A stretch of DNA of 36,084 nucleotides from a virus: IMG/VR virus record IMGVR_UViG_3300046028_001456, positions 1 to 36,084 of that record; one strand, given 5' to 3'. This document shows positions 1-36,084 of the stretch, piece by piece (position 1 is the first letter of the stretch; the number at the start of each line of letters is the position of its first letter). The notes below the pieces were generated by a model that was given only the letters and a program-made list of their open reading frames with translations, did no database searches and was not told the DNA's origin. A program made the position numbers and the translations under genes.

Positions 1-75
1 ATCTTGACCAACACAACCGCGGCTCTTCCAGCTTCCGGTACGTTGAGCGTTGATCTCTATTTCTCTGCACCTTAA
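1..75 (+). CDS. Decoration-like protein, C-terminal fragment (partial at window edge)
   Basis: This is the last 24 codons plus TAA of the gene that is complete at 35608-36030. The DNA is identical to 35956-36030, so it is the same gene seen twice because the window wraps round. It is not a second gene or a pseudogene. Confidence 0.95.
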   Translation: MLTNTTAALPASGTLSVDLYFSAP

Positions 76-84
76 TGAGTAACG

Positions 85-108
85 GTGGGGGGGCGAAAGC
101 TCCCCTAC
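85..108 (+). terminator. GNRA-capped G-rich hairpin after the decoration gene (left copy)
   Basis: A ten-pair stem (85-94 with 99-108, including two G-T wobbles) is capped by a GAAA tetraloop and starts 9 bases after the stop codon at 75. Only a weak pyrimidine stretch (TTCTATCT) follows, so it could be a partial terminator, a 3'-end stabilising hairpin or a processing signal. It lies 18 bases before the next start codon. The same element is at 36040-36063. Confidence 0.55.
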
Positions 109-126
109 TTCTATCTGGGGATAAAC

Positions 127-315
127 ATGGCATCACGCTACTACGCATTGGATATTGGTCTACCACAGACTGATGTCGTTGAAGGTTCTAGCACTCAATC
201 AAAGACTGTTGAGGTCGCTGTTGACTTAGCTGACAACGCAACTCGTGAGCAGGTATTGATTGCATTGAAGAACATCGAGAACTACATCCTGCAAGATGTC
301 TGGCCTCCTGCTTAA
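127..315 (+). CDS. Small conserved phage protein (62 aa) before the tail adaptor
   Basis: Encodes 62 residues beginning MASRYYALDIG. The start at 127 is chosen because GGGGATAAAC immediately precedes it; an upstream in-frame start at 85 would run through the hairpin. The C-terminal half (roughly residues 38-60) looks helical and ends in VWPPA. Small proteins of this shape lie between decoration and tail tube genes in many podoviruses. No function is known to me; a minor virion or assembly role is inferred only from position, 12 bases before the tail adaptor gene. Confidence 0.75.
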   Translation: MASRYYALDIGLPQTDVVEGSSTQSKTVEVAVDLADNATREQVLIALKNIENYILQDVWPPA

Positions 316-327
316 AGGGAGCAAGTC

Positions 328-927
328 ATGGCATCACAAGTTGAGATTGCTAATCGAGCACTCACTAAGTTAGGTGCTGCTCGCATCATTTCCTTTGGAG
401 ATGACAATAAACAAGCTCGTGCAATTACCTCAATGTTTGACATTGTGCGTGATTCCGAGCTGCGAGCACATATCTGGTCGTTTTCAGTCAAGAGGGCATC
501 GCTTCCTGCGTTAGTCTCGACACCTGACTGGGGATATGAGTACGAGTATCAAGTGCCAGGCGATTACCTGCGTCTGCTGCAAGTCAACGATGTGTATAAC
601 GGGCCAAGCATGGACGATTATCGCAACGGTGCGACTGCTGACTACGTTCTTGAGGGTCGCAAAATTCTGACTAATTTTGCTGCTCCGTTAAAGGTTCGAT
701 ACATTGCTCAGACAGTAGACACAACAATGTGGGATACCAACTTTGTTGAAGCGTTTTCTTGTAAGTTAGCGTTTGAACTTGCTGAAGATTTGACACAATC
801 GAATCAAAAGAAAGAGACAGCGTTTAATGAATACAAGATTGCGATTATGACTGCTGTACGGTCTGCGTCCATTGAGCAACCTGCACAGGACTTACCTGAT
901 AACTCTTGGTTATTGAGTAGATTATGA
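328..927 (+). CDS. Tail tubular protein A (gp11-like adaptor)
   Basis: A 199-residue protein with the typical opening of T7 gp11-type adaptors, MASQVEIANRALTKLGA, followed by a helical core and the conserved DYLRLLQV segment near residue 90. In T7 this protein forms a dodecameric ring joining the portal to the nozzle. Length matches the family (about 196 aa in T7). GGGAGCAAGTC precedes the start. Its stop overlaps the next start (ATGA at 924), and tail tubular protein B follows two genes on, as expected. Confident family call. Confidence 0.92.
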   Translation: MASQVEIANRALTKLGAARIISFGDDNKQARAITSMFDIVRDSELRAHIWSFSVKRASLPALVSTPDWGYEYEYQVPGDYLRLLQVNDVYNGPSMDDYRNGATADYVLEGRKILTNFAAPLKVRYIAQTVDTTMWDTNFVEAFSCKLAFELAEDLTQSNQKKETAFNEYKIAIMTAVRSASIEQPAQDLPDNSWLLSRL

Positions 928-1514
928 CCGCTGTATACGTTGAACGTGAATCAGATCAAACTGTTGCACGATTTTCTGCGTTGACGGTCAAAGACTCTAC
1001 CGACAAACAAAGAGCAATTGGTTCTGATTACGCACTTCCCGTCATTGAAACTAACCACTTGCGTCTGCATGAGGGTCGTGCGTTTAACGTATGGAAATTG
1101 TATCCACCATCGTTGCAACTGGTTGCAACTGCAAACCTTGATATTGTGTTGACTGCAAACGTGGGAACAAATCCCCATGTTATTTTGCAAACATCGTGTT
1201 CACAAAATTCTATTATTTCTTGGTATGAAAACGTCACGAGCGTGGTGGGTGGGACAATCTTTGTACCAATTAATCGCAATCGTGAAAGAAACACAGCATC
1301 ACAGGTTGGATCGTTGATTAACCCATCAAGTTTGACACTTGGGACGCTTATTCATCAAGAATATATCTCTGCGGGTGAGGACAAGAAAGCAGGAGGTGGT
1401 AGTGCTTATTCGTTTGAATTTGTGCTGCAAGATGACGTATCCTATTTATTTAGATTAACTAATGTTGGTTTAACTGCTGCAACTGCGTATATGTCTGTGG
1501 AGTGGTACGAATAA
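924..1514 (+). CDS. Putative minor virion protein between tail tubular proteins A and B
   Basis: A 196-residue protein starting MTAVYVERESD that overlaps the upstream gene by ATGA and the downstream gene by TAATG, so all three are probably translationally coupled. The sequence is rich in beta-prone V/T/S stretches, with a short Gly-rich patch (KKAGGGSAYSF) near residue 157 and an aromatic, acidic end. I do not recognise a named domain. The beta-rich composition and tight placement between the two tail-tube genes suggest a small structural or decoration protein; this is inference. Confidence 0.7.
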   Translation: MTAVYVERESDQTVARFSALTVKDSTDKQRAIGSDYALPVIETNHLRLHEGRAFNVWKLYPPSLQLVATANLDIVLTANVGTNPHVILQTSCSQNSIISWYENVTSVVGGTIFVPINRNRERNTASQVGSLINPSSLTLGTLIHQEYISAGEDKKAGGGSAYSFEFVLQDDVSYLFRLTNVGLTAATAYMSVEWYE

Positions 1515-4204
1515 TGCCTAAAGCCAGTCCGATAATCTCAAGTTTTAACGCTGGTGAACTGTCTCCATCACTTGACGGACGGGTTGACCTGTCCAAGTAT
1601 TCCGCTGGGTGCAAGCGATTAGAGAACTTTATCCCGATGGTTCAAGGCCCTGCTCGTCGCAGGTCTGGCACTCGGTTTGTCAATGAGGTTAAGACTTCTG
1701 CAAACCGCACTTGGTTGGTTCGCTTTGAGTTTAGCGAGACACAAGCGTACATTTTAGAGTTTGGAAACCAGTACATTCGGTTCTATACGAATCATGGTCA
1801 GGTCATTTCAGGTGGCAGCGCATACGAGATTGCAAGTCCATACACTAGCGCAGACCTTGCTAATGCAAATGGAACGCTCAGAATCCGTTTTGTGCAGTCT
1901 GGTGACGTTGTTTACATTGTGCATCCAAGCTATGCACCAAGAAAGCTGTCAAGGTTTGGCCCTGTCAATTGGACGCTGACCACAGTCGACTTTGTTGGTG
2001 GCCCGTTTCAGGACATTGACCCAGACGAAACCATTACAGTTTACGCATCTGCAACCACAGGTACGATCACTTTAACTTCATCTGCTCCAATGTTCGTTTC
2101 AAGCGATGTTGGAAGTCTGTTCCTGATTGAAGGTAAAGACGGTGGATCGATCAAACCTTGGGAATCTCAAAAAGACTTTGGGATAAACGTCAACCCATTT
2201 GGTGAGCGTCGCAGGTCGGACGGTAAGATTTACCGATGCACGACTAATGCTGCACCACCAAGCGGTGATACGTATTACACAGGATCAACCAAACCGACAC
2301 ACACAAGCGGTGCGTTTATTGACGGATCAGGTCAGATTACAGGTACGTCTTTGGATGGGATTATTGGTGTTGAGTGGACATACGAATCGCTTGATTATGG
2401 TTCAGTAAAGATTACAGGGTTTACCAGTACATCCGTTGTAACTGCTGTGGTGCAACAGACTTTACCGACAAACGTGGTCTATAGTCCAGCAGGGTCAGCA
2501 AAGACTGTGACTGCAATTGCTGCGACAAGTGCGAATAATATTAGATTGACGGTTGCATCACATGGATACGCTATTGGAAGTACAGTCAATATTGCGCTTA
2601 CATCAAGCTATACATGGGATCGACAAGATGATTCCACAAGCTGCGGCGGTACAGGTAATTTAATATCAACAACATCAAACGAAATTGTATCTGGTACATA
2701 CCAAGCATACGTTGTAGATGCAAATACGGTGGATATGCTTGCGTCTGCATACAGCACGACAATTGCTACTGCGACCATAAACTACACCTATCAGGATGAT
2801 CTTGGTAGTGGATGCGAGACGATCAGCACGACTGCTGTGGGTACGTTTAATGCGTATGTATCAGGTACGGTGACGCAGATTGCTGTAGGGTCGACTGCTA
2901 ACCTTACCCCTCGCTGGGCGTTTTCTCGTTGGAGTGCGACTCGTGGGTGGCCTTCCCAGATTGCGTTCTTTCGTGAGCGTCTGGTGTTTGGTACAAACCA
3001 AAACATTGATTTCTCGGTAGCTGCTGACTTTGAAAATTTCTCTGATCGCAATACTAGCGGTGAAGTCTCCGCTGATATGGCTATCTCTATCGAAGTCTCG
3101 TCCGATACGGTCAACACGATTGAGTGGTTGTCACCTGCTGAAGGTCTGTTGATTGGTACTGCGGGTGGTGAGTTTGTGTGCGGTGAGGTGACTACGGATG
3201 AACCGTTAGGCCCTGGCAACGTCAAGATCACGCAACAGTCCCTGTTTGGTTCTAAGTCTGTTATTCCCGTACAAGTCGGTGAAGCTGTGGTCTTTGTACA
3301 GCGTTCTGGTCGCAAAATGCGTGAGTTGATATATGACTTTGGTAGCAATGGTTTTAAGTCTACTGACTTGACTGTTTTGTCTGAGCATATCTCTTACTCT
3401 GGTATTACCGACATTGTTTATCAGCAAGAACCTCACAGCGTGATCTGGGCAGTCCGTACCGATGGTCAGCTTATTGGGTTTACATACAACAAAGAGCAAG
3501 AAGTCCTTGGTTGGCATCGTCATCCGATTGGTGGTAGCGGTATTGTCGAGTGCATCGAGAGTATTCCAAACCCAAATGGTACGCAAGATGACCTGTGGAT
3601 GATCGTTCGTCGCACGATTGGTGGTGCAACCAAGCGATACATTGAGTATCTTGAGGTTGATTTTGACGAAGAATCTTCAATTGCTGATGCGTTCTTTGTT
3701 GACTCAGGGTTAACTTATGAAGGAACTCCAGTCACAACTGTGTCAGGGTTAACTCACTTGAACGGTCAAACAGTATCTATATTGGTCGATGGTGCAACGC
3801 ATCCAAACCGAGTGGTGACTGCTGGATCAATTAGCTTACAGGTTGCGGGATCGAAGATTCATGCTGGACTTGCTGCACCTGCTGTATTGCAGACAATGCG
3901 AATCGAAGCGGGTGCTGGTGACGGTACAGCTCAGGGTAAAACCAAGAGAATCACTAAAGCTGTGATTCGATTCCTAGCGACTCTTGGTGCTAAAGCGGGT
4001 GCGGATGAGAATGCATTGGACGAGATTCAGTTTCGTAAACCTAGCGATCCGATGGATCAGGCAGTCCCATTGTTTACAGGCGATCAGATGGTGGAGTGGC
4101 CTAACGGGTACGACTTTGACGGGTATTTGATGGTTAAGCAGGATCAACCTTTACCAATGACTGTGGTGGCAATTATGCCGCAAGTACATACGCAGGACAG
4201 ATAA
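1514..4204 (+). CDS. Tail tubular protein B (gp12-like nozzle protein)
   Basis: Encodes 896 residues. The start at 1514 forms TAATG with the upstream stop and gives MPKASPIISSFNAGELSP, the hallmark N-terminus of T7 gp12-like nozzle proteins; the following RRRSGTRFV also fits. The late motif GWPSQIAFFRERLVFG, after residue 480, is another family hallmark. T7 gp12 is about 794 aa; here a Ser/Thr-rich stretch of about 130 residues (roughly 330-465) before that motif looks like an inserted domain. The hexameric nozzle closes the tail tip. The stop overlaps the next start (TAATG). Confidence 0.93.
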   Translation: MPKASPIISSFNAGELSPSLDGRVDLSKYSAGCKRLENFIPMVQGPARRRSGTRFVNEVKTSANRTWLVRFEFSETQAYILEFGNQYIRFYTNHGQVISGGSAYEIASPYTSADLANANGTLRIRFVQSGDVVYIVHPSYAPRKLSRFGPVNWTLTTVDFVGGPFQDIDPDETITVYASATTGTITLTSSAPMFVSSDVGSLFLIEGKDGGSIKPWESQKDFGINVNPFGERRRSDGKIYRCTTNAAPPSGDTYYTGSTKPTHTSGAFIDGSGQITGTSLDGIIGVEWTYESLDYGSVKITGFTSTSVVTAVVQQTLPTNVVYSPAGSAKTVTAIAATSANNIRLTVASHGYAIGSTVNIALTSSYTWDRQDDSTSCGGTGNLISTTSNEIVSGTYQAYVVDANTVDMLASAYSTTIATATINYTYQDDLGSGCETISTTAVGTFNAYVSGTVTQIAVGSTANLTPRWAFSRWSATRGWPSQIAFFRERLVFGTNQNIDFSVAADFENFSDRNTSGEVSADMAISIEVSSDTVNTIEWLSPAEGLLIGTAGGEFVCGEVTTDEPLGPGNVKITQQSLFGSKSVIPVQVGEAVVFVQRSGRKMRELIYDFGSNGFKSTDLTVLSEHISYSGITDIVYQQEPHSVIWAVRTDGQLIGFTYNKEQEVLGWHRHPIGGSGIVECIESIPNPNGTQDDLWMIVRRTIGGATKRYIEYLEVDFDEESSIADAFFVDSGLTYEGTPVTTVSGLTHLNGQTVSILVDGATHPNRVVTAGSISLQVAGSKIHAGLAAPAVLQTMRIEAGAGDGTAQGKTKRITKAVIRFLATLGAKAGADENALDEIQFRKPSDPMDQAVPLFTGDQMVEWPNGYDFDGYLMVKQDQPLPMTVVAIMPQVHTQDR

Positions 4205-4626
4205 TGAAAATTGTCCCATTTCAGCCAGAGCATTTGGACTTGTTAGCTTTGCAGCCATCACAGTTAGATTTCTTGCAGAACTTTGATAAGGCTTATGCGC
4301 CAGCTCTGATTGCAAGTGGGCCATGCTTTACAGCAATTAAAGATGGAATCATTTTAGGATGTGCAGGACTGACCAAACAATGGGATAATCGTGCTATTGC
4401 TTGGGCATTGCTTTCTGCAAACATTGGTCGTGAATTTGTTCGTATTCACAGAGCAGTCGAAAGGTACTTGTTGATTGCAGACTTTAAACGTATTGAAGCG
4501 TTTGTCGATGCTAATTTTGCAGAAGGACATCGCTGGATGCAGATGCTCGGATTTGAGCGTGAAGGTTATATGCGGTCTTTCTCCCCAAGCGGAAACGACG
4601 CTGTGTTATATGCGAGGATTAGATAA
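4204..4626 (+). CDS. GNAT-like internal virion protein A (gp13 position)
   Basis: A 140-residue protein with a GNAT-like fold pattern: MKIVPFQPEHLDLL at the start, a central GCAGL beta strand, AVERYLL helix and a C-terminal MLGFEREGYMRSF block typical of N-acetyltransferases. T7 gp13 (138 aa) occupies the same place and has a similar layout, so this is the probable equivalent, needed for virion assembly or internal protein incorporation. The usual acetyl-CoA loop (Q/RxxGxG/A) is poorly kept, so catalysis is doubtful. It is joined to both neighbours by TAATG overlaps. Confidence 0.8.
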   Translation: MKIVPFQPEHLDLLALQPSQLDFLQNFDKAYAPALIASGPCFTAIKDGIILGCAGLTKQWDNRAIAWALLSANIGREFVRIHRAVERYLLIADFKRIEAFVDANFAEGHRWMQMLGFEREGYMRSFSPSGNDAVLYARIR

Positions 4627-5216
4627 TGGCAGCGATTCCACTTGCCGCAATGATGGCAGCATCCGCTGCTGTAAGTGCTGCTGGTGCTATCCAACAAGGG
4701 ATGGCAGCTCAGGCACAAGCTAAGTCTGCACAAGACGCAGCAAACTACAACGCAACAATTAAGCGTCAACAAGCAACCTCAGAACTTCAGCAAGCTAATG
4801 CTCGTGAAGAGCAACAACGTCGTGGTACTCGTCAAGTCTTGGGTCAGCAGCGTGCTGCACTTGCACAAGCGGGTATTGGTATGGGTGGATCAGCTCTGGA
4901 CATCGAGGAGCAGTCTGCTGATCGTGCTGAACTTGATGCGCTGACTATTCGTTATGAGGGTGATCTACGAGCAAAGGGTTTACTTGCTGCTGCTGAAGGT
5001 GCTGAATACGAGGGTCGTGCTGCAATTGCTGCGGGTAAGAACGCAATGACGGGTGCATACTTGTCTGCGGGTGCATCGCTCTTGAGTGCTGCGGGATCGT
5101 ACAAATACTATAGTGCGGGGATGCCTAGCTCAACATTGAGCACCGCAGCACCAAGCATCGGTGGTGGCCCAGGCTTAACTGGATATGGTGGCGTTGGTTT
5201 GAGAGGCCCAAGATAA
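4626..5216 (+). CDS. Internal virion protein B (gp14-like)
   Basis: A 196-residue, Ala/Gln-rich protein. The N-terminus (about residues 1-28) is a hydrophobic, small-residue helix, followed by a long helical region rich in Q, A, E and R and the GQQRAALAQAGIGMGGSA motif found in gp14-like proteins. In T7 gp14 is ejected first and forms a channel in the outer membrane. Length equals T7 gp14 (196 aa). The C-terminus is Gly/Ser/Pro-rich. TAATG overlaps join it to both neighbouring genes. Confidence 0.85.
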   Translation: MAAIPLAAMMAASAAVSAAGAIQQGMAAQAQAKSAQDAANYNATIKRQQATSELQQANAREEQQRRGTRQVLGQQRAALAQAGIGMGGSALDIEEQSADRAELDALTIRYEGDLRAKGLLAAAEGAEYEGRAAIAAGKNAMTGAYLSAGASLLSAAGSYKYYSAGMPSSTLSTAAPSIGGGPGLTGYGGVGLRGPR

Positions 5217-7813
5217 TGGCAAGAATCCCTATTTACCAAGAACGTCAACAAGCATCACAAGCATTTGCTGCGCCTGATTTGCGAGCACCGGACGTAGGTG
5301 CGGGTGCGATTGGTCGTGGATTGCAGCAAGTTGGTCAGGGTTTGCAAAACCTTGCTGTCGGTCAATTGCGACTGGATACCGAGAACGGTAAAGCACAAGC
5401 AGCAAAGACGTTTGGTGAGGTGCAGAACGAGTTTGTTAGTCTGTTGCAAACGGAGAAGGAGACAGCGCAGCCTGGCGCAAAGGACTTTACTCCAGCATTT
5501 ACGTCAAAGCTACAAAAGCGTCGTGATGAAATTTTAGCAACTGAAACTGACCCGTATGCTCGCAAGTTCCTTGAGCAAAGCATTAACCAATTAGGTGTAA
5601 CGCTTTCTCGTGATGCGTTGTCGTTTGAAGCGACTGAAATGCGTGGTAATCGTATCAATGACATAAAGACAGGTATTGACAGCATTACAAGCTCCCTTGT
5701 ACAGAACCCTAATTCTGTATTAGCAAAGCAAGCATTTGGTCAAATGAAAGCGAATATTGATTCGCAGCAATTATTACCAAGAGAAAAGCGTGAGCTTGAA
5801 GATTACGCTCGCACACAATTTGCACAAGCGTATGTTGGATCGTTAGCGGTCAAGAATCCTAGAGCATTGGTTGGTATGGGTGGTAGCGTACTGGAAGGTA
5901 CAAAGCTGTCACCTTCCAACGTGCGTGAAACAACGATTAACTTTATTTTAGAGTCTGAGGGAAGTGATTACGTTCCTGACGATGCAGGTGCAGGTGAAGC
6001 AAAGTACGGGATTGTCGCTAAATTTAATCCTGGCGTTGACGTAAAGAACCTGACTAAAGAGCAAGCAGCGCAGATTTATCGTGAAAAGTATTGGTCTGCT
6101 GTAGATGCTGACAATCTACCACCTGCTCTTGCTGCTGTAATGACAGATACCGCTGTCAACATGGGCGCAGGTAAAGCTAAAGAATTGTTGGAAAAGTCTG
6201 GTGGTGACATTGGTTCATTTCTAGAATTGCGTCGTGACCACTACAAAAACCTTGCAACAAGCGACCCTAAAAAGTACGGTCAATTTTTAAACGGTTGGTT
6301 AGCTCGCACAGACAGATTGCAAGCGTTGGTGCAAAGCTCCGATATGACGGACGTTGCTACTGTAGACTCAACTAAGGGTTTACCAGAAAACAATCCAGCA
6401 AGCGAAAACATCTTGCAATGGCTACCTGTCTCGCAGCAATTGTCGTACATAAAGCAAGCTCAGACAGTCATTAAACAAGATCAAGCATTGGTGCAAAAGC
6501 AGTTTGTCGAGCGCATCAATAACTCTAATGCAATGGCAGTCGACGGTATCCAAGACCCCAAACCATTGACCTCTTCTGACTTTTTTAAAGCGTTTGAACC
6601 ACAAGAAGCTGCTAAACAGTTTGCTAACTACGACACAAATCAAACACTCGCAGCAACAATGTCTACATTTAAGACACAATCTGCGTCTCAAATTTCTACT
6701 GAGTTATCGTTGTGGAAGCCAGAGCCAGGCGAGGATTACGCTATTGCAGAAAAGCGATTTAATGTCTTGCAGCAAGCAGCAGTCCGTATTGCTGAACAAC
6801 GCAAAGCTGATCCAGTCGCTTATGTTGCTAGTACAAACCCTCGCATTGCAGATTTGCAAGAACAAATTGCTTCAACTTATGCAACAGCAGGAACGGAAGG
6901 TCAGCGAGCACAATTAAGTCGTGAATATGCGACTGCATCGCTTGCGGAACAAGAGCGACTTGGTATTGCAGACCCCAAAATATTGAGCAATCCAGAAGTC
7001 GACTTTTTGTCTCGTCGCATTGGTGCAGGTAAAGAGTCATCTGCTGACATTGTTGCATCACTTGAGTCGCAGTATGGTCGTGAGTTTTTCCCTAAAGTTA
7101 TGTCTGAATTGATGCAAAAGGGTAAGTTATCACCTGCATTAATGGTTATTCCTGACTTAGATTCATCAGATAGCAGGGAGATTGTTTCCCGTCTGTCAGC
7201 AATGAAACGCTCAGATATGGAAGCTGGTGTCAATTCCAAGGTTATTAAAGATATTAAAGAGTCTGTAACGGAGCACGTTAAGTTGTTGCAGGTCTCCGCT
7301 GGCCCGATGTCCGTTGGGATGTCACAACAGCTTGGTGCGTACCAAGAGATCATGGAGCGTATTGCTATTGATCGAGTTGGTCGAGGTGTAGACAAGAGTG
7401 GTTCTGCTGCTGCTGATGCTGCAAACAAGATGCTATTGGGTAAATACCAGTTTAAAGATACCTTGAGGATGCCAGCAAGCGTAGATTCTGGTGACGTTAT
7501 GACTGGATTAAATACGGTTGTTAAGCAAGGTGTACTTCCTGAGTTAACAATTGCAGACGTACCTCGTGATCTGACGGGCGCAAGAACACCAGAAGAAGCA
7601 TTGGTTGAATGGAGATCAACGGTTGGTTCACGCTATATGTGGATTGCAAACGGTGACACAACCAAAGCAATGCTGTGGGTGCAGGGTAAGAACGGTGAGT
7701 TCTACAAAGTCAACAAGGGTGGCGAGCAGTATGGAATCACCTACGAAGATGCGACAGCAAAAGGTAAACAGGTGTTTAAGACATCTCAAGAAACGCTAGG
7801 TAGAGGGTTTTAA
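5216..7813 (+). CDS. Internal virion protein C (gp15-like) with a muramidase-type domain
   Basis: An 865-residue protein in the gp15 position (T7 gp15 is 747 aa). The ends are helical and Q/A-rich, as in periplasmic ejection-channel proteins. Residues about 240-370 hold a lysozyme-like segment: ESEG at 246-249, then AKYGIV, YREKYW and DTAVNMGAGKA, the layout of glycoside hydrolase family 108 muramidases with their C-terminal cap; the Glu of the ESEG block is the likely catalytic acid. In T7 the peptidoglycan-cleaving domain sits on gp16, so it is placed on a different internal protein here. The start overlaps the upstream stop by TAATG. Confidence 0.88.
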   Translation: MARIPIYQERQQASQAFAAPDLRAPDVGAGAIGRGLQQVGQGLQNLAVGQLRLDTENGKAQAAKTFGEVQNEFVSLLQTEKETAQPGAKDFTPAFTSKLQKRRDEILATETDPYARKFLEQSINQLGVTLSRDALSFEATEMRGNRINDIKTGIDSITSSLVQNPNSVLAKQAFGQMKANIDSQQLLPREKRELEDYARTQFAQAYVGSLAVKNPRALVGMGGSVLEGTKLSPSNVRETTINFILESEGSDYVPDDAGAGEAKYGIVAKFNPGVDVKNLTKEQAAQIYREKYWSAVDADNLPPALAAVMTDTAVNMGAGKAKELLEKSGGDIGSFLELRRDHYKNLATSDPKKYGQFLNGWLARTDRLQALVQSSDMTDVATVDSTKGLPENNPASENILQWLPVSQQLSYIKQAQTVIKQDQALVQKQFVERINNSNAMAVDGIQDPKPLTSSDFFKAFEPQEAAKQFANYDTNQTLAATMSTFKTQSASQISTELSLWKPEPGEDYAIAEKRFNVLQQAAVRIAEQRKADPVAYVASTNPRIADLQEQIASTYATAGTEGQRAQLSREYATASLAEQERLGIADPKILSNPEVDFLSRRIGAGKESSADIVASLESQYGREFFPKVMSELMQKGKLSPALMVIPDLDSSDSREIVSRLSAMKRSDMEAGVNSKVIKDIKESVTEHVKLLQVSAGPMSVGMSQQLGAYQEIMERIAIDRVGRGVDKSGSAAADAANKMLLGKYQFKDTLRMPASVDSGDVMTGLNTVVKQGVLPELTIADVPRDLTGARTPEEALVEWRSTVGSRYMWIANGDTTKAMLWVQGKNGEFYKVNKGGEQYGITYEDATAKGKQVFKTSQETLGRGF

Positions 7814-7852
7814 CTAGTTTAAAATTCTTTGATTGCTTAACAAGAGAAGCGT

Positions 7853-10800
7853 ATGCCATTCTATTACGACCAAGGCGGTACTGATCGTTACACATTACAA
7901 GACTTTGAACCGTCTTTTAGTGCAAAGCTAGGTGCTGCAATCAACGAGTCGTGGGCAGAGTCTTACGGGCCAGTCCTTACGGATTGGGCTAAGAAAAAAG
8001 CAGCGGGTGGCCCTAAACTCTCCGCTGAGGACGCACAATCCGTTATTGACGGTGCAGGGTTTAAGCTCAATATCAAACCTACTGACAACGAGTATTCCGA
8101 GTCAGAACTAAACGTAATGATTGATCGTCAGCGTGAGTTGACCATTGCTAAGGATGTGCGTGATCGTACACCTTGGGATTTTGGATCACCTGTGCGTGGT
8201 CTTGCAATGTTTGGTGCAGGTATTGTTGACCCAATTAACCTAGCGACTGCGTTTGTACCTTGGACAAAGATGGTGTCTGGTGCTCGTGCGTTAGAAGCTG
8301 CACGCTTATCTTCATCTGCTGTGACTCGATTTGGTGGTCGTGCAGGTCTGGGTGCAATTGAAGGTGGTATTTCTACTGCTGTGCTAGAACCATTTTATGC
8401 AGGTATGCGTCGCAGCCTGGGTGACGATTATGATGCTGTTGATTCGATGGCTAACATTGCTTTCGGTACAGCTTTTGGTGGTGGTGTTGTCGGTCTAGGT
8501 GGTGTCGGAGTTGACGCATTTAGAAAAGCGACTGGTCGTGCTGCACCATCTGATCGTTTTCGTGGGATGAATGTTGACGAGATTAAACAAGTCCAAGCAC
8601 TTGAAGCTGATGTCAAAACAGGTCAAAGTCAATTTAAGACTGTTGATGAGTTTAATCAAAGCGAATTAGGTACTGCGCTGCAAAAGCGTATTGATGAAGC
8701 ACCGCAATCTGTGCGTCGTGCGATGGGATTCCAAGACATTGAAGCACCAGTCATGGGTGCGGATGGTCGTATGCAGAGTCCTATGTCATCCAAAATTGTT
8801 GACTTAGACGAAAACACAATTGCAGCACGAAGCGACACATCATTTATTACCGCAAGTGTGAACGGAAATGTCATGTCAATCATTGGTTCTAGGACTGATG
8901 AACCGATGCAAGGTCGTGGGTTTGGTACTGCGTTATACGAGCGACTGGTCAACGAAGGTATTGATCGTGGAATGAAAGTGCAAAGCGGATCACTACTTAA
9001 TGCTGCTGATGTTCGTAAATATGCAGCACTTGAGAAACTTGGGTTTGTCGTAGAACGCTCCGAAAATGCTACCGACTTTGCACCAAGTGGTGAGGCATTT
9101 CCTGAAGGTGGCATTTCAACACCAGACGGGTCACCAGTATTTACTGTGACTCGTGGTGAGGGATACGTTAAACCTGTGGATCGTGCAATTGACGTTGCAG
9201 AGCGTATTGATCCAGAGACTCGTGAAGCAGCGTTTCGTGCAGGGACAGCGCAGTTGGTCGATGGTCGAGTTTTGAGTTTGGATACGATTATCAACAGCGA
9301 TCCTAATAGTGGTGCTGTTGCAAACGCTAACGACATTGAAGCTGCTGCTAAGTTGAACCAAGCACCTGAGTCTAGTCGTGTTGCAGACTTTGATGCAAGC
9401 GCAAAAGTTGAGCAAGAGAACGCTGCATTCCAGAAGTGGGACAGCTTGTCTGATGCTGAACAAGCACTTGCTGAAGCTGATGTGCAACTCAATAACACGA
9501 TTAAAGCTGGTGACGATGCTTACAAATATTCACGAGATCAAAAACCAGACACACAAACTACAGCAATCAATGAAGTCAAAGCGGAAATTGAAAGCTCTGG
9601 TGGAACAGTTGTAAAAGCTGCTGATGTAGATACGGTTGTGCGTGATGAGCGCATTCCTGTAATTACGTTAAAAGACTTGGTTAATCAAAAAATATTTCCA
9701 ACAATTGCAGACCGTACCGCTGCGGGTACATTGTTTACCGGAATTGACAGCAGTAAGTTACAGATTTATATCCCTTTGCTTGGTGGCCCGTTGTTTCCAT
9801 TGCGGGAAAGCAATATTTCTGCAAACGTGGTCTGGGCAAACCGAGGCAAAGGCGTAACATCACAGAAAGCTGCAAAGCTCAAAGAAGGCGCTAATTACAT
9901 GATGGTTGTTTTAGGTGATGCTGATATGCATCAATCTAATTCAACCGTTAGTAATGCGTTTTTTGGTACGTTTGAAGCATACGTTAGAGATAAACGAATT
10001 ACAAAAACAAATGCAAAAAACTTATTGACTCTAATTAGAGATGCAGGTGATGCTGATCCTAATGTTGCAAAAGCAATGGCAGATTTTCCTGCTATTGAAA
10101 ATGCAAATGTACTAATTAAATACATTGATGATTTGTCTTTTAATGCTCGCAGCAGATTGCTAAACATTCTTGGTTCTAAAAAAGCACAAGGCTATGGTGC
10201 TCCACCATTGCAAAAGATTCTTGATGCTACAAGAGAACCAGAATTTGCTGGTAATCGCTGGGGTGATGGTGTCTTGGTTGTTGAGGTTGATCAAAAAAAT
10301 CTTCAGGTTGATTTAGGTACGCAAGGTACTACACCTCATCCTGACTTTCCATTAGGAATTAAAGGTCGAGTTGTTGGTCGATTGGAAGTGCCAGTTAATT
10401 ATGAGTTGCTGTACGAAGATTGGTTAGCTCAAGCAAGAATTGATGCAATTGATAGAGGTACACCAGTAGAAAAAATTAATGTTCGCAGGGCATTTGAATT
10501 ATCTAAACCAATTCTTGAAATTACTCAGAATTTAGTAAATCGCATTGGTGTATTGAAACAAGAAAATATTAGCAGTCCAAAGCAAGCACGAATGGCTGCT
10601 GACATTGCTGCAAACAATTGGAAAACATCTGACGCTAAAGTAAAAGAAGGTGGTATTTCTCCACAATTATTTGTTGATGCAATTGATCTTGCACCAAGTG
10701 GATCAATACTTGCAAAACTTGATATTGCAACGGTGACTGCTGGTATTAAAGACAAGTCACTTAAACTTTATCAGCTCGGTGATGCTCAAACATTTTTTGC

Positions 10801-13800
10801 TTTGCAAACGGTTGGTGACAAAGTCAATTTAGTTGCATTGGTAAACAATGAGCAGGGAGCAAGAGGCTTCTCTGCAAGCATTATTGCTAAAGCAATTGAA
10901 GAAGGCGCTACTAATGTAGATGTCCATGCAGTCAAATCTGCTCAATATCCTTTAGGGTTTTTACCTACTTTATATAAGTCGATGGGATTTTCTATTGTTT
11001 CAGAATCTCCCACACCAAAGTCTGCATATAAAGGCACAAAACTTAAGGATGCTGTACAATTTTGGAAACAAACAAATCCAGATTTTGATGTCCAAACAGA
11101 TGGCATCCCACCTGTAGTCACTTTGGAATTTACAAATGGCAACCGAGCAAACGCAACAAAACGCTATATTAAAGGCGGCATTGCAGGTCTCCTCGGAGGA
11201 GGAGATGAAGCAAATGGGAAGGCGCTCGCTGACCGACTTCTTGGCACTCGTGAGCAAGCGGTTGCAGGAGGAGAGCAAGCCGAGCGAGCAGGAGTTGTTG
11301 GGACTCAAGAGCCTGGCGCTGTCAGACCTGTCGCATCCAGAGCTAGGGCTGCAATCGAGTCTATTGCAAAGCTAAGTGACAATGAATTAAAAAATCTTGG
11401 TTTAACACCAGAAGATAAAAAGTTTGCAAAGAATTTATTAAAGTACGCACAAGGTAAGACAGACCAAACCCCAGACTCTGATGCACTTACGTTTGCATTA
11501 GCAGAGTCATTTGGTGGCGATACTGTCAAGCTGTTAGAGACTGGTCAAATTCGCATTGTTGCAACACCAAAAGACATTCCAAATGGGCCACACCCAGATG
11601 ATGTTAAAGCTGCGACTGCACCTGACGGTACGGTGTACATAGTTGCTCAAAACACAACTGCAAAAGAAGCTAAAGGTATTGTGCTGCACGAGGTCGGTGT
11701 TCACGTTGGTATGGAGCGTATGCTTGGTGCTGACTTGTTTAACAACGTCCTAACGCAATTAGACAATGCAATCATGCGTGGCGAGTCCTGGGCGCAAGCT
11801 GCTCGTGATAACGTCCCTGACGGTACGCTACCGCAGCACATTCGTGAGGAGCAGCTTGGCTACTTGGTGCAAAACTCACCAGACCTACCTCTTGTTAAGC
11901 AAATTATTGCTGCTGTCCGTATGTGGGCATACAAAAATTTTGAATTTGTTCGTGAGTTGCTAACATTAAACGAAGCAGATTTTCGTGCGTTAGCGGTATC
12001 GTCATTACAGTTTGCTGCAAGACAAGACCAATTAAATGGTGGTCGACTTAATATTGCATTTTCTAGAGTCAAATCATATTTTGATGAATTGACTGACGAT
12101 CAAGTAGACGAGCTGCTTCAAGAAGATGGCATTACAATTACTAATAAAGATGAAGCTGATGGTTTATGGTCACGAGGTTTTACGTTTTATGCATTTCCTG
12201 AGCAAGATGAATCAGCCATTAAGATTACTGATCGTGTAGTTTTGGAGCGTTACGCACCGGATAGAATGCTTGCATTGTCACCTGAGTCAATTCAAGAATA
12301 TCTAAAAAACAACAGCGATGAATTTAACTCTGATGTGCAATACGCTCGTGGAGAGACACCTGACCCTGCTGTAGCAAAGAATGAAATGGACGTTGCAGAC
12401 GCCAATATCAAGCGTGTACGCTCATACTCAAATGTGCTGCGAGCTGCTGCTGACAAACTAGACGATGACGCATCTGCTGTCGCTGCAATGAAGTCACAGC
12501 TACCTGACATCTCTGCACAAGAGATTGATGACTTGCTAATTGGTTTGCGTTCACAGGTTAAGAACTTGCGTAGCATGACAAGGGCAGCACGAGAAGCTGT
12601 GATGTCCGGTGACAAAGCAGACATGATGCAGACAGATGCAATGCAAGCTGCTGACTTACTTGCAAACAATCTAGAAAAAGCTGCGGTGATTGAGCGCAGA
12701 AATGCTGCACTTAACGTCGCAGCACGATTGAAAGCATCGTCATTTGTTAACCAGTTCAGAGCAAAGGGTTTAGACTTTGAGGGATTTGCTGCGCTACTAG
12801 TTGGATCACAGCGAGTCCGTACAGGTGCTCGTATGTCGATTGATGCAGAGTACAAGGGTTATCGCTCAGAACTCGTTGGCGGTATGCTTGCTGACGTTGA
12901 GAAGGCAGGTATGCTGCGTGAGTTTGTGTCAGGTACATTTGATCGAGACATCTACGACGCTTTGTGGAAGATGGGTCAAGACAACCCAGACATGACTGGT
13001 ATTAACCCGCAAGCTGTAAAGTTAGCTGAAGTCATTAACAAATACCAAACAAATGCTCGAAACAATCGCAATCGTTTTGGTGCTTGGATTCGTGACTTGC
13101 AGGGATACATCACCAGACAGTCGCACGATATGTACAAGATTCGTGCTGTATCTGAGGACGAATGGGCTAATTTCCTGAAAGATAGACTTGATTTACCTAA
13201 GATGATGCGTCTGGGTTTGATCTCTGAGACCGATCCGATGGGTTCGTTGCGTGGACTGTACGACGATTTTGCGTCTGGTTTGCACATGAAGAACATTCCT
13301 GCTGAAGAAGATTCTATTGCATTGGGTCGTGGATCGAACCTTGCAAAGCGTGAGTCAGTCAGTCGGACGCTGTACTTCAAAGACGGTCTGTCAGCATTTG
13401 AATACAACCAGTTGTATGGAGTTGGAACTCTTGCACAATCTGTAGTGGTTGGTCTGGATCGTGCTGCGTCCTCCACAGCGTTGCTCAAGACGTTGGGTAC
13501 TAACCCAGAGGTTACGCTTGCTCGCATTATGGATGAGTACGAGAACAGCTTGACGGGTGACCGTAGAGCTAAGTTTCGTCAATCGAGAGGTGCAATTACT
13601 AATTTGCTTGGTCAGGTGGACGGATCGGTCAACATCCCAGGCAACGTCAATGCTGCAAAAGTCGGTGCTTTCCTGCGATCATGGCAGTCAATGGCTCGTC
13701 TCGGTGGTGCTTTAATCTCCTCAATATCTGACCTTGCAGGTTACGCTGCTGAACTCAGATACTCTGAGGGTAAGAACCTGTTTTCTGGTGTCATGGACGG

Positions 13801-15004
13801 TGTGGTTGCGTTGACTAAGGGTCGTGCTACTGGTGAGCAAGCAGACATTCTTGCATCGCTTGGTGTGTTTCACGAGTCAATTGCAGGTTCTGTGTCAGCT
13901 CGCTTTGACAATCCCGACCTCGTTGGTGGAAAGATGGCTGCTGCAATGCAACAATTCTTTAAGCTAAACGGTTTGACTTGGTGGACAGAAACCTTGCGTG
14001 ACGGTGCTGCGCTGCAACACTCTAGCTACATGGCGTTACAAAGCACCAAGAAGTTTGCTGACCTTGACCCTGAGTTGAATCGACTGCTTAGTCTGTACAA
14101 CATAAGCGAAGCTAAATGGGACTTAATGCGGATGGCTGTCACTCAGATTGAGGATGGTCGCAAGTATCTCAATCCCGAAGCGTTAAAGACAATTCCAAGA
14201 TCATCACTTGAGCAGTACATTGCAAGCATTGGTAGGACGGTAAGCGATACGTCTGTGCAGAACTTATTGGACGATTTAGCGCAGACTATGCGTGTTATGT
14301 TTATAGATCGAGCACATCATGCGGTGCTAGAACCTAATGCACGAGTGCGTGGGTTTATGCTGCGGGGGACAAAGCCAGGGACTGTGCCAGGCGAGATTAT
14401 GCGCTATATCGGTCAATTTAAATCCTTTAGTATCGCAATGGTGCAGATGGTGCTTGGTCGTGAGGTCTATGGTCGAGGATACGATACCGTTGGAGAATAC
14501 CTCCGCAATGGTCGTGGAGACATGGTAGGTCTTGCTGCAATGGTTACGATGTATGGTGCTTTGGGTTATATCGCAATGTCAATTAAGGACTTAATTAAGG
14601 GTCGTGAACCCAGAGACCCAACTGATCCTAAGACCGTTATGGCAGCTTTTGCTCAAGGTGGTGGACTTGGTTTGTACGGTGATTTCCTGTTTGGGGAATA
14701 CTCACGCATGGGTCGGACGTTTACTGCGTCTCTAGCTGGGCCAGTCATTGGGAATTTAGATACGTTAACTGATTTGTGGACTCGTCTGAGAAACGGTGAC
14801 GATGTTGCTGCACAGAGTTTCAAGACATTGATAGATAACACGCCATTTGCGAACCTTTATTGGCTGCGACCATTGCTAGATTACTCTATATTGTTTAACA
14901 TTCAAGAATCGCTGAACCCTGGCTTTTTACGACGAATGGAACGGAGAGTCGAGCGAGAGAACTCTCAGCAATTTATATTCAAACCTAGTGAGGTCATTCG
15001 ATGA
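7853..15004 (+). CDS. Giant internal virion protein D (gp16-like) with polyvalent enzyme-like domains
   Basis: A 2383-residue protein, far longer than T7 gp16 (1318 aa). The N-terminal ~230 residues and the C-terminal ~850 look like ejected virion protein (long Ala-rich helices; end REVYGRGYDTVGEYLRN). Between them lie accessory modules: a GNAT-like segment with QGRGFGT at 353-359; an unassigned segment (about 560-900); a second GNAT-like segment (GARGFS at 1002-1007, then LYKSMGFSIV); and a zinc-metallopeptidase-like motif HEVGVH at 1279-1284, followed by the linker LNIAFSR. This mix matches phage 'polyvalent proteins' injected with the DNA. The start follows AAGAGAAG; the stop overlaps the fibre gene (ATGA). 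Confidence 0.85.
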   Translation: MPFYYDQGGTDRYTLQDFEPSFSAKLGAAINESWAESYGPVLTDWAKKKAAGGPKLSAEDAQSVIDGAGFKLNIKPTDNEYSESELNVMIDRQRELTIAKDVRDRTPWDFGSPVRGLAMFGAGIVDPINLATAFVPWTKMVSGARALEAARLSSSAVTRFGGRAGLGAIEGGISTAVLEPFYAGMRRSLGDDYDAVDSMANIAFGTAFGGGVVGLGGVGVDAFRKATGRAAPSDRFRGMNVDEIKQVQALEADVKTGQSQFKTVDEFNQSELGTALQKRIDEAPQSVRRAMGFQDIEAPVMGADGRMQSPMSSKIVDLDENTIAARSDTSFITASVNGNVMSIIGSRTDEPMQGRGFGTALYERLVNEGIDRGMKVQSGSLLNAADVRKYAALEKLGFVVERSENATDFAPSGEAFPEGGISTPDGSPVFTVTRGEGYVKPVDRAIDVAERIDPETREAAFRAGTAQLVDGRVLSLDTIINSDPNSGAVANANDIEAAAKLNQAPESSRVADFDASAKVEQENAAFQKWDSLSDAEQALAEADVQLNNTIKAGDDAYKYSRDQKPDTQTTAINEVKAEIESSGGTVVKAADVDTVVRDERIPVITLKDLVNQKIFPTIADRTAAGTLFTGIDSSKLQIYIPLLGGPLFPLRESNISANVVWANRGKGVTSQKAAKLKEGANYMMVVLGDADMHQSNSTVSNAFFGTFEAYVRDKRITKTNAKNLLTLIRDAGDADPNVAKAMADFPAIENANVLIKYIDDLSFNARSRLLNILGSKKAQGYGAPPLQKILDATREPEFAGNRWGDGVLVVEVDQKNLQVDLGTQGTTPHPDFPLGIKGRVVGRLEVPVNYELLYEDWLAQARIDAIDRGTPVEKINVRRAFELSKPILEITQNLVNRIGVLKQENISSPKQARMAADIAANNWKTSDAKVKEGGISPQLFVDAIDLAPSGSILAKLDIATVTAGIKDKSLKLYQLGDAQTFFALQTVGDKVNLVALVNNEQGARGFSASIIAKAIEEGATNVDVHAVKSAQYPLGFLPTLYKSMGFSIVSESPTPKSAYKGTKLKDAVQFWKQTNPDFDVQTDGIPPVVTLEFTNGNRANATKRYIKGGIAGLLGGGDEANGKALADRLLGTREQAVAGGEQAERAGVVGTQEPGAVRPVASRARAAIESIAKLSDNELKNLGLTPEDKKFAKNLLKYAQGKTDQTPDSDALTFALAESFGGDTVKLLETGQIRIVATPKDIPNGPHPDDVKAATAPDGTVYIVAQNTTAKEAKGIVLHEVGVHVGMERMLGADLFNNVLTQLDNAIMRGESWAQAARDNVPDGTLPQHIREEQLGYLVQNSPDLPLVKQIIAAVRMWAYKNFEFVRELLTLNEADFRALAVSSLQFAARQDQLNGGRLNIAFSRVKSYFDELTDDQVDELLQEDGITITNKDEADGLWSRGFTFYAFPEQDESAIKITDRVVLERYAPDRMLALSPESIQEYLKNNSDEFNSDVQYARGETPDPAVAKNEMDVADANIKRVRSYSNVLRAAADKLDDDASAVAAMKSQLPDISAQEIDDLLIGLRSQVKNLRSMTRAAREAVMSGDKADMMQTDAMQAADLLANNLEKAAVIERRNAALNVAARLKASSFVNQFRAKGLDFEGFAALLVGSQRVRTGARMSIDAEYKGYRSELVGGMLADVEKAGMLREFVSGTFDRDIYDALWKMGQDNPDMTGINPQAVKLAEVINKYQTNARNNRNRFGAWIRDLQGYITRQSHDMYKIRAVSEDEWANFLKDRLDLPKMMRLGLISETDPMGSLRGLYDDFASGLHMKNIPAEEDSIALGRGSNLAKRESVSRTLYFKDGLSAFEYNQLYGVGTLAQSVVVGLDRAASSTALLKTLGTNPEVTLARIMDEYENSLTGDRRAKFRQSRGAITNLLGQVDGSVNIPGNVNAAKVGAFLRSWQSMARLGGALISSISDLAGYAAELRYSEGKNLFSGVMDGVVALTKGRATGEQADILASLGVFHESIAGSVSARFDNPDLVGGKMAAAMQQFFKLNGLTWWTETLRDGAALQHSSYMALQSTKKFADLDPELNRLLSLYNISEAKWDLMRMAVTQIEDGRKYLNPEALKTIPRSSLEQYIASIGRTVSDTSVQNLLDDLAQTMRVMFIDRAHHAVLEPNARVRGFMLRGTKPGTVPGEIMRYIGQFKSFSIAMVQMVLGREVYGRGYDTVGEYLRNGRGDMVGLAAMVTMYGALGYIAMSIKDLIKGREPRDPTDPKTVMAAFAQGGGLGLYGDFLFGEYSRMGRTFTASLAGPVIGNLDTLTDLWTRLRNGDDVAAQSFKTLIDNTPFANLYWLRPLLDYSILFNIQESLNPGFLRRMERRVERENSQQFIFKPSEVIR

Positions 15005-17220
15005 CTGTTTCATCAAGCGTTAATAAAGTCATTTATTCAGGAAACAGCGCAACGACTGTTTTCCCTGTTAGTTATTATTTTCTTGCAAACTCGCATTTGT
15101 TGGTTGTTTTGCGATCCGCAACGGGCGTTGAGACTGTTCAGACATTGACCACCAATTATACGGTGACAGGTGCGGGTAATCCCGCAGGTGGCTCGATCAC
15201 AATGTTGGTTGCACCTGTGACAGGTACGACTCTCACGATTGTACGCAATGTCCCTGCTACACAAGAAACTGATTACCTAGCTAACGATCCATTTCCTGCT
15301 GAGTCGCATGAGCGAGCACTAGATAAGCTGACTATGCTTACGCAGGAAAACGAGGAAATTGGAAACAGGTCAATTAAGATTCCGGTTAGTGACTCAAGTT
15401 CGATTAACTTGACTCTGCCAGCAAGCAATAATCGTGCTGGTAAATATCTAGGATTTGATACTTCTGGCAATGCGATTGTACAAGGCGTTATTCCTGACGT
15501 AATTTATTACGGAGCTTTGTCAGCTAATCCAGCAACTAGACCTAATGGAACTGCTAGTCTTGTTGGGGATTTGTATTTCAATACATCAGTAAATCAAATG
15601 CGAGCATATAGCGGAAGCGTTTGGGTTGATTACGAAGCTGACGCAGTAGCTGCTAAGGTTGCCGCAGAACTTGCAGAGACAAACGCCGAAACAGCTCAAG
15701 GCTTGGCAGAGGTCGCACGCAATGCCGCGCAGCTTGCAGAGACGAACGCAGAAACTGCTGAAGCGAACGCCGAGACTGCTGAAACAAACGCCGAAACAGC
15801 TAGAGATGCAGCATTTGTTAATGCTAACGTGTATGCAAACACAACGGCTGGTCTTGCAGCAGTAGCTCTTGGCGAGCAGTTTCAAGTTGTTTCCGGTAAT
15901 GAAATTATCCGTTACCGCGAGGACGCTGGGCCAGTCGCAACTGAGGTGGCTAGATACCCAAGTTTTGATTATGTAGAAGATATTTATCGAGAAAGATTTT
16001 TAGCTAGTAAGGCAAACTTTTTTGCCAAAAGCGTTGAGCGCACCAACTACGCAAAGCGAGCAGTTATCCTAGTGATGGTAGGGCAGTCTAACAATGTGCC
16101 GCGTGCAGTACCAATTTCAGGGTCTGTGTCTCCTGATGTGTTGATGCCAGTAAATGGCAACTCCATGACTTATTGGCCTTACAACACGACTAACGCAGAT
16201 TGGGTTGCCAAGTACGCCGACGTAGCATCAGCGGTCACCGACACGCAAGGGGCATCAGAGAACCCAGGCAGCGGCATGGCGTTGGCGATGCTTGGCGGCA
16301 CGTTCAGTCGAGTCTACATGTGTTCTGTTGCGCTGGGGTCAAGCTCGTTTGCGCGACTACAGAAACTTGGGCCTATCGCCAATTGCTACGCTGTAATCAA
16401 CCGTCTATGTGACATTGCGCGTACCGACGGGTTTGAACCTTATGTTGTGTTTAACACCCATCACGGTGAAACGGCTGCTTCTAGCGGAGACAGCGAAGCA
16501 ACGTATTATTCGCAAGGCTGGACGTATTACCGACAAATCCAAGCGTTCGCCGCAAACGCAATGGATCAGAGAGGCTATGACGCACCTATTGTGTTTCACA
16601 TGCCTATTGCCTATGGCACGTTTGGAACGGCTGCCAACATGCGTAATGTGGCTCGCGCTATGGTGCGACTTGCACGCGACATTCCAGGCGGCATTCTGCT
16701 GGGTGGCTCGTATCAGTTTCTTGCCAGCGACGGTGTCCACCACACAAACGTAGGTATTCGACAAAAGGGCGAGTACGCCGGAATGTTAGCAAGGGATTAT
16801 TTTGCCAAAGCAGACACCGCACAATGTTTGCAAATGGTCGATGCGGTGTGGAGTGGCTCTACGGTTACGGTGACGTTTAACAAAGAGATTAACTACGATA
16901 CCGGACTGACTTTTGGCACTTCGTTAAACACGGCAAATGCGCTTGGCGGCTTTGAGTTCCTTGACGATGCTACGCCTATCAAGGTAAATTCCATTGCGGT
17001 GCAGGGGCGTAAGGCTGTTCTTACGCTAAATGCAACGCCATCCGGCACGACGCAGACAGTACAGATTGCGTCTCAAACTATGACCGGATCGCCAAACACA
17101 TTTCAAACGGTCGCAGGTTCGCAGATTCGCACGACAAGCTCATCCCCAGTCGGTATTTACGATTTTACAAAAACCTACAACGAAATGGCAGCACCGCAAA
17201 CCCTCGAAGCGAGACCTTGA
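15001..17220 (+). CDS. Tail fibre / tailspike with T7-type anchor and SGNH esterase domain
   Basis: A 739-residue receptor-binding protein. Residues 1 to about 150 are the T7 gp17-like anchor (TVFPVSYYF, HERALDKLTMLTQENEE). Residues about 216-273 are a heptad coiled coil made of repeated ETNAETA units. From about 350 there is an SGNH/sialate-O-acetylesterase-like domain: GQSN at 361-364 (S363 nucleophile), HGET at 488-491 and DGVHH at 577-581 supplying Asp and His. The C-terminal 130 residues look like a beta-rich bundle. It probably deacetylates surface polysaccharide during adsorption. Codon choice changes from the coiled coil on (more GCC/GGC), hinting at an acquired receptor module. Confidence 0.88.
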   Translation: MTVSSSVNKVIYSGNSATTVFPVSYYFLANSHLLVVLRSATGVETVQTLTTNYTVTGAGNPAGGSITMLVAPVTGTTLTIVRNVPATQETDYLANDPFPAESHERALDKLTMLTQENEEIGNRSIKIPVSDSSSINLTLPASNNRAGKYLGFDTSGNAIVQGVIPDVIYYGALSANPATRPNGTASLVGDLYFNTSVNQMRAYSGSVWVDYEADAVAAKVAAELAETNAETAQGLAEVARNAAQLAETNAETAEANAETAETNAETARDAAFVNANVYANTTAGLAAVALGEQFQVVSGNEIIRYREDAGPVATEVARYPSFDYVEDIYRERFLASKANFFAKSVERTNYAKRAVILVMVGQSNNVPRAVPISGSVSPDVLMPVNGNSMTYWPYNTTNADWVAKYADVASAVTDTQGASENPGSGMALAMLGGTFSRVYMCSVALGSSSFARLQKLGPIANCYAVINRLCDIARTDGFEPYVVFNTHHGETAASSGDSEATYYSQGWTYYRQIQAFAANAMDQRGYDAPIVFHMPIAYGTFGTAANMRNVARAMVRLARDIPGGILLGGSYQFLASDGVHHTNVGIRQKGEYAGMLARDYFAKADTAQCLQMVDAVWSGSTVTVTFNKEINYDTGLTFGTSLNTANALGGFEFLDDATPIKVNSIAVQGRKAVLTLNATPSGTTQTVQIASQTMTGSPNTFQTVAGSQIRTTSSSPVGIYDFTKTYNEMAAPQTLEARP

Positions 17221-17498
17221 TGACTATCTACCACACCATTCTTGAGCTTTTGCAACCGCCCACACCGCAGTATGTCAAAGCTGTGTATGTCGAGCTTGAA
17301 AACCGCGCTAAAGTTTTTTACCCAGAAGGATATTATCCCTCGGATTGCCTTCCCGAAATTGAACCAAATGAGTCACAACAAGCACAACTTGTTATAGCTT
17401 TTAACGACGCTATCGTTTCTGACGGGTTGGAGACAACTTGTATTGAGGCGCGTCGAGCACTCGGTGAATTGCTTGAGAAAATTGGTGGTCAATTATGA
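17220..17498 (+). CDS. Small fibre-associated protein of unknown function
   Basis: Encodes 92 residues beginning MTIYHTILELLQPP. The start at 17220 overlaps the fibre stop (TGATG), and its own stop overlaps the next start (ATGA), so it is co-translated with the receptor-binding genes. It is acidic and mainly helical, with no recognised domain. A fibre chaperone or accessory subunit is a reasonable guess from the position, not something the sequence proves. Confidence 0.7.
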   Translation: MTIYHTILELLQPPTPQYVKAVYVELENRAKVFYPEGYYPSDCLPEIEPNESQQAQLVIAFNDAIVSDGLETTCIEARRALGELLEKIGGQL

Positions 17499-18235
17499 AA
17501 TTTGCTTATGACGTTCCAGGCTATGTTCAAGGCCATCGCTTTTCTGATGATTCAATGTATTACGACAGCAATAATCAACGGTTCACCGACTTAGCTGGCG
17601 GTGATCGTTTTAATCAGTATGTCTCAAAGATTACTGGCACGCCAGTTTTTGCCAACCGAGGTTCTAATAATCAACGCGGGTTGTATCTGGACAACACCAA
17701 CCAATGGCAGTTTCCGCACGCTTGCCCTTGGGATGGAAGCATACTAATAGTTGCTGAATTTAGTATGATTACAAACCAAACAATGTATCCTTGGTTGTTT
17801 GGTGAAGCAACTTCGACTCTTACTAATGATCCATTTATTGTGGCTCGCTCACCGTCAGGATCAAATCAGCTGTGGATTCAAGGCGGTGCTGCTCAATTGT
17901 CGCAACAGCCACTTATTCCAAATAATCAAATAATTGTTTTTGCAACTACGCGCGGTCAAGATGACCGTATTGCTCGGTATTCGCGTGATGGTGTGACGGT
18001 AACTGCGACGGCAGCATACAGTACGGCTCGTACTGACGGCATGTTTATTGGTATGGGAGGGCAACCGCGAGTCAGACTAGGTGCGCTTGATGGGACAAAC
18101 GGTACAACACCAAGCACCATTGGAACATTGCATGTTTTTGAGCAGCACTTTTTTAAAACTAACATTCTGCGCGATCACCTTGCCGACACTAAAGCGTTTA
18201 TTGACACGTTAAAAAGTTATTACGCGATTGCATAA
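17495..18235 (+). CDS. Putative lectin-like (ConA/LamG jelly-roll) tail protein
   Basis: A 246-residue, beta-rich protein. The pattern YLDNTNQWQFP ... ILIVAEFSM ... RARYSRDG-like strands and the closing segment GTLHVFEQHFF ... AFIDTLKSYY resembles concanavalin-like/LamG domains that end phage fibre genes. It is probably a second receptor-binding or fibre-tip subunit. The start overlaps the upstream stop (ATGA). No catalytic residues are apparent. A 46-base gap with no clear terminator separates it from the lysis genes. Confidence 0.65.
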   Translation: MKFAYDVPGYVQGHRFSDDSMYYDSNNQRFTDLAGGDRFNQYVSKITGTPVFANRGSNNQRGLYLDNTNQWQFPHACPWDGSILIVAEFSMITNQTMYPWLFGEATSTLTNDPFIVARSPSGSNQLWIQGGAAQLSQQPLIPNNQIIVFATTRGQDDRIARYSRDGVTVTATAAYSTARTDGMFIGMGGQPRVRLGALDGTNGTTPSTIGTLHVFEQHFFKTNILRDHLADTKAFIDTLKSYYAIA

Positions 18236-18281
18236 GCAAATCATAATCAACGAAAGTAATTAGATAACGCAGGAGCGCAGC

Positions 18282-18509
18282 ATGCAAGAAGTTACCCACA
18301 AAGAAATTTATGACCGTCTCGTACAGGTTGAGCAAAAGGTTGATCATCTGGATGAGAAAACAGGTCAAGTGGTCAATGCTTTTGCTGCTGCTCAGGGTGC
18401 ATTTTTGGTGTTAGATTTCATCGGTAAACTTGCAAGACCATTGCTGTGGGTGATTGGTGTTGGTGCTGCTATTGTTGTGCTATGGGAAGAGTTTTGGAAA
18501 CGCCAGTAG
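18282..18509 (+). CDS. Holin-like membrane protein (first of two)
   Basis: A 75-residue protein. Residues 1-30 form a charged amphipathic helix (QVEQKVDHLDEKTG) and residues about 35-68 are hydrophobic (FLVLDFIG, LLWVIGVGAAIVVLW), ending in the charged tail EEFWKRQ. Size, topology and position upstream of spanin and endolysin genes suit a holin or holin regulator. AGGAGCGCAGC supplies the ribosome-binding site. No single residue pattern proves the function. Confidence 0.7.
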   Translation: MQEVTHKEIYDRLVQVEQKVDHLDEKTGQVVNAFAAAQGAFLVLDFIGKLARPLLWVIGVGAAIVVLWEEFWKRQ

Positions 18510-18532
18510 ACCGTTGGAGGAATCGCCGCAAA

Positions 18533-18811
18533 ATGGCGTGGCTCTCGATGTTTGCAGGACTGTTATTCCCTTTGCTCATTTTAGGCACAGACGATCCAAA
18601 TTTAGGCACGATTGCGATGCCTTTTTATTTGTTTGTCACAGGTGTGGTGGGTTCGTACATTGGCTTTGCGACTTGGGATGACAAAAATGTTGGATTTAAA
18701 AACGATACTGATAGCAGCGGGGAGTGCTTTAATTATCGGAGTGAGCACCGGATGGGTAGCAAACGGATGGAGGCTCAACGGTCAGATAGACCGCCTGAGA
18801 GCAGACCATAG
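18533..18811 (+). CDS. Second holin-like protein with two membrane segments
   Basis: Encodes 92 residues from ATG 18533 (GGAGG lies 12 bases upstream). Earlier in-frame starts at 18482 (ATG) or 18494 (TTG) would add a basic N-terminus. Two hydrophobic segments, MFAGLLFPLLIL and FYLFVTGVVGSYIGFA, are separated by a short acidic loop, followed by ATWDDKN, an arrangement common in small phage holin-type proteins. The C-terminal third is hydrophilic because this frame runs over the start of Rz. Holin or antiholin function is inferred. Confidence 0.65.
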   Translation: MAWLSMFAGLLFPLLILGTDDPNLGTIAMPFYLFVTGVVGSYIGFATWDDKNVGFKNDTDSSGECFNYRSEHRMGSKRMEAQRSDRPPESRP

Positions 18812-19139
18812 TCAGGCGATAGCACAAGCTGGACAGAACGCAATGCTGGAGTCTGCGAGACTTCAAAAATTGAAAGACGAGGCACTTGATGAAGCGAACC
18901 GTATTTCACAAAATAATGCAAAGGCTGCTACCGCTGCTCGTACTGAGCTTGACAGGTTGCGCCGCCAGCTTGCCAGCACCAATGATTTGTCCACCGCTAC
19001 CTGCCCCTCCGCCCGTCAGTACGCTGCAACCCTCAGTCTCGTATTCGGAGAGTGTGCGACAGCAATTGGAGAGCTGGCACAAAAAGCTGATGGACACTCC
19101 CTTGATTCAAGAACGCTAAACGGAGCATGGCCTAAATGA
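18687..19139 (+). CDS. Rz: Rz-like i-spanin
   Basis: From the start at 18687 the protein has 150 residues; an ATG at 18678 is the alternative. One N-terminal transmembrane anchor (TILIAAGSALIIGVSTGW) is followed by a long periplasmic coiled coil rich in Q, A, E and R and a Cys-containing C-terminal region (TCPSARQ, FGECA). This is the build of an inner-membrane spanin that works with Rz1 to fuse the membranes at the end of lysis. It overlaps the holin-like gene at its 5' end, contains Rz1 in another frame, and its stop overlaps the endolysin start (ATGA). Confidence 0.85.
   Translation: MLDLKTILIAAGSALIIGVSTGWVANGWRLNGQIDRLRADHSQAIAQAGQNAMLESARLQKLKDEALDEANRISQNNAKAATAARTELDRLRRQLASTNDLSTATCPSARQYAATLSLVFGECATAIGELAQKADGHSLDSRTLNGAWPK
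18889..19119 (+). CDS. Rz1: Rz1-like o-spanin lipoprotein, embedded within Rz
   Basis: A 76-residue protein read in a different frame wholly inside the Rz gene. It begins MKRTVFHKIMQRLLPLLVL and reaches a lipobox SLTGC, so signal peptidase II would leave a lipidated Cys at residue 24. After that comes a proline-rich stretch (PAPMICPPLPAPPP), typical of Rz1 outer-membrane spanins, and a helical C-terminus. A TTG at 18886 is directly upstream and could also start. The nested arrangement is that of lambda Rz/Rz1. Confidence 0.85.
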   Translation: MKRTVFHKIMQRLLPLLVLSLTGCAASLPAPMICPPLPAPPPVSTLQPSVSYSESVRQQLESWHKKLMDTPLIQER

Positions 19140-19561
19140 GCTACTCACTTTCTCAGCGTAGTATTAGCAATTTAAGACGAGTGCATCCTGATCTGGTCGC
19201 TGTGGTCGAGCGTGCTATTCAGATTACCGAGCAGGACTTTATTGTAATCGAGGGTGTTCGCACTCAAGAAAGACAAGATGAGTTGTGGGCGCAGGGTAGG
19301 ACAAAGCCTGGGCCTGTAGTCACTTGGACTAAAGACGCATCCTCTCACGCTATCGGAAAAGATGGATATGGTCGTGCTGTAGACATTTGTCCATTTCCAG
19401 TCGATTGGAATGACATCAGTAAGTTCGATGCAATCTATGTTGCAATGATGTCAGCAGCGGAAGAATTTGGAGTACGTTTGCGATATGGTGGTGATTGGGA
19501 CATGGATGGCAACCTCCGAGAACGTGGAGAATCCGATTCACCTCATTTTGAGTTAGCCTAG
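19136..19561 (+). CDS. Endolysin, M15-family L-alanyl-D-glutamate-type peptidase
   Basis: A 141-residue protein with the M15 (VanY-like) zinc-peptidase layout: IEGVRTQERQDELWAQG, then SSHAIGKDGYGRAVD with H71 and D83 as zinc ligands, and the C-terminal HFE with H137. No signal peptide is seen, so it would need a holin to reach the murein. It cleaves peptide cross-bridges in peptidoglycan. The start overlaps the Rz stop (ATGA), completing a holin-spanin-endolysin cassette. Confidence 0.92.
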   Translation: MSYSLSQRSISNLRRVHPDLVAVVERAIQITEQDFIVIEGVRTQERQDELWAQGRTKPGPVVTWTKDASSHAIGKDGYGRAVDICPFPVDWNDISKFDAIYVAMMSAAEEFGVRLRYGGDWDMDGNLRERGESDSPHFELA

Positions 19562-19568
19562 ATGCGTC

Positions 19569-19991
19569 ATGTTCAGCGTTCGCCGAGTCGATGGTTCGCT
19601 AGAAAATCAAGCGGCACTCTTGCGATGGTTGCAACTAGAAACGCTGGGCGGAGACGATCCGCTGACCACCGATCAGGGGTGGTGGTGGATAGCATATTAC
19701 TCTGGTCAACCAGTAGGCTTTTGTGGACTGCGCCTATCAGCGCAATGGTTTGATACCGGATACCTTTGTCGAGCAGGGGTGCTCAAACAGCACCGTGGCA
19801 AAGGGTTACAGAAACGGCTCATCAGAGTTCGTGAGCGCCAAGCCAAGCGTTTAAAACTAAATTGGCTAGTGACTGATACTTACAACAATCCACCTAGCGC
19901 AAACTCCATTATTGGTTGCGGCTTTCGGATGTTCACGCCATCAAAACCTTGGGGCGCAGATGGCACTTGTTACTGGCGTAAAAAATTATGA
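19569..19991 (+). CDS. GNAT-family N-acetyltransferase
   Basis: A 140-residue protein with a good GNAT core: AYYSGQPVGFCGL (strands 2-4), then AGVLKQHRGKGLQKRLIR, holding the acetyl-CoA loop HRGKGL, and a late NSIIGCGFRMF segment. Substrate unknown. It sits between the endolysin and the metallophosphoesterase and overlaps the latter by ATGA. It could modify a host protein or a virion component; nothing in the sequence decides this. Confidence 0.85.
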   Translation: MFSVRRVDGSLENQAALLRWLQLETLGGDDPLTTDQGWWWIAYYSGQPVGFCGLRLSAQWFDTGYLCRAGVLKQHRGKGLQKRLIRVRERQAKRLKLNWLVTDTYNNPPSANSIIGCGFRMFTPSKPWGADGTCYWRKKL

Positions 19992-21148
19992 GATTGGATA
20001 CAAAGCTAAAAGATTTTGGTAACAGACTGCAAGGGGAAAGACTTGATGCTGTCAATTTGCATGGAACGTACCGAGATGCTGCTGCTGCATTAGGGGTCAC
20101 TTCCACAGCGATTAGGCAAAGCATTGCGATTATGGAACGTAATGCGGCCCGACAAGGTTACGCTCCAGAGCACGATATGAGTCGTACTGTACCTGACGGT
20201 TTTCAAGTCAAAGGTGTATCCACTTATTACAACGCTGATGGTAAACCTATTGGTCAATGGGTAAAGTCCTCCGCAGATGATGTGCGTCGCAAGGAGTTGA
20301 TGGAGGAAGCATTTGTAGCAATGGCTGACGAATTGCCCAGGCTTGAAAGCATGAATTACCAAGGCGTTCCAATGTCGACGCTTTGTAATTTGTATGTGAT
20401 GACGGATTGCCATGTGGGTATGCTTGCCTGGCATCGTGAAGGTGGTGCAGATTGGAATTTAAAAATTGCAGAACGTGTGTTGACTGGATGCTTTGAGCAG
20501 ATGGTGATGTCTTCACCGCAAGCTGGTACAGGCATTGTGGCCCAGCTCGGTGACTGGTTGCACAGCGATGGCCTCTTACCTGTCACGCCCACTAGCCACC
20601 ACATACTGGATCAGGACGGAAGGTTCAGCAAGATTGTGCAAGTCAGCATACGCATCTTGCGTAGACTTGTGGATTTTGCTTTGGTGCGGCATGAAAAGGT
20701 AATTATCCTGATGGCAGAGGGAAATCATGACATGGCCTCTAGCGTCTGGTTGCGAATAATGTTTAAAGCACTTTATGAAAAAGAACCGAGAGTGCAAGTG
20801 ATTGATTCTGAGTTACCGTTTTATGTGTATCAACATGGAAAAACCATGATCTCGTTTCATCACGGACACATAAAGAAAAACGATTCGTTACCTATTTTGT
20901 TTGCTTCTCAGTATCCCAAAGTCTGGGGAGAAACAACTAAGCGGTATGCACATACCGGACACAGACACCATGTGGAAGAAAAAGAGCATAGCGGTATGAC
21001 TGTTATACAGCACCCAACTCTTGCTGCTCGTGATGCTTACGCTGCTCGTGGCGGGTGGATGGCAGAGCGTCAAGTGTCTGCAATTACCTATCACGAGCAG
21101 TTTGGGCAAGTGTCCAAGATTACTGTCATTCCTGAGATGCTTGAGTAG
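19988..21148 (+). CDS. HTH-domain metallophosphoesterase
   Basis: A 386-residue protein. Residues about 20-50 form a helix-turn-helix (YRDAAAALGVTSTAIRQSI). Residues about 133-380 are a calcineurin-like metallophosphoesterase: D140-x-H142, GDW at 188-190, GNHD at 245-248, HGH at 292-294 and a later GHRHH, giving all metal-binding motifs. A phage nuclease or phosphatase is implied. The HTH could guide it to DNA. Its 3' end overlaps the convergent DUF3310 gene by 23 bases with no terminator between them. Confidence 0.88.
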   Translation: MRLDTKLKDFGNRLQGERLDAVNLHGTYRDAAAALGVTSTAIRQSIAIMERNAARQGYAPEHDMSRTVPDGFQVKGVSTYYNADGKPIGQWVKSSADDVRRKELMEEAFVAMADELPRLESMNYQGVPMSTLCNLYVMTDCHVGMLAWHREGGADWNLKIAERVLTGCFEQMVMSSPQAGTGIVAQLGDWLHSDGLLPVTPTSHHILDQDGRFSKIVQVSIRILRRLVDFALVRHEKVIILMAEGNHDMASSVWLRIMFKALYEKEPRVQVIDSELPFYVYQHGKTMISFHHGHIKKNDSLPILFASQYPKVWGETTKRYAHTGHRHHVEEKEHSGMTVIQHPTLAARDAYAARGGWMAERQVSAITYHEQFGQVSKITVIPEMLE

Positions 21149-21350
21149 TCCCGTATTCGACTTCAATTAGCTTGTCAATGTAATGTTTTGCTTTCTCAAG
21201 GTCTTTGACACCATGCTTTTCTTTATGGCGAGTCACATATTTTATTATGTTTCCCTCAAGATACCCCAAGCGATTAAGCGTGATGTAATCCCAAGGTTGT
21301 ATTTCTAGTTGGTAGTGCTCGCCATCAATTTGCTTATCGTTTGCACTCAT
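21126..21350 (-). CDS. DUF3310 family protein
   Basis: Encodes 74 residues from the ATG whose last bases form ATGA with the upstream gene's stop. The sequence contains GEHYQLEIQPWDYI, GYLEGNIIKYVTRHKEK and DLEKAKHYIDKLIE, the conserved pattern of DUF3310, a small helical family widespread in phages and thought to be nucleotide-related, without a proven reaction. It is the last gene of the leftward unit and overlaps the convergent late gene by 23 bases. Confidence 0.88.
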   Translation of the reverse strand: MSANDKQIDGEHYQLEIQPWDYITLNRLGYLEGNIIKYVTRHKEKHGVKDLEKAKHYIDKLIEVEYGTTQASQE

Positions 21351-21535
21351 GACTGCAAGGGACTCCAGTTCGTCAGTCGCTTCCAAGTCTTTTGTACGTC
21401 CGTAGCAGCAGCAGGAACGTAAATAAAATCAGGACTCAAGATTTTTGCTTTGACTTTTTTGGTAGGGTTTGACGAGTCTATAGAGTTTGTAGCGTCCGTC
21501 TGTGCTCCACATTGATTGAATGTTCCATCCTGCAT
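21347..21535 (-). CDS. Small phage protein (62 aa) overlapping the HTH gene out of frame
   Basis: Encodes 62 residues. The ATG at 21535 has GGGAG about ten bases upstream, but starting there means a 107-base out-of-phase overlap with the HTH gene at 21429-21650. The C-terminal half (SPDFIYVPAAATDVQKTWKR) resembles a short motif common in phage ORFs, while the N-terminal half (Asn/Thr/Ser-rich) shows no conservation signal. A later TTG start near the HTH stop, giving about 30 residues, is the alternative. It ends in ATGA with DUF3310. Confidence 0.6.
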   Translation of the reverse strand: MQDGTFNQCGAQTDATNSIDSSNPTKKVKAKILSPDFIYVPAAATDVQKTWKRLTNWSPLQS

Positions 21536-21650
21536 TTTTAAGTTCTCCCACTCTGGTTGATAATTTCATTGTTTTTGCCTGGCGCAATGCGTCTAAACCG
21601 GAAACCCATCCGGTCTTGAGACATTCAATAATGCGTTCCTGTTGTTTCAT
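21429..21650 (-). CDS. Small helix-turn-helix protein
   Basis: A 73-residue protein. ERIIECLKTGWVSGLDALRQ followed by LSTRVGELKNAGWNI is the winged-helix pattern of small phage HTH proteins, with a basic tail (KPYQKSQSKN). The start at 21650 shares one base with the upstream stop (TGATG), with AGG six bases before it; an ATG three bases earlier is possible. A DNA-binding role in regulation or DNA metabolism is likely, target unknown. Confidence 0.75.
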   Translation of the reverse strand: MKQQERIIECLKTGWVSGLDALRQAKTMKLSTRVGELKNAGWNIQSMWSTDGRYKLYRLVKPYQKSQSKNLES

Positions 21651-21754
21651 CATGCACCTATTAGGTATTTGAGAAGCGGTAAGAATCCAAAGACTGCAAA
21701 CAAAATGATTGCACCCAACACATAGCCCTCGACGGGCATTTTTTCGTGTTTCAT
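21650..21754 (-). CDS. Single-pass membrane miniprotein (34 aa)
   Basis: Encodes MKHEKMPVEGYVLGAII followed by a hydrophobic stretch to LLKYLIGA: a short charged N-terminus, then about 24 hydrophobic residues forming one transmembrane helix. It is stop-start overlapped on both sides (ATGA upstream, TGATG downstream), which supports real translation despite the size. Function unknown; an early host-membrane effector is one option. Confidence 0.65.
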   Translation of the reverse strand: MKHEKMPVEGYVLGAIILFAVFGFLPLLKYLIGA

Positions 21755-22035
21755 AACCAGCCCTCGATTGCAGCTTCAACTTGGTTCATGATTTCTGCAA
21801 ACGCTGGGTTTGCACGATTCTTGATAATGTGTTGCATGATGATTGTGATCTCGTCACCATCACAGATGCGCTGTATCCAGTCGTGGTGACTATGACCATC
21901 GTGCGTAGATGCACCGTCACGGATTGCAAAGATAACGTCGTAGAGGTCAACTTTCTCTGCACCGAGATTGTTTCTGTAATCTTCGTCACCGTGAATGTGA
22001 TCGTTGCGACCTGACTCTGGGGAAATATGTATCAT
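21751..22035 (-). CDS. Histidine-rich early protein of unknown function
   Basis: Encodes 94 residues from the ATG at 22035, chosen because AGGTGCATAAC lies just before it; an in-frame ATG further upstream at 22104 would cover the promoter. The sequence is acidic and His-rich (HDGHSHHDW near residues 45-52), with a helical C-terminus ending EGWL. The His/Asp cluster could bind metal. No family recognised. It is the first gene downstream of the operator-bearing promoter at 22080-22108. Confidence 0.7.
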   Translation of the reverse strand: MIHISPESGRNDHIHGDEDYRNNLGAEKVDLYDVIFAIRDGASTHDGHSHHDWIQRICDGDEITIIMQHIIKNRANPAFAEIMNQVEAAIEGWL

Positions 22036-22079
22036 GTTATGCACCTGTATTTGTTGTATGGCGTAATTGCCATGTACGA

Positions 22080-22108
22080 ATATTAAGCTATCTGAACAGT
22101 ACAAACAA
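22080..22108 (-). promoter_or_regulatory. Leftward early promoter P-left2 (-35 TTGTTT, 17 bp, -10 TAATAT)
   Basis: On the minus strand TTGTTT (22103-22108) and TAATAT (22080-22085) are separated by exactly 17 bases. The operator fills most of the spacer and the first half of the -10 box. The start site would be near 22073, giving a leader of about 38 bases to the start at 22035. Confidence 0.65.
22083..22096. promoter_or_regulatory. Operator copy 1 (TTAAGCTATCTGAA)
   Basis: Identical 14-bp sequence to 24115-24128 and 25296-25309. It is an imperfect palindrome: 10 of 14 positions match the reverse complement (TTnAGnTAnCTnAA). It overlaps the -10 box and spacer of the leftward promoter at 22080-22108, where a bound repressor would block RNA polymerase. 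Confidence 0.75.
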
Positions 22109-22162
22109 GCGATATTTATAGGGACAAACCCTAAGTGTTGTAAAAAAGTGAAGGGTGGGCCT

Positions 22163-22199
22163 ACTCTGCGGTCAAGGAGTCATGAGGGACACCGCATTT
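22163..22199 (-). other. Inverted repeat after the exonuclease gene
   Basis: In the 174-bp gap between the exonuclease stop and the next leftward promoter, an eight-base inverted repeat (GTCATGAG / CTCACGAC on the plus strand; fully paired with one G-U on the minus-strand RNA) overlaps a second GCGGT/ACCGC pair. A T6 run lies further downstream on the minus strand but is not adjacent. It may partly end the erf-ssb-exonuclease message; evidence is weak. Confidence 0.35.
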
Positions 22200-22209
22200 C
22201 AGCTCACGA

Positions 22210-22941
22210 CTACAGGTTATTCTTAATCTGATAAAACTTCAATAGGCATTTAAAACATTCATACGCACGATTTAAGTCATCATGATCGTGCTCAATGATT
22301 TGAACGTCACCTCGCTCATTGAGAAACACATTAGCAGCTCTTGCTTTAGGAACGCCCAGAAGCACCCTGTACGCTGCGAGCTGCATTAGGTGCTCGTGGT
22401 AGATAGCAACCTTGTCGAGCGATCCTTCCTTGGTCTTAAAATCGACCACAATACCGTCACCCTCTTCGCACCACAAGTCAACCTTTCCACCAAATCCGTC
22501 ACTTGCTGCGCTAGTCTCAGCGATCCATTGACGATCACCAAAGTGCTCACGCATTGATTGATCGGTTTCGATGACGTAGATAGGCCACACAGAAGGCTCT
22601 GTGCTGCGATAAAAACACTCAAGCACTCCATGCATACGAGTGCCTCTGTCAGCAGCATCCCGTCCGGTAGACCGAGCGTCTGACATAACTCTGACTAACC
22701 AGTCCTGTTCGCTTTCGTCCTCCAGTCTTGGGAGCGTGAGAGCTGCAAGCAAAACTTGTTGCTGCAACCAAGTGTTTAAGCCTGGCTTTGCCATCACGTT
22801 CATAATAGTCGTGACGGATGGGACTAGGTTTAGTTCACGAGCGTCTTTGACTGTGGTGTTGCGTTCTTTACCGTTCTTACCGATGATGGTGTACGCAGGT
22901 GAACCGTCTGCTGCGTACCAATGTCCAGATTCTAGGGCCAT
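22210..22941 (-). CDS. PD-(D/E)XK exonuclease (RecB/Cas4-like)
   Basis: A 243-residue protein with a RecB-like nuclease core: GTRMH with H104, then GGKVDLW with D155, VVDFKTK with D167 and K169, and MQLAAY (about 186-191), the QxxxY motif. This is a 5'-3' exonuclease type often paired with an annealing protein. It follows SSB and Erf on the same strand, so the three form a phage recombination module: end resection, strand coating and strand annealing. AAAGG precedes the start, three bases after the preceding gene's stop. Confidence 0.87.
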   Translation of the reverse strand: MALESGHWYAADGSPAYTIIGKNGKERNTTVKDARELNLVPSVTTIMNVMAKPGLNTWLQQQVLLAALTLPRLEDESEQDWLVRVMSDARSTGRDAADRGTRMHGVLECFYRSTEPSVWPIYVIETDQSMREHFGDRQWIAETSAASDGFGGKVDLWCEEGDGIVVDFKTKEGSLDKVAIYHEHLMQLAAYRVLLGVPKARAANVFLNERGDVQIIEHDHDDLNRAYECFKCLLKFYQIKNNL

Positions 22942-22943
22942 GA

Positions 22944-23081
22944 TTATTTACCTTTAGCTAATATTTTTAATAATTCAATCGCTTCAGCAATCCACTTTGC
23001 AGCAATAGGATCAACCGTATCGCCCTCTTGTATTTGCTGAAGCCTCCAAGCAGATAGGATTGCTTGTTCGTATTGATTCAT
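22944..23081 (-). CDS. Small helical protein (45 aa) in the recombination operon
   Basis: Encodes 45 residues from MNQYEQAILSAWRLQQIQ to LKILAKGK. The start overlaps the SSB stop (ATGA) and the stop is two bases before the exonuclease start. The sequence is amphipathic and helical throughout with no known family. The tight coupling on both sides argues that it is translated; a small partner of the recombination proteins is possible. Confidence 0.65.
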   Translation of the reverse strand: MNQYEQAILSAWRLQQIQEGDTVDPIAAKWIAEAIELLKILAKGK

Positions 23082-23491
23082 CAGAACGGCACATCATCTT
23101 CTAAATCGACAACATTACCTTGTTTGATCTGACGGTATGCGTCTGGCTTTGCTGTTTGCTCTGATTGCTCAGACTTGCCACCCAGCATTTGCATTTGATC
23201 TGCAACAACCTCGGTGGTGTACTGGTCAACACCATCTTTGTTTTGCCACTTGCGGGTAGTCATGCGTCCTGCAACGTAGACCTGTGAACCTTTTTTAAGA
23301 TAGTCACCGCAAATACCAGCGAGCTTACCGAACGCTGTAATACGCACCCACTCGGTAGATTCCTTTTCCTTGGACTTCCATCCGCAAGCGATTGAGAAAT
23401 TTGCAATAGCGTCACCTGATGTTGAGTAACGAATTTCAGGATCTTTGCCCAAGCGTCCAATGAACTCACAGCGATTGAGGTCGTTTGCCAT
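23081..23491 (-). CDS. ssb: Single-stranded DNA-binding protein
   Basis: A 136-residue SSB. The OB-fold opens with NRCEFIGRLGKDPEIRY, then ANFSIACGWK, and keeps EWVRITAFGKLAGICGDYLKKG and YVAGRMTTRKWQ. The acidic tail ends DDVPF, the docking tip that binds partner proteins. It coats single-stranded DNA in replication and recombination. It starts one base after the Erf stop and is slightly shorter than cellular SSBs because the linker is brief. Confidence 0.95.
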   Translation of the reverse strand: MANDLNRCEFIGRLGKDPEIRYSTSGDAIANFSIACGWKSKEKESTEWVRITAFGKLAGICGDYLKKGSQVYVAGRMTTRKWQNKDGVDQYTTEVVADQMQMLGGKSEQSEQTAKPDAYRQIKQGNVVDLEDDVPF

Positions 23492-23492
23492 A

Positions 23493-24068
23493 TTAGTTAA
23501 CTCCCATTGATGTCAATTTAACTTTAATACCGTCGTACATAAATTTAAGTGTTTCTTTCTGCTCACCTTCAGCAGACTTGTACCACTTTGCAAAACACTC
23601 CTTGAGCGCATCAATGGACGTTTGGACTGACATCTCCTCGACCGCGGCTTCCATATCAATGGTAACTTTTACGGGCTGTACGGGCGCAGGACGGGTCTTG
23701 CTTGCTGCTTGTCCGTCATCGTCCTCGCTTGCGATACCGAGTGCAGCTTGCAAACCGTAGCGTTTACCGTAACTGATTGCTGAACCGAAGCCCTGGGCGT
23801 CTTGTTTTGTCGCAGGGATAAACAAAACACCAAAAGACATTTCTTCACCGGACTCGTGGATAAGGACTGTTTCGACAGCTACACCACCATCAGCAGAATG
23901 CAGCTTTTGCACAAAGGCTAAACCGTTGGAGGACAGAGCTGGTCGCACAGCGTCAATGACGGATGCGAGACTTGAGTAAGCAGATTTAAAATGGGGATTT
24001 TTAGCGTCTTTTGCTGCGTGGTTCATAGCAGCTTGAGCTTTGACGAGAGCTTGCGAGAGTGCTTTCAT
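23493..24068 (-). CDS. erf: Erf-family single-strand annealing protein
   Basis: A 191-residue protein. Family hallmarks are NPHFKSAYSSLASVIDAV (about residues 24-41), LSSNGLAFVQ and the block TKQDAQGFGSAISYGKRYGL followed by QAALGIASEDDDG. It anneals complementary strands in phage recombination and genome circularisation. It is the first gene of the leftward recombination unit; AGGTGAT directly precedes the ATG, and the operator-controlled promoter at 24112-24140 lies just upstream. Confidence 0.93.
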   Translation of the reverse strand: MKALSQALVKAQAAMNHAAKDAKNPHFKSAYSSLASVIDAVRPALSSNGLAFVQKLHSADGGVAVETVLIHESGEEMSFGVLFIPATKQDAQGFGSAISYGKRYGLQAALGIASEDDDGQAASKTRPAPVQPVKVTIDMEAAVEEMSVQTSIDALKECFAKWYKSAEGEQKETLKFMYDGIKVKLTSMGVN

Positions 24069-24111
24069 ATATCACCTATATTGAGTTGTGCTGACTTGTG
24101 TCAGTCCGTAT

Positions 24112-24140
24112 ATATTAAGCTATCTGAATTGATTATGCAA
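24112..24140 (-). promoter_or_regulatory. Leftward early promoter P-left1 for erf (-35 TTGCAT, 17 bp, -10 TAATAT)
   Basis: On the minus strand TTGCAT (24135-24140) and TAATAT (24112-24117) are 17 bases apart. The operator sits in the spacer in exactly the same register as at 22080-22108, and the -10 boxes are identical. The predicted leader to erf is about 36 bases. The -35 box lies three bases from the -35 box of the divergent rightward promoter. Confidence 0.72.
24115..24128. promoter_or_regulatory. Operator copy 2 (TTAAGCTATCTGAA)
   Basis: Exact repeat of the 14-bp palindromic element, in the erf promoter spacer. It is 34 bases from the related element at 24149, about three helical turns, so two bound dimers could touch, as at lambda oR/oL. 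Confidence 0.78.
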
Positions 24141-24143
24141 GTG

Positions 24144-24172
24144 TTGATTTAAGTTAGCTTATTCACTATACT
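24144..24172 (+). promoter_or_regulatory. Rightward promoter of the regulator gene (-35 TTGATT, 17 bp, -10 TATACT)
   Basis: TTGATT at 24144-24149 and TATACT at 24167-24172, spacer 17 bases. Transcription should start about seven bases after the -10 box, at 24179-24180, which is the ATG itself, so the message is predicted to be leaderless. The diverged operator copy fills the spacer. Confidence 0.72.
24149..24162. promoter_or_regulatory. Operator copy 4, diverged (TTAAGTTAGCTTAT)
   Basis: Matches the reverse orientation of the consensus (TTCAGATAGCTTAA) at 11 of 14 positions and keeps the palindromic core TAAGnTAnCTTA. It lies between the -35 and -10 boxes of the regulator's own promoter, so it would allow autorepression. 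Lower similarity may mean lower affinity. Confidence 0.6.
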
Positions 24173-24179
24173 TAACACC

Positions 24180-24413
24180 ATGACAAATTCAGAAATCATT
24201 GACACCCTCGGTGGGACTACAAAAGTAGCAAAAATGTGCTTGGTGTCTCCTCCTGCGGTTGCGATGTGGCGCAAGACTGGTATTCCCCCAGACCGCATGA
24301 TATTTGTGGCTGCATTGCTTGAAAAAGCTACAGACGGTCAGGTTACTCGTAAGATGTTATTCCCTAACTCATGGGCAAAAATATGGCCCGAACTAAACCC
24401 ACCGGAGCAATAA
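24180..24413 (+). CDS. Cro/YdaS-like HTH transcriptional regulator
   Basis: A 77-residue protein with a helix-turn-helix at about residues 10-35 (LGGTTKVAKMCLVSPPAVAM, then WRKTGIPPDR), the pattern of YdaS/Cro-type phage regulators; the ending KIWPEL is also usual there. No Shine-Dalgarno is present before the ATG, and the promoter at 24144-24172 places the RNA start at the ATG, so translation is probably leaderless. It is divergent from erf, with palindromic operators between them. It is the best candidate for binding all four operator copies. No CI partner gene was found. Confidence 0.85.
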   Translation: MTNSEIIDTLGGTTKVAKMCLVSPPAVAMWRKTGIPPDRMIFVAALLEKATDGQVTRKMLFPNSWAKIWPELNPPEQ

Positions 24414-24414
24414 A

Positions 24415-24564
24415 ATGCCACAAGGATTGTACGCAAACATCAATGCCAAACAAAAACGTATCGCTGCTGGGTCTGGCGAGAAGATGAACAAGCCTGGCAG
24501 CAAAGCAGCACCCAGCGCAAAAGACTTTCGTGATAGCGCAAAGACTGCAAAATCCAAGAAATAA
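24415..24564 (+). CDS. Small conserved phage protein (49 aa, GLYANINAKQKRI type)
   Basis: Encodes 49 residues, MPQGLYANINAKQKRIAAG through a basic, Lys/Ala/Ser-rich C-terminus. The opening GLYANINAKxKRIAxGS and the KPGS block are conserved in many phages, often near structural or packaging genes, with no assigned function. It starts two bases after the regulator's stop. Strong basic charge suggests nucleic acid contact. It is the last gene before a 767-bp gene-free stretch. Confidence 0.8.
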   Translation: MPQGLYANINAKQKRIAAGSGEKMNKPGSKAAPSAKDFRDSAKTAKSKK

Positions 24565-24569
24565 AGTTT

Positions 24570-24872
24570 GTACCCACAAGTCTGGGTGTTGAGCATTGTG
24601 TGCAGCTACACCCGATTGGGGCTGTGAGCAGGTAAGTTTCTAGATACCTTACCTTGCAACTACCAGCCGAGACACCAGCACTCAGTCTTGTGGGTATCAG
24701 GTGTTAGCGACCTGATTTAATCGCAGCGTCTAGCAGACCGGAGTTCCTTGGCAGGCACTTGCACTCTTAGACGTTAGTGTTTAGTTTTCTAATGGAAAAT
24801 CGTGCTTTATCGAACCCACTTGCACTATCTTTAAAATTAGTGAATAATATAGATGTTGCCTTGGACAGCAAT
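24570..24872 (+). ncRNA. Candidate structured RNA, 5' part of the gene-free block
   Basis: The stretch 24565-25331 has no plausible gene but carries nested inverted repeats. A perfect ten-pair helix joins 24571-24580 (TACCCACAAG) to 24687-24696 (CTTGTGGGTA), enclosing an 8-pair helix with one bulge (24582-24590 with 24671-24678), a stem at 24602-24625, and a perfect AGGTAAG/CTTACCT hairpin at 24630-24654. A 7-pair hairpin follows at 24696-24716, then a closed domain at 24725-24775. CACTTGCACT occurs twice (24756 and 24817). The layout fits a large structured RNA or a cis-acting leader, transcribed rightward from the regulator promoter. No match to a named RNA family can be claimed by eye. Confidence 0.55.
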
Positions 24873-24878
24873 GAGATC

Positions 24879-24973
24879 AGACCGCTTTAATCAGCATCCC
24901 GCCCCGTACAGGGGGTACAGTTCCCACAAAGAGCTGTATGTCCAACGGGGTGTTGATTAAAGCGGTCTTTTTA
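24879..24973 (+). terminator. Strong intrinsic terminator with 15-bp perfect stem
   Basis: AGACCGCTTTAATCA at 24879-24893 pairs without mismatch with TGATTAAAGCGGTCT at 24954-24968 and is followed by TTTTT in the plus direction. The 60-base apical part can form further pairs (CCCCG/CGGGG and TACAG/CTGTA). It ends rightward transcription coming from the regulator promoter, much as lambda tR1 does after cro. The apical region is unusually large for a simple terminator. Confidence 0.82.
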
Positions 24974-25290
24974 TGTCTATGGCTTCCGTCAGGGAGCGTT
25001 ATCAGATAGGGTTAAATCGCCCGTACCCAAGAAAGATTGGCTAGTCACACACCCGACTGCAAGCCACGAAGCCTTAAATGGGGACTTCACAAGACTAGAG
25101 GACATCGGTGGGACAAGACTCTAGCTCGATTTAACATTCACTCTGTGTAGGACTGGTATATATCTTTAAGATATCTATGGGTCAGGTAGGAAAGCAATAG
25201 GAAACTACGTGCTTACCACCCTTGGGGAAGGTATGTCAAAAGATAAGATAGAAAATAAATGTATAAATATTTAACCTTTTCTTAAAAACA
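24974..25290 (+). other. Structured gene-free segment downstream of the terminator
   Basis: No gene is visible. GTTAAATCG at 25011-25019 pairs perfectly with CGATTTAAC at 25127-25135, closing a domain of about 125 bases that contains CTAGAG/CTCTAG (25095-25100 with 25119-25124). A GCTTCC/GGGAGC hairpin with a four-base loop lies at 24982-24997, and an ATATC/GATAT hairpin at 25160-25174. It may be the 3' half of a large RNA, the leader of the rightward operon, or part of the replication origin region. Confidence 0.5.
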
Positions 25291-25295
25291 ATGTG

Positions 25296-25309
25296 TTAAG
25301 CTATCTGAA
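25296..25309. promoter_or_regulatory. Operator copy 3 (TTAAGCTATCTGAA) before the rightward operon
   Basis: Third exact copy of the 14-bp element, 22 bases upstream of the ATG at 25332. A weak promoter pair with 17-base spacing (TTAAGC at 25296, TATAGG at 25319) overlaps it, but the boxes are poor, so the promoter here may need activation or lie further upstream. The operator places the rightward gene block under the same regulator. Confidence 0.72.
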
Positions 25310-25331
25310 CCAATTAACTATAGGTGACAAA

Positions 25332-25706
25332 ATGGACTTTGAAGATTTCTGGAAACGATACCCTCGTAAAGTTGCTAAAAAGACCGCTATGCAAGCGTTT
25401 GCAAAGTTACCACTAGACGAGCAGGAGCTTGCATTGGATGTTGTGGATAACCATGTTGAGTACTGGAAGCTGAAAGAAACAGCAACAGAGTTTATTCCAC
25501 ACCCTGCGACTTGGTTGAATCAGGGTCGGTACTACGACGAGCTGGACATGAAACCTAAAGCACCTGTGAAACCTGCATTACCTTGGTACTCGACTGAGCA
25601 GCTCACAATGGACAAGGCTCGTGAGTTAAGTATGCAACCAAGACCAGGCGAGGACATGGGTCAGTTTAGAGCTAGGATCGCACAACGAGCAGCGGAGACA
25701 CAATGA
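25332..25706 (+). CDS. Replication-protein-like domain (FEDFWKxYPRK type)
   Basis: Encodes 124 residues from ATG 25332, with TAGGTGACAAA in front. The N-terminus MDFEDFWKRYPRKVAKKTAM and the later FIPHPATWLNQGRYYDE form a domain normally found at the end of phage replication-initiation (O-like/DnaT-like) proteins. Here it stands alone, without the usual winged-helix origin-binding part. It could recruit host helicase loader or primosome. It is the only replication-type protein visible apart from SSB, and is the first gene of the rightward chain under operator copy 3. Confidence 0.8.
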   Translation: MDFEDFWKRYPRKVAKKTAMQAFAKLPLDEQELALDVVDNHVEYWKLKETATEFIPHPATWLNQGRYYDELDMKPKAPVKPALPWYSTEQLTMDKARELSMQPRPGEDMGQFRARIAQRAAETQ

Positions 25707-25867
25707 AAAAGAAAGACACTATCAGTAAGTTTGACAGACCAGCTTATGTGCCACCAAAGACGTTTGTGCGCCCAGGCAGCATGGATGTATTGGCAGCACC
25801 GAGTCGCATGGCAAACACTCTGTATTATCCAAACGGGAGGGTTGAGCGTGAAACGAAACCAAATTGA
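25703..25867 (+). CDS. Small basic protein of unknown function (54 aa)
   Basis: Begins MKKKDTISKFDRPAYVPPK and ends in RETKPN. The start overlaps the upstream stop (ATGA), and its 3' end overlaps the next gene's GTG start by 20 bases. Basic, Pro-rich, with no domain recognised. Likelihood of being real rests on the overlap and its codon pattern, which matches its neighbours. Confidence 0.6.
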   Translation: MKKKDTISKFDRPAYVPPKTFVRPGSMDVLAAPSRMANTLYYPNGRVERETKPN

Positions 25868-26159
25868 ACTAATGCACGTTCTAAAAAACGTAGACGAATG
25901 GTTAACGGCTGCACAGATTGCAGAACGACTTGAGGTGCATCCAAACAAGGTACGAAGATTGATTGACTCACCACCTTTCAAAGACGTTGTGAAGGGTGTG
26001 TACGACACAGGACGCTCAAGCGGGAAGTACGTCAAGGTCTATAAGCTGATGCGTAAACGATCAAATTCAGACCAAGCACTAGCTCTTGCAAAACAGTACA
26101 CAGGTATCTGGGGTCAACTAAGTTGGTCAAATCCAATGAAAATCGAGATGGTGGAATGA
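25848..26159 (+). CDS. Winged-helix DNA-binding protein
   Basis: Encodes 103 residues from GTG 25848, chosen because GGGAGG lies six bases upstream; an internal ATG at 25872 would cut into the first helix. MHVLKNVDEWLTAAQIAERL followed by VHPNKVRRLIDSP forms a clear winged helix-turn-helix, then a beta hairpin (GKYVKVYKLM). Probably a small phage regulator or a DnaT/replication-associated DNA-binding protein. Its stop overlaps the following start. Confidence 0.75.
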   Translation: MKRNQIELMHVLKNVDEWLTAAQIAERLEVHPNKVRRLIDSPPFKDVVKGVYDTGRSSGKYVKVYKLMRKRSNSDQALALAKQYTGIWGQLSWSNPMKIEMVE

Positions 26160-26428
26160 TGACTGAAGATGAAGCATGGGACGATCTGGAGGCGAGGATC
26201 AAGCGTCAAAATGATGCAAAACAAGTTGCAGATGTTACTGATTTAATTTATGACGCAGTAGCGTTAGAGCGTACATCTTGCGCTGAGCAGTATCGCAAAA
26301 TTATGGATGATGCTATTAGACGGGCTATTTTGCGTGAGCGTGAGGCGTGTGCGAAGTTGTGTGAGTCATTGGTAACTTATTGGGGTCAAGATACTTTTGC
26401 GGCAGCAATCAGAGGGAGAACAGAATGA
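26159..26428 (+). CDS. Conserved phage accessory protein (EREACAKLCE motif)
   Basis: Encodes 89 residues starting MTEDEAWDDLEARIKRQ; a second ATG three bases upstream overlaps the previous stop. The end contains REREACAKLCESL followed by AAAIRGR, a short helical motif seen at the end of many proteobacterial phage and prophage small proteins. Predicted almost entirely helical. Function unknown. The stop overlaps the next start (ATGA). Confidence 0.7.
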   Translation: MTEDEAWDDLEARIKRQNDAKQVADVTDLIYDAVALERTSCAEQYRKIMDDAIRRAILREREACAKLCESLVTYWGQDTFAAAIRGRTE

Positions 26429-26799
26429 ATTTCACATTTAACTCAGAAAATTATGGCACAACAGTCGAGGTCACTTTTGAAGCTGTGACTCTTAACGAAA
26501 TTGAAGATATGTTTAAACAATTTTTACGGGGATCAGGGTTTTATCTTGTTGAGGATGATATGTCTACAAAAGAGCAAAACAGCGACACATCCGAAGAATT
26601 CGTACCTCAAACGGACAAAGTACCGTGGGATACATTGGACATGGCGCATCGGTCTGGTGGCCTGACAGTTGAGCAAAATGAATGGGTCGGGCTGACGGAT
26701 GAGGAGATAGCACAAACGGTTGGCAGTCCGATTGATGAAGTTTACTTGTCTGACTTTCGTAATGTCGAAGCTAAACTTAAGGAGAGAAACAATGGATGA
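26425..26799 (+). CDS. Accessory protein with a C-terminal LTDEEIAQ module
   Basis: Encodes 124 residues. The N-terminal ~45 residues (MNFTFNSENYGTTVEVTFEA) look like a small beta sheet followed by a helix; then a disordered acidic linker; then the module WVGLTDEEIAQTVGSPIDEV to the end. The same C-terminal module closes the next gene, with a 35-base identical DNA stretch. GGGAGAACAG precedes the start. This is the mosaic type of phage accessory protein (Ead/Ea22-like surroundings). Function unknown. Confidence 0.7.
   Translation: MNFTFNSENYGTTVEVTFEAVTLNEIEDMFKQFLRGSGFYLVEDDMSTKEQNSDTSEEFVPQTDKVPWDTLDMAHRSGGLTVEQNEWVGLTDEEIAQTVGSPIDEVYLSDFRNVEAKLKERNNG
26719..26753 (+). repeat. 35-bp exact direct repeat, copy 1
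   Basis: Identical to 27242-27276, 523 bases downstream. Both copies code for the same protein segment (VGSPIDEVYLSD) in the same frame at the ends of two successive genes, so this is a duplicated coding module; flanking bases are also similar. Confidence 0.92.
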
Positions 26800-27319
26800 C
26801 TTACGCAAAGCAGCAGAGATGGCTTTGGAGGCGTTGGAAGATTCAATGTATCCACAGAAAAAACAATTTGATGCAATTGTCGGGTTGAAACAAGCACTCG
26901 CACAGGAGGAGCAAGAGCCTGTTGAATTAAAGAATTTGCGAGACGTTCATGCTGCTCAAGGCTCGGATGGAACATGGAACTCCAACCAATATATGTGTGG
27001 TTTGTTCAATGGGCTAGAGCTTGCGTTGTCAATTTTTGAAAACCGTGAGCCTTTATACAAAGAGTTATCACAGCCGGAGCAAGAGCCTGTTGCGGCTGTA
27101 GAACTTATAACTATTGGTAGCGAACAAACAATTGCAGTCGCTTGGCACGACAGTAACGCTTTTAAGTTAGGTGTAAAACTTTACACCGCCCCACCAAGCA
27201 AGCCTTGGGTATCGCTGACGGATGATGAAATAGCACAAGTTGTTGGCAGTCCGATTGATGAAGTTTACTTGTCTGATTTTCATAGAGTGATAGAAAAATT
27301 AAGGAGCAAAAACACATGA
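26792..27319 (+). CDS. Ea22-like mosaic accessory protein
   Basis: Encodes 175 residues from ATG 26792 with AAGGAG upstream. The N-terminal helix (LRKAAEMALEALEDSM), the repeated EQEPV linkers (about residues 41 and 94), the KLYTAPPSKPW segment and the terminal SLTDDEIAQVVGSPIDEV module are the hallmarks of modular phage accessory proteins common in proteobacterial phages. The C-terminal module duplicates that of the preceding gene. It overlaps its neighbours by short stop-start junctions. Function unknown. Confidence 0.75.
   Translation: MDDLRKAAEMALEALEDSMYPQKKQFDAIVGLKQALAQEEQEPVELKNLRDVHAAQGSDGTWNSNQYMCGLFNGLELALSIFENREPLYKELSQPEQEPVAAVELITIGSEQTIAVAWHDSNAFKLGVKLYTAPPSKPWVSLTDDEIAQVVGSPIDEVYLSDFHRVIEKLRSKNT
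27242..27276 (+). repeat. 35-bp exact direct repeat, copy 2
   Basis: Second copy of 26719-26753. Recombination between the copies would fuse the two genes and delete 523 bases, one way such mosaic accessory genes could change. Confidence 0.92.
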
Positions 27320-27408
27320 GCGGATACGGAGCAAGTTGGTACAGACACACTCTGCGTGTAGTCAACGGACGCTTGGTTGTTGTGCTACCCGTAAGGAGAA
27401 CAGTATGA
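27316..27408 (+). CDS. Miniprotein (30 aa) of unknown function
   Basis: MSGYGASWYRHTLRVVNGR followed by LVVVLPVRRTV: an aromatic/Gly start and a short beta-like hydrophobic end. It overlaps the upstream stop and the downstream start (ATGA on both sides), the same coupling used all along this operon, which is the main reason to accept it. Confidence 0.5.
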   Translation: MSGYGASWYRHTLRVVNGRLVVVLPVRRTV

Positions 27409-27614
27409 ATCAGCCAGACTTGTTTGATGTAACCCAACAGCCCTTGATTGATGAGATTAATCGATTGACAGACCTTAATCAGCGTCTAGTGGCGGCAGCT
27501 AAAGAGCTTGGTTATGCAGACGATGTACATGAATGGGACGATGCTTGGAGCGTGATGTGCAAACTAATGAAAGAGTGCAAAGAAGTTGGGGTAGCACTTC
27601 AGACCGCATCCTAA
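27405..27614 (+). CDS. Small helical phage protein (69 aa)
   Basis: Starts MNQPDLFDVTQQPLIDEINR with AAGGAGAACAGT upstream. A helical, possibly coiled-coil segment (INRLTDLNQRLVAAAKEL) is followed by an acidic/aromatic stretch (EWDDAWSVM). The start overlaps the previous stop (ATGA), and its 3' end overlaps the next HTH gene. No known family. Confidence 0.65.
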   Translation: MNQPDLFDVTQQPLIDEINRLTDLNQRLVAAAKELGYADDVHEWDDAWSVMCKLMKECKEVGVALQTAS

Positions 27615-27925
27615 TTTTGCTTAAACAACACGAAATGACCAAAATACAAATATGTACAGAACTAAATCTAACGCACGATGACACAGCAAGCGTACTGACA
27701 AGGCTTAGACGTACATCTAAACTGTTTGGCAAGCGTATCTATATCTGCGGTTACGAGCGTGGCGCAATCGGTAGGCGGTATTACCTTAGACCAGTTTATA
27801 AAGCGGGAAGCAATCCAGATAGACCAAAGCCACCCGCATACACTCAGAAAGAACGTAGTGCAAAGTCACACAAGAAACAAATGTTAATTAAACGTAGTCA
27901 AATCTTTAGTAATTTATCTATATAA
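27575..27925 (+). CDS. Winged-helix protein with a basic tail
   Basis: The HTH core is ILILLKQHEMTKIQICTELN followed by DDTASVLTRLRRTSKL, then a wing (KRIYICGYERGAIGRRYYL) and a Lys/Arg-rich tail. The start is uncertain: GTG 27575 keeps the whole HTH, ATG 27533 would overlap the previous gene by 82 bases, and ATG 27635 would cut the first helix. It resembles small MarR-like or transposon-type DNA-binding phage proteins. Probably a DNA-binding regulator. Confidence 0.65.
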   Translation: MQRSWGSTSDRILILLKQHEMTKIQICTELNLTHDDTASVLTRLRRTSKLFGKRIYICGYERGAIGRRYYLRPVYKAGSNPDRPKPPAYTQKERSAKSHKKQMLIKRSQIFSNLSI

Positions 27926-27935
27926 AGGTGCATAA

Positions 27936-28265
27936 ATGAGCGATTACAGTCCACATCCAGCAATTGAATATATTTGGGAAAACGCACCCGCATATGCTAA
28001 AGCGAAGGGCCAGCTTGCTGAACTCGAAGCATACAAATCTAGTCTGAAAGCGATTATGATGAGTAAGTCCACAGAGACAACTATTGGTGGACAGGAGAAA
28101 GCAGCTTACGCAAGCGAGGAGTACCAGCAACTATGCAAGGGAATTGGGGAAGCAACAGAACAAGCGGAACTATTAAAATGGAGATTGCTCTCAGCACAGA
28201 TGCGATTCGACGCGTGGCGATCCGAGCAAGCAAACAACCGACAGATAGACAAGATCACCAAGTGA
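27936..28265 (+). CDS. Conserved phage helical protein (109 aa)
   Basis: AAAGGTGCATAA precedes the start. The sequence runs PAYAKAKGQLAELEAYKSSL, then KAAYASEEYQQL and LKWRLLSAQMRFDAWRSEQA: a two-helix coiled-coil arrangement conserved in many proteobacterial phages near nuclease and terminase genes. No reaction or partner is known. GTGA overlap with the next miniprotein. Confidence 0.75.
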   Translation: MSDYSPHPAIEYIWENAPAYAKAKGQLAELEAYKSSLKAIMMSKSTETTIGGQEKAAYASEEYQQLCKGIGEATEQAELLKWRLLSAQMRFDAWRSEQANNRQIDKITK

Positions 28266-28357
28266 ACCTGCAAACATTCAAACCAAAGTGTGAGCATTGC
28301 GTGAGTCCCGCAGCGTGTGAGTTTAACGGTAGGTGTCAGAAAGGCTTAGAGCGATGA
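28262..28357 (+). CDS. Cys4 zinc-ribbon-like miniprotein (31 aa)
   Basis: Starts at GTG 28262, sharing GTGA with the upstream stop. The sequence has four cysteines (C10, C13, C19, C25) in the arrangement CxxC-x5-C-x5-C, well suited to one zinc ion. Its stop overlaps the start of the Ref-like nuclease (ATGA). Small zinc-finger proteins like this are common in phage early regions; the target is unknown. Confidence 0.55.
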   Translation: MNLQTFKPKCEHCVSPAACEFNGRCQKGLER

Positions 28358-28626
28358 CCAAGACGCAGCGCAAACAGTACGAAAAACTAGCAGCACTTGG
28401 GTGCTCACTATGCAGACACTTGGGGTTAGGGGAAACTCCTAGTCACATGCACCACATCCGCAGACTTGGTATGAAGCGTGATAACTCACCTGTAATACCG
28501 CTGTGTCCTGAGCACCACACAGGAAATAGTGGCGTACATGGTTTGGGAAAGAAAGCGTTTGCAGAGCGTTATGGAGTGACTGAGGAGGATTTATTGGAGC
28601 AAACTTTGTGCGAGCTAAACGGGTAG
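28354..28626 (+). CDS. Ref-like (RecA-dependent) HNH-type nuclease
   Basis: A 90-residue protein. CSLCRHLG near residue 16 is followed by HMHHIRR, NSPVIPLCPEHH and GVHGLGKKAFAERYGV, the zinc/HNH-like arrangement of Ref-family nucleases, which in phage P1 cut DNA at RecA filaments. Here it probably processes recombination intermediates, in line with the phage's Erf/exonuclease module. ATGA couples it to the zinc miniprotein. Its 3' end overlaps the VRR-NUC gene by 19 bases. Confidence 0.85.
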   Translation: MTKTQRKQYEKLAALGCSLCRHLGLGETPSHMHHIRRLGMKRDNSPVIPLCPEHHTGNSGVHGLGKKAFAERYGVTEEDLLEQTLCELNG

Positions 28627-28898
28627 ACGTAAACCAAAAAGAAATTGTCCATGCGCTAAGGACGTTCGGTGCGACAGTCACAGACCTGTCAATGGTGGGT
28701 CAAGGTTGTCCTGATTTACTTGTAGGATTCAGATTAAAGACATATTTAATTGAGATTAAACGTGACAGCAAAGCAAAGCTGACACCAGCTCAGGTTAAAT
28801 GGCACGATGACTGGCGAGGCGGAAGCGTGTCAAGGATCGAATCAATTGACGATGCGATTGCGTTACTTCAGTCAGTTGAATACAATAAGGATACATAA
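28608..28898 (+). CDS. VRR-NUC domain nuclease
   Basis: A 96-residue protein from GTG 28608 (GGAG about ten bases upstream). The sequence NQKEIVHALRTFGA, then GCPDLLVGFR, YLIEIKRD and LTPAQVKWHDDW matches stand-alone VRR-NUC nucleases of the PD-(D/E)XK group, with the catalytic D of CPDLL and E-x-K of IEIK visible. Such proteins can act as structure-specific nucleases or junction resolvases. It follows the Ref-like nuclease directly. Confidence 0.9.
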   Translation: MRAKRVDVNQKEIVHALRTFGATVTDLSMVGQGCPDLLVGFRLKTYLIEIKRDSKAKLTPAQVKWHDDWRGGSVSRIESIDDAIALLQSVEYNKDT

Positions 28899-28907
28899 GG
28901 AGAGATT

Positions 28908-29090
28908 ATGCCTAGCAAATCACCAGCGCAAGCAAGAATGATGGCTGCGGCTGCTCATGATCCAAAGTTTGCAAAGAAAGTTGGAGTCCCATCAGGTGTT
29001 GCTAAGGAATACAACAAAGCTGACACAGGTACAAAGATGCTAAGTCGAGCAATAAAGTCGGAAAAGCCTGGCACAGAGAGATTGAAATGA
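28908..29090 (+). CDS. Small conserved basic phage protein before terminase
   Basis: A 60-residue protein starting MPSKSPAQARMMAAAAHDP, followed by KFAKKVGVPSGVAKEY. This opening is highly conserved in small phage proteins next to packaging genes, without a known role. AAGGAGAGATT is a strong ribosome-binding site. Basic and helical; nucleic acid contact is possible. The stop overlaps the terminase small subunit start (ATGA). Confidence 0.8.
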   Translation: MPSKSPAQARMMAAAAHDPKFAKKVGVPSGVAKEYNKADTGTKMLSRAIKSEKPGTERLK

Positions 29091-29488
29091 CAAACCCAGT
29101 TGGTAGACCGAGTAAGTACAATCCTGCTTTCTGCGATCAGGTCATTGAGCTTGGAAAACTAGGGAAGTCTGTCGAACAGATTGCCTGTGAATTAGGGTTA
29201 TCCACTAGAGTTATGTATAAATGGCGTGATGAGCATGAAGAATTTATGCATGCCATGGAAGAAGCTAAGGAATACGAGCAGTATTGGTGGGAGACCATTG
29301 CTCAAACTCACATGATCGAAGAGCAAGGCGCAGCCAAACTTAATGCCTCAATTTGGTCACGCTCGATGGCAGCACGATTCCCTCGCAAGTACCGAGAGTC
29401 AATTAAGCAAGAGATCACGGGTTCGGATGGTGGGCCATTGCAGATACAGGAAGTCAAAAGGGTAATCGTTGACAGTTCTGAAGATTAA
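29087..29488 (+). CDS. terS: Terminase small subunit
   Basis: A 133-residue protein. The N-terminal HTH is GRPSKYNPAFCDQVIELGKL followed by VEQIACELGLSTRVMYKWRD, then HAMEEAKEYEQYWWE, typical for small terminase subunits that recognise packaging sites; the end GGPLQIQEVKRVIVDS fits too. It overlaps the large subunit gene by 20 bases. Recognition of a pac site, and so headful packaging, is consistent with the circularly closing assembly. Confidence 0.9.
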   Translation: MTNPVGRPSKYNPAFCDQVIELGKLGKSVEQIACELGLSTRVMYKWRDEHEEFMHAMEEAKEYEQYWWETIAQTHMIEEQGAAKLNASIWSRSMAARFPRKYRESIKQEITGSDGGPLQIQEVKRVIVDSSED

Positions 29489-30698
29489 AACCCCTCGCTG
29501 GGCAGTCCCATTGCTGAATCCTGCACGATACAAAGGTGCTTGGGGTGGACGGGGATCAGGTAAAAGTCATTTCTTTGCAGAGCTGCTCATTGAGGAGCAC
29601 ATACGCAACCAGAACCAAGCTAGTGTTTGCGTCCGAGAGATACAGCGAACGCTGAACCAGTCGGTCAAACGGTTGCTTGAAAACAAGATCATTGAACTTG
29701 GGGTGCAGGATTACTTCACAGTTCAAGATGTGATGATTAAGTCCAAGCGTGGGAACGGGATGATTATCTTTCAGGGTATGCAAAATCATACTGCTGACAG
29801 TATTAAGTCGCTTGAGGGCTTTGATCGTGCGTGGGTCGAGGAAGCTCAGTCATTGTCCCAGACCAGTCTTGACTTGTTGCGTCCGACAATCCGTAAACCT
29901 GACTCTGAGCTGTGGTTTTCATGGAATCCTAAGAATGAGACTGATCCGATTGACCAGCTTCTGCGTGGTGAGATGCCACCAAAGGATGCAACAGTCCTAA
30001 AGGTTAACTATAGCGACAACCCTTGGTTTCCGTCGGTGCTCAAAGAGGAAATGGAGTACGACAGGAATCGTGATCCTGACAAGTATCGTCATGTCTGGAT
30101 GGGTGACTACTTAGGAAACTCCGAAGCACGAGTATTCAGGAATTGGAAGGTTGAGGAGTTTGTTGCACCTACGTCTGCAACCCTGCGTTTTGGTGCTGAC
30201 TGGGGGTTTGCTAGTGATCCGACGGTCTTGGTACGGTGCTTTATTGAGGGTCGCAAACTGTTTGTCGAGTACGAAGCGTACATGGTTGGGTGCGAAATTA
30301 TGAACACTCCAGACTTGTTTATGACTGTTCCAGACTCTGAGCGATACCCGATTACAGCGGATTCAGCACGACCAGAGACCATATCGCACATGAAAAAGAA
30401 CGGGTTTCCAAGGATTATGGCTGCGGTGAAAGGCCCGAAAAGTATCGAGGAAGGTATCGAATGGCTCAAAAACTACGAGATTATTGTTCATCCTCGCTGC
30501 AAACACACTATTGACGAACTCTCGCTTTATTCGTATAAGACGGATAAAATGACCGGAGAAGTGTTACCTGTGCTAGAAGATAAGCAAAACCATGTCATTG
30601 ATGCACTTAGGTACGCTGTAGAAGGATTAAGACGAGCAGGGAAGCGTGTTGGTCAGCGTCCTGCACATGCCATTTCCGATTATCAAGTATTTAATTAG
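29469..30698 (+). CDS. terL: Terminase large subunit
   Basis: A 409-residue ATPase-nuclease. Walker A GGRGSGKS lies at 26-33, Walker B with paired Glu (RAWVEEAQ) at about 120-126, a coupling motif region FSWNPKNE at about 150, and the nuclease domain opens with FGADWGFASDPT near residue 240. This is the PBSX/terminase_6-like class. It starts at TTG 29469 inside terS (the next codons give MTVLKIKTPRW); no better start precedes the Walker motif. It pumps and cuts the phage DNA during packaging. Confidence 0.95.
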   Translation: MTVLKIKTPRWAVPLLNPARYKGAWGGRGSGKSHFFAELLIEEHIRNQNQASVCVREIQRTLNQSVKRLLENKIIELGVQDYFTVQDVMIKSKRGNGMIIFQGMQNHTADSIKSLEGFDRAWVEEAQSLSQTSLDLLRPTIRKPDSELWFSWNPKNETDPIDQLLRGEMPPKDATVLKVNYSDNPWFPSVLKEEMEYDRNRDPDKYRHVWMGDYLGNSEARVFRNWKVEEFVAPTSATLRFGADWGFASDPTVLVRCFIEGRKLFVEYEAYMVGCEIMNTPDLFMTVPDSERYPITADSARPETISHMKKNGFPRIMAAVKGPKSIEEGIEWLKNYEIIVHPRCKHTIDELSLYSYKTDKMTGEVLPVLEDKQNHVIDALRYAVEGLRRAGKRVGQRPAHAISDYQVFN

Positions 30699-30707
30699 GA
30701 GACTGTT

Positions 30708-30905
30708 ATGTCACCAAGTATGCCAAAACAACCGTTGCCACCACCACCTCCTCCTCCACCACCGACAATGAACGAAGCTCAAGAGTCTCGTCGTGTGTCG
30801 GATGAGTCGATGCGTCGCAGGGGTCGTGCAGCTACAGTCCTGACTGACACAATGAGTCAGATGGAAACCACTTCGTCAGCTACTAAGAAGCTCCTTGGAG
30901 GTTGA
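30708..30905 (+). CDS. Polyproline small protein, first of a tandem pair (65 aa)
   Basis: MSPSMPKQPLPPPPPPPPP leads into a polar segment with RRRGRAATVLT and ends in ATKKLLGG. The next gene has the same three-part plan (polyproline, Arg-rich middle, TKKLLG end), so the two arose by duplication. Small proteins with an RGRAATVLT/LLG pattern lie between terminase and portal genes in many podoviruses; a minor head role is likely but unproven. GGAGACTGTT precedes the start. Confidence 0.75.
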   Translation: MSPSMPKQPLPPPPPPPPPTMNEAQESRRVSDESMRRRGRAATVLTDTMSQMETTSSATKKLLGG

Positions 30906-30906
30906 T

Positions 30907-31107
30907 ATGACATCACCTAGCAGACCACAAGCACCGCCACCGCCACCACCACCACCTCCACCATCACGAGGTGCAGAAGCTGATACTCGTGCTATGGGTC
31001 GTATGCGTCAAGACGAGGTTCGTCGCAGGTCTGGAGGTGCTCAAGTGCTCGCAGGTGAGTCAACGGGTTCAACCGTAACAGGTACTAAGAAGTTGCTTGG
31101 GGAATAA
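30907..31107 (+). CDS. Polyproline small protein, second of a tandem pair (66 aa)
   Basis: Begins MTSPSRPQAPPPPPPPPPP, followed by an Arg-rich middle (DEVRRRSGGAQVLAG) and the end GTKKLLGE, matching its neighbour. The start at 30907 is chosen for GGAGGTTGAT in front of it; that Shine-Dalgarno partly comes from the end of the first copy. Nine or more Pro in a row normally stall ribosomes, so expression may depend on EF-P. It is next to the portal gene. Confidence 0.75.
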   Translation: MTSPSRPQAPPPPPPPPPPSRGAEADTRAMGRMRQDEVRRRSGGAQVLAGESTGSTVTGTKKLLGE

Positions 31108-31108
31108 A

Positions 31109-32749
31109 ATGGACTCACGAGTAGACGAGATTATCCGAGAGCACGAGCAGATGGTGTCTGAGCGTGGTGTTTGGGAAGAACATTGGCGTGAAATCGCTGA
31201 ACGTGTGCTACCCAGACAGGATTGGTTTCAAGCAACAAACAAAGTGCCAGGCGAGAAGCGTACCGAAAAGGTATTCGATGCGACTGCTGGACTAGCACTT
31301 GAGCGTTTTGCTGCTGCAATGGAATCAATGTTGACCCCTCGCACAATGAAGTGGCACAAGTTAAGCAGTCGTGATCCTGCATTGCAAGACGATAACGAAG
31401 TCCAAGCGTATCTGGATGAGGTTACAAACATTTTGTTTCAAGTCCGATACAGTCCCAAAGCTAACTTTGCGTCTCAAGCTCACGAGAATTACATGAGTCT
31501 GGGTGCGTTCGGTACGGGTGCGCTGTTCATTGATGACATTGTGGGTAATGGTATTCGTTACAAATCTATCCATTTGTCAGAGATTTACTTTGCTGAGAAC
31601 TATGCGGGTGTTGTGGATAAGGTCAATCGCAAGTTTGAGTTGACCGCACGACAAGCTATGCAGCGATTTGGGTATGACGCACTACCTGAGAAGATGAAAA
31701 ACTGTTTGGAGCGCAGTCCTGAGCAGACGTTTGAGTTTATACATTGCGTCAAACCAAACGAAGATATTAAGCGCAGTCGCAGAGACTACAGAGGAATGCC
31801 CTACTCTAGCTATTATTTATCACTAGAGGGCAGACAGATGATGTCCGAGAACGGGTATCAGTCATTTCCGTATGCTGTTTCTCGCTATGTGACAGCACCC
31901 AAAGAGATTTATGGTCGCTCACCTGCAATGACGGTGCTACCTGACATCAAGATGATTAACGAGATGAGCAAGACGGTGATTCGTGCAGCTCACAAGATTG
32001 TTGATCCACCATTGCTGTTGCAAGAGGACGGAGTATTGCAAGCGTTTAACACTCGCCCTGGCGCATTGAACTACGGTGGTGTAGACGATCAAGGTCGACA
32101 AGTCGTGCAACCATTGCAGACTGGTGCTCGCGTGGACATCGGTATGGAGATGATGGAGCAGCGTCGTAAAGTTATTAACGATGCGTTCTTGATTACCCTA
32201 TTCCAAATTCTCGTTGATGCACCTAACATGACAGCAACAGAAGCAATGCTGCGAGCACAAGAGAAGGGTGCTTTGCTTGCACCTACGATGGGTAGGCAGC
32301 AAAGTGAGATGCTTGGCCCGATGATCGAGCGTGAGCTGGATATTCTTGCTCGTGCGGGGATTCTCCCTCGGATGCCTGAAGCGATGGTCGAGCGTGGTGG
32401 TGAAATTGAGATTGAGTATGTGTCTCCATTGAACCGAGCACAACGAGCTGAGGAAGGTGTTGCAATCTTGCGTACATTGGAGTCTGTCATCCCATTAGCG
32501 CAATATGATCCTAGCGTGTTGATGATCTTTAAACCAGAAGAAATTGCACGAGAGCTGTCAGAGATCAATGGTGTACCTGCTAAGATTCTGCGAAGTCGTG
32601 CGGAGTTACAGGACATGAAGATGCAACAAGCTGAACAAGCTCAAGCTGAACAGTTACTCAAAGCTGCACCAGTCGTTGCAAACTCTGCTAAGACTATGGC
32701 TGAGACTGCTGCACTTGCTGGTCAACAACCTGCTGCGTTGCCAATTTGA
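31109..32749 (+). CDS. Portal (head-tail connector) protein, T7 gp8-like
   Basis: A 546-residue protein (T7 gp8 is 536). The start at 31109 follows GGGGAATAA and gives MDSRVDEIIREHEQMVSERG. Family features are WEEHWREIAERVLPRQ, EYFA-like KSIHLSEIYFAEN, AVSRYVTAPKEIYGRSPAM and a C-terminal helical, Gln/Ala-rich crown. It forms the dodecameric ring through which DNA enters the head and to which the tail adaptor binds. TGATG links it to the next gene. Confidence 0.94.
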   Translation: MDSRVDEIIREHEQMVSERGVWEEHWREIAERVLPRQDWFQATNKVPGEKRTEKVFDATAGLALERFAAAMESMLTPRTMKWHKLSSRDPALQDDNEVQAYLDEVTNILFQVRYSPKANFASQAHENYMSLGAFGTGALFIDDIVGNGIRYKSIHLSEIYFAENYAGVVDKVNRKFELTARQAMQRFGYDALPEKMKNCLERSPEQTFEFIHCVKPNEDIKRSRRDYRGMPYSSYYLSLEGRQMMSENGYQSFPYAVSRYVTAPKEIYGRSPAMTVLPDIKMINEMSKTVIRAAHKIVDPPLLLQEDGVLQAFNTRPGALNYGGVDDQGRQVVQPLQTGARVDIGMEMMEQRRKVINDAFLITLFQILVDAPNMTATEAMLRAQEKGALLAPTMGRQQSEMLGPMIERELDILARAGILPRMPEAMVERGGEIEIEYVSPLNRAQRAEEGVAILRTLESVIPLAQYDPSVLMIFKPEEIARELSEINGVPAKILRSRAELQDMKMQQAEQAQAEQLLKAAPVVANSAKTMAETAALAGQQPAALPI

Positions 32750-33030
32750 TGGAAAGACTTTTAGCTAAGATCAGGAAGCGTCGGTATGCGTATCGACGTT
32801 TATTCCTTGGTGACAATGGATTGAACGGAGACGGTCAGACAGTCCTTGCTGACCTTGCTAAGTTTTGTCGTGCTAACGCTAGTACAGCGGTGGTGTCCCC
32901 AATTTCGAGGTCAGTCGATCCGATTGCCACAGCGATGGCTGAAGGTAGACGGGAAGTATTCTTGCGAATAATTGCTCATTTGTATTTGGAAGATAAAACA
33001 ATTGTTAATTTAAATGATAATGAAGATTAA
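32749..33030 (+). CDS. Bbp19-like phage protein
   Basis: A 93-residue protein starting MERLLAKIRKRRYAYRRLFLG, then VLADLAKFCRANAST and EGRREVFLRIIAHLYL. These blocks match the small Bbp19-type family found right after the portal gene in BPP-1-like podoviruses. Probably a minor head or assembly protein; no enzymatic motif. The start shares TGATG with the portal stop. Confidence 0.82.
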   Translation: MERLLAKIRKRRYAYRRLFLGDNGLNGDGQTVLADLAKFCRANASTAVVSPISRSVDPIATAMAEGRREVFLRIIAHLYLEDKTIVNLNDNED

Positions 33031-33033
33031 TAA

Positions 33034-33062
33034 TTGTGGGTTGAGTGGAAGTATGTTATTGT
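33034..33062 (+). promoter_or_regulatory. Possible promoter of the HNH endonuclease gene
   Basis: TTGTGG (33034-33039), a 17-base spacer and TATTGT (33057-33062) form a modest sigma70-type promoter in the short gap before the HNH gene, which would let the inserted gene be transcribed independently. Predicted only from the boxes. Confidence 0.35.
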
Positions 33063-33063
33063 A

Positions 33064-33091
33064 AAATCACCAAAATAAACAAAGGTGATTT
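33064..33091 (+). promoter_or_regulatory. Hairpin that hides the ribosome-binding site of the HNH gene
   Basis: AAATCACC (33064-33071) pairs perfectly with GGTGATTT (33084-33091) around a 12-base loop. The 3' arm contains the Shine-Dalgarno GGTGA and reaches the base before the ATG at 33092. Folding would block initiation on long read-through transcripts, whereas a transcript starting within the 5' arm, at about +7 from the -10 box at 33057-33062, would lack most of that arm and stay open. This matches control seen for free-standing phage endonuclease genes such as those of T4. Confidence 0.65.
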
Positions 33092-33622
33092 ATGCCATAC
33101 GCTGATGCAGAGGTTCGCAAACAAAAAGGTCGTGAATATAAATTAAGACCAGAAGTAAAAGAAAGGAACAACGAACTTTATAGAATCCGTTATGCAGAAA
33201 ATCAAAATGGATTGGCTGACAAAGTAAAAGGAACACACTATAAACGGTGGCAAAACCCAGAATACAGGGAGAAAAAAGCTAAACGTAACCTTGAAAGATG
33301 GGAAGAAAATTGGTCAAGACAAGCGATATGTCAAATTCGAGCAAGAGCAAGAAAGCAAAATATTGAATTTAATATTGATGAACATGACATACCTTTACCA
33401 GAAAAATGTCCAATATTTGGTTTGGTTTTAGTAAAAGGCATTGGTAGACAATCAAATAACAGTCCATCAGTTGATAGAATTGACCCCAAAAAGGGTTATA
33501 TAAAGGGCAATGTTGTGGTGGTCAGCAATTTGGCTAACTCAATGAAGCGTGAAGCAACGATTGAGGATATGAAAAAACTCCTCGCATTTTATGAACCATT
33601 AATTAGGAAAAACAATGGATAA
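33092..33622 (+). CDS. Free-standing HNH homing-type endonuclease
   Basis: A 176-residue protein. A basic, helical N-terminus (RKQKGREYKLRPEVKERNNE; repeated Lys/Arg/Tyr-rich units) leads into the nuclease part: CPIFGLVL at about 106, SPSVDRIDPKKGYIKGNVVV and ANSMKREAT, typical of phage HNH endonucleases that cut intron-less or intron-bearing alleles. The gene is visibly more A+T-rich (AAA, AAT, ATA codons) than its neighbours and sits between portal-side and scaffold genes, as a mobile intruder would. Its ribosome-binding site is in a hairpin. Confidence 0.87.
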   Translation: MPYADAEVRKQKGREYKLRPEVKERNNELYRIRYAENQNGLADKVKGTHYKRWQNPEYREKKAKRNLERWEENWSRQAICQIRARARKQNIEFNIDEHDIPLPEKCPIFGLVLVKGIGRQSNNSPSVDRIDPKKGYIKGNVVVVSNLANSMKREATIEDMKKLLAFYEPLIRKNNG

Positions 33623-34433
33623 CGTACAAGGGTCAGTAGATACTGGCAACCCTGCACCCGCAGGGAATCAAGCACCTGCACCACAAGGACAATGGTTTGA
33701 TTCATTTCCAGAGGATGTGCGAGGTACGGTTCAAACCAAAGGGTGGGCAAGTCCACTCGATGCTATACAGTCTTACACTAACCTAGAGAAGTTTCTAGGT
33801 GCAGACAAGTCAGGCCGCGGTCTTGTTATTCCGAAAGATGACGCTGCACCAGAGGAATGGGGTCAGGTTTACGACAAGTTGGGTCGACCAACATCACCAG
33901 ATCAGTACAAGATTGCAATGCCAGACGGATCGCCACCTGAGTTTGCACAAGCTGCTGCGGGTAAGTTTCACGAGTTGGGATTGAACGCAAAGCAAGCTGA
34001 AGGTCTAGCTGCATGGTGGAATCAACAAGCTGAGACAATGGCTGGGTCGCAACAGACCCAAACAGCGCAAGCTGCTGAGATGGAAATGCAACAATTACAA
34101 CAGGAATGGGGTAAGGATTATGATGCAAATATCGAAGCAGGACGCAGAGCAGCTCGTCAATTTGGTGCGGATGAAACCATCCTTTCCAAGATGGAAGGTG
34201 CTTTGGGTACGAAGGGTATGCTTCAATTCTTTGCGAAGATAGGCAAGGGAATGGGCGAAGATTCGTTCGTAGACGGCTCTGGTGGCGGTAAGTTTGGTAT
34301 GTCACCCGAAGCTGCACGAGTGCGAATTGGACAGCTTAAAGGTGATCCTACATGGTCTAGTAAGTACCTAAGTGGTGATGCGGATGCCAAGACAGAGCTC
34401 GAGCGATTAATGCGAGCTGGTTACCCGTCATGA
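33615..34433 (+). CDS. Scaffold (capsid assembly) protein
   Basis: A 272-residue protein starting MDNVQGSVDTGNPAPAG. An acidic, Pro/Gln-rich N-terminus is followed by SFPEDVRGTVQTKGWASPLD and SYTNLEKFLGADKSGRG, then a long helical region (AAEMEMQQLQQEWGKDYDAN) and the end PEAARVRIGQLKGD, as in gp9-type scaffold proteins placed just before the capsid gene. It guides coat assembly and leaves the head. It overlaps the HNH gene by 8 bases, so the HNH insertion did not break it. Confidence 0.88.
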   Translation: MDNVQGSVDTGNPAPAGNQAPAPQGQWFDSFPEDVRGTVQTKGWASPLDAIQSYTNLEKFLGADKSGRGLVIPKDDAAPEEWGQVYDKLGRPTSPDQYKIAMPDGSPPEFAQAAAGKFHELGLNAKQAEGLAAWWNQQAETMAGSQQTQTAQAAEMEMQQLQQEWGKDYDANIEAGRRAARQFGADETILSKMEGALGTKGMLQFFAKIGKGMGEDSFVDGSGGGKFGMSPEAARVRIGQLKGDPTWSSKYLSGDADAKTELERLMRAGYPS

Positions 34434-34624
34434 TCGAAATGCTTGTACAAATCCGATTAGAATGTTTAAAATTAGCTGTAAGGTCTGACTTATTACCAAA
34501 AGAGGTTGTAAGTCGGGCTTCTGAGTACGAGAAATTTGTGCTTAGAGACGGGGATAATGAATCGCTAGACAATCGCTCCCCCAAGCGACCTGGCAGACCT
34601 GCGGGAAAGACCGCACCACTTTGA
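34430..34624 (+). CDS. Small basic protein with an AT-hook-like end (64 aa)
   Basis: Starts MIEMLVQIRLECLKLAVRSD, overlapping the scaffold stop (ATGA). The N-terminal half is helical; the C-terminus KRPGRPAGK has the GRP core flanked by basic residues, like an AT-hook that binds the minor groove of A/T-rich DNA. Small proteins of this kind recur between scaffold and capsid genes of related phages. DNA binding is inferred. Confidence 0.7.
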   Translation: MIEMLVQIRLECLKLAVRSDLLPKEVVSRASEYEKFVLRDGDNESLDNRSPKRPGRPAGKTAPL

Positions 34625-34714
34625 TCGGTGGTTAAATGATTAGAATTGACCCCAGATTCTTGGACAAGTCTTTCGACAAAACTTTTCTTTTTTAACTTTT
34701 GTGGGAGGCTCGTC

Positions 34715-35596
34715 ATGAGTTTCAACATTACTACTCACTTTGTACAACAATACACGACCAACGTGCAATTGTTGCTGCAACAGAAAGGCTCTAAACTGCG
34801 TAACACAGTCACAGTCGGTAGCTACACAGGTAAAGCTGCGAAAGCTATTGAGCAAGTTGGCCCTGTCACAGCTCAGAAGCGTACTATCCGTCACGGTGAT
34901 ACACCGCTGATCTCGACACCTGCTAATGCTCGTTGGGTTTTCCCCACCGATTATGAGTGGGCTGACTTGATCGACGATCAGGATAAGCTGCGTATGTTGA
35001 TTGATCCTACATCTTCTTATTCACAGAACGGTGCTTATGCACTCGGTCGTGCAATGGATGATGAGATCATTACAGCGTTCTTTGCAACTGCTAAAACTGG
35101 TGAAAACGGTTCAGACAACACAGTATTTGGTGTAGACCAAGACGTTGTTGTTGGTACTGGTTCTACTGGCCCTACTGGTCTAAACCTTGCAAAGTTGCGT
35201 GAAGCAAAGAAAATCCTTATGCAAAATGAAGTAGACATCGACAATGATCCATTGTTCTGTGTCATTACTGCATCGCAGCATGATGATTTGCTGAACGAAG
35301 CTCAGGCTATCTCGCTCGACTACAACACCCGTCCGGTGCTTGTTGATGGCAAGATCACAGCTTTCATGGGTTTTAACTTCATCCATACAGAGCGTTTACC
35401 TCTCAATGGCAGCTCACAGCGTCGTGTCGCTGCGTTTGCTAAGTCAGGTATGCACCTCGGTATGTTTAACGACATCAACACTATGATTTCTGAACGTGCT
35501 GACAAGGGCTATGCAACACAAGTCTACGTCAAGGGTACGTTTGGTGCTACTCGCACCGAAGAAGGCAAAGTCGTTGAAATCGTCTGTGCTGAATAA
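34715..35596 (+). CDS. Major capsid protein
   Basis: A 293-residue protein starting at 34715, where GGGAGGCTCGTC gives a strong ribosome-binding site; it opens MSFNITTHFVQQYTTNV. Later blocks (PANARWVFPTDYEWADLID, ALGRAMDDEIITAFF, GTFGATRTEEGKVVEI) match capsid proteins of BPP-1-like and related podoviruses, with an HK97-type fold expected. A 90-base leader with an A/T-rich run precedes it, and the scaffold gene lies upstream as is usual. Confidence 0.92.
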   Translation: MSFNITTHFVQQYTTNVQLLLQQKGSKLRNTVTVGSYTGKAAKAIEQVGPVTAQKRTIRHGDTPLISTPANARWVFPTDYEWADLIDDQDKLRMLIDPTSSYSQNGAYALGRAMDDEIITAFFATAKTGENGSDNTVFGVDQDVVVGTGSTGPTGLNLAKLREAKKILMQNEVDIDNDPLFCVITASQHDDLLNEAQAISLDYNTRPVLVDGKITAFMGFNFIHTERLPLNGSSQRRVAAFAKSGMHLGMFNDINTMISERADKGYATQVYVKGTFGATRTEEGKVVEIVCAE

Positions 35597-35607
35597 GGAG
35601 ATTTATC

Positions 35608-36030
35608 ATGGCTCAGTTTTATGCACTTGAAGTAGCTGGTCTTGGTACGACTCCAGTCACCAATAGCAACGGGGCAGTACAAGGCGGTCGTATTCGTCGT
35701 TTTCGTGCGACGATTACACTCGCTTCCCAAGCTATTGATGATACCGTTGTCCTAGCTCAAGTCCCTGCTGGCTATGCGTTTGCTTATGGCATCGTTAACG
35801 CATCTGCTACGCTTGGTTCGTCAACCATCGCAATTGGTATCGCAGGTACTCCTGCAAAGTATCGTACTGCTGCTGTGTTTACAGCTGCTGCACCTACTTT
35901 GTTTGGCTTAGTTGCTGCTGTGGATGATGCTCCATTAACTGCACAAGAAACCGTTATCTTGACCAACACAACCGCGGCTCTTCCAGCTTCCGGTACGTTG
36001 AGCGTTGATCTCTATTTCTCTGCACCTTAA
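35608..36030 (+). CDS. Capsid decoration-like protein
   Basis: A 140-residue protein starting MAQFYALEVAGLGTTPV, with AAGGAGATTTATC in front. It is Ala/Thr/Val-rich and beta-prone throughout, with no charged core, like small head decoration or fibre-type proteins that follow the capsid gene. The last 24 codons recur at 1-75 because the window wraps round. Exact structural role not known. Confidence 0.7.
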   Translation: MAQFYALEVAGLGTTPVTNSNGAVQGGRIRRFRATITLASQAIDDTVVLAQVPAGYAFAYGIVNASATLGSSTIAIGIAGTPAKYRTAAVFTAAAPTLFGLVAAVDDAPLTAQETVILTNTTAALPASGTLSVDLYFSAP

Positions 36031-36081
36031 TGAGTAACGGTGGGGGGGCGAAAGCTCCCCTACTTCTATCTGGGGATAAAC
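35956..36081. repeat. Terminal direct repeat, right copy
   Basis: Identical to 1-126. The last three bases of the window (TCC) do not match the following bases at the left end (ATG), so those three bases may be unreliable assembly-end sequence. Confidence 0.95.
36040..36063 (+). terminator. GNRA-capped G-rich hairpin after the decoration gene (right copy)
   Basis: Same ten-pair, GAAA-looped hairpin as at 85-108, starting 9 bases after the stop codon of the decoration gene. It is the only strong hairpin in the late structural block, so it could lower expression of the tail genes relative to capsid proteins or protect the capsid message. Confidence 0.55.
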
Positions 36082-36084
36082 TCC

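Follow-up and report, generated by a model that had tools for sequence, protein, structure and literature searches.

A pseudoknotted terminator and an uncatalogued, intricately folded RNA ahead of the replication gene of a podovirus-like phage

What fills the several hundred nucleotides that separate a phage regulator from the replication gene downstream of it, if no gene is found there? The question is raised by the window analyzed here, the whole 36,084 bases of IMG/VR virus record IMGVR_UViG_3300046028_001456, which belongs to a podovirus-like phage carrying tail tubular, internal virion, terminase, and head genes. The first-pass annotation described a gene-free block in this phage (24565-25331). 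It is bounded by the stop of a 49-aa gene at 24564 and by the replication gene at 25332, and no open reading frame of at least 60 aa was found on either strand within 24600-25290; tRNA and tmRNA genes are absent from the window (ARAGORN, Rfam). The block holds structured RNA, namely a conditional-looking terminator and, behind it, an uncatalogued, intricately folded phage RNA. On the + strand, the order of its elements is domains A and B, a promoter-like box, unit 1, and unit 2A (Table 1). A 49-aa lysine-rich gene of the window (24415-24564, stop at 24564; phrog_16028), has similar DNA in cyanophages; its place in relatives is a different one, past the replication gene and thousands of bases downstream.

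Table 1. Features of the regulator-to-replication region (positions in the window)
Feature	Position	Strand	Basis or description
Cro/CI-like regulator gene, 77 aa	24180..24413	+	phrog_35 transcriptional repressor, E 8e-15
Domain A: 21-nt outer helix and inner stems; lineage-limited	24571..24696	+	inverted repeat; fold z -4.1
Domain B: covarying hairpins; lineage-limited	24694..24818	+	8-sequence alignment
Promoter-like TTGCAC - 17 nt - AATAAT, sigma-70-like	24820..24848	+	direct reading
Unit 1, whole (~118 nt)	~24855-24972	+	5' hairpin whose loop pairs with the bulge of a long intrinsic-terminator hairpin
Unit 1 hairpin P1 (GUUGC/GCAAU)	24855..24872	+	P1 85% paired
Unit 1 terminator hairpin: 24880-24901 with 24946-24967, U-run 24968-24972	24880..24972	+	covariation, fold
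Unit 2A, whole (~260 nt): compact, multiply pseudoknotted RNA	~24984-25241	+	covariation
Unit 2A core: P0, H1-H5, pseudoknots PK1-PK3	24984..25156	+	71-sequence alignment A2, unsupervised covariation
Core helix H1	25009-25012/25019-25022
Core helix H3	25068-25073/25082-25088
Core helix H4	25093-25098/25122-25127
Unit 2A 3' domain: stem and branched hairpin ending CCACCCUUGG..UAUG	25157..25241	+	31-sequence alignment A1
Operator-like palindrome TTAAGCTATCTGAA between RNA and replication gene	25296..25309	+	repeat copies in window
Replication initiation gene	25332..25706	+	phrog_270, E 3e-19

Composition of the gene-free block

On both strands, the predicted fold of the whole block is more stable than that of shuffled sequence (z -4.9 on the + strand and z -3.3 on the - strand, 20 shuffles each). 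The three largest inverted repeats that had been noted earlier were located at 24571-24591/24676-24696, 24879-24901/24946-24968 (23 nt, 91% complementary), and 25011-25019/25127-25135, while the smaller stems at 24696-24716 and 24725-24775 were seen in the predicted fold and covary in relatives. The third repeat does exist as a 9-bp repeat, but it is not a helix of the family (59.8% paired versus 60.5% in shuffled sequence); its pairing is due to chance, and its 5' arm is in fact the stem and loop of hairpin H1. The expectation of a structured phage RNA was borne out by strong covariation in relatives, whereas that of a single RNA of 767 nt was not: the block consists of several elements, including an intrinsic terminator, and comprises a conserved RNA of ~260 nt and a separate terminator unit.

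The upstream elements are restricted in their distribution. DNA matching domain A occurs, among the loci compared, only in L003 and L006/L007, that is, in two or three close relatives. Domain B has an ordinary folding energy by itself (z -0.8), and 11 of its 30 pairs show compensatory change in the alignment of eight sequences; it is possibly the 3' UTR of the regulator transcript. The promoter-like box between domain B and unit 1 was not among the matches listed by a generic promoter scan of the window, and a -10-like ATAAT is retained at its position in relatives.

Unit 1, a pseudoknotted intrinsic terminator

Most relatives carry the promoter-like box and unit 1 upstream of unit 2A. The sequences of unit 1 fall into at least three types (X, Y, and Z) that share one topology: the 5' hairpin P1 is followed by a long hairpin and a U-run, and the P1 loop is paired with a 7-nt strand. 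In the window, the loop strand UUGGACA (24861-24867) pairs with the bulge strand UGUCCAA (24939-24945), which comprises the 7 nt immediately 5' of the 3' arm of the terminator. In type X, this loop-bulge helix is 92.1% paired, versus 65.1% in shuffled sequence, with compensatory change in six of its seven pairs, and the 22-bp terminator helix has 16 compensatory pairs and is 95.6% paired (31 sequences, the window among them). The 28 type Y sequences keep 97.7% of cells across 47 pairs. By eye only, type Y also has a possible closing helix between the unit 1 5' end and a strand past the U-run (GCAGA/UCUGC, with the variants CGCAGA/UCUGCG and GGCAGA/UCUGCC), which overlaps P1. The unit 1 of the window folds at -60.5 kcal/mol (z -7.9), and its stable hairpin, which shows compensatory changes in relatives, is followed at once by UUUUU, as is characteristic of an intrinsic terminator. 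In two relatives, tRNA genes are inserted between the regulator and unit 1 (L040 1813-1888, Thr; L050 811-963, Asn and Thr).

Such a location recalls known phage terminators. The lambda terminators tR1 and PR'-tR' stand ahead of operons requiring read-through, downstream of a Cro-like gene or of a constitutive promoter, and unit 1 resembles them in its placement before an operon. It differs in its conserved loop-bulge pseudoknot and in the structured RNA behind it, and neither an antiterminator protein nor a nut site was identified for it. The position between the regulator and the rightward operon is indeed, as the first-pass annotation had pointed out, a site where termination or antitermination control would be expected. 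That annotation had suggested a put-like RNA. The put RNAs of HK022 are structured and stand at the beginning of early phage transcripts, and RNAs of the put type act in cis to suppress downstream termination. Unit 1 is likewise structured and located at the 5' end of an early transcript. If it acted as put does, it would modify RNA polymerase to ignore its own and later terminators, and two phages described below (L024 and L198) need read-through of such a terminator. In contrast to put, however, unit 1 is pseudoknotted and itself ends in a terminator with a U-run, which is the opposite of put, and its types X, Y, and Z differ in sequence while keeping their topology, unlike a fixed-sequence polymerase-binding motif. 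We therefore consider a put-like antiterminator highly improbable; what the anatomy implies is regulated read-through, with unit 1 as a conditional terminator or attenuator.

Unit 2A, a conserved non-coding RNA

The fold of unit 2A was obtained from alignment A2, which comprises 71 diverse sequences. Mutual information was calculated with no prior structure; the 13 top column pairs, each at least 98% canonical, define P0, H1-H5, and three pseudoknots. PK1 joins the P0 loop with the strand after H1; PK2 joins the H1 loop with the strand before H2, mostly as AUG/CAU and in other sequences as AUC/GAU; and PK3 starts from the H5 loop. All four Watson-Crick types occur at one single pair, that of columns 14 and 21. 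The named structure is 96.7% paired, versus 74.1% in shuffled and 29-43% in slid alignments, with compensatory changes in 24 of 35 pairs and a covariation score of 0.580 versus 0.184; these controls are shuffled or slid alignments, and the tree is not modelled explicitly. Covarying pairs in the 3' domain lie in columns 180-240 of alignment A1. Additionally, a UUAAAUSG-like motif is common to the H1 and H3 loops in many sequences.

G-U pairs (172) far outnumber A-C pairs (11) in unit 2A, and therefore it is the + strand that is read as RNA; a minus-strand RNA is ruled out by the same asymmetry. This ratio also bears on the idea of a replication-origin element, in which the transcript or a folded single strand would prime or license initiation in the manner of an RNA II-type primer. 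The adjacent replication initiator and the A+T-rich stretch at 25240-25290 after the RNA would suit an origin, but by this ratio the fold is conserved in the form of + strand RNA rather than DNA, and RF02932, an RNA found in the same slot (see below), also occurs away from phage replication genes. An origin element is, in our estimate, improbable.

The core has no conserved open frame, as each frame is stop-free in at most five of the 71 relatives, and core lengths across relatives spread over all three classes modulo 3. In MW202674.1, the annotation places tiny hypothetical proteins across the RNA (5007-5377); their frames are not conserved, and these annotations are most likely spurious.

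A covariance model, R1, was built for unit 2A and scores the window at 145 bits. No Rfam 15 family matches the RNA at the gathering score or at E<=10, including GOLLD and ROOL, which had been offered as comparators. GOLLD and ROOL are large structured RNAs of phages and prophages, with unknown function; many GOLLD RNAs exceed 800 nt, and both classes often occur near tRNA islands (PMC12286853), in contrast to unit 2A with its ~260 nt and its location at the replication module. By its absence from Rfam 15, unit 2A is a new RNA family; related phage RNAs may already be described.

The distribution of the family was followed in several ways. The neighbouring replication protein is encoded on 50 contigs, and alignment of the DNA upstream of their replication genes shows conservation of 24690-25245, most strongly from 24980 on. 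A pattern from the conserved stretch detected 45 viral loci, a second pattern at least 119, and a nucleotide profile 155, some of which are the same contig entered twice. Of the 155 profile loci, 106 remain with flanks, and 101 core sequences are distinct; loci of different scans overlap. The count of at least 101 distinct viral sequences with unit 2A is a lower bound. In a phage collection searched by BLAST, the environmental genome MW202674.1 was the only carrier found. No unit 2A was found in the plasmids searched or, with the first strict pattern, in bacterial genome contigs; four matches to a loose pattern in genome contigs failed to match the nucleotide profile. Model R1 likewise gave no match in 300 genomes of one Burkholderiales order, in a search that had no positive control.

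The slot behind unit 1 and the control of replication

A rightward Cro/CI-like regulator is located upstream in most unit 2A loci and a replication initiator downstream in 58. Unit 2A heads replication genes in podophage-type relatives and likewise in larger contigs unlike these: in one unlike clade (L106, L127, L130, L143, L164, and L173), it lies shortly before genes that, judged by eye, look like ParB-like, SF2 helicase, and primase-like genes. In L092, L138, L094, L171, and L176, the RNA comes immediately after the upstream gene. Behind unit 1, the slot is taken by unit 2A, RF02932 (Betaproteobacteria-1), or a third RNA, or is empty, and a locus never carries two of these RNAs. Among the 50 loci anchored on the replication gene, 22 have unit 2A, 13 have an RF02932-containing RNA (checked by cmscan in four of them, 79-85 bits), two have the third RNA, 2C, and 13 have none, many of these being cut contigs. 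RNA 2C (L032 3755-4082, L048 432-694) has a 5' hairpin region in common with unit 2A and a different body; similarly, in MW202753.1 (L197), unit 1 is followed by a 2A-like 5' end and then by a different sequence.

RF02932 is, like unit 2A, an orphan structured RNA, and in relatives it has the same slot, the same regulator, and the same replication gene. It differs in showing no sequence or model similarity: R1 did not match the RF02932-bearing loci searched, nor did the RF02932 model match the window. It also occurs beside the transposition genes of one Burkholderiales genome. It was found in three of 200 Burkholderiales genomes, and the Trinickia copy (L195) lies between Tn7-like TnsA/TnsB-type and TniB-type genes and an AAA_13 gene. 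The RF02932-containing phage RNA is ~260 nt or longer (L019 3361-3624, L022, L030, L037, L046, and others), about twice the 120-position Rfam model. No paper naming the Betaproteobacteria-1 RNA was found in the literature library searched.

Operator-like sites add to this picture. The palindrome TTAAGCTATCTGAA has exact copies at 22083, 24115, and 25296 and a one-mismatch copy at 24149, and 11 matches are listed versus 0.6 expected. It sits at the regulator and before the replication gene; the palindrome scan placed no copy in the unit 1 promoter. TTAAGCTATCTGAA and its variants are probably the binding site of the 77-aa regulator. The replication gene may have its own operator-controlled promoter, which is clear in L001 and L006 and weak in the window.

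The reading toward which we lean, with modest confidence, is that a conditional terminator, positioned like lambda tR1, gates the replication operon and that read-through yields unit 2A as a structured RNA. The block would then be a control region of the phage replication operon acting via RNA. A promoter without a phage operator would start the transcript, the first ~118 nt of which would fold so that the hairpin loop docks into the bulge of the intrinsic terminator, and most transcripts would be expected to stop there. Polymerase passing the terminator would make unit 2A and run on toward the replication genes. Unit 1 would thereby gate entry to the replication module, and unit 2A would be made with or ahead of that module. 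The conserved structures, the strand, the non-coding nature, the order, and the position are established; we infer a working, regulated terminator and a role for unit 2A as replication begins.

Gating is favored because in two phages, L024 and L198 (MW202520.1), 12-13 nt lie between the end of a unit-1-like terminator and the start codon of a replication gene, which is the tR1 arrangement. This terminator is the variant found before RF02932 in L019. The gap leaves no room for another promoter, so the terminator must be crossed for expression from any upstream promoter. The covariation of units 1 and 2A, the slot at the replication module, the presence of no more than one RNA per slot, and the operator distribution also speak for this reading. 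On the other hand, the possible promoter of the replication gene in the window means that the terminator need not be crossed there, and unit 2A stands without unit 1 in some genomes (e.g., L092 and L138), so the RNA does not depend on gating. It could also be that the terminator does no more than separate transcripts.

An alternative is a pair of independent trans-acting non-coding RNAs with host or phage targets: unit 1 would be a small RNA that ends at its terminator, and unit 2A another, stable RNA that arises through leaky read-through or from the promoter of the regulator, the position serving only as an early-expression site. In its favor, unit 1 is equipped with a promoter and a terminator of its own, and in L106, L127, L130, L143, and L164, a sigma-70-like promoter directly precedes unit 2A, with no terminator between. 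Different RNAs in one slot resemble a cargo position, and Trinickia RF02932 adjoins Tn7-like transposition genes. A pair of trans-acting RNAs is nevertheless rather unlikely, given that position and orientation ahead of the replication genes are consistent and that the terminator adjoins the replication gene in L024 and L198. It ranks first among the alternatives, ahead of an origin or primer RNA and then of put-like antitermination.

A control role for the new RNA family is probable. A broader proposal is more tentative: an RNA-based replication switch of a new class, in which a pseudoknotted terminator is combined with a cassette position where unrelated complex RNAs (2A, Betaproteobacteria-1, 2C, and others) replace each other, each giving a specific RNA function at the onset of replication.

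Complex conserved RNAs without an assigned function are rare and hard to place, and unit 2A is such an RNA, with ~100 sequences, 11 covarying helices including three pseudoknots, and a fixed genomic position. The loop-bulge pseudoknot inside an intrinsic terminator represents a defined, testable design for conditional termination. The natural swaps with the orphan RF02932 give both RNAs a shared context, a phage replication switch, and the shared slot makes the function of unit 2A and RF02932 testable by deletion and swap.
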